Below are positions 1 to 41,264 of a stretch of 41,264 bases of DNA, piece after piece. Under the pieces are notes generated by a model, which saw nothing but the letters and a program-made list of their open reading frames with translations, did no database searches and was not told the DNA's origin. Made by a program: the position numbers and the translations under genes. This DNA is from a virus: the IMG/VR virus record IMGVR_UViG_3300047388_000130, positions 1-41,264 of that record, one strand, 5' to 3'. Within the stretch, counting starts at the first letter, position 1. Each line of letters starts with the position of its first letter.

Positions 1-133
1 CGGGCGCGGCCCTTCAAGACATCAGGCAGACTGCTGGCGATGTCCCGATTGATATGGCTAAACCCGGTGACGTGGCCCTTCAGATATACGAGCAGTCGCA
101 GCGTGGCGCCACGCTTCCATCTGCCGTCAGAAA
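1..133. repeat. Terminal direct repeat, left copy
   Basis: Bases 1-133 match 41132-41264 at 128 of 133 positions. The five differences lie at 113, 115, 120, 122 and 123. The repeat lies inside one open reading frame that continues in phase across the junction, so it is most simply an assembly overlap of a circular or circularly permuted genome. The clustered differences suggest a mixed population or end-of-contig errors. Confidence 0.9.
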
Positions 134-470
134 GCTAATCGTCAGGGCTGTTGCCAAGGATGGACCTCCAATCACATACGCCGAGGCGAAGGACTTTCAA
201 TCGAATATTTCCAGCCTTTCTGCAAGTGATCGAATGGCGCTGAATCCTAAAATGGCGCGGCTTGTTGGTCAGCTCAACGGTGCGCTTAAGGACAGCTTGG
301 AAAGTGCAGCCGATACGCAGGGGAAGGGCGAACAATTCGCGCAAGCGATGAAGGAATATCACAACGCCATGACTTTGCAGGAATGGACCGACACGATCAA
401 GAAAAATGCATGGAAGGCCGCACTTACAGGCGTTGCGGGATATGAGTTGAAGAGATTGCTGGGGCTTTAG
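1..470 (+). CDS. Ejection-type protein, 3' part of gene that wraps round from 40459
   Basis: The frame is open from base 3 and ends at TAG 468-470. Joined to 40459-41131 it makes one 1143-base gene of 380 codons plus stop. The C-terminal part here is helical and has no motif I recognise; it ends in a short hydrophobic stretch (WKAALTGVAGYELKRLLGL). An ATG at 54 could be taken as the start if the ends were not joined, but residues upstream of it match the right-end copy, so it is internal. Place in the genome (after gp7-like and gp20-like genes) suggests a P22 gp16-like protein ejected with the DNA. That role is inferred from position, not from a motif. Confidence 0.75.
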   Translation, partial: GAALQDIRQTAGDVPIDMAKPGDVALQIYEQSQRGATLPSAVRKLIVRAVAKDGPPITYAEAKDFQSNISSLSASDRMALNPKMARLVGQLNGALKDSLESAADTQGKGEQFAQAMKEYHNAMTLQEWTDTIKKNAWKAALTGVAGYELKRLLGL

Positions 471-577
471 CGGCTTTTGCCAAACCACTTTTTCTCATAC
501 CAATCCCGATGTTCTTTCGTTCGGAAGTGATCGAGTAGCGCAAGAGTTATAGCAAGCGCAATAAGCCAAAACCACAT
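467..577 (-). CDS. Small single-pass membrane protein, antisense (possible)
   Basis: A 36-residue frame reads leftward, with ATG at 577-575 and TAA at 469-467. It begins MWFWLIALAITLALL, a clear membrane segment, followed by a basic and aromatic tail (DHFRTKEHRDWYEKKWFGKS). That pattern is typical of tiny phage membrane proteins. Its stop overlaps the stop of the convergent ejection gene. An in-frame TGA lies just upstream of the ATG, so no longer version exists. No Shine-Dalgarno sequence is visible, and every other gene nearby is rightward, so expression is uncertain. Confidence 0.4.
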   Translation of the reverse strand: MWFWLIALAITLALLDHFRTKEHRDWYEKKWFGKSR

Positions 578-633
578 GCTTGGAATGGTAGCGATTCAGT
601 TCGTAAATAACTAGCAAAACAAAAGCGAAAACC

Positions 634-1818
634 ATGAAAAGAATACTCCTTTTTATTGCGCTGTTGTGTGCCCTGAGCGGAGCTGCATCCGCGCAGGTAT
701 CTCTTGCACCTTTCGTCAAGGGTCAATGGTTCGATAATTCCGGCCATCCGCTATCTGGCGGCAGGATCTATACGTATATCGCCGGAACCACGACCGCGCT
801 GGCAACTTACCGAGATTCCCAAGGGCTAATTCCCAATACCAACCCAGTGATTTTAGATAGCGCCGGCCGTGCGGATATTTGGCTTACAGGCGTTGCTTAC
901 AAGTTGGTCCTCACCAATTCCTCGGGTGTTCAGATCTGGAGCGAGGACAACATTCCCGGGAGCACGAATTCACTTCTGGGCTTGAACAATATCTGGACTG
1001 GTCAAAATACCTGGAATAGTACGGCGACATTCAATTCCAGTGTGACTTTCAATTCTGGATTTACCTCAAGCGGGCCAAACAATATGAGCGGCGGGGGAAT
1101 TCTGAACGGCACTTGGACCGGGACTCCAACATTTGCCGGCACTCCGAATTTTACCAATGGTTTTGTATCAACGACCGGTTCATTCAGCGGGCCAATCACT
1201 TCCACGGTAGCGACCGGAACCTCGCCATTCAATATTTCAAGCACCACCCAGGTTCCGAATCTAAACGCTTCGCTATTGCAGGGTTGCACTTGGGCGAGCC
1301 CTTGTCCGATTGGTGGAACAGTCCCCAATACGGCTATTTTCACCAGCCTAAAGGCTACAAACTTCACGCTCGGCGTGGGCATTCCTCTTACCGGCGTCCA
1401 AGGCTCAGACGTAAACATAATGACTTCGGGCACTGTGACCGGCACAGCGGGAACGGGAGTCTGCCTGGATGCGAACCTTGGATTAACGACGACCGGTTGC
1501 GGTATCGGAGCGTCGAAGATCCAAGCGGTGACCTATTGCGCTTCCGGTTGTGTTGTTACCGGAACACCATGCACTACGACCGGCTCATCATTTGACACCT
1601 GTGACAACAATATTTTATGGCCGGCATCCTTTGCCGATGCAAATTATTCAGCGACTTGCAATGGCGTGGGCCCGGTGGACGGCTCCAATCCAACCACTGG
1701 CCGCGTGAACCTCCAAGTCGTTTCTCAAAATACGCTCTCTGTCAACGTCCGCACGGTAACACTTGGCAGTTCATCGGTTAAGTGGACGCAGATTAACTGC
1801 ACCGGAGTCCATCCGTGA
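634..1818 (+). CDS. Tailspike/fibre-like protein with signal peptide
   Basis: 394 residues. Residues 1-20 form a Sec signal peptide (MKRILLFIALLCALSGAASA, then Q). Residues about 24-105 look like the N-terminal domain common on phage tailspikes: a new-object opening (PFVKGQWFDNSGHPLSGGRI), YTYIAGTTT, NPVILDSAGRADIWL and a final VQIWSEDNIPG. The middle is a low-complexity Asn/Thr/Ser/Gly beta-rich region. The last 100 residues carry several Cys pairs. It is the first of five coupled genes; its stop overlaps the GTG of the next (GTGA). The ribosome site is weak. A virion or cell-surface attachment role is inferred. A signal peptide on a tailspike-like protein is not normal for phages. Confidence 0.8.
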   Translation: MKRILLFIALLCALSGAASAQVSLAPFVKGQWFDNSGHPLSGGRIYTYIAGTTTALATYRDSQGLIPNTNPVILDSAGRADIWLTGVAYKLVLTNSSGVQIWSEDNIPGSTNSLLGLNNIWTGQNTWNSTATFNSSVTFNSGFTSSGPNNMSGGGILNGTWTGTPTFAGTPNFTNGFVSTTGSFSGPITSTVATGTSPFNISSTTQVPNLNASLLQGCTWASPCPIGGTVPNTAIFTSLKATNFTLGVGIPLTGVQGSDVNIMTSGTVTGTAGTGVCLDANLGLTTTGCGIGASKIQAVTYCASGCVVTGTPCTTTGSSFDTCDNNILWPASFADANYSATCNGVGPVDGSNPTTGRVNLQVVSQNTLSVNVRTVTLGSSSVKWTQINCTGVHP

Positions 1819-4016
1819 AGAAACTTTTCGCTCTTATTCTCTCGCTGGGCTGTTGCTTTCCTGCTTTCGCGCAGAAGAAAACCGCACGCATGTTGTCTGG
1901 TGTCAATGACCAGACCGGAAGCACGTATTCATTTCAATGCTCTGATACTTCGCAGTTGGTTCGTTTTAATAGCGCAGTGGCGGTCACGGCAACAATCCTC
2001 GTGCCGACCACAAATTGTATTGGTCCCGGCGTGGTTTTCAGCGTCGTGAATATCGGCGCTGGCACAGTCACAATTTCGGCAACGGGCGTGACATTCAACA
2101 GTCAGCCAAACCTGCAATTAGCTACAGGGCAAGGTGCCGACCTCTATAACAATGGCGCGAGTGATTATGGCGTTCAATCTGGCAGCGGGATAGGCGGAGG
2201 CGGCGGAGCTGCCTCGGCTCTTTCATCGATCACCGCAGCCGCGGGACTTAACTCAATAAACAACGCTGATAATGCTCAAGCGTGGAACTGGGCACTGACG
2301 ACAGCAGCGAAAACAGCTTTCAAGATCACTGAGAATTCTGCCGCTCTGAACGGTGCTGGATCACAATTCCTTTTCCAGATTGGCACGCTCGCCGGCTCGA
2401 CAGCGGTTCCCCTAAATATTTTCAATTCGCTTACCGGCTCACAGGTCCTGCCGGCATTGAGCCTGACGCCAACCTGGAACACTTCAGGCGTTGCCACTGG
2501 TTTGCTATTCAATGTCACAAATAGTGGTTCTGGCGCCGGTTCGAAGCTCGCAGACTTCCAAGTGGGCGGTACCTCGCAGTGGAAAGTGGATAAGACCGGC
2601 CAGACGACTCAACTTGGAGCCCTGATCGTTCCAAGTATCACCTTGAATGGAAGCAATTCCCTAACTTCGGTCAGCGGAAATAGCGGCAAAGTAGCCCAAT
2701 CGAGCGGCGTGCTCGTGAATGGAAACTGTCTCAAGGCTGATGCCAATGGGAACATCGTCGATAATGGCGCGACTTGCGGAACTGGGGTCGGCTCCACTGC
2801 GCTCTCGGCGCTCCTATCCGCTGCGGGTGCGAATTCAATCAATAACGGAGACAATGCTCAAACCTGGAACTGGCAGCTCACCACGGCGGCGAAAACCGCT
2901 TTCACTTTTACAGAGAATGTGGCTGCCATCAACGGCGCTGGCTCGCAATTTCTCGGGAAGTTTGCAACCTTACTTGGCTCAACCGCCGTTCCGCTTACCG
3001 TTTTCAACTCTCTGAATGGTTCACAGGTTCTTCCAGCAATGAGTATCACGCCAACCTGGAACACCTCGGGCGTGGCGACTGCCTTCCTGTTGAATGTCAC
3101 GAATACAGGCTCTGGAGCAGCTTCGAAGCTCGCAGATTTCCAACTCGGCGGAACGAGCCAATGGAAGGTAGACAAAACAGGATTGGTAACACAGCTCGGC
3201 GGCTTGGTCGTTCCGAGCATCACGCTCAATGGTGGGAATGCCGTTACTTCCCTAAGCGGGAATTCCGGCCGCGTGGCGCAATCGAGCGGCGCGTTGACCG
3301 CGGCTCATTATGCCGGATTCGATGCGAATGGAAACATCATTGACAACGGGACTGGGACCGGTGCGGGAGTCACGGACCCTGGCGGCAACGGAATCATGGT
3401 GCGCACGGGGCTGAATACCTCTGTAAATCGCACTTTGCAGCCAACCAGCGGAAGCGCATTGACCTGGACCAACGGTGACGGCGTGGCAGGGAATCCGACA
3501 CCCGCAATCGTTTTTCCTTCGAAGGTGATGATTACTGGGGCTCTCTGCAACAACGCAACAGCGGCTCCGGCATGGAATCTTCCGACTTCTTCGGCGCCAG
3601 CCTCAAATTGCAATACTGGCTCAAACGTTCAAGAGGGAACTCTTGATTTTGCGGATAGTCAATCCGCGCAATATGGCTACCTCTTGCCTTCTGATTGGAC
3701 CGGCGCAATCGACGCCAAGGTATTGTTCTTCGATTCCAGCACTTCCGGCACGGTGATCTGGAACATTCAGACTTCCTGCCAATCCGTAACGGGAGCAGCG
3801 AACGACGATAACGCATTCAATGCTGCCGATGCTTTCGGAACAATCACGCTCGCAGCTCCGGCAAATGCACAATGGGTAGCGACGAAGACAGGCGTAAACA
3901 TCACGGGTTGCTCAGCAGGAAATTCCATCAAATTCAAAATTAGCAGGGGAGTGGATTCAGCGGCTGGCGCGGCGCGCCTAAAAGCAGTTGAGTTGACGAT
4001 ACGGAGGACTTTGTGA
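1815..4016 (+). CDS. Large exported fibre-like protein with tandem repeat
   Basis: 733 residues from a GTG that overlaps the previous stop. It opens with a signal peptide (MKKLFALILSLGCCFPAFAQ). Residues about 135-520 hold two copies of a 194-residue unit. Each copy begins AL(S/T) and contains NSINN.DNAQ.WNW.LTTAAKTAF, LPA(L/M)S(L/I)TPTWNTSGVAT and GGTSQWKVDKTG, and ends near DANGNI(V/I)DNG. These units resemble long phage side-tail-fibre shafts. The C-terminal third has Cys pairs (NCNTG, SCQSV, GCSAG) and ends as a beta-rich domain. Probably an oligomeric fibre; function inferred from composition and neighbours. Confidence 0.75.
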   Translation: MKKLFALILSLGCCFPAFAQKKTARMLSGVNDQTGSTYSFQCSDTSQLVRFNSAVAVTATILVPTTNCIGPGVVFSVVNIGAGTVTISATGVTFNSQPNLQLATGQGADLYNNGASDYGVQSGSGIGGGGGAASALSSITAAAGLNSINNADNAQAWNWALTTAAKTAFKITENSAALNGAGSQFLFQIGTLAGSTAVPLNIFNSLTGSQVLPALSLTPTWNTSGVATGLLFNVTNSGSGAGSKLADFQVGGTSQWKVDKTGQTTQLGALIVPSITLNGSNSLTSVSGNSGKVAQSSGVLVNGNCLKADANGNIVDNGATCGTGVGSTALSALLSAAGANSINNGDNAQTWNWQLTTAAKTAFTFTENVAAINGAGSQFLGKFATLLGSTAVPLTVFNSLNGSQVLPAMSITPTWNTSGVATAFLLNVTNTGSGAASKLADFQLGGTSQWKVDKTGLVTQLGGLVVPSITLNGGNAVTSLSGNSGRVAQSSGALTAAHYAGFDANGNIIDNGTGTGAGVTDPGGNGIMVRTGLNTSVNRTLQPTSGSALTWTNGDGVAGNPTPAIVFPSKVMITGALCNNATAAPAWNLPTSSAPASNCNTGSNVQEGTLDFADSQSAQYGYLLPSDWTGAIDAKVLFFDSSTSGTVIWNIQTSCQSVTGAANDDNAFNAADAFGTITLAAPANAQWVATKTGVNITGCSAGNSIKFKISRGVDSAAGAARLKAVELTIRRTL
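2217..3380 (+). repeat. Tandem duplication inside fibre gene (2 x 582 bp)
   Basis: Unit 1 starts at 2217 and unit 2 at 2799, a period of 582 bases or 194 codons. The protein copies are highly similar across their length, while the DNA has drifted at many third positions. The duplication is therefore old and kept by selection on the protein, rather than an assembly artefact. Confidence 0.8.
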
Positions 4017-5935
4017 AGCGACGGTTAGCAGCATGTTTATTGGTGGCATTCTTCTTTTTTCTGGCGATCGCAAAGGTATTCGGAGTCGGCAACGCGGTAT
4101 ATATCGCTCAAGCCGCGGCAGGCGCGAATGACGGCACCAGTTGCGCCAACGCCAAGATCGCGACCTATTTCAATACCATTGGAAATTGGTCAGCAACACC
4201 AAGCGGGATTCAGATTGGCCCGGACACAATCGTGCATCTGTGTGGGGTGATTTCGACTACGCTGACCGCGCAGGGTAATGGCAGCTCTGGACATCCGGTA
4301 ATTATCCTCTTTGAAACCGGCGCAAAGCTCTCGCAGGCGGTCTGTCCAGCTACTGGTTGCCTGAACCTCGATAGCCACACAGATTTTACGGTTGATGGTG
4401 GCGGTGCGGTGGATGCGTTCGGACATCTGCAAACTACGAATGGAATCATCGAATCAACAGCAAACGGTTCTTCTTTGGCGAACCAGGTGGCCGCTTCACG
4501 CTGCGCGGAAGCAGACAGCAGCACTCGCGTCACTTTTCAAAATATTTTAGTTCAGAACTGCTACGTCCATGTAGTTTCGCCACTAGATACGGCTCCCAGC
4601 GCTCCTGATCCTACGGCCATCCATGCTGCGGGAGCGATCACGTTCAAAGTGCTCCACTCGATTATCCATGATGCCAACTGGGCAGTATATACAGGCAATG
4701 GCGTCGGCCCAGTCGAAGTGGGCTGGACCGAGATGTACAACATCGATCACGGTTTGGCTGTGGGAGTAGTTACCGAAAGTTTTGTCGGAGTGACATTTCA
4801 CGATAACCGTGTCCATGATCCTGTTAATTGGGATACTACCCTTACCGCGTGCGGTGGAAATCCCTGCTATCACCATGATGGTGTTCATCTCTTCAAAACC
4901 AGTACAGGCCACATCAATTCGATCGCGATTTACAACAATGTGTTCGACGGTGATTGGGGCCAGTTCACAACGGCGCAAGTCTACAATGAGCTAAGCGACG
5001 GTGATGAAACCCTCTACAATAACGTATTCATCGGCACAGGAGGTTCCGGCAACCGCAACCTCACCAATGGATTGCTTTCATGCACGGTCGGGAGTTCCGG
5101 CACCTGCAAAGTTTATAACAATACGTTCCTCGCATCGTCGGCGCAGGGTGCTGCGAATATTACCATCGAGGGCGTCAATGCCGATTATCGCAACAATCTT
5201 GTTAGTGGTGGTGCGGCTCTTTGGGCATACAAAACCGGGCTCACCTTCGTAGCTAATGGGTTCGACTACAATCAGTTTGTCAACGGAAGCGGACTTTCAT
5301 ATTACAACCCTGATTTGGGATTCCGAACCTACGCCCAAATCAATACTCTCTTCGGTGGCGCAAACTCGCATTCGACGACCTCGGCCACTCTTGGCGTAAC
5401 CGCAACTGGTGTCCCGCTAACTGGCGCTCCGCTTATTGGCGCGGGAACGAATTTGAGCAGTTTCTCGATAACCACTCTTAATAGCGATACCAGCGCGGGA
5501 GCTAGCCGCACGCCGCAAGCACGCTCAGGATTCAGCGCGTGGGATATTGGAGCCTATAATTCTTCGCTGACGCCCACTAATCCCCCCGCCCCGGCTCCTG
5601 TAGTTGTGGCGCAAGTGCAAGCAGTTCCTCTACCGAGCACCACGGTCCCACAACCGACCATTTCAAGCGTGTCACCTACAAAAACGTATGTCACGAAAAA
5701 CGGCTGTTCGCAGGATGGCGCGAAATGGCTAAACCCTTGTCAGTTCCGAGTGTTCTGCACAGGCTGTTCCGCTTCGACCGTTCTAATGCTTGATGGAGTT
5801 GTTGTCTCACAGAGTTTTGTGGGAAGCGAGATGGACGCGTCGGTGCCGTTGAGCGCGCTTCCGATTCCCAGTGTCATCACCACACATTCATTCAGCGCAA
5901 CAAATCCAGCAACGCCAATTCCAATTTTGCAATGA
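4013..5935 (+). CDS. Exported beta-helix protein (tailspike/depolymerase-like)
   Basis: 640 residues from a GTG overlapping the preceding stop. The N terminus is a signal peptide or anchor (RRLAACLLVAFFFFLAIAKVFG). Residues about 60-420 show repeated short beta-strand turns with Asn ladders (VYNNVF, LYNNVFIG, VYNNTFLAS, DYRNNLVSG), as in right-handed parallel beta-helix proteins such as tailspikes and polysaccharide lyases. After a Pro/Ala/Val linker (about 525-545) comes an Ig-like C-terminal domain with Cys residues. It may cut or bind surface polysaccharide. I cannot assign catalytic residues. Confidence 0.7.
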   Translation: MKRRLAACLLVAFFFFLAIAKVFGVGNAVYIAQAAAGANDGTSCANAKIATYFNTIGNWSATPSGIQIGPDTIVHLCGVISTTLTAQGNGSSGHPVIILFETGAKLSQAVCPATGCLNLDSHTDFTVDGGGAVDAFGHLQTTNGIIESTANGSSLANQVAASRCAEADSSTRVTFQNILVQNCYVHVVSPLDTAPSAPDPTAIHAAGAITFKVLHSIIHDANWAVYTGNGVGPVEVGWTEMYNIDHGLAVGVVTESFVGVTFHDNRVHDPVNWDTTLTACGGNPCYHHDGVHLFKTSTGHINSIAIYNNVFDGDWGQFTTAQVYNELSDGDETLYNNVFIGTGGSGNRNLTNGLLSCTVGSSGTCKVYNNTFLASSAQGAANITIEGVNADYRNNLVSGGAALWAYKTGLTFVANGFDYNQFVNGSGLSYYNPDLGFRTYAQINTLFGGANSHSTTSATLGVTATGVPLTGAPLIGAGTNLSSFSITTLNSDTSAGASRTPQARSGFSAWDIGAYNSSLTPTNPPAPAPVVVAQVQAVPLPSTTVPQPTISSVSPTKTYVTKNGCSQDGAKWLNPCQFRVFCTGCSASTVLMLDGVVVSQSFVGSEMDASVPLSALPIPSVITTHSFSATNPATPIPILQ

Positions 5936-5942
5936 GGACAAG

Positions 5943-6383
5943 ATGAAACGCTTATTCGCATTTCTTTTCGCTGTCACTGCTACGTTCGCTCAGCCGGTCT
6001 ACAACGCTTCCAATCCGATCAATTGCGCACCAGGGCAAGTTGTCACAGTATGGGCTGCCGAGACGCCGACGCCGGGAAACGGAACCACGGCCGCATCGCA
6101 GCAGGTTTCTCTTGTCCCTACCAGTTTAAGGGCTGGCAGTCCATTCAGCGTTGATGGGAAATTTAGCGGCGCGCCGGGAGCTTTCGAAGTAGATGTCCAG
6201 GTAGCCTCGCAAGATTCGGACACCAATTACCAAACTTGCTCAGGTTGCAATGTCACGACCGTCGATGCAACCAATAACACTTTCCATCTCGATGCAGTTC
6301 TCGTGAATGCGAAATACGCGCGGCTGCTGATGCGCTCGCGGACCAACTCAGTTTCAATCACAGCAACGATTACGGGTGGATGA
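5943..6383 (+). CDS. Small exported beta-rich protein
   Basis: 146 residues. The ATG at 5943 follows GAGGA and directly precedes a signal peptide (MKRLFAFLFAVTATFA, then QP). An upstream in-frame start would put the signal peptide inside the protein, so it is rejected. The mature part is Thr/Ser/Val-rich and carries one CSGC pair near residues 100-103. No family is recognised. Its stop overlaps the next ATG, and it sits between two beta-helix fibre genes, so a fibre accessory or assembly role is possible. Confidence 0.65.
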   Translation: MKRLFAFLFAVTATFAQPVYNASNPINCAPGQVVTVWAAETPTPGNGTTAASQQVSLVPTSLRAGSPFSVDGKFSGAPGAFEVDVQVASQDSDTNYQTCSGCNVTTVDATNNTFHLDAVLVNAKYARLLMRSRTNSVSITATITGG

Positions 6384-8032
6384 TGAAAAAGGCTCTCACA
6401 TTTTTGCTATTCATTCTATTCGCAGCGGCTTGTGGATTTGCCCAGAATCCTCCTGGTGGTTATGGAGCATCGTCTAGCGGTGGAAGCGCTGGTGGGGGTG
6501 GTATTACTTCATCCATATTCAACATAGCTTCTAATTGTGCGGGCTTAACAAATTGCCTGCAATGGGTTGACAACGATTCGACTGATAACTGCGGATCAGC
6601 GACGACAGCATGGCTGGCGCAGGTGAACTCTTATGCTGGGCCCGGTGAATCGCATGTATATATCGAAGGGTCTGGCTCAGGGAAAGCATACAAACTAGCG
6701 AGTTGTAATCTGGCATTCACCGGCCCTGCAGGAACTGGAGGAACGGCAGGAAGTGTTAGCGTTGTTTCAAATGCGACCATAGATTGCGCTCAGAGCAGTG
6801 GGAATTGTATTCAAGGCGGGACAACTGGATGTTCTACAGTTTCTTTCTATGGCACTGGCTGTCACGATTTCACTTGGCGCGGTGGGACGATCACCGGATG
6901 CGTTAACCTGACCACGGCTTGCTTTGAATTTGAACAAGGTATGTTCATTGGAATTCTTGATGATGTAACTTTCAACAATACGGGAGCTGGTAACGCGACG
7001 CTGGGAACCTGTACAAATTATTCCGTTCAGTTCGACACATTCATCGGCGGTATCGAGATGTCTCGAAATAAATATTTCGGCACAGTGCTGGGCCAATGTT
7101 TTTCTAAAAACAACGATGTTACCGGCGGCGCAAATACAATCACATTCACCAATAATACCATCTCGCATACTACCGGAGGAGCGTGCGGCGGTATTCTTCA
7201 CTTCGATGCCAGTACGCATAGCCTATTAGAAAATAATCTGTTGTTTGGATTTGGTGCAATTATCGTATTAAATAACCCAAGCACTGCGGCAGGCGGTTGG
7301 GTTATAGGTGGAAACAATGTTGATACGAGTGGTTGCACGATCTCCACAGGGAAGCCAGCCTCTATTCAGTTTGGCTTTACAGGTGTAAATAATACAATAA
7401 ATAATGTAAGCGTAGTCAATAACAATGGGTATACTAGCCCGCTCATTGCCCAATATCCGGGGTCGAGCGCAACGATGGTTGGTTGGACGATCATGGGCAA
7501 CAATACTCAACATGCCATCGGTTCAAACTATTTGATCGATGGAAACTCCTTGACCTGCGCTTCGAGTGGAACTGAGCAACCTTGCTACTATGGCGGAAAT
7601 ACCGGATACAACATCAACGGTTTCGGTGGGGCCGTTTATCCCGGCTTCGTTCTGCTAAATGGGAACTATGCTCACGCTTTCGTCACTACGCAGGGAGCAA
7701 ATATTGGCGCTACAAATATAAACGGTTCCAGCACATTGGTAACCGGGCTTGTTCAGATTTTCTGCCAGGTAATTGTAACAAGAGCAGCAACTACATCCAG
7801 TACCATGCCGTCTTGTACCGTAGGATGGACGGATTTGTTTACAGGCGTGGCGGAAACGGCAACGATTACGGCTACCAGTGCGGCAAATACTTTGGGAACT
7901 CAATCAACGGGAAGCATTTACGCTTCAATAGGAGCTGCATCGAACGTTACCTATTCAACTTCCGGCTATGCCAGCACTGGAGCGACAACCATGCAATATG
8001 GTGTTTTCGCGGATGTTCAAAAGATATATTGA
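6380..8032 (+). CDS. Exported beta-helix tailspike-like protein, Cys-rich
   Basis: 550 residues. The signal peptide is MMKKALTFLLFILFAAACGFAQ, followed by a Gly/Ser linker (about 24-41). The central region has the repeated strand-turn pattern of pectate-lyase-type beta-helices (ITFTNNTISHTT, LLENNLLFGFG, GWVIGGNNVD, NTINNVSVVNNNGY). There are more than 20 cysteines, far above the level of cytoplasmic phage fibres, which points to folding in an oxidising compartment. The C-terminal 110 residues are Thr/Ser/Ala-rich and likely form the trimer or cap domain. Last gene of the exported fibre cassette. Confidence 0.72.
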   Translation: MMKKALTFLLFILFAAACGFAQNPPGGYGASSSGGSAGGGGITSSIFNIASNCAGLTNCLQWVDNDSTDNCGSATTAWLAQVNSYAGPGESHVYIEGSGSGKAYKLASCNLAFTGPAGTGGTAGSVSVVSNATIDCAQSSGNCIQGGTTGCSTVSFYGTGCHDFTWRGGTITGCVNLTTACFEFEQGMFIGILDDVTFNNTGAGNATLGTCTNYSVQFDTFIGGIEMSRNKYFGTVLGQCFSKNNDVTGGANTITFTNNTISHTTGGACGGILHFDASTHSLLENNLLFGFGAIIVLNNPSTAAGGWVIGGNNVDTSGCTISTGKPASIQFGFTGVNNTINNVSVVNNNGYTSPLIAQYPGSSATMVGWTIMGNNTQHAIGSNYLIDGNSLTCASSGTEQPCYYGGNTGYNINGFGGAVYPGFVLLNGNYAHAFVTTQGANIGATNINGSSTLVTGLVQIFCQVIVTRAATTSSTMPSCTVGWTDLFTGVAETATITATSAANTLGTQSTGSIYASIGAASNVTYSTSGYASTGATTMQYGVFADVQKIY

Positions 8033-8044
8033 GTAAATAATTAA

Positions 8045-8299
8045 ATGAGCGGCGAAAAATCCGAGCAGTTCATCATCGTTCGAAGCTGGCACCTCGTTAT
8101 TTTGGTTCTGGGTCTGATCGTCAGCAGCGTTCTCTCTTATGGGAAGCTGCAAGCCCAAGCCGATGAAAGCCAGAGGCGAATTCAGGATCTGGAGCACAAG
8201 CCGGTAGTGACAGAATTCGAATTCGATATGCGAATGCGCGCGCTTGAACAGCGATTAGAACGCATCGAGCGGAAGATTGACGCCAACCATGACAAATGA
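8045..8299 (+). CDS. Membrane-anchored coiled coil, spanin-like (Rz-type)
   Basis: 84 residues. One membrane segment (about 16-33, HLVILVLGLIVSSVLSYG) is followed by a charged helix with heptads (about 34-80: QADESQRRIQDLEH, MRALEQRLERIERKID). This is the layout of an inner-membrane spanin. It lies directly before the transglycosylase, whose start is inside its last codons. No outer-membrane partner with a lipobox is evident, so a plain membrane coiled-coil protein is the alternative. Confidence 0.55.
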   Translation: MSGEKSEQFIIVRSWHLVILVLGLIVSSVLSYGKLQAQADESQRRIQDLEHKPVVTEFEFDMRMRALEQRLERIERKIDANHDK

Positions 8300-8786
8300 A
8301 GAGATGGTAAGGCTGGCGATCGCCGCAGCCAAAGCGCACAACCTTGATCCGGCACTCATCTGTGCAATTGTGGAGCAGGAGAGCGGCTGGAATCCCTGGG
8401 CCACCCGCTATGAACCGGCGTTCTTCGCGAAATACATTTCGGTCCTTTACACCAACAACAAAATCCATACCGCAACGGAAGCGTATTCACGCTCGTTCTC
8501 CTGGGGGCTCATGCAATTGATGGGCGAAGACGCGCGGGAGCTCGGATTCGCGAACACTTATTTGAGCAGCCTTCTTGATCCGGCTACTGCGCTCGAATGG
8601 GGATGTAGGCAATTCGCCAAGGAACTCGCCAAGGCTAACGGCGATACACACAAGGCGCTGTTTTTCTGGAATGGTGGAGGAAATGCGCTTTACCCAGACC
8701 AAGTGATTGCACGAGTGCCGAAGTACAACGTTGATATACCCTCAAATCACGACACAGTTCAACAAGCAGCTTCAGGAGAGACGTGA
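8289..8786 (+). CDS. Lytic transglycosylase (SLT-like endolysin)
   Basis: 165 residues from ATG 8289. It has the SLT/goose-lysozyme-like signature: CAIVEQESGWNPWA with catalytic-type Glu31, then SWGLMQLMGEDARELGF, then a helix pair ending with FFWNGGG. It would cleave the glycan strands of peptidoglycan for host lysis. There is no signal peptide, so it needs the neighbouring holin for access. A TTG at 8277 in the same frame is possible but adds only four residues. Neighbours (spanin-like before, holin-like after) make a lysis cassette. Confidence 0.85.
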   Translation: MTNEEMVRLAIAAAKAHNLDPALICAIVEQESGWNPWATRYEPAFFAKYISVLYTNNKIHTATEAYSRSFSWGLMQLMGEDARELGFANTYLSSLLDPATALEWGCRQFAKELAKANGDTHKALFFWNGGGNALYPDQVIARVPKYNVDIPSNHDTVQQAASGET

Positions 8787-8787
8787 A

Positions 8788-9027
8788 ATGGCACCAGCCA
8801 CCAAGTTGCTTCTCATCGGCGCACTCAAGAGCGGCGTTAGCGCGGCATGCGGATTGATTCTTGGCCTTCCTCTGGCAGATCCGGAGCACTTTAATGTAAA
8901 CACGTTCGGAGGTTGGTCGCATCTCGGAGTAGCAATCTTCTGGGTAGTCCTAGCGAGCGAAGCACGTTTCTGGAAGGGCTGGGCAGACGCGATTACGGGA
9001 AATGGACACAGTACTCCGACTAGCTAA
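8788..9027 (+). CDS. Holin-like membrane protein
   Basis: 79 residues. The ATG at 8788 follows AGGAG by about ten bases. Two hydrophobic segments are seen (about 4-28 with ATKLLLIGALKSGVSAACG, and 41-56 with HLGVAIFWVVLASEA), followed by a polar tail (RFWKGWADAITGNGH). Size, topology and position just after the transglycosylase fit a class II holin. The family itself is not recognised by motif. Confidence 0.6.
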   Translation: MAPATKLLLIGALKSGVSAACGLILGLPLADPEHFNVNTFGGWSHLGVAIFWVVLASEARFWKGWADAITGNGHSTPTS

Positions 9028-9652
9028 GCTCGCGGCCTTCATTGCGCTGACCGCTTTCCTGCTGATACTTACGCACGCTGTACGCACGCTGCAACCGAAA
9101 GCCGAATATACCCTCGACAATGCCAATCGGCTAATCCGCGAGACTGCTGAGACATCGGCCAACGTGCGACACGCAACTGCAGAGTGGGAGAAAGCCAGCC
9201 AGTACCAGGCACTCTACGCTACTGGAGCCTCGAAGGCAGCACAGAAGTCGTTCGAAGACTTCGACGCCTTAATTAAACGCACAGATTTCCAGCTCAACCA
9301 GCAAGTGCTCCCGCAGATCGGGCAGGCCATTACGGTCAACAGCGCGCAGTTAGTTGAGCTGGAAAAGACTTCCACAGAATCCTTTACTCGCATCGCTAAC
9401 GATGCCGACAAACTCACAGCGGACACCTCGAGCGTGATGCGCGCGGCAACGCGGAACCTTAGCGATCCGGCCATCGCGGACACGCTGAAACATTTGGACG
9501 AAACCAGCGCAGAAACGGCAGCCACGGCAGCCGACATTCGGCAAGTGACAGACAAGATTCGCAACGATTTCATGCACCCGACAAAATTCGGCTGGGCGCT
9601 GCTCAAGGAATTAGCGGGTTTCGGCGGTTCGCTCGCCCAAATGGTGAAATGA
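9002..9652 (+). CDS. Membrane-anchored long coiled-coil protein
   Basis: 216 residues. It overlaps the holin-like gene by 26 bases. An N-terminal membrane anchor (about 9-27) is followed by a nearly continuous Ala/Thr/Glu/Asp-rich helix to about residue 190, similar in feel to chemoreceptor or apolipoprotein-type coiled coils. The end is more hydrophobic (TKFGWALLKELAGFGGSLAQMVK). Function is unknown. Given its position it may span the envelope and act in lysis or superinfection exclusion. Confidence 0.6.
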   Translation: MDTVLRLAKLAAFIALTAFLLILTHAVRTLQPKAEYTLDNANRLIRETAETSANVRHATAEWEKASQYQALYATGASKAAQKSFEDFDALIKRTDFQLNQQVLPQIGQAITVNSAQLVELEKTSTESFTRIANDADKLTADTSSVMRAATRNLSDPAIADTLKHLDETSAETAATAADIRQVTDKIRNDFMHPTKFGWALLKELAGFGGSLAQMVK

Positions 9653-10062
9653 CGAAACGATTCGTAGGAATCCTACTGCTTGCGGCACTGCTCTGCGGTT
9701 CTGCTGATGCCCAGCCAAAACATTGGTATACCGACTGGAAATGGTGGGCCGGGGAAGCAGTTATCGGCGCCGCGATCGCTGCTGACGCTCATTCCACTTC
9801 CCGGGGGATTGGTTTGGGACTCACAGAAAGAAATACTTGGGCTTTCGGTCCACGCCCATCGAACGGCCGGATTGCAGGAGTCTCGCTGGGATACTTTGCT
9901 ATCCAGACCACTTTGCACGCTGCTGCATGGCACGTCGAGCGCAATGAGACAAACAAATACTGGAATACCGCTAAATATGTAGGCGTCCCGGCAGCGGTGG
10001 CGATCATCAACGGCCACAATGCAGTGCGGAACTATCAGCTTTCGGAATCACCGAAAAAGTGA
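9649..10062 (+). CDS. Exported or membrane protein of unknown function
   Basis: 137 residues, start overlapping the previous stop. Signal peptide MTKRFVGILLLAALLCGSADAQ, then an aromatic opening (HWYTDWKWWAGEAV) and three weakly hydrophobic stretches (AVIGAAIAADAHS, GVSLGYFAIQTTLHAAAWH, VGVPAAVAIINGHNAVRN). It could be an outer- or inner-membrane protein. No family is recognised. Confidence 0.55.
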   Translation: MTKRFVGILLLAALLCGSADAQPKHWYTDWKWWAGEAVIGAAIAADAHSTSRGIGLGLTERNTWAFGPRPSNGRIAGVSLGYFAIQTTLHAAAWHVERNETNKYWNTAKYVGVPAAVAIINGHNAVRNYQLSESPKK

Positions 10063-10077
10063 AAAGGAGCAATAGAA

Positions 10078-10479
10078 ATGGGAATACCCGTAGTCGTTGT
10101 GACTCCACCGGTTGCGGTTCATCCGGCATGGTACGCAAGAGCAGGAACGTGGCTATTGAATATCGGCAAGGCAATCAAAAATGGAATTGTGAAGGCTTCA
10201 GCCGAGGCCGCAGTTGTGAATGACGCAGTGAGTAAAATCGCTCCCACCGTCGAAGCGGTGAGCGAGTTGATCGTACCAGGCAGCGGGAGAATTGAGGCTC
10301 TTGCGATGGACGCATTTGGCGCTGTCGTTCATGGCGTCAAGAGCGCCGGCGATGCCGCAAGCGCAAATGGGGTCAGCGTCACGCTGGACGCTCAACTGAT
10401 TGCGGACATTAAGGCGATTCTGCCGGCAGTGGAAGCCTTCCTGCATCCCGCGGCAACATCGGCCCCACCGGCCAAATAA
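10078..10479 (+). CDS. Hypothetical helical protein
   Basis: 133 residues, with a good ribosome site (AAAAGGAG). It is Ala/Val-rich, with amphipathic helices and a Pro/Ala tail (ATSAPPAK). It has no signal peptide and no family is recognised. It sits among envelope-related genes, so membrane association is possible. Confidence 0.55.
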   Translation: MGIPVVVVTPPVAVHPAWYARAGTWLLNIGKAIKNGIVKASAEAAVVNDAVSKIAPTVEAVSELIVPGSGRIEALAMDAFGAVVHGVKSAGDAASANGVSVTLDAQLIADIKAILPAVEAFLHPAATSAPPAK

Positions 10480-10485
10480 GGATGC

Positions 10486-10767
10486 TTGAAAACCCGTAGG
10501 CAATTCATTGCTGCCTTCGTTGCGCTAATCGGTATGCCAGCGAAGGCAGAACCACTTGACGAGTTTTATGTGAAAGTACTGCGCGCGGACCGCGGAAGCG
10601 GAGAACTTGAAATTGAACTAGCTACGCAGCCGAAGAAAACCAAAGTGTTGTTTACTGGAGATATTGGCCAAGTGTTCGATGGAGAGTACATCAAAATGCA
10701 GGTTGGCAAGGACTGGAAACTTGGGGGCAAACTGATGAAGGTAGTCTCGATTACTTGGGTTTTTTAG
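10486..10767 (+). CDS. Small exported protein with Tat-like leader
   Basis: 93 residues from a TTG preceded by AAGGA. The leader reads MKTRRQFIAAFVALIGMPAKAE: a twin-arginine motif (TRRQF) before a short hydrophobic core and an AKA-type cleavage site. The mature part is a small basic beta-rich domain. The alternative ATG at 10482 gives only a five-codon frame. Export through Tat is inferred from the motif alone. Confidence 0.55.
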   Translation: MKTRRQFIAAFVALIGMPAKAEPLDEFYVKVLRADRGSGELEIELATQPKKTKVLFTGDIGQVFDGEYIKMQVGKDWKLGGKLMKVVSITWVF

Positions 10768-10947
10768 GTGGACATCTACTCGCTTGTCAAACGGGATCTC
10801 GACGGTCTGAAGGAAAATGACAAGATACGCCACGGCAAACCGCTAGAAATTGACGCCCGGCGAGACATTCTTTACTCGATATATCAGAAGGCGTTAGCAA
10901 TCGCCGTAGAACTTAGGACCGAACTGGCCAGAAAAGAGGGCCAGTGA
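10768..10947 (+). CDS. Small helical protein
   Basis: 59 residues from the GTG directly after the preceding stop; its own stop overlaps the GTG of the phosphoesterase. Sequence is charged and helical (MDIYSLVKRDLDGLKENDK... RRDILYSIYQKALAIAVELR). The tight packing at both ends supports a real gene. No function can be assigned. Confidence 0.55.
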   Translation: MDIYSLVKRDLDGLKENDKIRHGKPLEIDARRDILYSIYQKALAIAVELRTELARKEGQ

Positions 10948-11792
10948 AACGCATCGCTGTTGTTTCTGACCTCCACTGCGGTTCCATCTATGGACTACTC
11001 CCACCGAAGTTTCAAATCTACGACGAGTCAATCAAAGAACAGAATGCAGGGCAGCGCTACACGTATGAATGCTGGCAGGACTACTGCGACCGCGCGCGCG
11101 TCTTCGAGCCTCACGCCGTTATCGTAAACGGTGACGTCGTGGACGGTCCGCAGCGCAAGAACCAGGGTGCGGAACTCTCGCTTGTTTCCCCGGATGACCA
11201 GGTGCGAGCTGCGATCGACACGCTTGGGCTGCTGCGCCGCAAATGTCCGAAAGCGAAATTCTTTTTCACCCAGGGCACGCCCTACCATGTAGGAGAGTGG
11301 AATGGCCATGAAGAGGCAATTGCCGGAGCAATGGAAGCGGTAGAGTACAAATCCGTCGGCACTGGCAAGCTCTGCCGGGAAATCCTTTGGCTCGAGCTTG
11401 GCGGGGTAATCGTCGAGGCTGCGCACCACATCTCCGTCGCTCAGGGCTTCTATCGCTTAACCCCACTAGACCGGGAAATGCAGTGGTCAGCGCTATCCGC
11501 CAAAGACTCCACTAAGGGCGTCCCCAAAGCCGATCTGCTCATCCGTTCCCACGTCCACCACTTCAGTTACGGCGAGCACGCTTCAAAGCAGGGACTTACT
11601 ACTCCCTGCTGGCAGCTCCAGACCCGCTATATGCGTAAAAACTCTGTGGGCAGGATGCTGCCCGATATTGGCGGCCTGTTCATCGAAGTGGACGGCCAAG
11701 CCAAGAAACGAGGGGAAGCACCTTGCCGAATCGTAAAAGAGCTGTACAACCTGCCGCCAGCTCCTCTAACCGATCTAGCCACAAGCCTGTAG
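10944..11792 (+). CDS. Calcineurin-like metallophosphoesterase
   Basis: 282 residues from a GTG. Metal-binding motifs occur in the expected order: SDLHCG (Asp9, His11), VNGDVVDG (Asp64), FTQGTPYHVG in place of the usual GNHD, AAHHIS, and SHVHHF near the end. Phage members of this superfamily act as nucleases or phosphatases. The degenerate GNHD motif makes the substrate uncertain. It lies at the end of the lysis/envelope block, which does not by itself suggest a role; the next gene overlaps it by 70 bases. Confidence 0.75.
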   Translation: MKRIAVVSDLHCGSIYGLLPPKFQIYDESIKEQNAGQRYTYECWQDYCDRARVFEPHAVIVNGDVVDGPQRKNQGAELSLVSPDDQVRAAIDTLGLLRRKCPKAKFFFTQGTPYHVGEWNGHEEAIAGAMEAVEYKSVGTGKLCREILWLELGGVIVEAAHHISVAQGFYRLTPLDREMQWSALSAKDSTKGVPKADLLIRSHVHHFSYGEHASKQGLTTPCWQLQTRYMRKNSVGRMLPDIGGLFIEVDGQAKKRGEAPCRIVKELYNLPPAPLTDLATSL

Positions 11793-12025
11793 TTCCAGAG
11801 AGCGAGAAATTCTGGGCTGAGATAGATCGATTGAATGCAGAGGCTGCGAAGCGTCCCATTCCCGTACGACCTCAGAATAGCTTCACTTCTCGCGAATATG
11901 CGGAGCGTTACAAGCTAAACATCAAAACCGCCCAGAACCGGCTAATTAAACTCCGCAAACAGGGAAAAGTCAGCCGCCATAGGGGAGGCGCTTCTTCCTA
12001 CTGGAAGATCTCCCCACTACTATAA
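11723..12025 (+). CDS. Helix-turn-helix DNA-binding protein (possible)
   Basis: 100 residues from TTG 11723, which follows GAGGGGA; no other start lies nearby. Residues 1-50 are Ser/Pro/Arg-rich and probably disordered. Residues 53-100 read as a winged-helix-like domain (SFTSREYAERYKLNIKTAQN, LIKLRKQGKVSRHR, SSYWKIS), similar to ArsR/MarR-type wings. It overlaps the phosphoesterase by 70 bases and is the last rightward gene before the integrase, so it may regulate the lysogeny block. Confidence 0.6.
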   Translation: MPNRKRAVQPAASSSNRSSHKPVVPESEKFWAEIDRLNAEAAKRPIPVRPQNSFTSREYAERYKLNIKTAQNRLIKLRKQGKVSRHRGGASSYWKISPLL

Positions 12026-12190
12026 ACCTCACTGGCAGTTTCAATGGCACGTCGCGGTAATTCCTCTAGGTCTCCTTACGTTTCCTTACCCTTTGTTTTC
12101 AGTGCTTTGGCTGTAAGCCCTTGTGAGGAAAGGGCATTGATTCGGACAGATTGTCTGTTGCGTTTAGAATTATACTCGCCTGAAAACCGT
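12026..12190. other. Convergent gap beside integrase; candidate attP/terminator region
   Basis: This 165-base gap lies between convergent genes. It holds an inverted repeat GCCCTT/AAGGGC (12117-12135), a second inverted repeat ACAGA-TTG-TCTGT (12146-12158) and tandem CCTTAC words near 12070-12090. Phage attachment sites usually lie beside the integrase, and small inverted core sites are typical of tyrosine recombinases. Which bases are used cannot be read from this sequence alone. The first hairpin could also end transcription from both sides. Confidence 0.35.
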
Positions 12191-13282
12191 CTAACGTGGT
12201 GAAAACACAACTACTTGGCGATTTTCGCTCTTTCGTCGCTTCGGGCCGGTGGCAGTTCCAATGGCATGTGGCGAGTCACCCAAGAGCCTTCCTGCAGCCA
12301 AAATATCGCCCTCGGCAACGATGTTATAGCGATCAAAGATTGAGCGGGTTTTGTGGCCACTGATGGCCATTGCGATGCGTTCGGGGATTCCGCGACGAAT
12401 CATGTTCCGTACCGCGCTGCGTCGCAAATCATGTACCAAGAGCTCAGGAACCCCGACCGAGCTAACCAGATAACCCCAAGTCACCCGAAAATCCCGCACA
12501 TGCTTGGTTCCTCTCGTAAAAATAAAATCTTTCGGCACTTTCCCTGCAAGGCAGGGCGCGAGTAGCCGGCGAACTTCTGGGGTCAGCGGAGCGATCCGGC
12601 CTTCATCATTCTTCGTGGTGCCAGGATCTAATCGGATGAAATCGCTTTCGACTTGATACACGCGGAGGTTCAGAATTTCGCGCGATCGGAGCCCGAAACG
12701 GTAAGCAATCGCGAGGAAGGCTTTAAGCCAGGCTTCAGAAGCGCCTGCGAGCAGTTCATTATATTTTGCGTCTTCGACGAATCCGCGGCGCGGCGGTGCT
12801 TCCTTGAGGCGTTGCGGAAACTCCGGCATACGCTGGGCTTTGGGCGGCGTACATCGTAAAGCCAGCCTGAACATTCGTTTGAGCGCAGTAAGGTCGCGGT
12901 TAATGGTGGCATTTGAAAGGCCTGAGGCAGCCAGCTTCGAAATATAGCGCTCGATTTGTTCGGTGGTGAGACTATCGGCGCGCGCCGCCTCGAAATATGG
13001 CTTGAGCCGGTTCCATGACGTCTCGATCGGCTTCAAGACTTGTTTGCTGCGCTTGTAGTCTTCAATCAGAAGCTCGTTCAGCTCTTTGATGGTGCGACCG
13101 CCGCGGGGAGCGAAGAAACGGCCTTCAAGTATTTCAGCCTTGCGGATCTGATAGCGTTTTATGGCCAGCGACTTCTTGCCCACTTTTTCGCGGTGCCGCT
13201 GGCCATTCTCGAAATACTGAATGTGCCAAACGTCAGAGCCTGCCGGGTCTTCGTAGACCCCGCGAATCTTCTTCTCAGCCAT
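12191..13282 (-). CDS. int: Tyrosine-type site-specific integrase
   Basis: 363 residues, ATG at 13282. The N-terminal part (about 1-60) is an arm-binding-like domain; residues 65-150 form the SAM-like core-binding domain; 165-335 is the catalytic domain. Catalytic set: Arg199 in FGLRSREIL, Lys224, His284-x-x-Arg287 in VHDLRRSA, His310 in ISGHKTRS and nucleophile Tyr319 in FDRYN. All are present, so the enzyme should be active. It would insert the phage into the host chromosome. It is read leftward, last in a three-gene operon with overlapping starts and stops. Confidence 0.93.
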   Translation of the reverse strand: MAEKKIRGVYEDPAGSDVWHIQYFENGQRHREKVGKKSLAIKRYQIRKAEILEGRFFAPRGGRTIKELNELLIEDYKRSKQVLKPIETSWNRLKPYFEAARADSLTTEQIERYISKLAASGLSNATINRDLTALKRMFRLALRCTPPKAQRMPEFPQRLKEAPPRRGFVEDAKYNELLAGASEAWLKAFLAIAYRFGLRSREILNLRVYQVESDFIRLDPGTTKNDEGRIAPLTPEVRRLLAPCLAGKVPKDFIFTRGTKHVRDFRVTWGYLVSSVGVPELLVHDLRRSAVRNMIRRGIPERIAMAISGHKTRSIFDRYNIVAEGDILAAGRLLGDSPHAIGTATGPKRRKSENRQVVVFSPR

Positions 13283-13557
13283 CAGCGCACGACCAATCTC
13301 CTAAAGGGAATGTGCTTCAAGCGTTTGCGTTTCTTTGCCCTAGCAATGCAGGACGCGAAACTTTTCAGCGGCCCATCCTCGATTTCCGCGCCTTCATGTA
13401 GGCATTCCCGAAGGCGGGCCCGTTTTTCCTCAAGCGCTACGCTCAGTAATCGGATTTCATTGTGAATCGCTACGCATTCGCCCAATTCAACCTGACTTAT
13501 CTTTCGTTTTTCCCTCTTTCTCAGAGTGATGAGATTTGCGCCCTCGGGATAATCCAC
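13282..13557 (-). CDS. Small coiled-coil protein upstream of integrase
   Basis: 91 residues from GTG (13557-13555) preceded by GAGGG. The middle is a helix with heptads and a motif found in small phage proteins (VALEEKRARLRECLHEGAEI, EDGPLKS), and the C terminus is very basic (AKKRKRLKHIPFRRLVVR). Its stop overlaps the integrase ATG. Its 5' end overlaps the repressor-like gene by 71 bases. It might be an accessory DNA-binding factor, but the family is unknown. Confidence 0.6.
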   Translation of the reverse strand: MDYPEGANLITLRKREKRKISQVELGECVAIHNEIRLLSVALEEKRARLRECLHEGAEIEDGPLKSFASCIARAKKRKRLKHIPFRRLVVR

Positions 13558-13870
13558 GCTGACCCTCTTCTAGGATTTTGGTTATTTCAGCTCCGCCTGG
13601 AATGGCGGGCCGCTCTTTAATTACCGCAGAGGGACCCTGCATGGAATGGTACGGGGGTACCCGAGCTTCAGTACTACGACTAGGCATATTTACATTTAAC
13701 TTGCTTAGTTCCAATGAGTTACCGGCTACATAAAGCTGTTTTAGAGACCAGGAGAGAAGCAATTCACACAATTTACTAAGGGTTCTGTCTTCGGTTTCCG
13801 CTTGGTCCTGTAGCGCCCGCTTGAGCTGCGGCGGCACTTTGACGCCAGCATTCACACGAGAGTCGCCCAT
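13487..13870 (-). CDS. Ribbon-helix-helix protein, candidate lysogeny repressor
   Basis: 127 residues. The N-terminal 45 residues fit an RHH fold: a short strand (AGVKVPP), helix A (QLKRALQDQAETED) and helix B (RTLSKLCELLLSWSLKQLYV). The rest is polar, Ser/Lys/Glu-rich and probably disordered. It is the first leftward gene next to the divergent control region, the usual place of a phage repressor, and it is cotranscribed with the integrase. A promoter-like pair places its start of transcription at or within a few bases of the ATG, so the mRNA may be leaderless. Confidence 0.65.
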   Translation of the reverse strand: MGDSRVNAGVKVPPQLKRALQDQAETEDRTLSKLCELLLSWSLKQLYVAGNSLELSKLNVNMPSRSTEARVPPYHSMQGPSAVIKERPAIPGGAEITKILEEGQRGLSRGRKSHHSEKEGKTKDKSG

Positions 13871-13875
13871 AAATT

Positions 13876-13905
13876 TACAGTACTACCCGTAAATGGTACT
13901 TGACA
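13876..13905 (-). promoter_or_regulatory. Candidate leftward promoter for repressor-integrase operon
   Basis: Read leftward, TTGTCA (-35-like) is followed after 18 bases by TACTGT (-10-like) and then AAATTTATG, where ATG is the repressor start. Transcription would begin at or very near the ATG. This is a pattern match only. Confidence 0.4.
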
Positions 13906-13928
13906 ACATTTATCTCATATCCTATCGT
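13900..13928 (+). promoter_or_regulatory. Candidate rightward early promoter
   Basis: A perfect TTGACA at 13900-13905 is separated by 17 bases from TATCGT at 13923-13928. It faces the early genes starting at 13955, which have a clear ribosome site (GAGGTG). The -35 region overlaps that of the leftward promoter, so the two could compete. Confidence 0.6.
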
Positions 13929-13935
13929 TAACGAT
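13924..13935. promoter_or_regulatory. Operator-like palindrome ATCGTTAACGAT
   Basis: This is a perfect 12-bp palindrome overlapping the -10 region of the rightward promoter. RHH proteins bind short palindromes as dimers of dimers, and RHH genes flank it on both sides, so it is a good operator candidate. Confidence 0.5.
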
Positions 13936-13954
13936 GTACACGAGGTGAACCGAA

Positions 13955-14125
13955 ATGGCAGCATCCCGCAAGAACCAAGACTTCGAGGTCATCGGAGTGC
14001 GCGTTGCCTCCGACCTGCGCAGAAAACTCGAAGACATTGCCAAAAACGAAGAGCGCACCATTTCGCAAGTCGCGCGGATTGCCATCCGCGAATTTGTAGA
14101 ACGGAAGAATGAGGCAGCGGCATGA
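13955..14125 (+). CDS. Ribbon-helix-helix (CopG-like) regulator
   Basis: 56 residues. A strand (FEVIGVRVA), helix A (SDLRRKLEDIAKNEE) and helix B (TISQVARIAIREFVERK) make an almost minimal RHH protein. The ATG follows GAGGTG. As the first rightward gene opposite the repressor candidate, it occupies the position of a Cro-type protein. The stop overlaps the next ATG (ATGA). Confidence 0.75.
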   Translation: MAASRKNQDFEVIGVRVASDLRRKLEDIAKNEERTISQVARIAIREFVERKNEAAA

Positions 14126-14289
14126 CTATCCAGCAAATGCAGAAGTGGCAGCAGAACGCTATCAAAACTCTTGGACACAAAAGCCTGGACCTGCGCACGC
14201 AAATCGCCTTGTCCAAGTCCGTAGCGCTTTGGGAGCAGGCGATTCAAGTAGCCCACCTAAACGAACTTCTTCGCAGGAAGGGCAAGTAA
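14122..14289 (+). CDS. Small helical early protein
   Basis: 55 residues, coupled by ATGA before and TAATG after. It appears as a single helical hairpin (MTIQQMQKWQQNAIKTLG, LSKSVALWEQAIQVAHLNEL). No family is recognised. The exact overlaps at both ends support translation. Confidence 0.6.
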   Translation: MTIQQMQKWQQNAIKTLGHKSLDLRTQIALSKSVALWEQAIQVAHLNELLRRKGK

Positions 14290-14510
14290 TGGACCGGCTT
14301 CTCTACAGCCGCAAGGAAGCAGCCGCGCAGCTCTCTGTGTGTCTGAGCACTCTCGATCAATTGGTAGCGCGCGGTGAATTGAAGGTACGAAGGATTGGCG
14401 CACGAATTCTTGTTCCGCGCAAAGAGCTTGAACGCCTCGTAGGACGCGATGTCCCCGCGTTGTGGCCTGCGAAGCCGTGCAAGGGGCCAATCACAGGGGG
14501 CGCTGCGTGA
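14289..14510 (+). CDS. Excisionase/MerR-like helix-turn-helix protein
   Basis: 73 residues from the ATG overlapping the prior stop. The sequence LLYSRKEAAAQLSVCLSTLD, QLVARGELKVRRIG and RILVPRKELERLV matches the HTH_17 type (helix-turn-helix with a wing) used by phage excisionases and small regulators. With the integrase nearby it may be the excisionase, although it lies in the early operon rather than beside int. Confidence 0.75.
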   Translation: MDRLLYSRKEAAAQLSVCLSTLDQLVARGELKVRRIGARILVPRKELERLVGRDVPALWPAKPCKGPITGGAA

Positions 14511-14531
14511 GGGGAGAAATGACGAGGAGTT

Positions 14532-14762
14532 ATGAGTTTCACGGGCAAACGAACCGAGAGGATTCGGCTGCCGAAACAACTGCGTTATCCCAGCGACCTC
14601 GCGTGGCAAGTGCGCGCGATGGCGCAAATGAACAACCGCCCGATCGAGAACCAGATACTTCATCTTGTGATCCAGGGTATCCGGTTCGAAGAGTTAAGCA
14701 AGGGAGAAAGCGTCGTAAATAGTCAAGCACTGTCACAACGGGTCATACGGTTCGAGAAGTAA
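14532..14762 (+). CDS. Arc-like ribbon-helix-helix protein
   Basis: 76 residues; ATG preceded by GAGGAG. A strand (TERIRLPKQL) is followed by two helices (PSDLAWQVRAMAQMNN and RPIENQILHLVIQGI), close to the Arc pattern in which a polar turn separates the helices. It is a third RHH-type protein in the control region, probably a DNA-binding regulator of early genes. Confidence 0.6.
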   Translation: MSFTGKRTERIRLPKQLRYPSDLAWQVRAMAQMNNRPIENQILHLVIQGIRFEELSKGESVVNSQALSQRVIRFEK

Positions 14763-14784
14763 CAAATCTAAAAGGAGAAATACC

Positions 14785-15297
14785 ATGCCGATTTATGTAA
14801 GGAAAAAAGAAAGTGAGTACACGGTGGCTCCAGAGGGATTGTGGCCCGCCGTTTGTTGCGATGTTGTAGACCTCGGAATCGTTCAGACGCCTTTCGGGGC
14901 GCAGGAAAAGATTCAGATCCGCTGGCAGCTCGAGGAAGTGGACGAAAAGACCGGCAAGCGGTTTCTGATTGTTCAGAAATACACACCCAGCCTGCACGAA
15001 AAATCCAAGCTGCGCCCAATGCTGGAAGCGTGGCGCGGCCGGAAGTTCACCAAGGATGAGGAGCGCGAGTTCGACATCGAAAAGCTACTCGGCGCGAACT
15101 GCCAACTGCAAATCATTCACAACATCAAGGACGAGGGCCAGGTCTACGCAAACGTGCAGGCGGTAGTTCCTATGCCTCGCAATGCCACCAAACTTCGCGT
15201 GAGTGATGACTATGTGCGGGTGGCCCAACGCGAAAAGGAATATCACAACGGAAACGGGAACGGCGCTGCCTCCCATGACGAATATGTGCCCTTTTGA
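14785..15297 (+). CDS. DUF669-like phage protein (ssDNA-binding-like)
   Basis: 170 residues, strong ribosome site (AAAGGAG). The domain begins with a strand-rich module (GLWPAVCCDVVDLGIVQTPF, KIQIRWQLEEVDEKTGKRF), a central basic part (SKLRPMLEAWRGRKFTKDE) and IEKLLGANCQLQIIH. This matches the pattern of small phage proteins found next to recombination nucleases and thought to bind single-stranded DNA. The disordered tail ends with acidic and aromatic residues (HDEYVPF), as in many single-strand binding proteins. The gene directly precedes the exonuclease. Confidence 0.65.
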   Translation: MPIYVRKKESEYTVAPEGLWPAVCCDVVDLGIVQTPFGAQEKIQIRWQLEEVDEKTGKRFLIVQKYTPSLHEKSKLRPMLEAWRGRKFTKDEEREFDIEKLLGANCQLQIIHNIKDEGQVYANVQAVVPMPRNATKLRVSDDYVRVAQREKEYHNGNGNGAASHDEYVPF

Positions 15298-15308
15298 GGA
15301 GGCCGAAA

Positions 15309-16163
15309 ATGAAAACCCCAACGATACAAAACAGGAAACAGACACGCGCAGGGCGGTTCTACGAAATCGACGATTGCGGAACATTGCCCAGCGTTACGAC
15401 GATCTTGAGCGTTATCGGGAAACCGGCCTTGATGGCTTGGGCAGCGAAAGTAGAACGCGAGATGGTAACGAAGGTTTCCGCTGACCTGTACGAAGACGTC
15501 GCCAAAACTCCATCCATGACGCGCGCCGGATGGCTGATAAGTCTCGAAACCCGGCTCGGCAAGGAAAAGGCTCACGCAAAGGAACTGGCTAAGGCCGGCG
15601 AAATCGGTTCACAAGTCCATGAACTGATTGAATGGACGCTAAAAGGTGAGTTGTGCTACGACGCGGGCCCGTCACCGCGTATTAGTGACAAAGCTCAATG
15701 GGCCTTCATGGCGTGGGAAGACTGGCGGCGTGCGGTGAAGCTCAAGCCGATCGCCGTCGAGCAAGTGATTTGGTCCAGCAAATATGGCTACGCCGGAACG
15801 CTTGATCTGCTCGCCGAAGTCGAAGGCGTTCTCACAGTAGTCGACTGGAAGACTGGCAAGGCCGTGTATGGCGAAGCGCACCTGCAGAACGCCGCATACC
15901 GCCAAGCCATCCGCGAAATGGGCCACGGTGATCCGAAACAAGGGTTAATCGTGCGCCTTCCCAAGGTGGAAACAGATCCTAATTTTGAAGTCGTGGCAGC
16001 CAAGCCCGAAAACCTGCAATTCCCGAAATTCCTTGATGCGATGAGCGTCTGGAAATGGGCGCAGGAAATCGAAGAAGAATATCAGGCAAAGAAATCAACC
16101 GGAACTCCTGACAACGAAATCGAAGCAACTCTTAGGAAGTCTTTGCAGGTTGCCGCGGATTAG
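15309..16163 (+). CDS. Cas4/RecB-type PD-(D/E)XK exonuclease
   Basis: 284 residues; ATG 15309 lies seven bases after GAGGAGG. The motifs of this nuclease family appear in order: GSQVHELIE (His104), Glu151 in AVEQVIW, GTLDLL (Asp166), VVDWKTGK (Asp179, Lys181) and LQNAAYR (Gln193, Tyr197). It probably resects DNA ends for phage recombination together with the DUF669-like protein. No iron-sulphur Cys cluster is seen, so it is the exonuclease rather than the true Cas4 form. Confidence 0.82.
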   Translation: MKTPTIQNRKQTRAGRFYEIDDCGTLPSVTTILSVIGKPALMAWAAKVEREMVTKVSADLYEDVAKTPSMTRAGWLISLETRLGKEKAHAKELAKAGEIGSQVHELIEWTLKGELCYDAGPSPRISDKAQWAFMAWEDWRRAVKLKPIAVEQVIWSSKYGYAGTLDLLAEVEGVLTVVDWKTGKAVYGEAHLQNAAYRQAIREMGHGDPKQGLIVRLPKVETDPNFEVVAAKPENLQFPKFLDAMSVWKWAQEIEEEYQAKKSTGTPDNEIEATLRKSLQVAAD

Positions 16164-16169
16164 GCAAGC

Positions 16170-16207
16170 GCAGCGCCGGAGAGGACGAGAAGACTCTCCG
16201 GCGCTGC
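16170..16207 (+). terminator. Strong hairpin after exonuclease (no U-tract)
   Basis: A perfect 14-bp stem (GCAGCGCCGGAGAG with CTCTCCGGCGCTGC) encloses a 10-base loop. It starts seven bases after the exonuclease stop. No run of T follows on either strand, so it may be an RNA processing or mRNA-stability element or an inefficient terminator. Confidence 0.55.
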
Positions 16208-16222
16208 AGAAAGGGAATCTCA

Positions 16223-16462
16223 ATGATCTGTGTTTGCGGTTGGTGCGGAGAATGGCTCGGTGAAAAGTGCGCAACGTGCGGTTCCGCGAACCTCTTGGTG
16301 ATGGCACAGCTCTCTGCCTTGCCAATCAACAGGCTCTGCTTCGACTGCTTGAATGAGTTTCACGATTCAGAGGGCGGGATCTCGCATGGCATCTGCACGC
16401 CCTGCCATGAGAAGCACTTCCCAATGCCAGACCGAAAAGTGCTGTACCAGGAAGCTAACTAA
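16223..16462 (+). CDS. Small double zinc-ribbon protein
   Basis: 79 residues; ATG after AAAGGGA. Cys pairs occur as CVCGWC with CATC, then CFDC with CTPCHEKH, enough for two zinc sites. No known family is recognised. It could be a DNA- or RNA-binding adaptor. Confidence 0.6.
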   Translation: MICVCGWCGEWLGEKCATCGSANLLVMAQLSALPINRLCFDCLNEFHDSEGGISHGICTPCHEKHFPMPDRKVLYQEAN

Positions 16463-16536
16463 AAAAAATTGTCTCGGACTTTCGTAGTTTGTTCGTCGTG
16501 TTTCTACCTAGGGATAAAGCTGTATGAGGAGAAAAG

Positions 16537-16764
16537 ATGCGAACTCAGATTGAGCACTACTCGTGGGAAGACTCCGAACTTGATGAGCGGCAAAAGGAAG
16601 CTATCCGTAATTTCCAGCGACGCTATGCGGAGCAGCGTCCAGGCTTCCGCATCTCTGGATGGGCACTCGCGATGTTCTTTGCCGAGGTAGTGGCTGTGTC
16701 GTTCATTTCCTGGGCGCTGATTACCTTGGCGTTCAGCCTAATTGAAAAGAACTTGGGATTCTAA
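16537..16764 (+). CDS. Small membrane protein
   Basis: 75 residues; ATG after GAGGAG. A charged N-terminal helix (about 1-40) is followed by a hydrophobic segment (about 42-70: GWALAMFFAEVVAVSFISWA, LITLAFSLI) that could form one or two spans. Its role is unknown. Confidence 0.6.
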   Translation: MRTQIEHYSWEDSELDERQKEAIRNFQRRYAEQRPGFRISGWALAMFFAEVVAVSFISWALITLAFSLIEKNLGF

Positions 16765-16777
16765 GCAGGCGTGGCTG

Positions 16778-16791
16778 TTCTACGCGTAGAA
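16778..16791. promoter_or_regulatory. Palindrome TTCTACGCGTAGAA, copy 1
   Basis: A perfect 14-bp palindrome in the 46-base gap between two early genes. The same palindrome, extended to 18 bp, recurs at 38906-38923, also between genes. As RNA it leaves no room for a loop, so a DNA site bound by a dimeric protein is more likely. Confidence 0.5.
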
Positions 16792-16810
16792 ACGGCGCGG
16801 GGAGACGAGA

Positions 16811-16987
16811 TTGAGGAAAGTACGAGCTAAGGCTCACAAAGTTAGAAAAGTGCGTTTTCCGGGCGGCTGGCGCGTTTGTCGATACTGCAAATCGTCATTC
16901 CGCCCGAATCGTCGGAAGTCAAAACAGAAATTCTGCTGCGAGGCCCATCGGCTCGCATATCACTTTCCCAGAAAAGAGGCGGCTTAA
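16811..16987 (+). CDS. Tiny zinc-finger protein with TTG start
   Basis: 58 residues. TTG 16811 follows GGGGAGA by six bases, and the stop directly abuts the ATG of the next gene. A very basic N terminus (LRKVRAKAHKVRKVRFPG) precedes CRYC, and KQKFCCEAHRLAYH supplies the second half of the site. This layout is like many small phage zinc fingers. It probably binds nucleic acid. Confidence 0.6.
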   Translation: MRKVRAKAHKVRKVRFPGGWRVCRYCKSSFRPNRRKSKQKFCCEAHRLAYHFPRKEAA

Positions 16988-17215
16988 ATGAAACCAGTAC
17001 TTCACCTTCGAATGGTTCCAGACACCCGTTGCCAGCAGTGCGGTCAGCACGGATATACGGAAGCAAAGACGCTGCTGTGCCTGAGTTGCAAGAACGTCCA
17101 GCTCTTATTCGACGAAAAGGCGATGAAGAAAGAGCGCCGGCAGATGTGCATCCGGCTTAGCGAGCAGATTCAACATGCGCGTCGGCAAGGGTTACTGAGG
17201 GCACAGACGGCGTGA
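16988..17215 (+). CDS. Small zinc-ribbon protein
   Basis: 75 residues. CQQCGQHG and CLSCKN form a four-Cys ribbon (about residues 15-40), followed by a basic helix (DEKAMKKERRQMCIRLSEQI). It abuts the previous gene. No family is recognised. Confidence 0.6.
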   Translation: MKPVLHLRMVPDTRCQQCGQHGYTEAKTLLCLSCKNVQLLFDEKAMKKERRQMCIRLSEQIQHARRQGLLRAQTA

Positions 17216-17451
17216 ATTAGTAGAGAAAAACAGGTCTGGGGCCGTCACTCCTGAGCCGGTTGTTTCGGCTGAATGAAGGGCTGAAGAAGTACCGCTTTAG
17301 GCTGTGCCAGTAAATAGTCCTGCTCTGAGTCACCGCTTCTCAACAGGCGACCGCAAATGGCACAGTTTTTTGGTGGTGACAGTTCATCCCTGATTGATTT
17401 GGCTCTCTGTAACTGCGGGAGAAAAAGCGGGGGTGTATCCAAGGGGAGTGC
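17216..17451. other. Gap with two weak ORFs
   Basis: A leftward frame crossing this gap (stop near 17245) ends with a plausible CAIC zinc half-site and a polar tail, but it has only a TTG start without ribosome site and runs antisense into the next gene. A rightward 32-codon frame (17357-17455) ends by overlapping the ATG at 17452. Neither is convincing. The ribosome site AAGGGGAG for the next gene lies at 17441-17448. Confidence 0.3.
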
Positions 17452-17952
17452 ATGACAAAAACTTTCGAGGTTCCAAGTTGGATACCGAAGGAAGCGTGGG
17501 ACGGATGGGTGGAGATGAGAAAAACAAAAAAGGCCCCACTCACAGATCGGGCAAAGCGAATGGCAGTCAAGAAATTGGAAGAATTGATGCAGGAAGGATT
17601 CGACCCGCAAGTGGTTTTGGAGCAATCGGAATTCAGATGCTGGATCGGGTTATTTCCAGTTTACGGGGTGACGCATGGCACACGACAGACAATTAGCAGA
17701 GAACAACTTAGAGGCGAGCGAAGTCAGCAAGCCATCCAAAACGCTCTCGGACACCGTAGCCGATTGGCTGACGCTTTACGGGCAAACGTACCGCGAGGAG
17801 ATAACGGAGGAATTGGCCCTTCTTTACCAGGAAGCGTTGAAAGACATTTGCCCGGAAATCCTGCACCGAGCATTTCTAAAAGCAGCCAAGACTTGCAAAT
17901 TCCGTCCGACGCCAGCCGAAGTACGAAACTCGGCAGACTCTTTGATGTCTAG
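17452..17952 (+). CDS. Replication-protein-like C-terminal domain
   Basis: 166 residues. Residues 1-70 match a domain often seen at the end of phage replication proteins: W at PSWIPKEAWDGWVEMRKTKK, TDRAKRMAVKKLEELMQEG and DPQVVLEQSEFRCWIGLFPV. In relatives the protein ends soon after this point. Here the frame stays open for about 95 more residues of atypical composition that lie over the next gene in another frame (17675-17952). A lost stop, a programmed frameshift or a sequence error could explain this. Confidence 0.6.
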   Translation: MTKTFEVPSWIPKEAWDGWVEMRKTKKAPLTDRAKRMAVKKLEELMQEGFDPQVVLEQSEFRCWIGLFPVYGVTHGTRQTISREQLRGERSQQAIQNALGHRSRLADALRANVPRGDNGGIGPSLPGSVERHLPGNPAPSISKSSQDLQIPSDASRSTKLGRLFDV

Positions 17953-18079
17953 TATGCAGCGCGGTAACAGGCCGAAATATCTAGATGAGCCAATGCTGAG
18001 CGAAGCGGAGCGTGAGGCTACGCTTGCTGACCCGAGTTACCAAGAATTGCGCGGCAAAATCTTAGGAAGTGTTCGGTAA
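17675..18079 (+). CDS. Helicase-loader-like protein
   Basis: 134 residues. The helical core (TVADWLTLYGQ, ELALLYQEALKDICPEILHR and AFLKAAKTCKFRPTPAEVRN) fits the pattern of phage helicase loader/inhibitor proteins (G39P/DnaC-adaptor-like), with the FxPTPAEVR part especially typical. Upstream there is only a poor ribosome site (GGGGTG). The gene lies over the tail of the previous gene in a different frame. Helicase-loading is inferred. Confidence 0.6.
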   Translation: MAHDRQLAENNLEASEVSKPSKTLSDTVADWLTLYGQTYREEITEELALLYQEALKDICPEILHRAFLKAAKTCKFRPTPAEVRNSADSLMSSMQRGNRPKYLDEPMLSEAEREATLADPSYQELRGKILGSVR

Positions 18080-18472
18080 ATGGTCTGCCCACACTGCGGC
18101 GAAAAAATCAGTCGCTTTAGTAACGGCATTAAGCGCAACCGCGCTAAGAAGACTTTCTTCCGCGGCGAGCATGAATACCTGGTCGGAGTTTTGGCGCACA
18201 CAAAACGAAGAATAGAAATCTTCGAAAATGCCGGCGGGGAAGTGGCGTGGTTCGACCCGACCGATCCTTCAACCGTGGAAGAAATTCGACCGGCAACCTG
18301 CCAGCTCTGCACCGAGCCTCACCTAGTTGGCTGGACCGATGGCGAATGGCACCACAACGTGAAATCCCACGGTGGAAAGCGGTGCGATTGCGCGAAATGC
18401 GGCTTGTACGCGTGCCGGCCATCGCATCTGGCTTGGCACAACCGAGTGATCGAAGTGAGGTTCATCCGGTGA
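18080..18472 (+). CDS. HNH-like zinc-binding protein (possible nuclease)
   Basis: 130 residues; ATG directly follows the previous stop. It opens with CPHC. The C-terminal half reads CQLC, then GEWHHNVKSHGGKRCDCAKC and CRPSHLAWHNRV, an arrangement like the His-rich core of HNH-type recombination nucleases in phage early regions. The catalytic set is not certain, so a structural zinc protein is the alternative. Confidence 0.5.
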   Translation: MVCPHCGEKISRFSNGIKRNRAKKTFFRGEHEYLVGVLAHTKRRIEIFENAGGEVAWFDPTDPSTVEEIRPATCQLCTEPHLVGWTDGEWHHNVKSHGGKRCDCAKCGLYACRPSHLAWHNRVIEVRFIR

Positions 18473-18657
18473 GCGAATCGGCGCAGCGTCTAAGCCGGAA
18501 GAAATCCTGCAGCAATTGCGGGAAGCGACCGCCGTTGGCGAAAAGCAATGCGCGATTTTCAGATGGGCGAGTGCGAATTATCAAAAACCATGATCTGTGC
18601 AAGCGCTGCCGGCGGGATCTTTTGAATTCAATGCTCAGCACTAGGAGGTATTTGTGA
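18469..18657 (+). CDS. Small zinc-ribbon protein with GTG start
   Basis: 62 residues, from a GTG overlapping the previous stop. CSNC and CKRC flank a basic loop (KRPPLAKSNARFSDGRVR). It ends overlapping the GTG of the DnaA-like gene. It belongs to the run of small zinc proteins in this operon. Confidence 0.55.
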   Translation: MSESAQRLSRKKSCSNCGKRPPLAKSNARFSDGRVRIIKNHDLCKRCRRDLLNSMLSTRRYL

Positions 18658-18974
18658 TTACAGCGGGTGTTAGGCTAGAAGATTTGAACAATGTGACCAA
18701 GCACATGTGCGACGAATGCCGGGATTTGGCCGAGGACTTGATTGTTGTTCAGGTGGATGTGCCTCATAAAGATTTGCTCCAATTGCGGCAAAATGTCTGC
18801 GAAGAATCCGGTTTTTTGCTTTCGCAACTGACAGGTCTATGCCATGACCCCGCATTGGTCAGCGCTAGAAGAATATTCGCGAAGCGGGCCCAACTGATGG
18901 GCTTCTCCTATTCACAAATAGGGAAAGCATTATGTAGGCATCGCAGCAGCGTGATTCATCTGGTGCGTACGTAG
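18654..18974 (+). CDS. DnaA domain IV-like protein
   Basis: 106 residues from a GTG four bases after GGAGG. An N-terminal CDEC pair and helices are followed (about 68-106) by a pattern like DnaA domain IV: a basic helix (ARRIFAKRAQLMG), FSYSQIGKALCRHRSSVIHL. In DnaA the equivalent is GRDHTTVLHA, the DnaA-box-reading loop. Without an ATPase domain it could bind origin-like sites and recruit or block host initiation. Similarity is by motif only. Confidence 0.6.
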   Translation: MITAGVRLEDLNNVTKHMCDECRDLAEDLIVVQVDVPHKDLLQLRQNVCEESGFLLSQLTGLCHDPALVSARRIFAKRAQLMGFSYSQIGKALCRHRSSVIHLVRT

Positions 18975-19038
18975 ATGGTTTGCTTCATGGATGCTCGGGG
19001 TTTCACCTGGGGTATCGCTCAAGTCTAGAGAACACGCG

Positions 19039-19239
19039 ATGCTTTTTAGTGCCGCCCTAAAGAGCGTGGAATATCGAGCATCCATGTGGCTGACCGGCCA
19101 CAAGTTGAGCGCAGCAGAGAGGATGGTGAAGGATGGAAGCCAATCAGGTAATGGACAAACTTTGGGTATTATTCGGCTTCGTTGTAATACTAACAATATT
19201 CAATTTGACTCTTCTCAAGTGCTTCGAAAATTTGAGTGA
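19039..19239 (+). CDS. Doubtful small ORF
   Basis: A frame of 66 residues (up to 82 if a longer start is used). Its first half (LFSAALKSVEYRASMWLTGH, KLSAAERMVKDG) looks protein-like. The second half overlaps the next gene in another frame and does not. There is no clear ribosome site. It may be a decayed gene. Confidence 0.3.
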   Translation: MLFSAALKSVEYRASMWLTGHKLSAAERMVKDGSQSGNGQTLGIIRLRCNTNNIQFDSSQVLRKFE

Positions 19240-19273
19240 GCGAGTTAAAAAACTTGAAAAGGAAAGACAGTGA
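19133..19273 (+). CDS. Small single-pass membrane protein
   Basis: 46 residues: a short polar start, a membrane span (LWVLFGFVVILTIFNLTLL) and a charged helix (CFENLSERVKKLEKERQ). Stop overlaps the following GTG. A typical phage mini-membrane protein of unknown role. Confidence 0.6.
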   Translation: MEANQVMDKLWVLFGFVVILTIFNLTLLKCFENLSERVKKLEKERQ

Positions 19274-19434
19274 GCAACAAAACCCTAACCAAAGCAGAGA
19301 AGCGCGAGCTATGGCTCCATGCCGTCGATTGCGCGAATGAAGCGCTCAGCGGCAAGAACAAGGGCCGCACAGCCTATGAGGATGTGTACAAGCTGGTGGT
19401 GAAGCAGTATCTGAAGTGGAGGGGGAAGCTGTGA
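19270..19434 (+). CDS. Small helical ORFan
   Basis: 54 residues from a GTG overlapping the previous stop, with its own stop overlapping the next GTG. Helical and charged (LTKAEKRELWLHAVDCANEA, YEDVYKLVVKQYLKW). Family unknown; the overlaps favour a real gene. Confidence 0.55.
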   Translation: MSNKTLTKAEKRELWLHAVDCANEALSGKNKGRTAYEDVYKLVVKQYLKWRGKL

Positions 19435-19649
19435 AATCGCTACTCAAACTCTGGCGTACTTGGCGTAAGCCGAAATGTGAACACTCTTGGCGTCCTTGCA
19501 TGATTGTTCACCTGATGGGGCCTAACCCGCACCGGCCTGGGAGAAAATGCCGCAACTGTGACGAACGGCAAGAACTGTCAAAGGAAGATTTCTACGCGCA
19601 ATTCGGAGAGTCATTCTACCGGATGGCCAAAATTGGATTGCAGCCATGA
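19431..19649 (+). CDS. Small Cys/His protein
   Basis: 72 residues. GTG 19431 is preceded by GGAGGGGG, which decides against the GTG at 19416. CEHSW and CRNCDERQ give a possible zinc site: Cys-His near residue 17 and Cys-x-x-Cys near 40. Function unknown. Confidence 0.55.
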   Translation: MKSLLKLWRTWRKPKCEHSWRPCMIVHLMGPNPHRPGRKCRNCDERQELSKEDFYAQFGESFYRMAKIGLQP

Positions 19650-19864
19650 GCGGCGCAGACGAGAAGATGCGAGCGCGACGCAAATTCGTTGTCGAGTTTA
19701 GCAGCGATGAAATTTACTCACTTTCTAAGCTGCTCGGAGACAACGACCATTTTGCAGAAGAACCGCGTTTCTATCCTGACTGTAATCTATGTTCGGTCTA
19801 TGGGAAGTTGAATGCCGCTCTCGCAGCAGCGCAGGGCCAGCCAGAGAAAGAGAGCGGACGATGA
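19646..19864 (+). CDS. Small acidic ORFan
   Basis: 72 residues, ATGA overlaps at both ends. A strand-helix start (RKFVVEFSSDEIYSLSKLLG) precedes CNLC. No family is recognised. Confidence 0.5.
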   Translation: MSGADEKMRARRKFVVEFSSDEIYSLSKLLGDNDHFAEEPRFYPDCNLCSVYGKLNAALAAAQGQPEKESGR

Positions 19865-19965
19865 AAATTCTTTATCGGCCTCCGTGGGCTTGCTGGTACA
19901 CAAAAATGTATCAAGGTTTCATTGCTCATGTTGGCCCGTTTTTTATTGAGTGGAGCACCCGATGA
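19861..19965 (+). CDS. Very short hydrophobic ORF
   Basis: 34 residues, aromatic-rich (PPWACWYTKMYQGFIAHVGP, FFIEW). Both ends overlap neighbours by ATGA, which is the main support. It could be a tiny peripheral membrane peptide or simply a coupling ORF. Confidence 0.4.
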   Translation: MKILYRPPWACWYTKMYQGFIAHVGPFFIEWSTR

Positions 19966-20198
19966 AGCGGAGCGAGAAAGCCAAAGCGAAGTTTCGCGAG
20001 ATAGACGGCGCAATTTTATGGGAGATGCTTAAAGACGCCAACGAAGCACTTCGCAGTGCTCACGCCATCGCTAAACGCGAAGGCAAAGGAACGAACTGGG
20101 AAACTTGGATTAAGCGGCTGGATACGATTCTAGGAGTTCAGCATATTGTGCTTTACCCGCGTGAATCCGGCCAGCGCCAGCGAAAGGGGAAGGGATGA
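19962..20198 (+). CDS. Small basic helical ORFan
   Basis: 78 residues from the ATG overlapping the previous stop; a start at 19950 is less likely. Helical core (ILWEMLKDANEALRSAHAIA) and basic tail (ESGQRQRKGKG). Unknown function. Confidence 0.5.
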   Translation: MKRSEKAKAKFREIDGAILWEMLKDANEALRSAHAIAKREGKGTNWETWIKRLDTILGVQHIVLYPRESGQRQRKGKG

Positions 20199-20368
20199 GC
20201 GATATGTGCAAATGCGGTCACAAAGAGAGCCAACACTTTCCTTACGTTGACGGAGACAAGCGCAGCGGGGCGTGCATGGACTGTAGTTGCTGCAATTTTC
20301 GTCCGGGGATTGCGTTGCCAGCCAAGCGCCAAGCCAAGGGAAGTGGACATGATAAATCTGCCGACTAG
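20195..20368 (+). CDS. Small Cys-rich protein
   Basis: 57 residues. CKCGHKESQHF followed by CMDCSCCNF is a metal-binding pattern often seen in tiny phage and actinobacterial proteins. ATGA overlap with the previous gene. It overlaps the next gene by 20 bases. Confidence 0.55.
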   Translation: MSDMCKCGHKESQHFPYVDGDKRSGACMDCSCCNFRPGIALPAKRQAKGSGHDKSAD

Positions 20369-20558
20369 GAAATTTGTTAGAGAGCAACGCGATGTTGGCG
20401 ATTTAGATTGTCCTGATTTTGCAAAAGGTTTTGTATCCATCGGCGATTTCAGACCTGAGTGCGAAACAGACGGCCACTATCGCTGTATCGAATGCAAGTG
20501 GCTCGACCCAAATTCAGAATACGCGCTGGAGCGCCAAGCCAAGGGAGAACAGCGATGA
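20349..20558 (+). CDS. Small Cys-pair protein
   Basis: 69 residues from ATG 20349. The sequence DLDCPDFAKG and CETDGHYRCIECKWL suggests a small zinc site. It ends in an ATGA overlap. Unknown function. Confidence 0.5.
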   Translation: MINLPTRKFVREQRDVGDLDCPDFAKGFVSIGDFRPECETDGHYRCIECKWLDPNSEYALERQAKGEQR

Positions 20559-20701
20559 GCGAGCGAAGTTACAAACGAATTGTGATTTGTGCTTGGATAG
20601 TGTGGTGCTTGGCAATCGTCATAGGCGAAATGATGCAGGTTTATCATCTCGCTTGGATGAGAGGCGTAAGTGAAGGCTTGAAAGTGTGTGGTGGCCGATG
20701 A
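20555..20701 (+). CDS. Small membrane protein
   Basis: 48 residues. A basic start (MSERSYKR) precedes a membrane segment (IVICAWIVWCLAIVIGEMM) and a polar tail. ATGA overlaps on both sides. Confidence 0.55.
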   Translation: MSERSYKRIVICAWIVWCLAIVIGEMMQVYHLAWMRGVSEGLKVCGGR

Positions 20702-21366
20702 GCGAGAGAAAGCAGGAAGCACGCGAGTTGAAACCGTTGAATATCACGGATGACCGTCCCGACTACGAATGGAACGGCGAGTTCACGCAGGAGTCGTTAG
20801 ATAAGGGTGTGAAAGCGTCTGCTGAACGTCGCCGCCAAGCGAACCAGCCACAGAAAGCACACAGTTTTTCTGAATGGTGGAATTACTACTCCAACTCTGT
20901 TGAATACCATGATGAGCACTACGCCGACCATGAGGATATCGCAGAGGCGGCGTGGACAGCGGCGTTTCATTCAATGGAGCCTCTCGCTTCCCAGCCACAG
21001 GAGAAAGCGCAACCGGAGAGCCAGCAAGACATAGACGAGCGCAACGCCTACACGGGAGCGCAAGAAAACGCTCATAAGATATTGGGTAAGGTTTACTCGA
21101 AACTTTATACGCCAGTGGAGCAGGCAGCCTTCCAGCGTGGCCAACGGGCAATGGCTGAGAAGGCGGCGCAGGCGTGCGAAGCAAACTTTAAGGGCTGCGA
21201 TAAGTCGAATGTCGCGTGTCACAAACTCGACGCTGAAGCCATTCGCTCTCTCGTCAGCGCAGAGCCACCGCAACTCTACTGGAACTACACCGGCAAGCCG
21301 TGCAGCAAGTGCGGACACATACACGATGGCGCTGATGCCTATTGTAGCGCAGAGCCACGGAGCTAA
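20698..21366 (+). CDS. Hypothetical early protein with C-terminal zinc ribbon
   Basis: 222 residues from ATG 20698 (overlapping the previous stop). A polar N-terminal half has an acidic aromatic patch (EWWNYYSNSVEYHDEHYADH), then a Gln/Glu linker, a helical domain (about 110-160) and a final CSKCGHIHDGADAYC ribbon. Family unknown. Composition suggests a multidomain scaffold for small molecules or DNA, but this is a guess. Confidence 0.55.
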   Translation: MSERKQEARELKPLNITDDRPDYEWNGEFTQESLDKGVKASAERRRQANQPQKAHSFSEWWNYYSNSVEYHDEHYADHEDIAEAAWTAAFHSMEPLASQPQEKAQPESQQDIDERNAYTGAQENAHKILGKVYSKLYTPVEQAAFQRGQRAMAEKAAQACEANFKGCDKSNVACHKLDAEAIRSLVSAEPPQLYWNYTGKPCSKCGHIHDGADAYCSAEPRS

Positions 21367-21378
21367 GGGGAGGGAGTG

Positions 21379-21717
21379 ATGCCAAAGCGGATTCAACGCA
21401 AGCGCACGAAGGGCTGGAAAATGCCGGAAGGCGCTGTTTATGTGGGAAGGCCGACGATCTGGGGTAATCCGTTCAAGGTTGGGGGCTATTTCGCAATCGG
21501 CAAGATGGGCATGATCTGGTGCCAAGCCCGTGAGCAACAGGAAGGTTTCACGCTGATTGAATCTCCGATTCAGGCGGTAGATATGTTCCGCCACTTGCGA
21601 ACGATGGTAACGCCATACAGGACAGTAGCGGAGCTTCGCGGAAAAGATTTAGCGTGCTGGTGCCCACTCGACCAGCCTTGTCACGCAGACGTGCTACTGG
21701 AAATTGCGAACGGCTAA
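21379..21717 (+). CDS. DUF4326 family protein
   Basis: 112 residues; ATG 21379 after AAGGGGAGGG. It has the DUF4326 signature: YVGRPTIWGNPFKVG near the start and LRGKDLACWCPLDQPCHADV near the end. The family is common in phages and of unknown biochemical role; the conserved Cys and His residues suggest metal or substrate binding. Confidence 0.8.
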   Translation: MPKRIQRKRTKGWKMPEGAVYVGRPTIWGNPFKVGGYFAIGKMGMIWCQAREQQEGFTLIESPIQAVDMFRHLRTMVTPYRTVAELRGKDLACWCPLDQPCHADVLLEIANG

Positions 21718-21732
21718 GGGGAGGGAAGGGCA

Positions 21733-21915
21733 ATGAGTAGGGCGAAGCTGGTAAAGATTGCTGAAATTATTGCTGCTCATGTCAGCTACTTCAATGGCTG
21801 GAAGGTCAGCGACCAAAAGATGTGGACGGATTGCCACAATGCCGCTCTGGATATTCTAACTTATTTGGAGTGCCCATCCCCGCGACGGCGCAGGGCGGAA
21901 AGGAAAAGCAAGTGA
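21733..21915 (+). CDS. Small hypothetical protein
   Basis: 60 residues; ATG after GGGAGGGAAGGG. Helical (LVKIAEIIAAHVSYFNGWKV, CHNAALDILTYLE) with a basic tail. Stop overlaps the following GTG. Confidence 0.5.
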   Translation: MSRAKLVKIAEIIAAHVSYFNGWKVSDQKMWTDCHNAALDILTYLECPSPRRRRAERKSK

Positions 21916-22226
21916 GCAAGAGTCCGATGCAGTTAAGCCTCGACTATCTGGCTAAGAGCGGATGGACGTGCCAGATCGTGGAGCGCCGGCTGCCCATACC
22001 CGGAAAGCATGTCACGCAGGATTGTTTCGGCTTTGGGGACATTCTGGCCTACACCTCGCGGTTAGGCGGTGGCATAGTACTGGTGCAAACCACTAGTTGG
22101 GGAAATGTTAATGCGCGGCTCAAAAAGATTCGCAGCAGCGTGCATTTAGAGGGATGGCTGGCAGCCGGTGGAAATATTTGTGTGCATGGCTGGGGACCAA
22201 AAGGCTTACGCGAGGAATGGATCTAA
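21912..22226 (+). CDS. PD-(D/E)XK-like small nuclease (possible)
   Basis: 104 residues from a GTG overlapping the previous stop. The order of motifs is Glu24 in QIVERR, Asp43 in FGFGDILAY, then VLVQTTS (Gln59 where an acidic residue is usual) and NARLKKI, ending in CVHGWGPKG. This matches a compact restriction-endonuclease-like fold seen in phage hypotheticals. The Gln replacement makes activity doubtful. Confidence 0.5.
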   Translation: MSKSPMQLSLDYLAKSGWTCQIVERRLPIPGKHVTQDCFGFGDILAYTSRLGGGIVLVQTTSWGNVNARLKKIRSSVHLEGWLAAGGNICVHGWGPKGLREEWI

Positions 22227-22227
22227 C

Positions 22228-22416
22228 ATGGAAATGCTCTGCACGAAATCAGGCTGTGGCGGCAAAACACGGATCATCGAAAGCAAAAAACTGGAAGCCA
22301 GGCTGCATCGGCGCCGGCATGAGTGCAAGAAATGCAGGCACCGTTTCTGGACGAATGAAAAGCCATTAGCGGCGGCGCCAACACTATATATGGGCACTTC
22401 TACAGCGAAAACCTGA
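22228..22416 (+). CDS. NrdR-like zinc-ribbon protein
   Basis: 62 residues. CTKSGC, a basic loop (ESKKLEARLHRRRHE) and CKKCRHRFWTNEK resemble the N-terminal zinc ribbon of NrdR (RRRRECxxCGxRFTTYE). The ATP-cone domain is absent. It may bind DNA as a small regulator. It is the last early gene, placed just before the structured gap and late genes, so late-gene control is possible. Confidence 0.6.
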   Translation: MEMLCTKSGCGGKTRIIESKKLEARLHRRRHECKKCRHRFWTNEKPLAAAPTLYMGTSTAKT

Positions 22417-22423
22417 TTTTCTC

Positions 22424-22452
22424 TTGACAGTAAAGTGTTCACTTCCGCACAC
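22424..22452 (+). promoter_or_regulatory. Candidate late promoter with operator-like repeat
   Basis: TTGACA at 22424-22429 is followed by AAGTG-TT-CACTT (22433-22444), an inverted repeat in the spacer. The -10 region (GCACAC) is poor, so activation by a protein would be needed. Confidence 0.35.
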
Positions 22453-22486
22453 TCGCCACAGAATCCACTTCGAAAGCCACCTCCGG

Positions 22487-22602
22487 GGGAGCGTCATTCG
22501 AGAGAAAACGAATGAGTGCTCCCTTTAAAAGTACCGCGTATGCGCCTCACGCGTTAGCACAGTGAGTATGGCGCAGAAAGGCCAGTAGGCCTTTCTTTCT
22601 CT
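22487..22602 (+). terminator. Three successive hairpins ending in an intrinsic terminator
   Basis: Hairpin 1 (22487-22523) pairs GGGAGC/GCTCCC and CATTCG/CGAATG and is followed by TTTAAAA. Hairpin 2 (22542-22574) pairs GCGCC/GGCGC and TCAC/GTGA. Hairpin 3 (22575-22596) pairs AGAAAGGCC with GGCCTTTCT over a four-base loop and runs into TTCTCT. The last is a good intrinsic terminator separating early from late transcription, or a leader structure for the late mRNA. Confidence 0.65.
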
Positions 22603-22607
22603 AAACA

Positions 22608-22952
22608 ATGCCAACCAAGCGTTTCCTAATTTATTACCAGGACGGAACAAGAGAGCAAGTACCAACAGAAGAGAAAGAGCAGCTCCTGCTGGCGGGTGAA
22701 TTGCGCGCGATCGATGCGAATCGTTTTGAATATATCGGCGCCAAGAAAACCATGATCTTCCACGACTTCAGGGAATTGGCGCGCCTAGCAGAGCGGCTGA
22801 ATGTTACACCGACGCAGCTCAAGCGATTCCTGGCAGGGCATTTCGTCTGGGAGATTGACGAGCAGCGAGTGCGTGAACTCATGGAAACGCCAGAGGGATT
22901 GCAACTGCGTCTCCCGCAGATGATTGCAGAGATGGAAAGCGCAGCAGCATGA
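22608..22952 (+). CDS. Hypothetical protein at start of late operon (possible small terminase)
   Basis: 114 residues. An N-terminal beta-type part (RFLIYYQDGTREQVPTEEKE) is followed by a helix-turn-helix-like stretch (ELARLAERLNVTPTQLKRFL). A DNA-binding fold just before DUF5681 and the large terminase would suit a packaging-recognition subunit. No Shine-Dalgarno site is seen; the start is only a few bases after the terminator. Confidence 0.5.
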   Translation: MPTKRFLIYYQDGTREQVPTEEKEQLLLAGELRAIDANRFEYIGAKKTMIFHDFRELARLAERLNVTPTQLKRFLAGHFVWEIDEQRVRELMETPEGLQLRLPQMIAEMESAAA

Positions 22953-23140
22953 TCGACGACAATAGCCTATTCCAGAGAATGCTGGCCAATCGCCACAGTT
23001 ATTCGCTGGGCGGGCCCATTGGAGAGGCAGCACAGCAGATAGCCCAGATTAAGCAGCAGCAGGCCATGCAAAAGCCGGAAGATTTGCCCCTCACTGAGTT
23101 TGACAAAGATTTCCTGCATGAGTTGAAAGTGAAAGTCTAG
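22949..23140 (+). CDS. Small late ORFan
   Basis: 63 residues, ATGA overlap with the previous gene and TAGTG overlap with the next. Glu/Gln/Lys-rich helix (AAQQIAQIKQQQAMQKPEDL). Function unknown. Confidence 0.5.
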   Translation: MIDDNSLFQRMLANRHSYSLGGPIGEAAQQIAQIKQQQAMQKPEDLPLTEFDKDFLHELKVKV

Positions 23141-23475
23141 TGGACCCGGTTTCTCGCGCTCAGAACAACGAAAAAACAGCAAAAAAGATTGGTCGTCCTT
23201 TCCCTAAGGGACAATCCGGCAATCCTGGCGGGCGACCTAAAAAACGGCCAATAACTGAGATTTATGAGGAGATTTTGGCCGATCCCAAATGCCGGGCTGA
23301 TCTAAAGAAGCAAATCATCGAGACGATTAGCAGCCGTGGCATGGCTGGAGTTTTAGAACGGCGGGAAATGAAAGAGAGTGTCGAGGGCAAGGTAGTCCAG
23401 CAGGTAGCGATGGAAGTTTCTGGCAAATTGACGCTTGAACAGGTATTGGAAGCCAAAAAGAAGGCCGGTAAGTGA
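23140..23475 (+). CDS. DUF5681 protein, terminase-associated
   Basis: 111 residues from a GTG overlapping the previous stop. Near the start it has FPKGQSGNPGGRPKKRP, the hallmark of DUF5681. These small basic proteins very often precede large terminases and may act as the small subunit or a packaging accessory. The rest is helical. Stop overlaps the start of the terminase gene. Confidence 0.8.
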   Translation: MDPVSRAQNNEKTAKKIGRPFPKGQSGNPGGRPKKRPITEIYEEILADPKCRADLKKQIIETISSRGMAGVLERREMKESVEGKVVQQVAMEVSGKLTLEQVLEAKKKAGK

Positions 23476-24938
23476 TCGCTGAGCCGGAAACAATGCTCAT
23501 GGAATTGGCTGCGGATTGCGCCACGGATCCGCTCGCATTCGTAAAAGCATTCTGGCCTTGGGAAACGGAGCGGCTGAAGTCTACCGGGCCGCGGATCTGG
23601 CAAGCGGAGATTCTGAAGCATATCGGGGATCACGTATCGAATCCCGCCAATCGCAATGAAGTCTGCAGGGTAGCTGTAAGCTCGGGCCACGGTATCGGCA
23701 AATCAGCATTCATGGGGATGCTGATTCATTGGGCCATGACGACCTGCCCTAACAGCAAGATTCTAGTTACAGCCGGCACTGGAGCCCAGCTTGCGACAAA
23801 GACGGCACCAGAGGTCGCAAAGTGGTTCCGGTCAAGTCTAGGAGCTGATTGGTTTGATGTGCGCGCTACGAGCATCCGCATGATGGATTGCTCAAGCCCT
23901 GAGAACTGGCGCACGGACTTTGAAACCTGGAGCGAACACAACACAGAAGCGTTTGCAGGTCTGCACAATGAAGGCCGCAGAATCGTTCTAGTATTCGATG
24001 AAGCCTCCGCGATTGCGGATAAGGTCTGGGAAGTGGCCGAAGGAGCCTTGACCGATGAAGATACGGAAATCATCTGGCTCGCGTTTGGCAACCCTACCCA
24101 GAATACTGGGCGTTTTCGTGAGTGTTTTGGTCGCTTTAAGCACAGGTGGAAAACCTTCCAAATCGATAGCCGCACTGTCGAAGGCACGAATAAGGCGCAG
24201 ATCGAAAAATGGATAGCTGACTATGGCGAGGATTCGGACTTCGTTAGAGTTCGCGTGCGGGGTGAATTCCCGCGTGCTGGTTCCGCTCAGTTCATCGCTT
24301 CAGACGTTGTGGCAGCCTGTCGCAAATATCGCGCTGAAGGCTACCAAGCTCTGCCCAAGATCATATCAGTGGATGTTGCGCGATTTGGTGACGACCAGAC
24401 CGTTATCGGCTATCGGCAAGGCCGCAAAGCCGTAATCCTTGGAAAGTACCGCGGCAAAGATACGGTTTGGGTAGCAGAGGAAGTAATTCGTTTGATACAG
24501 CAGGAGAAGCCCGATGCAACGGTTATCGACGGCGACGGCCTTGGCGCAGGAACGGTTGACCATATTAAACACCGTGGTTTCGGTGAGAGACTTTTTGAAT
24601 TTCATGGCGGACAACCCGCAAATGATGGATCTGCCTATTTTAATCGTCGTGCTGAAGTTTGGGGATCGATGCGCGAATGGCTCGGCGCTAACGCAGAAAT
24701 CCCCGATGAGCCAGAGCTCGACAGCGACCTCACTGGGATTGAATACGGTTTCGGGCCAAAAGGGCAGCTCCAGTTAGAGAAAAAAGAGGACATGAAGAAG
24801 CGCGGGCTCAGCAGCCCCGACTTGGGCGACATGCTGGCCATGACGTTCGCGGTGAATGTGATGCCCAAGCGCAAGAAACCAGTGATTCACGATGAATTCA
24901 GCGGGCTCAGCGAATTGGAAACTGGATGGATGGCATGA
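23472..24938 (+). CDS. terL: Terminase large subunit
   Basis: 488 residues from GTG 23472. The ATPase has Walker A SSGHGIGKS (70-78) and Walker B IVLVFDEAS (171-179, Asp-Glu at 176-177). A coupling-type motif follows (LAFGNPTQ). The nuclease domain (about 295-470) is RNase H-like, with SVDVARFGDD (Asp301), VIDGDGLG (Asp353) and a final LGDMLAM Asp. It packages DNA into proheads by headful or site-specific cutting. Its late-operon position before the portal is normal. Confidence 0.93.
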   Translation: MIAEPETMLMELAADCATDPLAFVKAFWPWETERLKSTGPRIWQAEILKHIGDHVSNPANRNEVCRVAVSSGHGIGKSAFMGMLIHWAMTTCPNSKILVTAGTGAQLATKTAPEVAKWFRSSLGADWFDVRATSIRMMDCSSPENWRTDFETWSEHNTEAFAGLHNEGRRIVLVFDEASAIADKVWEVAEGALTDEDTEIIWLAFGNPTQNTGRFRECFGRFKHRWKTFQIDSRTVEGTNKAQIEKWIADYGEDSDFVRVRVRGEFPRAGSAQFIASDVVAACRKYRAEGYQALPKIISVDVARFGDDQTVIGYRQGRKAVILGKYRGKDTVWVAEEVIRLIQQEKPDATVIDGDGLGAGTVDHIKHRGFGERLFEFHGGQPANDGSAYFNRRAEVWGSMREWLGANAEIPDEPELDSDLTGIEYGFGPKGQLQLEKKEDMKKRGLSSPDLGDMLAMTFAVNVMPKRKKPVIHDEFSGLSELETGWMA

Positions 24939-25102
24939 TCAAGATCAAACCTTCGCACAAAGGGCTTTTGCATAAAAACCTCGGCGTCAAGAAGGGAAAG
25001 AAATTGACGATGGGCGAATTGATGAGCGCAAAGCATTCTAGTTCGCCAGCGGAACGCAAGCGTGCGACCTTCGCAATCAACGCTCGAAAGTGGAATCACT
25101 AA
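24935..25102 (+). CDS. Small conserved phage protein
   Basis: 55 residues, ATGA start overlap. The pattern KIKPSHKGLLHKNLGVKKGK, then MGELMSAKHSSSPAERKRA and TFAINARKWNH is familiar from small proteins between terminase and portal in many podo-like phages. Function unknown, possibly structural or DNA-binding. TAATG overlap with the next gene. Confidence 0.7.
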   Translation: MIKIKPSHKGLLHKNLGVKKGKKLTMGELMSAKHSSSPAERKRATFAINARKWNH

Positions 25103-25299
25103 TGCCCTGGAAATCAGCCAAACAAGCCGCATGGGGACATTCGCCAGCCGGTCTGAAAGCGCTCGGCGGAGCCGCTAAAGTTGCCGAATGGGATGCCTCG
25201 ACACCGAAAGGCAGCCTCAAGCCACGCGTGGGCAAAACCGGCTACAAAGCGAAAGTGGGCCGCAAGATGAGTCTGAAAGAAGTGATGGCCGCAAAGTGA
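25102..25299 (+). CDS. Small basic phage protein
   Basis: 65 residues from ATG 25102. Basic and Ala/Gly-rich (SAKQAAWGHSPAGLKALGG, KPRVGKTGYKAKVGRKMSLK). Family not known. Stop overlaps the GTG of the cochaperonin gene. Confidence 0.55.
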   Translation: MPWKSAKQAAWGHSPAGLKALGGAAKVAEWDASTPKGSLKPRVGKTGYKAKVGRKMSLKEVMAAK

Positions 25300-25718
25300 A
25301 AACAGTTCAACCCCGAAATGATCGTGTTTTGATTCGCAGAATTGATGAACCTGAGCAAAGAGTGGGCCTGATTTACGTTCCCCAAGTCGCGCAAAAGAAA
25401 GCCATCAAAGGGGAGATTATCGCGGTTGGACCGGGTAGGTGGATTCCTGGTGAATGGTGGAAGTTTTATGCACCCACAGTGGATGACCCTGATGGTTGTG
25501 GGCATTGGGAGTGGATCGACGGCTATTTCCAAGTGCCTGTCGTGAAGCCCGGCCAGTTCTGTTATTTCGGTTCGCGCTGGGATGATTCGAGCGGACAAAT
25601 TGGCTCGGAATATCATCTCGTACAAGAGGCCGATATTTTCTGCATTGTTCCGAAAGATGCCAAGCCTGCTACGGCAACTGTCCAAGAATTGCCAGACAAA
25701 ATAAGCATAGATGCCTGA
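25296..25718 (+). CDS. GroES-like cochaperonin
   Basis: 140 residues from a GTG. It follows GroES order: VQPRNDRVLIRRID (strand 1), EQRVGLIYVPQVAQKK (mobile loop, with LIYV where GroES has IVL), IKGEIIAVGPGRW, then VVKPGQFCYFGS and a closing EADIFCIVPKD. An extra aromatic and acidic insert of about 30 residues (EWWKFYAPTVDDPDGCGHWE and onward) sits at the place of the GroES roof region. It probably replaces host GroES on GroEL to fold phage proteins such as the coat. It overlaps the portal gene start by eight bases. Confidence 0.82.
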   Translation: MKTVQPRNDRVLIRRIDEPEQRVGLIYVPQVAQKKAIKGEIIAVGPGRWIPGEWWKFYAPTVDDPDGCGHWEWIDGYFQVPVVKPGQFCYFGSRWDDSSGQIGSEYHLVQEADIFCIVPKDAKPATATVQELPDKISIDA

Positions 25719-27828
25719 CGAAAAGCGCGGCAAAAAAGCGTTTCTTGAGTTAGCTATGGAACGCTTCAAGTTGGCGGCTGAAGCTGAATCGGATATTCGA
25801 GAGCAGGCTTTAGCGGATCTGAAATTCTATAGCGGTGAGCAGTGGGACGATGCCATTCAAAGCATCCGTAAGAAGCGCGGACGCCCTTGTTTGGTGATGA
25901 ATCACCTGCCGCAGTTCAAACGGCAGATTTGCAATGAGCAGCGGCAGAACAAGCCGGCCATTGTTGTAAATCCCATTGGGGATAATTCAGACGTAGAGAC
26001 GGCCGAAATTCAGCAGGGAATTGTCCGGCACATTGAAGTCAACAGCAACGCTGATGTGGCCCGCGACATCTCATTCGAGCAGATGGTCATTACCGGATTC
26101 GGCTACCGGCGCATTGTAACCGAGTATGCGGATGATGAAGGCGATGAACAGGAAATCCGCATCAAGCCGATCAAGGATCAGTTCACGGTCTATTTTGATC
26201 CGCGCTGCATGGAGCCGGATTACTCAGATGCGGAATTTGCTTTTATCATTGAGGACGTTCCGACCAAGATGTTCCATGCGCAGTATCCCAGGGCGGAAGA
26301 TGCTTCTCTTGAAGAGTATCAAGCAGTTGGAAACTCACAGCCTGAATGGATTAACGAAAAACACGTCCGAATCGCTGAATACTTCTACGTAGAAAAGCCC
26401 GAAAGTGCGAAACGGGGCAGGCGCAAAGTCAAGTGGGCCAAGATTACGGCCGCCGAAGTCCTTGAAGAACAGGATTGGCTGGGCAAATATATCCCTCTCA
26501 TTCCGGTATTGGGCGAGGAAATGATTATCGATGGCAAGCGCGTGCTCAAAGGATTTGTCCGCGATGCCAAACACCCTCAACGCCAATACAATTTCATGCA
26601 TTCGGGAGCCGCTGAAGCGATCGCGATCCTTCCGAAAGCGCCCTATATCCTCGCAGTTGGGCAGGCAGAGAATCTAGAGCAGAAATGGGAACGGGCGAAC
26701 GTAGAGAACTTCCCTTACCTCGAATACAACCCGGTCGATGTGAATGGGACGGCAATCGGACCTCCGCAGCGAGCAAATTCCGAAGCCAACATTCAGGGTT
26801 ATAACCAGATGATTATGCTGGCCGACAATGATCTAAAGGCCAGCATCGGGTTGTATGACGCATCCCTGGGACAGAAAGGCCCTGAACAATCCGGCAGAGC
26901 GATTGCGCAGCGTAAGCAGCAGGGCGATCTTGCAACTCTGAATTTCTCCGATAATCAGGCGCGCTCGATTCTCCACGAAGGTCGCGTGATTCTTGACCTG
27001 ATGCGGGTGGTTTACGACACGCCGCGCGTGATGCGGATTATCAATCCTGACGGCTCGGTAAAGCAGGTAGTAACCCAGAATGGCCCCTCACAGGAAGCAG
27101 CAGCGAAGAAACTTCTCACTGATCAGATCAAGAAAATTTATGACATTGGCGTGGGCAGCTACGATGTTGCTGTTCAGGTTGGTCCAAGCTATCAAAGCAA
27201 GCGTCAAGAAGCTGTCGCTACGCAATTGGAATTAGTAAAGGCCGATCCGCAGCTTTTGCCCATCATCGGAGATTTGCTCGTTGGCGAAATGGATATTCCG
27301 GGTGCCAAGGAAATCGCCAAGCGCCTGAAAAAGATGCTGCCGCCGCAATTGCAGGACATGGGCGACGAGGAATCGCAAATTCAGCAATTACAGACACAGC
27401 ATCAGCAGATGGTGCAGGAACTGACGCTCGTCAGCCAGCATCTACAGCAAGCCCAGCAGATCATCGAGACGAAGCAAGTCGAGCAGCAAGGCAAAGTGGA
27501 AATTGCGAAGGCCCAAGAATTATCGAAACAAACCATCGTCAAGATGCAGGAAGTTACCAAGATTGCGGTCGCGCAGATTAACGCCAGCAAAGATGCGCAC
27601 CAATCCTATGCGGATGCGGAGCTGAAGCAATACGAATTACTCCATAATGCCGCGCATGATGTGGCTTTACAGGCTACAGACCAAGCCCATCAGCAAGACA
27701 TGGCTGCGAAACAACAAGCCGCGGCCGCACAAGGCCAACAAGCGGACCAGTCCCACGATATGGACATGGCCGCAGTGAATCAGGCCCACGACGAGGAAAT
27801 GGCCACCGCGAATCAAGGACAAGAATGA
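25711..27828 (+). CDS. Portal protein, P22-like
   Basis: 705 residues, close to the 725 of P22 gp1. It begins with the typical helical start (FKLAAEAESDIREQALADLK, FYSGEQWDD) and shows a mostly alpha/beta core. The last 160 residues are a Gln/His-rich coiled coil (ESQIQQLQTQHQQMVQEL and further), corresponding to the long C-terminal barrel of P22-like portals. The ring of twelve copies would anchor packaging motor, ejection proteins and tail. The start is chosen at ATG 25711. Confidence 0.88.
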   Translation: MPDEKRGKKAFLELAMERFKLAAEAESDIREQALADLKFYSGEQWDDAIQSIRKKRGRPCLVMNHLPQFKRQICNEQRQNKPAIVVNPIGDNSDVETAEIQQGIVRHIEVNSNADVARDISFEQMVITGFGYRRIVTEYADDEGDEQEIRIKPIKDQFTVYFDPRCMEPDYSDAEFAFIIEDVPTKMFHAQYPRAEDASLEEYQAVGNSQPEWINEKHVRIAEYFYVEKPESAKRGRRKVKWAKITAAEVLEEQDWLGKYIPLIPVLGEEMIIDGKRVLKGFVRDAKHPQRQYNFMHSGAAEAIAILPKAPYILAVGQAENLEQKWERANVENFPYLEYNPVDVNGTAIGPPQRANSEANIQGYNQMIMLADNDLKASIGLYDASLGQKGPEQSGRAIAQRKQQGDLATLNFSDNQARSILHEGRVILDLMRVVYDTPRVMRIINPDGSVKQVVTQNGPSQEAAAKKLLTDQIKKIYDIGVGSYDVAVQVGPSYQSKRQEAVATQLELVKADPQLLPIIGDLLVGEMDIPGAKEIAKRLKKMLPPQLQDMGDEESQIQQLQTQHQQMVQELTLVSQHLQQAQQIIETKQVEQQGKVEIAKAQELSKQTIVKMQEVTKIAVAQINASKDAHQSYADAELKQYELLHNAAHDVALQATDQAHQQDMAAKQQAAAAQGQQADQSHDMDMAAVNQAHDEEMATANQGQE

Positions 27829-27884
27829 GTTATCTACTGGCGGATCTGATCACCAGGTCAAAATTCGGGAGCATAAATGCCTGA
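27825..27884 (+). CDS. Mini ORF between portal and scaffold
   Basis: 19 residues. It overlaps the portal stop (ATGA) and crosses into the first codons of the scaffold gene. It may only couple translation of the two genes. Confidence 0.25.
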   Translation: MSYLLADLITRSKFGSINA

Positions 27885-28791
27885 CGATATTTTAGTGGAA
27901 AGTGCAGAAGATTACGTAAAACTTGCAGCGGGTCTGCCGGCTGAAGGCGCGAAACCTACAGAGGTAACGCAGCCAAAACAGGTAGAAAACACCGACGCGG
28001 GGAAACCCGCGGAAACTGCTTCCGATTCGGACCCGGAAGAAGTGAAGGATGATAAGAGCGAAAACGAACCGAAGAAACATGGAGTACAAAAACGGATCGA
28101 CAAACTCACTGCGACGATTTACGACCTACGGGAAGAAGTTGAGCGGCTGAAATCCGGCCCTGCAAAGGGCGAGGACAAAGCGGCTCAACCGGCCAAAGAT
28201 GGTGACCCCGAACCTAAGGAAGATGATTTCAACATCCTTACGGACTGGATCAAGGCTCACAATCTCTGGTCATCCCGCCAAGCACTGCGAGAACGTGACG
28301 AAAGCCAGCAGAAACAGCAGATTGCTGAGCAAGAAGCAGCCGAAGCACAAGAACTCTTCGAAGCTCATGCCCAACGCGTTTCTGAAGCCCGCACGAAATA
28401 TCCCGATTTCGATGAAATAGTGAATAGCGCGAAAACACCTTGGCATGACGAAAGTGCCGAGGATCGCAAAGCCGCAATTGCGTTCCAGATAGTTGTTTCT
28501 TCCCTGGATAACAGCGCGGAAGTGCTCTATCACTTTTCTAAGAATCGAGAAGAACTCGCAAATCTTGGCGGTTTATCTCCCCTAAAAGTTCAGCAGGCAG
28601 TTTGGCGTGTCTCCAATTCGCTCTCTAGGCCGGAAAATCCTTCGGATGAAAAACCCGTTACCAAAGTCCCACCTCCGATCAAGCCAGTGGGCGCTTCGGG
28701 AACAAAATCAACGGTCAAAGATGACGATCTCTCCGATGACGAGTGGATTCGCCAGCGGAACAAAGAGACGCAGGGCCGTAGAAAGCGATAA
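27877..28791 (+). CDS. Scaffolding protein, P22 gp8-like
   Basis: 304 residues, almost the same length as P22 gp8 (303). It is highly charged and helical: acidic/Pro region (about 20-65), coiled coil (KRIDKLTATIYDLREEVERL), Gln/Glu/Ala helix (about 130-175), and a basic end (IRQRNKETQGRRKR) like the coat-binding tail of scaffolds. It lies exactly between portal and coat, as expected. Confidence 0.82.
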   Translation: MPDDILVESAEDYVKLAAGLPAEGAKPTEVTQPKQVENTDAGKPAETASDSDPEEVKDDKSENEPKKHGVQKRIDKLTATIYDLREEVERLKSGPAKGEDKAAQPAKDGDPEPKEDDFNILTDWIKAHNLWSSRQALRERDESQQKQQIAEQEAAEAQELFEAHAQRVSEARTKYPDFDEIVNSAKTPWHDESAEDRKAAIAFQIVVSSLDNSAEVLYHFSKNREELANLGGLSPLKVQQAVWRVSNSLSRPENPSDEKPVTKVPPPIKPVGASGTKSTVKDDDLSDDEWIRQRNKETQGRRKR

Positions 28792-28795
28792 GTAG

Positions 28796-30022
28796 TTGGC
28801 TAATACACTCCTAACAGACACTAAGATCACGCGGGAAGCGCTGCGGATCTTGGTAAACGAATTAACCTTCACCAGACAAATCAGCCGTAAGTACGAGGAT
28901 ATGTACGGGCAGTCCGGTGCGAAGATCGGCACCGTTCTGAACGTTCGCAAACCGCCTCGGTATCTCGGGCGCGTCGGCCAAGGGCTTCAAGTCGAAGATG
29001 CGACGGAAACTATCGTTCCGCTGGTGCTTACCACACAGCGCGGCGTGGATATTTCCTTCACATCGCAGGATTTGACGCTCTCAATCGACGATTTCAGTTC
29101 TCGTTTCCTGAAACCGGCACTCGCTAACGTCTCCAACGGTATCGATTTCGATGGACTGAACCAATATTTGAACGTCTACAACGAAATCGGCACTCCTGGA
29201 AGCGTACCGAACACGGCTCTGACCTATTTGCAGGTCGGATCACGGCTCGATGATGAAGCGGCTCCTCGCGATGGCGAACGCTGTGCGGTGCTTTCCCCGA
29301 CCATGCAGGCAACCATCGTCAACGCACTCACCAACCTTTTCAATGCTCCTGGAAAGCTCAGCGAGCAGTATGAAAAAGGCTTGATGGGCACGATGACGTT
29401 GGGTTTTGACGATTGGTATCTCGACCAAAACGTTCGCACGCAAGTGGTTGGTCCGCTTGGCGGCGCGCCCGTTATCAACGGCGCAGCTCAGACCGGCAAT
29501 TCCATTATCACCAACGGCTGGACGGCTGCCGCGGCGAAACGTCTCTCTCGTGGAGATATCATTACCCTGCCCGGTTCGTTCGCTGTCAATCCCCAAAACA
29601 AGCAGTCCACCGGCGTTCTCCGTCAGTTTGTCGTGACGGCGGATGTGTTCTCGGATGGTGCGGGTAACGCAACCATTCCGATTTCAGGTCCTGGTGGATT
29701 GGGCGTAGTTGTTTCCGGGCCTTTCCAGACGGTTACTGCTTCCCCGACTTCAGGGCAGGCGATCGTCATTCAGGGCGCGGCAAACACTTCGTCTCCCCGC
29801 GGCTTGGGCTTCCACAAGGACGCATTCGCATTCGCGACTGCAGACTTGCTGCTCCCTGGCGGCGTGGATTTCGCCAAGCGTGCGTCAAGCAAGGAATTGG
29901 GCGTCAGCATTCGCCTGGTTCGTGCTTATGACATCAACACTGACCGCTTCCCATGCAGATCAGACGTTCTGTATGGCTTCGCCACCTTGTATCCCGAGTT
30001 GGCCGTTCGGATTGCGAGCTAA
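28796..30022 (+). CDS. Major coat protein, P22 gp5-like
   Basis: 408 residues. The N terminus MANTLLTDTKITREALRIL is typical of P22-like coat proteins; an extended N arm and HK97-like fold with an inserted domain are expected. The start is a TTG: an in-frame stop (TAG) lies immediately upstream and the next in-frame Met is residue 36, so no better start exists. The ribosome site is weak, which is odd for the most abundant virion protein. Confidence 0.88.
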   Translation: MANTLLTDTKITREALRILVNELTFTRQISRKYEDMYGQSGAKIGTVLNVRKPPRYLGRVGQGLQVEDATETIVPLVLTTQRGVDISFTSQDLTLSIDDFSSRFLKPALANVSNGIDFDGLNQYLNVYNEIGTPGSVPNTALTYLQVGSRLDDEAAPRDGERCAVLSPTMQATIVNALTNLFNAPGKLSEQYEKGLMGTMTLGFDDWYLDQNVRTQVVGPLGGAPVINGAAQTGNSIITNGWTAAAAKRLSRGDIITLPGSFAVNPQNKQSTGVLRQFVVTADVFSDGAGNATIPISGPGGLGVVVSGPFQTVTASPTSGQAIVIQGAANTSSPRGLGFHKDAFAFATADLLLPGGVDFAKRASSKELGVSIRLVRAYDINTDRFPCRSDVLYGFATLYPELAVRIAS

Positions 30023-30036
30023 GGAGACTATAGAAA

Positions 30037-30678
30037 ATGGCAATCAATCAAACTACGCTCTCCGGCGCAATCGGAGCATCAGACACACAATTTGGAGTTG
30101 CGAGCGCAACAGGTATCTTGGCTCCCAACTTCACCACAGGTGTTGGCATCACCTATTTGCTTGTCGACCAGGAATTTATGCTTGTCACGGCCCTTAGCGG
30201 TACGACCGTGCAAGTCATCCGTGGTCAACAGGGCACTCCTGCGGCGGCGCACGTTACTGGTGCGAACGTGCAGGCTGGTCTACCGGGCGATTTTCCGCAG
30301 ATTGGCGAGTTTGTTTCCACCTCGCTAACTCAGCGTCAAATCGAACCGGCGCTCACTTGGCCGGGTATTTTCCTGACTGGCGCTGCTGATGCCATTAATC
30401 CTGCCGTCGCAGGGTTCTATGTTGTCAAGACGGCTGGCGTCGACGCTATGACGCTGGCGGCTCCTCCGGCATCTGCGGAGGGCAACATCATTCAGATCTG
30501 GTCCGACACCACGAACGCACACACTCTCACCGCTACGACTCTGTTGGCGAATGGCACGGCGCTTAAAACCACCGCGACCTTCCCGGCATTCCGTGGCGCT
30601 GGATTGATCTTGCGGGCATGCAACGGTGTCTGGCACGTTCTGTCTCAGGGCGGCGCGGGTGTCGTGGTACTCACCTAA
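30037..30678 (+). CDS. Possible capsid decoration/head fibre protein
   Basis: 213 residues; ATG after AAGGAG. It is a beta-rich, Thr/Ala/Gly-rich protein with two parts: an N-terminal module (about 1-95) with TTVQVIRGQQGTPAAAH, and a C-terminal module (about 100-213) with NIIQIWSDTTNAHTLTATT and GLILRACNGVWHVLSQGG. It directly follows the coat gene and precedes a terminator, the usual position of decoration proteins. Role inferred from position and composition. Confidence 0.6.
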   Translation: MAINQTTLSGAIGASDTQFGVASATGILAPNFTTGVGITYLLVDQEFMLVTALSGTTVQVIRGQQGTPAAAHVTGANVQAGLPGDFPQIGEFVSTSLTQRQIEPALTWPGIFLTGAADAINPAVAGFYVVKTAGVDAMTLAAPPASAEGNIIQIWSDTTNAHTLTATTLLANGTALKTTATFPAFRGAGLILRACNGVWHVLSQGGAGVVVLT

Positions 30679-30692
30679 ACAATTCAACCCAA

Positions 30693-30730
30693 GGGGAGCG
30701 TGCTTTTTCCGGCGCTCCCTCACTTTTTTT
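30693..30730 (+). terminator. Intrinsic terminator after coat/decoration genes
   Basis: Stem GGGAGCG/CGCTCCC (30694-30700 with 30713-30719), twelve-base loop, then TCAC followed by seven T. It would limit transcription beyond the head genes and so boost coat over tail mRNA. Confidence 0.8.
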
Positions 30731-30741
30731 GAAAGGAAATC

Positions 30742-31143
30742 ATGGCAACACGAGCACCAATGCTGGTTCAAGATGCACAGCCCGTAAAAGACGTTTACAT
30801 ACCAGACGCGGGAATGCCGGCGAAAGGTCCGCACGTCTACAAAGGTAGGGAAGCGGGCTACATTCATGCTGCTTATGTCCACCAGGAATATCCGAAGGGG
30901 CTTTATCGCGCGCGCACAGCGGAAGAGATCCAATACGAGCGCGACAACACACCGCTCGATGTTTGGCGGGACAAGGAAACAGATCTTTTGCAATTGACCG
31001 GGCACAACCAGAAAAAAGACATCAAGAGTTATGAAGCATGGGTGACTCGTCATCTTGAAATCGTCGTGAGCGATGAAAAAGAAGAGAAAAAAGCCATCGC
31101 CCAAGGCTATAAATCCCTCGCGGAGCTGTCGAAAGACAAGTGA
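30742..31143 (+). CDS. Head-completion-region hypothetical protein
   Basis: 133 residues; ATG after AAAGGAAA. Proline/tyrosine-rich N-terminal half (YIPDAGMPAKGPHVYKG, YIHAAYVHQEYPKGLYRA) and a charged helical C-terminal half. The family is unknown. Position between coat and gp4-like gene suggests a virion or assembly role. Stop overlaps the following GTG. Confidence 0.55.
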   Translation: MATRAPMLVQDAQPVKDVYIPDAGMPAKGPHVYKGREAGYIHAAYVHQEYPKGLYRARTAEEIQYERDNTPLDVWRDKETDLLQLTGHNQKKDIKSYEAWVTRHLEIVVSDEKEEKKAIAQGYKSLAELSKDK

Positions 31144-31883
31144 ACGCGCAAGACCTGCTTTCAAGCTCTTTTCGGCTCATCGGCGTGCTGGCATCAGGTG
31201 AAACTATGCCAGCCGATGAAGCCGCTGATGGCCTGGTGGTTCTGAATCAGATGCTCGATAGCTGGAACACCGAGCGGCTGATGATTTTCACCCAGCTCAT
31301 CAGCGAATTTCCGCTTGTACCGGGCCAGCAGGTCTATACGCTTGGCGCGGGCGGTAATTTCAACATTCCTCGACCATCCCGCATTGAGCGCATGAGCATT
31401 GTGAATCTGGCCAATCCTGCTCAACCGCTCGAGCTTCCAATGGAAATGCTGAGCGATGAAGATTGGCAAACCGTGCCAGTCAAAGTAATCACCAGCACTT
31501 TGCCGCTCTATGTCTATGACGATGGAGCATTTCCGCTGCGCAATCTCAGTTTTTACCCTGTCCCGCAATCCACCGTTAACACCCGTATTTATAGCTGGTC
31601 GAGCCTGCTTCAATTTCCAGACCTCACGACCGACGTCACTTTCCCGCCTGGTTACCTCAAGGCCATTCGCTATAATTTGGCCGTTGATTTGATCGCGGAA
31701 TATCCCGGCGAATATTCGCAACTTACCGTCAGTTCGGTGACAACCCAAGCCAGAGAAACCAAAGCCAAGCTGAAGCGATTGAACATCCCATCTGTGCAGA
31801 GTGGGATTGATGGCGCGCTCGTTGACCCTGACGGCGGTTACTACGATTGGCGAAGCGATATGCCGGTTGGCGGCACGCGCTAG
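31140..31883 (+). CDS. Tail accessory factor, P22 gp4-like
   Basis: 247 residues from a GTG. The N-terminal helical pair (AADGLVVLNQMLDSWNTERL) and the following beta-part (VPGQQVYTLGAGGNFNIPRP SRIERMS region) match P22 gp4-type adaptors that plug the portal after packaging. C-terminal region has FPPGYLKAIRYNLAVDLIAEY, typical of the family. Confidence 0.85.
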   Translation: MNAQDLLSSSFRLIGVLASGETMPADEAADGLVVLNQMLDSWNTERLMIFTQLISEFPLVPGQQVYTLGAGGNFNIPRPSRIERMSIVNLANPAQPLELPMEMLSDEDWQTVPVKVITSTLPLYVYDDGAFPLRNLSFYPVPQSTVNTRIYSWSSLLQFPDLTTDVTFPPGYLKAIRYNLAVDLIAEYPGEYSQLTVSSVTTQARETKAKLKRLNIPSVQSGIDGALVDPDGGYYDWRSDMPVGGTR

Positions 31884-31885
31884 AG

Positions 31886-33439
31886 ATGGGCAAGTTTCCT
31901 CTGATTGGCCCGAGTTATTCGAGCCAGTCAGTAAATGCCGATTGTCAGCAAACGATGAATTTGTACCCGGAAGTCATCGAGTCCGGGGCAGGGAATTCAC
32001 AGATTGTTCTGTATCCCAGTCCGGGAACGAAACAATTTGTAGATTTGGCTCCTCCTGGTGGGACTGCTGGATTGCAGAATGTTCGCAGAGCATTATCCGC
32101 AGCCGATTTGAATAGTTCTTTCGCGACTCCGATTCAATTGGTTCCTGCGCAGGGCCCGAATCTGGTTATCGTTCCGCTGTCGGCAGTCGTGCAATATACG
32201 TTCGTGACGACACCATACACAGGGCCTGGGGGACTGAATCCGATCATTGGTTTAGGTTCGAATCAGGCGGATATTGCAACTAGTTTCGTTCTGCCTATTG
32301 ATACTCAAGTGTTCAAGGCTAGTGTCAACAAAGTCGAATCACTTTTGGCGCTTCCCTCCTGGCAGAATCTTTCGCCAGCCAAGTTCGTAAATCAGCCGCT
32401 ATGCTGGACCGACAATTTCAGTCCCACTAATGGCTCTGGTGACGGAACAGCGGTGCTGAATGTGCAGTTCTATGTTCTAAACGTGGTCACTGGGAAGATT
32501 GTGAACGGCGCGCCAAAGATGGTGCATGGCTCATTCCAAAATCTGACAACTACGCAGATCAAAAACGCCAACGCAACGCCGATCCAGTTGGTCGCTGCTC
32601 CGGGCGCGAACCAAGTTCTCATGCCGTTGACGGCAATTGTTTGGCACCATTTCAACACTGCGGGACTAAATCAAGTTCCATCGCCGCGGATTGGTTACGG
32701 ATCGGTCGCCGCGCCGATCATCACGGCGAACATGTTCCAGTTCTTCGATGGAAACGGATTCCTCTTTTCAGCCGATTCGATGGAACAAGAGGGCGGCAGA
32801 TTCGTCTCGAACATCGATCCGGCGCTGGTCGTGAATCAGCCGCTCAGTTGGACAAATGTTTCGGATATCCCGGCCGCGACAGGGGACACCACCGCAACGG
32901 TCTATCTGCAATATCTGGTGATCGACACCTCGGCAGGGACACTGATCGCCGGTACCGGAGATTTATTCAGCACTCATACCGAAATCACTTCCGCGCAGAT
33001 TAAAGCAGCGAATGTCACCGGAGTCTCTGTAGCTCCGGCTCCTGGAGCTAATTTGCTGAACGTTCCGGTCTATTCGGTGGCTCAGGCGAATTTTGGAACC
33101 ACTCCGTATTCTGGCGGCAACGATCCTAATGTGCGAATCAGTCCAGCAGACACGGTCGCGAATTCCGTGAAGTTGTCGCTGACCACGTTCTTTACTGCCG
33201 GTGGTCCATTTACATTCTGGGAATCGATGTCTAACCAGATGATTCTTGAACCTGCGGTCTTCTATACGCCGCCAAACAATAATCCAGGAAGCAACATTCT
33301 CCCTGCCGTGGTCATCAATGAGCCAGTTCTATGGGCGAATTTTGGCAATGCAGGAGCCTTCCCGGGAGATGCTTCGGCCAGCCTGAACAGCCAATATTTC
33401 ATCGTTAACACCGTCGATGGGAGCTTGCGGGCAAATTGA
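31886..33439 (+). CDS. Hub N-terminal fragment fused to three module repeats
   Basis: 517 residues from ATG 31886. Residues 1-55 match the start of P22 gp10-like hub proteins (CQQTMNLYPEVIESGAG and VLYPSPGTKQF). From about residue 68 the protein changes to three copies of a module of roughly 150 residues, each opening with a TPIQLV.APGAN-type strand pair and closing with a QPL.W-type part and a (V/I)VNT/VIDTS-type strand. Such modules occur in other phage structural proteins. The reading frame ends with TGA, overlapping a TTG that restarts the rest of the hub. The rest of the hub is in the next gene. Confidence 0.75.
   Translation: MGKFPLIGPSYSSQSVNADCQQTMNLYPEVIESGAGNSQIVLYPSPGTKQFVDLAPPGGTAGLQNVRRALSAADLNSSFATPIQLVPAQGPNLVIVPLSAVVQYTFVTTPYTGPGGLNPIIGLGSNQADIATSFVLPIDTQVFKASVNKVESLLALPSWQNLSPAKFVNQPLCWTDNFSPTNGSGDGTAVLNVQFYVLNVVTGKIVNGAPKMVHGSFQNLTTTQIKNANATPIQLVAAPGANQVLMPLTAIVWHHFNTAGLNQVPSPRIGYGSVAAPIITANMFQFFDGNGFLFSADSMEQEGGRFVSNIDPALVVNQPLSWTNVSDIPAATGDTTATVYLQYLVIDTSAGTLIAGTGDLFSTHTEITSAQIKAANVTGVSVAPAPGANLLNVPVYSVAQANFGTTPYSGGNDPNVRISPADTVANSVKLSLTTFFTAGGPFTFWESMSNQMILEPAVFYTPPNNNPGSNILPAVVINEPVLWANFGNAGAFPGDASASLNSQYFIVNTVDGSLRAN
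32087..33439 (+). repeat. Three tandem ~150-codon modules
   Basis: Units begin near 32087, 32540 and 32981. Matching positions include SSFATPIQLVPAQGPN, NANATPIQLVAAPGAN and KAANVTGVSVAPAPGAN. The copies are clearly related in protein but diverged in DNA, so the triplication is not recent. Confidence 0.75.
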
Positions 33440-35046
33440 GCGTCCGTGGGGAGCTGACAATCAATGGCAGGACATTCGCTGTAGCGAAGACGAATGTGAT
33501 GGAAGTATTTTCGAATCAATCCAGTTCAGTTCTAGGAACAGTATTAGACGACAGTCAACTTGTCTCAATGGCCGCAAGCTCGAAACAGCTTCTGATTGCG
33601 AGTGCAGGCACGCTTTATCTTCTGGATTTGGGTAGCGGCGCATTCTCGACGATCCCAGCGGCAAATTTCAGCGGGGCAGTTTCCCTAGTAGGTTACAGTG
33701 ACGGATTCTTCATCGTTCTGATTACAGATTCTAGGCAGATTTACGCTTCTGCCGTGGAAGATGGTTCAACCTGGCCGGGACTCAGTACCACAATCGTTTC
33801 GCTTTTCCCCGACAATATCGTTTCGATGATTATCGATCATCGGGAAATTTGGCTTTTCAGCAAAAGGTACGCTCTGGTTTATGAGAATACGGGCGCTTTC
33901 CCGTTTCCGTTCGAACCGAATCAGAGCGCGTTTATTGAGCAGGGCTGTGTAGCAAAGTTTGGCCCTGCGAAGCTCGACAACACAATTCTCTGGCCGGGAA
34001 TCGACGAACGCGGGCAGGGAATGATTTGGAGGGCTTCCGGCTACACTCCGACGCGCATCTCAAATCATGCAGTGGAGTTTGCTTTTCAGGATTATAGCCG
34101 AACCAGCCGAATCTCTGACGCTATTTCCTATGCGTTCCAGGATCAAGGCCACAACTTTTATCATCTCTATTTTCCCAGCGCGAACAAAAGCTGGCGCTAC
34201 GATACCGCTACAAATATGTGGCACGAAGTAGGATTCTGGAACGCCGGCGCTGGATTCTTCGAAGCCCATCATAGCCAAGTTCACACTTTCAACTTCGGGA
34301 AACACCTCGTAGGCGATTGGCAAAGTGAAAAGATTTACGATATGGAGATTCCGAAGTGGAACGGAAGTACTTGGGACTTCGCTACCGATAATGGAAGCCT
34401 GATTCGTCGGGTCCGCAGAGCTGCGCATATCTCGGACGATCAGAAATTCTCAACGCATCATCAAGTGCAAATCTTTCTTGAGACTGGGTTAGGGTCCATT
34501 CCCGCACTCCCTGGAACGGGCATACCGACAAGCATTATTCTAGCCGATCCAAATGGCGCTCTCTGGTCAATGGGAATCACGGATAGCGGATCGCTGACGT
34601 CGACGCCGGGGGCAACTGGCACGCCACAGATATTGTTTTTCAATGATGCGGATACGAACACGACTTCTTGGCTATTGGGCGTCGATATAAATGGAGCTTT
34701 GGTACTCACCCCAGCGGCATACAACGCGAATTACCTAACCAGTCTCGCGATGATCGGTGAAAGCGGCACGCTCCTATTCACTTTTTATGTGGACATTAAC
34801 GGAGCGGCGAATACAGGCAGCAGCGGCACGATTACTCGGGCACCGCAACTTTCTATTAGCTGGAGCAACGATTCAGGTCACAGTTTTAGCAATGAGTACA
34901 TTCTGGATTGCGGGCAGGCCGGAGAATTCAAAGCACGCGTGATGAAACGCAGACTCGGGCGCGCGCGGGATCGCGTCTATCAAATTTCCATGAGCGATCC
35001 AATTCCCTGGAGAATCGTAGCCGGTTATGCGGAGATAGGCGCGTAA
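33436..35046 (+). CDS. Hub C-terminal part, P22 gp10-like, with second insert
   Basis: 536 residues from a TTG that overlaps the preceding stop. It reads as the gp10-like hub from just after residue 55: VRGELTINGRTFAVA, AASSKQLLIASAGTLYLL, FPDNIVSMIIDHREIWLF, FIEQGCVAKFGPAKLDN, YAFQDQGHNFYHLYFP, AHHSQVHTFNFGKHLVG and RVRRAAHISDDQ, and a closing RRLGRARDRVYQISMSDPIP WRIV region. A roughly 110-residue module (about 355-468) splits the LETGLG...SWSNDSGHSFSNEY part. Removing both inserts leaves about 480 residues, as in intact gp10-type hubs. Confidence 0.82.
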   Translation: MSVRGELTINGRTFAVAKTNVMEVFSNQSSSVLGTVLDDSQLVSMAASSKQLLIASAGTLYLLDLGSGAFSTIPAANFSGAVSLVGYSDGFFIVLITDSRQIYASAVEDGSTWPGLSTTIVSLFPDNIVSMIIDHREIWLFSKRYALVYENTGAFPFPFEPNQSAFIEQGCVAKFGPAKLDNTILWPGIDERGQGMIWRASGYTPTRISNHAVEFAFQDYSRTSRISDAISYAFQDQGHNFYHLYFPSANKSWRYDTATNMWHEVGFWNAGAGFFEAHHSQVHTFNFGKHLVGDWQSEKIYDMEIPKWNGSTWDFATDNGSLIRRVRRAAHISDDQKFSTHHQVQIFLETGLGSIPALPGTGIPTSIILADPNGALWSMGITDSGSLTSTPGATGTPQILFFNDADTNTTSWLLGVDINGALVLTPAAYNANYLTSLAMIGESGTLLFTFYVDINGAANTGSSGTITRAPQLSISWSNDSGHSFSNEYILDCGQAGEFKARVMKRRLGRARDRVYQISMSDPIPWRIVAGYAEIGA

Positions 35047-35047
35047 A

Positions 35048-35581
35048 GTGGCGATCACGAAAAATAGGATGGGTACAGCGCTTCTGAGTACCAGATTCCT
35101 ATCCGGCACTGATTCAGGAAGCGGTATTTCCTGGCCCTGGATCAAGTTTTTCCAAGAACTAGTCAACAAATTAGCTTCAATTGACATTGTGACCGGATTA
35201 TTCACCGCCGGCGGGGACCTGAGCGGTACGAACACCACTCAGAAGGTCATCGGAATCGAAGGAATTCCATTTGCAGCCAGCGTGGCGAGTCCGACGAATG
35301 GGCAAGCGATTATTTACGATTCTGTTCTGAATCAGTACAAGGCAGGCGCGCCGCCGGCAAGTTTCAATTTTGCCGATGAGGAAGTGCCACAGGGCGCAAT
35401 TGACGGTTTGAATTCAATTTTTACTTTCAGTCACTCTCCGAATCCGCAAAGTTCTCTGATGTGGTTCAAAAACGGAGTATTGCAAACCCTCAACGTGGAT
35501 TATGCATTGACCGCGAATGTGGCGAATTACTTTACTGTGCCCTCTCCAGGAGACACGCATGTTGCGTGGTATCGCTTCTAA
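35048..35581 (+). CDS. Tail fibre/needle-associated protein
   Basis: 177 residues from a GTG one base after the hub stop. The N-terminal helix (ISWPWIKFFQELVNKLASID) is followed by fibre-type segments (GDLSGTNTTQKVIGI, SPTNGQAIIYDSVLNQYKAG) and a C-terminal domain (VPQGAIDGLNSIFTFSHSPN, SSLMWFKNGVLQTLNVDYAL) common at the ends of phage fibres and baseplate proteins. It has no signal peptide, unlike the next two genes. It overlaps the next gene by 23 bases. Confidence 0.7.
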   Translation: MAITKNRMGTALLSTRFLSGTDSGSGISWPWIKFFQELVNKLASIDIVTGLFTAGGDLSGTNTTQKVIGIEGIPFAASVASPTNGQAIIYDSVLNQYKAGAPPASFNFADEEVPQGAIDGLNSIFTFSHSPNPQSSLMWFKNGVLQTLNVDYALTANVANYFTVPSPGDTHVAWYRF

Positions 35582-36371
35582 GGGGCTCATTGGATTACTC
35601 GTGTTTTTGGTGCTGGTGGCTAGTACTCCGTCCGACACACAAATAAACCTTATGACTCAGGTAAAGAACATCCTGGGCGTAAGCAATGGTGGGACTGGGC
35701 TTTCAGATCCTGGCAAGAGCGGAAATGTGCTCACGTCGAATGGTTCGGTGTGGGTTTCTTCAACACCGGCCGCCGGAGGAGGAGTTACCACCACAGGATC
35801 ACCCGCCAACGGCAATCTAACCAAATTCTCGGGGCCAACCAGTATCACGAACGGCGATTTATCGGGCGACGTCACGACTTCTGGAAGTCTCGTAACGACT
35901 TTAGCCACCGTGGCCACGGCTGGCGCTTGTGGAGATGCGACTCACTCTTGCACCACGACGATTGATGTCAAAGGAAGAGTGCTGTCGCAAGCCTCTAACG
36001 TCATACACACTAATCACGGAATTTCTTTCGCCATTGGGGACCCGGCAGGCTCGGCACTCACCGTTGCATCTACAACCACCGACTACATCAGCGTGCCATT
36101 CGCTTGCACTATCAATCGTTACACTTTGCAGATTGATGCTGGCACGATCACCGTGAAATTCTGGAAAGTCGCCCTCGGAACTGCGATCCCTACCAGCGGT
36201 AATTCAATCAATACCAGCGGTGTGGGCATCTCCAGCGGTACGGCGGTGACTTCGACCAGTCTGGGAGACTTTACAACTACAAGCGTTGCGGCCAATGACG
36301 CGATTGCCATGAACGTGACGGCTGTCGCGACGGCAAAATTCGTCAATGGAGTGTTGAGTTGCCAAGAGTAG
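35559..36371 (+). CDS. Exported tail-fibre-like protein
   Basis: 270 residues; ATG 35559 lies after AGGAG. The N-terminal 20 residues form a hydrophobic signal or anchor (SKGLIGLLVFLVLVAS). The next part is a typical fibre shaft: NILGVSNGGTGLS, GNGDLSGDV-like SITNGDLSGDVTTSGSLVTT, DVKGRVLSQAS. The end is beta-rich. Stop overlaps the next TTG region by 13 bases. Confidence 0.7.
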   Translation: MLRGIASKGLIGLLVFLVLVASTPSDTQINLMTQVKNILGVSNGGTGLSDPGKSGNVLTSNGSVWVSSTPAAGGGVTTTGSPANGNLTKFSGPTSITNGDLSGDVTTSGSLVTTLATVATAGACGDATHSCTTTIDVKGRVLSQASNVIHTNHGISFAIGDPAGSALTVASTTTDYISVPFACTINRYTLQIDAGTITVKFWKVALGTAIPTSGNSINTSGVGISSGTAVTSTSLGDFTTTSVAANDAIAMNVTAVATAKFVNGVLSCQE

Positions 36372-38008
36372 TCCTGTTATTTCTTGTCTCGCTCTTTCCC
36401 TGCGCGGCGCTCGCGCAGTTCAACACTATTCCTATTTACACTTCGTGCAGCGTTGAAGGCAATACGGCAACTCTCGATTGCGTGATGAGTCCGGCCACGC
36501 GCAACGGGGACGCGATCATCGTGGGCGTGAGTTATTTTGGAACCAGCAATGCGGCAGTCGTCACCGATTCTCTCGGCACTACGTATACCGCTCGTCTCAC
36601 CGACACCACGCACACTGAAAAAATAGCGGTGCTTACGGCGGTAGCGGGCTCAAGTGGTGCCAATACCTTTCATTTGGCTGTGACCAGTGGCCAGTTTATG
36701 AACATGAGCGTAGTGGAGTTGACTGGAACTCCCTGCGATGTCACCACAACGGACGGCTCAGCGACCTCCACATTCGCTGGTACACCCGCCACGATCACCA
36801 CTCCGAGTATTACCACTGCGTTCAATGGGGATTGTATTTACGGGGGCGCTGGAAACGACAACAGCGCCGGATGGCAAGGTGTTCAAGATGCGGATGTGGG
36901 AACATGGTGGCAGGTTGGCTCGACGGCGGGTGCGGACTCAGGATCGGGATTTCTTCGCATCGGCGGCGCAGCGGGAGCGGGAAACACTATCACCGCTGAC
37001 AATGGTGGCACCTCTGGCACGCTTTTCAATGTTGCTTTCAAGTCGAACGCGTTAGCTATCAACAGTCCAGCGGCTGCTCCCGATGGTGATACGACGCACA
37101 CCTACGCTTACACCGAATTGGCGACAGGCGGCGCTGGGGCTTATACGTGGTCAATCAGCGCGGGCGCGCTTCCGACCGGGCTCTCAATCAACTCCAGCAC
37201 AGGCGCAATCACTGGGACGCCAACGGTCAGCAATAACTACACCGCAACGATTCAGGTGCAAGACGCGGGAGCTGTGCACACAGCAACTAAAGTAACCACC
37301 TTCGCCATCGCCACTGCGTTGAATAGCATTGCCTTTGTCCAAGGAACCAGCGTTGCAGCGGGACACCTGGGCGATAACACTTTGGCATTTCCCAGCAACG
37401 TGACGGCAGGAAATACCCTCATGGTGAATATGGGGGCTGGAGCTGACAGAGCCAAAATAGGTTTCTGCACTGACAGCGTGGGCACAGCGTACAAACTACT
37501 CACGCTTGCCAATATGAAGCCAAAAGCAACGGGAGGAGCGGTCAACAACTCGCTCTTGACCATAATGGCGGGCATAGCTCCGTCTTCCGGGGCCGACACG
37601 GTTAGCTGTGCGTATACCGGCTATGTGGTAGCGGTGGCAGAATTTTCAAACGCAAATTTCATCGCTAGTGATAACACCGGATTTACTACGGGAGTTACCG
37701 CCACTCCCGCCACGGTGACCTCAAATAGTTTGACGACACTTGTGCCTAACGAAGTCATTTTTGGGAATTGCGATGCATTCACGGCTACGTCTTTGACCAC
37801 AGTGAATGCGGCCTTTACGCAGGTCGGGAACTTGGTTCCAGCAGCCACCGGATACCGACTCGTCACCACGGTTACTGGCTATAGCATGTCATGCAGTTAT
37901 ACGAGCAACACCTCAGGCGTCTGGGGTTTTTATTTGGTTGGTTTGCGGCCCAGTGGCGGTCCGGTTACACCTCCGTTTTCAGGTAAGCATAGAGGGCAAA
38001 TACTGTGA
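36359..38008 (+). CDS. Exported multi-domain adhesin-like fibre protein
   Basis: 549 residues from a TTG. Signal peptide MPRVVLLFLVSLFPCAALAQ. Two related beta-sandwich domains (about 25-225 and 320-545: TRNGDAIIVGVSYFGTS.. and TAGNTLMVNMGAGADRA..) flank a putative Ig-like He_PIG domain (about 232-315: AGAYTWSISAGALPTGLSIN, STGAITGTPTVS, YTATIQVQDAG). Several Cys. It lies between the hub and the ejection genes, so it may be an exported or displayed adhesion protein of the tail. Confidence 0.7.
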   Translation: MPRVVLLFLVSLFPCAALAQFNTIPIYTSCSVEGNTATLDCVMSPATRNGDAIIVGVSYFGTSNAAVVTDSLGTTYTARLTDTTHTEKIAVLTAVAGSSGANTFHLAVTSGQFMNMSVVELTGTPCDVTTTDGSATSTFAGTPATITTPSITTAFNGDCIYGGAGNDNSAGWQGVQDADVGTWWQVGSTAGADSGSGFLRIGGAAGAGNTITADNGGTSGTLFNVAFKSNALAINSPAAAPDGDTTHTYAYTELATGGAGAYTWSISAGALPTGLSINSSTGAITGTPTVSNNYTATIQVQDAGAVHTATKVTTFAIATALNSIAFVQGTSVAAGHLGDNTLAFPSNVTAGNTLMVNMGAGADRAKIGFCTDSVGTAYKLLTLANMKPKATGGAVNNSLLTIMAGIAPSSGADTVSCAYTGYVVAVAEFSNANFIASDNTGFTTGVTATPATVTSNSLTTLVPNEVIFGNCDAFTATSLTTVNAAFTQVGNLVPAATGYRLVTTVTGYSMSCSYTSNTSGVWGFYLVGLRPSGGPVTPPFSGKHRGQIL

Positions 38009-38021
38009 AAGGGATACTTAA

Positions 38022-38864
38022 ATGGGCTTTTTAGCGCCAGCAGCCGGCATTTTCGGAAATCTCCTAGGCGGGATTCTAGGCTCTAGCGCTGCGGATAAGG
38101 CAGCCAAAGCCCAACAGGCCGCAGCGAATCAAGCTGCTCAGACCGCACGCGATAATCAGAATCTCTCGACAAACTATCAAACAGGCGTAGCGGGAACGCA
38201 GAAAGCGGACTTACAGCCCTATAACACTGCTGGACAATCCGCAATCGGCAATCTTTCGTCATTGCTTCAGCCTGGCGGATCGCTTACTCAGGGTTACGGC
38301 TCATTCGAAGCGCCAACAGGAGTCACAGAGCAAAACGATCCAGGCTATCAGTTCCGGCTGCAGCAAGGACTCGGGGCGCTCCAGAACTCAGCCGCGGCGC
38401 GCGGCGGGCTGCTTTCCGGTAATACCGCCAAAGCAATCAACGATTATGCGCAAGGCGATGCATCAAACGAATACGGCAACGTCTACAACCGGGCATTGCA
38501 GACCTATGGCACGAACTTCAACACGTTCAACTCGAACCAGAACAACCTCTACAACCGACTTTCCGGCGTAGCAGGGCTTGGCGCACAAGCCGGTTCGTCT
38601 CTGGGCGGCTTGCTCCAGGCTGGCGCTGGGAACATCGCCGGAATCAATTCTGATACCTCGCACCAAGTCGGACAGGATATTCAGAATGCAGGCGCGGCGC
38701 GCGCAAGTGGCTACATCGGCTCAGCGAATGCTTGGAATGGAGCGCTAGGCGGAATCACGAACTCGCTAGGGAGTCTGGGCAACATGTTTAAATTCGGCCA
38801 GGCCCCGACAAGCACCGCACTTTGGGGCACACCGGGTTCAGCAGACTACGGACAGCCAGGGTAA
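38022..38864 (+). CDS. DNA-ejection protein, P22 gp7-like
   Basis: 280 residues. It starts with a Gly/Ala hydrophobic segment (FLAPAAGIFGNLLGGILGSS), then an Ala/Gln helix. The central pattern (NDPGYQFRLQQGLGALQNSA, AARGGLLSGNTAKAINDYAQ) and the Gly/Asn/Gln-rich C-terminal half match small ejection proteins such as gp7, which enter the host membrane with DNA. RBS weak. Confidence 0.75.
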   Translation: MGFLAPAAGIFGNLLGGILGSSAADKAAKAQQAAANQAAQTARDNQNLSTNYQTGVAGTQKADLQPYNTAGQSAIGNLSSLLQPGGSLTQGYGSFEAPTGVTEQNDPGYQFRLQQGLGALQNSAAARGGLLSGNTAKAINDYAQGDASNEYGNVYNRALQTYGTNFNTFNSNQNNLYNRLSGVAGLGAQAGSSLGGLLQAGAGNIAGINSDTSHQVGQDIQNAGAARASGYIGSANAWNGALGGITNSLGSLGNMFKFGQAPTSTALWGTPGSADYGQPG

Positions 38865-38905
38865 TGGTAAGAGGCTTGGAATTGAAAATATCATCAGAAA
38901 TCTCA

Positions 38906-38923
38906 CTTTCTACGCGTAGAAAG
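38906..38923. promoter_or_regulatory. Palindrome CTTTCTACGCGTAGAAAG, copy 2
   Basis: A perfect 18-bp palindrome in the 74-base gap between two ejection genes. Its central 14 bp are identical to 16778-16791, and the 15-base TTCTACGCGTAGAAA is shared. A site for a dimeric regulator or maintenance factor is likely; as RNA the stem would lack a loop. Confidence 0.5.
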
Positions 38924-38938
38924 GGCACGTCCTAGCCT

Positions 38939-40459
38939 ATGGGTATCCCTCTTGTAGCCCTAATGGGTCGTCCGCCCCAGATTCGGGATTGGGGCGAACA
39001 GCAGCTCCTAAACAATCAGAATCAGAATTTGCAGGGCCAGAATGCGCTGCAACCCGGCCAGTTGGAAGCGCAAAAGAATGATCTGCAAATGCAGCAGCTT
39101 CAGCTCGACCAAGCGAGACGCCAGAAACAGGATTCGGATACCGTGCAGGCCATGCTCGCGCAGAACAATGGAGACTTCGAAAAGACCCTTCCGCAATTGG
39201 CAGGAAAAGTGTCTCTGCCCACGTATCAGATGCTCCAAAAAGCGCATCTTGATCATGTCAAGACCCTCGCAGAAATTGACGAAAAGAGATTGAACACAGA
39301 AAAGTACCATGCGGACCAACTTTCTGCTTTGGGCGATCAGGCTTCGAAACTTTCTGATGAAGATTACCTGAACAATTGGTCAAGCATCGCGCAGCAGGCG
39401 AATCAGATTAGGCCGGATATTGGCCTAGATCCGAACAATCCAATGCCGCGGCAGCAGTTTGCGGCATCGTTGCTTGGATTGAAAACGACTGCACAATATC
39501 TCGATCAAGAGAAGGCGCGCAGGGAAGCGAAGAAAGCCGATGAAGAATCAGCAGCGGCTGCAGCAAAACTGCCCGGAGAAAAGGCCGAGAGCACCATTAA
39601 GCAGCAGGAAGCGCAACTTACTCCGCAAGAACGGGCTGGATTGAAAGCCCCTGGCACGCTTGAAGATCGGCGCTATGAGCAAATCGTGGCCGCACAGTCC
39701 CAGGGCCAGAAGGTTTCCGCTGATGATTTGGCATGGAAAAAGGGCTACGAGAAGCGCAAGACTCTTGTCCCGGTCGCCCAGGTCAATTTGCAGCAATCGC
39801 TCCTGACCCCGCAAGCCAAACAGGCACTCGGAGAGAACTTCGCCCAAACGGGAAGTTTGCCGACCGGCCTGCGCAGTCCTGCAATGTCCGCGCAGATTTT
39901 GAACGAAGCCGCTAAGGGCGGCGATCTGAACATTGCGGCCAATAAGGCTACATATACCGCCGATGCAGGTTCGCTGAAGAAACTACAAAGCCAGTTTGAT
40001 ACGGTGAACGCTTTTGAAAACACCGCTATCAAGAACTTGGATCAAGTAGCCAAGGCTGGTGCAAAAGTTCCTGACCTCGGCGCGCGCTATGCAAACATCC
40101 CAGTCCGAATGATTAGCGAGAAAATGATCGGCACCCCTGAAATGGCGGCGTTTAAGACTGCGCTTCTCACTGCCCAGAACGAAGCAGCAAAGGTGCTCAC
40201 GAGTGCCAATGCTTCGGGTGTCCTGTCTGATTCAGCGCGGCATGAAGCGCAGCAAGTCCTCGACGGGAATCTACCTTTCCCGGCCATGATGGCCTCGATT
40301 AATCAGTTGAAAACCGACTTTGCAAACCGGCACCAAGCCTATCAAGGACAAATTGCGGAGATTAAATCCCGCATTGCCAAGCCGGGAGAGCCCGCAGCGC
40401 CTGCGGCTAGTGGTCAGCATCCTTTCTTTTCTCAGTTCGGCGGGCAGGTTAAACCTTAA
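38939..40459 (+). CDS. Ejection protein, P22 gp20-like by position
   Basis: 506 residues. It is rich in Gln, Ala and Lys and mostly helical: long Gln-rich coil (about 20-75), second coil (about 185-235), and a later helical part. No clear catalytic motif is seen. Position after the gp7-like gene and composition suit an ejection protein. The last bases overlap the next ATG (TAATG). Confidence 0.7.
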   Translation: MGIPLVALMGRPPQIRDWGEQQLLNNQNQNLQGQNALQPGQLEAQKNDLQMQQLQLDQARRQKQDSDTVQAMLAQNNGDFEKTLPQLAGKVSLPTYQMLQKAHLDHVKTLAEIDEKRLNTEKYHADQLSALGDQASKLSDEDYLNNWSSIAQQANQIRPDIGLDPNNPMPRQQFAASLLGLKTTAQYLDQEKARREAKKADEESAAAAAKLPGEKAESTIKQQEAQLTPQERAGLKAPGTLEDRRYEQIVAAQSQGQKVSADDLAWKKGYEKRKTLVPVAQVNLQQSLLTPQAKQALGENFAQTGSLPTGLRSPAMSAQILNEAAKGGDLNIAANKATYTADAGSLKKLQSQFDTVNAFENTAIKNLDQVAKAGAKVPDLGARYANIPVRMISEKMIGTPEMAAFKTALLTAQNEAAKVLTSANASGVLSDSARHEAQQVLDGNLPFPAMMASINQLKTDFANRHQAYQGQIAEIKSRIAKPGEPAAPAASGQHPFFSQFGGQVKP

Positions 40460-41264
40460 TGGGCAGCACGGCAACGCCACTCATTCAAATTTATGCGCCA
40501 GATGGGACCTTGGGCGAAGTTCCGTATGAACGATTGCACGATGCGTTGCAAGCAGGCGGTAAGATGGCCGTCCACATGGCGGCACCAGATGGCACGCAGG
40601 GGTATATTCCAGCCGATAAAACGCAAGATGCAGTAAAAGCGGGTGGCAAGATAATCCCCTTCGACGTCGCGGGACCACAGCCAGAGCAGGAAGGCTTCCT
40701 AAAAGCAGCAGGTGGTACGCTGTCGGGATTGCTTCACCCCGCAGCACAGAATCCATACCCGGGAATGGATTTGGAAGCAAAGCAAGCCGCTGCTAGGGAT
40801 TCAGCCAATGCCGATGCGGCCCGTAAGGCTGCGGGCTATTCGCCGCTTTATCGCGTTGCGGCACCAGTTGCGCAATCGGTCGGCGCGGATGTTCCAGGAA
40901 TGGAACAAGCGGCGGCGGCTGGCGACACATCGGGAGTTTTGGGGCACGCAGCGGGCTCGGCAGCCCCAGCAGTGGCGGCGCTTGGATTAAATCTTGCAGG
41001 ATCTTCGCCTGAGGCAGTTACTCCGGCAAGTAGACTGCGCGCACAATTGGAACACGCGCACGAGATAAGCGGGCAACCGCCCTTGCCGAAAGATATTCCG
41101 CCACCTGGGCTCATCCCGAGTACGAAACGGGCGGGCGCGGCCCTTCAAGACATCAGGCAGACTGCTGGCGATGTCCCGATTGATATGGCTAAACCCGGTG
41201 ACGTGGCCCTTCAGATATACGAGCAGTCGCAGCGTGGCGCCACCCGTCCAACATCCGTCAGAAA
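40459..41264 (+). CDS. Ejection-type protein, 5' part of gene continuing at base 1
   Basis: The frame is open to the window end and continues to the stop at 470 through the repeat, total 380 residues. The N terminus has two copies of a short motif: APDGTLGEVPYERLHDALQAGG and APDGTQGYIPADKTQDAVKAGG, found in phage ejection proteins near the C end of the virion operon. An Ala/Gly-rich helical middle follows. A gp16-like role (membrane pore for DNA entry) is suggested by position. Confidence 0.75.
   Translation, partial: MGSTATPLIQIYAPDGTLGEVPYERLHDALQAGGKMAVHMAAPDGTQGYIPADKTQDAVKAGGKIIPFDVAGPQPEQEGFLKAAGGTLSGLLHPAAQNPYPGMDLEAKQAAARDSANADAARKAAGYSPLYRVAAPVAQSVGADVPGMEQAAAAGDTSGVLGHAAGSAAPAVAALGLNLAGSSPEAVTPASRLRAQLEHAHEISGQPPLPKDIPPPGLIPSTKRAGAALQDIRQTAGDVPIDMAKPGDVALQIYEQSQRGATRPTSVR
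41132..41264. repeat. Terminal direct repeat, right copy
   Basis: Matches 1-133 at 128 of 133 bases. Near the end the codons differ, giving residues Thr-Arg-Pro-Thr-Ser-Val instead of Thr-Leu-Pro-Ser-Ala-Val, while the frame is kept. Confidence 0.9.

Follow-up and report, generated by a model that had tools for sequence, protein, structure and literature searches.

We identified a viral tail hub that is encoded in two pieces. The window, by which we mean the whole stretch of DNA that was analysed (41,264 nucleotides, positions 1-41,264 of the IMG/VR record IMGVR_UViG_3300047388_000130, from an uncultured virus), contains a hub gene of the P22 gp10 type, and profile comparisons show that this gene is cut at one site, with the residues that flank the cut in the two pieces being neighbours in intact hubs. 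Alignments likewise show that the N-terminal piece runs into an exchangeable cassette ending in a stop codon, and that the C-terminal piece restarts there (Table 1). We consider it quite probable that the two reading frames, ORF1 and ORF2, yield a two-chain hub by coupled re-initiation, and that the N-terminal piece anchors the exchangeable, outward-facing cassette.

Table 1. Features of the split hub gene and its neighbours in the window
Feature	Position	Strand	Description and evidence
P22-type portal protein	25711..27828	+	PF16510 E 4.7e-161
Major capsid protein, P22 coat type	28796..30022	+	PF11651 E 8e-26; phrog_283 E 5e-70
Upstream gene in tail-adaptor (P22 gp4-like) position	31140..31883	+	phrog_12985 (uncharacterised family) E 6.8e-48; phrog_637 head-tail adaptor Ad3 E 9.5e-5
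ORF1	31886..33439	+	517 aa; ATG 31886, TGA 33437-33439; N-terminal hub piece plus cassette
N-terminal hub piece, residues 1-55	31886..32050	+	corresponds to part of the platform domain; PHROG_578 and intact-hub profile
Cassette, ~460 residues	32051..33436	+	three tandem copies of a beta domain of roughly 130-150 aa; self-alignment and external profile
Module copy 1	32090..32482	+	external profile E 1.1e-14
Module copy 2	32540..32929	+	external profile E 2.4e-14
Module copy 3	32978..33436	+	external profile E 7.3e-9 for the first half, up to ~33196; remainder placed by aligning it with copies 1 and 2
ORF1/ORF2 overlap, TTGA	33436..33439	+	ORF2 TTG start on ORF1 TGA stop
ORF2	33436..35046	+	536 aa; remaining hub, i.e. 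seven-bladed propeller and most of the platform
In-frame ORF2 insert, three ~33-residue repeats	34525..34833	+	alignment; minimal hubs such as L007 are without it

Together, the start of ORF1 and ORF2 account for a complete hub. PHROG_578 (head closure Hc3, gp10 type) matches residues 3-57 of ORF1 at profile positions 5-58 (E 4e-5) and residues 2-378 of ORF2 at positions 59-419 (E 1.3e-77). With a profile built from 45 intact hubs, which included zero split sequences to remove circularity, ORF1 corresponds to positions 1-55 (E 1.8e-20) and ORF2 to positions 56-471 (E 6e-168). The two pieces abut at 55/56, with no residue missing and none duplicated. The sole further segment listed for this profile over the whole window is noise (E 0.42), and no second hub was found. 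Intact relatives also have the first 55 residues of ORF1, followed directly by SVRG, the start of ORF2; the intact hub L092 is continuous over the break site (..FIDLAPGAHTSVRGTF..) and reads ..TKTFIDLAPGAHTSVRGTF.. where the window has ..TKQFVDLAPPGGT(cassette)stop/SVRGEL... An earlier note on this DNA had described a gp10-like hub split by a three-copy module of about 460 residues, with N- and C-parts that meet exactly and a hub restart at a TTG overlapping the stop; the two hub profiles, the alignment of both proteins to intact hubs (which together cover hub positions 1-471) and an external module profile bear out this description, including the assignment of the first 55 residues to the hub. 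ORF2 itself carries an in-frame insert with repeats of the W..GV...G.L type. Inserts at the matching model position are found in 18 single-ORF hubs, and the insert of L092 at this place is far longer than that of the window.

By sequence and genomic context the window hub is of the P22 gp10 type, with its fold predicted from an intact relative. The hub gene lies beside the adaptor-position gene in a P22-type structural module with portal and coat, and in phage DSL-LC05 the gene in the position matching the upstream neighbour is annotated as tail adaptor. The window phage is probably temperate, given a gene for a tyrosine recombinase/integrase (12194-13282, minus strand; PF00589 E 2.5e-16). DNA-level searches with the window returned no related phage record, and a scan of genome contigs gave no relative in a named species. 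Several fibre-like or unidentified genes of the window (at 634, 1815, 4013, ~5943, 6380 and 36359) encode N-termini resembling Sec signal peptides, for example MKRILLFIALLCALSGAASAQ and MMKKALTFLLFILFAAACGFAQ. Such N-termini are unusual for phage virion proteins, and one is also present in L007:3313-4704.

We modeled the intact relative L026 with AlphaFold2 from an alignment of 51 sequences (pLDDT 92.1, pTM 0.90). A Foldseek comparison aligns this model with P22 gp10 (8eap_D; TM 0.86/0.87, r.m.s.d. is 2.9) and with Sf6 gp8 (7sg7; TM 0.84), and also matches it to the Pam1 and Pan3 hubs. The break maps to the loop between strands 48-54 and 60-66 of the model. In T7 gp12, the 45-residue N-terminus contributes three strands to the platform barrel and the C-terminus the others (PMC6702177), and in SU10 gp17 the chain passes from the N-terminal platform part into the propeller at blade 1, with blades 1-3 set off from the channel axis (PMC9509320). 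Taken together with the loop position of the break, homology to T7 and SU10 suggests that the N-terminal platform strands probably lie on one side of the cut and the propeller on the other, and that the cassette probably leaves the hub on its outer side.

Scans of IMG/VR located the C-part at 75 loci and the N-part at 58. The identical cut is present in eight other contigs (L002, L003, L004, L005, L006, L018, L019 and L027), and in two more, L008 and L091, an N-part plus cassette is encoded and the contig ends before ORF2. Stop and start codons overlap in 9/9 complete split hubs, as ATGA in seven, as TTGA in the window and as TGATG in L018. Cut and insert always occur together: both are found in 9/9 split hubs, and 0/97 single-ORF hubs, a set that includes some near-duplicates, have more than 8 residues at the break site. 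In a FastTree phylogeny of the C-part core the nine split hubs form one clade (local support 0.991), with intact L092 and L096 and then L026 as neighbours. Since all split hubs fall into this clade, the break arose once as far as seen.

Sequence comparison within the clade indicates that both hub parts are under purifying selection. The window N-part is 63-89% identical to those of the other split hubs, and the hub-conserved residues G8, Y11, S15, N25, Y27, P28, E29, L42, P46 and G47 are kept in 9/9 split N-parts. Where synonymous changes are unsaturated (pairs among L002-L004 and among L006, L019 and L027), the N-part has a dN/dS of 0.02-0.23 and the C-part one of 0.03-0.08. Among the nine split hubs, N-part distances correlate with C-part distances (rho 0.69, Mantel p 0.0016), which argues that the N- and C-parts were inherited together while cassettes were exchanged. 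Every full record searched gave one N and one C match and no intact hub; among them are five related contigs of 42-44 kb, which are near-full-length and possibly incomplete.

It could be argued that ORF2 alone is the working hub and that the first 55 residues of ORF1 are a docking tag on the hub or adaptor, making ORF1 an accessory decoration protein. Docking by a short N-terminal segment is normal for accessory phage proteins, the N-part is indeed short, and the whole propeller is retained in ORF2. The N-part, however, keeps hub-specific conserved residues at hub-level constraint and has not drifted, deletion of the same strands was not found among the single-ORF hubs scanned, nearly all of which have an N-part match, and the barrel meeting the adaptor would open if the three platform strands were missing. 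We regard this explanation as improbable and prefer a hub of two chains, to which both ORF1 and ORF2 contribute.

Hubs encoded in a single ORF carry in-frame insertions of at least 25 residues near model position 125 (11 hubs) and near position 395 (18 hubs). In-frame inserts at the split site had been suspected in L113, L116, L117, L122, L124-L126 and L130, and were placed near position 125 by reading and profile alignment. These eight hubs belong to a different hub group and have in-frame inserts of 150-400 residues in the early propeller, which represent another cassette site. In L043:1088-3060 and L055:5659-7591, the last ~95 hub residues lie in a different frame, behind an insert near position 395. 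The first frames have similar ..FPMAT..LQSGLxxxG stop ends, one hub restarts in the -1 frame and the other in the +1 frame, and the overlaps contain no ATG, GTG or TTG ahead of the hub homology. This frame change may be either a second break type or the result of sequencing frameshifts.

Ribosome-binding sites of ORF2 in the nine split contigs have a median of -3.0 kcal/mol, compared with -4.4 kcal/mol for other genes and -2.5 kcal/mol for random sites. The window ORF2 site (-6.5 kcal/mol) goes against this weak trend, and the overall difference is small and not uniform. Ordinary phage genes often overlap by four bases. The idea that the overlap evolved for coupled translation gains from its recurrence in different forms (ATGA/TTGA and TGATG) with mostly weak ORF2 ribosome-binding sites; coupled re-initiation of ORF2 is the part that we infer. 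Programmed -1 frameshifting before the ORF1 stop, which would produce one hub with an internal insert in some copies at least, appears very improbable by comparison of the nine junctions. ORF2 is in the -1 frame in every case, and Ig-like domains are known to be joined to phage structural proteins by programmed frameshifting (PMC9022992). The -1 frame, however, follows automatically from overlapping start and stop codons, and a slippery heptamer (X XXY YYZ) is present in 0/9 overlaps. The room from the ORF2-frame stop to the ORF1 stop is only 7 nt in L002, L003 and L004, and the start codon at the junction is kept in 9/9 split hubs.

The triplicated module of the window is only one among several unrelated cassettes at the break site, as judged by sequence. 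Cassettes are 245-490 residues long and fall into at least four classes: the module of the window, also present in L008; one domain in L002 and L004 that occurs in two copies in L003, with L005 weakly linked; DUF11 with a further domain behind it in L006 and L019 (PF01345 E 2.6e-8 and 9e-8); and nested domains in L018 and L091. Beyond the hub start, ORF1 and the other inserts have no PHROG or Pfam match, except for DUF11 in L006 and L019. The external module profile, made from 59 copies from elsewhere with the window left out, finds three domains in ORF1. A DNA tandem-repeat scan detected no repeat in the module region, because the copies share only about 25-35% protein identity. Elsewhere, the module family is found at 65 loci in 72 ORFs, and in 72/72 it is present as a single copy ending 15 or fewer residues from the stop. 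Two homologues, in L139 and L141, are encoded directly behind a capsid-like gene (a call made by eye from the sequence). In L149, L164 and L193, two or three neighbouring genes each encode a member of the C-terminal module family, a pattern that resembles amplification by gene duplication rather than by tandem repetition of the domain.

The predicted structure of a single module (copy 1; pLDDT 80, pTM 0.79) has the GP4 cement protein as its best PDB match (8h89_J; E 3.3e-4, probability 1.00, TM only 0.45) and also matches the Pam1 capsid protein (7eel_H; E 3e-3). The model thus weakly resembles a phage cement protein, which is a lead rather than a classification. The cement protein of Ralstonia phage GP4 (gp1) is Ig-like and a trimer of separate chains (PMC9698820), whereas the window has three tandem copies on a tail protein. 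Surface binding or bracing of the head-tail joint is a likely role for the window cassette.

An insert of mobile or intervening nature (a group I or II intron, an intein or a homing endonuclease), spliced out or merely interrupting the gene, has precedent in the homing endonucleases that split nrdA of Aeh1 and the T4 topoisomerase into working two-chain enzymes (PMC2988022). Yet the window and six relatives have no Rfam match, and an endonuclease or intein domain is found in no insert. The inserts are mutually unrelated, yet all encode structural domains rich in beta strands, continue the frame of the N-part and are under selection (dN/dS about 0.1), and we consider this origin highly improbable. 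An artefact of assembly or sequencing, or a pseudogene in decay, might be suspected from metagenomic contigs and the weak TTG start of the window, and is barely credible: the same break with its overlap occurs in nine nucleotide-diverged contigs from different samples, which in practice excludes a missed frameshift at the window's junction (33430-33445), and both parts are under purifying selection with no replacement hub found.

Comparison with solved hubs reveals what sets the two-chain hub apart. It shares with P22 gp10 and Sf6 gp8 (PHROG_578; PDB 8eap, 8u10 and 7sg7) the full-length profile, the fold as predicted for its relative (TM 0.84-0.86) and the position of the gene after coat and adaptor-position genes. 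Hubs of the P22 gp10 type are hexamers that contact adaptor, tailspikes and needle. Solved members are single-chain, whereas the hubs of the window and its eight relatives are not one continuous polypeptide but two overlapping frames with a large cassette on the first; we therefore file the window hub as a two-chain variant, not as an ordinary gp10. Like the nozzle proteins SU10 gp17 and T7 gp12, it would have a platform with the N-terminus and a seven-bladed propeller (PMC9509320, PMC6702177). Nozzle proteins bear extra domains on propeller loops, with four Ig-like nozzle domains in SU10 (PMC9509320, PMC6702177), but these are in frame at other loops of an unbroken chain. In Aeh1 NrdA-a/NrdA-b and the T4 topoisomerase 39/60, one ancestral protein became two reassembling chains (PMC2988022), as we propose for the window hub. 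The Aeh1 and T4 proteins are enzymes that homing endonuclease genes have divided, whereas the window encodes a virion protein with no endonuclease, and phages of its clade exchange an insert that is attached to the N-terminal piece. Ig-like domains are, according to Fraser et al. 2006 as cited in PMC9022992, promiscuous beta-sandwiches added to conserved virion proteins; there they are joined in frame or by frameshift at a terminus or loop, whereas the window domain is joined to a hub fragment, with the hub remainder as a separate gene. By analogy, the window hub appears most like a split Aeh1 NrdA (PMC2988022) combined with promiscuous Ig-like decoration (PMC9022992).

In the mechanism that we propose, ribosomes that have completed ORF1 would initiate anew at the overlapping ORF2 start, and the chains would thus be made side by side and in linked amounts. 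The 55-residue N-terminal piece would give beta strands to a platform barrel built for the most part from the ORF2 C-terminus, paralleling the strand donation by the T7 gp12 N-terminus, there in one chain, and six ORF1/ORF2 pairs would make up the hub ring beneath the adaptor. The cassette would exit via the loop between platform and first propeller blade and be held outside the tail. The break would allow a C-terminal domain to be swapped, stop codon included, without any need for the chain to return to the propeller. The regular C-terminal position of the module in other ORFs suggests an origin by capture of the 3' end of a structural gene, which recombination would have imported including its stop, with the hub restarting behind it. 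Modules on the outside of the tail and a two-protein hub, offered as alternatives in the earlier note, are not alternatives in our best reading, to which both would belong.

It is possible, if doubtful, that the break is functional in itself: the hub would be a socket for swappable anchored domains, with its own N-terminal strands as an anchor that, being fixed by strand pairing only, might come loose or detach once the hub opens to eject the DNA, and the three cement-like modules of the window would make up a single-chain pseudo-trimer that surrounds the tail or sits beneath the capsid vertex. That three tandem module copies would suit such a pseudo-trimer is speculation on our part.

Our search of the open-access literature found no report of a split gp10/gp12-type hub, which is not proof of absence. 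The case concerns one small clade of P22-like bacterial viruses, known from their genes in metagenomic contigs from soil, and it is from these genes that we infer assembly and display. Few podophage proteins are as conserved as the gp10/gp12 hub, which must seal and open the DNA channel under pressure. A clade in which the cut has been kept and the attached domains replaced would mean that N-terminal platform strands can come in trans, and that the break site is a place for carrying foreign domains. Here a virion protein is found in pieces without a homing endonuclease origin. Taken together, our analysis suggests that the tail hub can be a modular mount in which the continuity of one protein is no longer needed, and the split clade would provide a natural test of how short-tailed phages gain host-facing domains.
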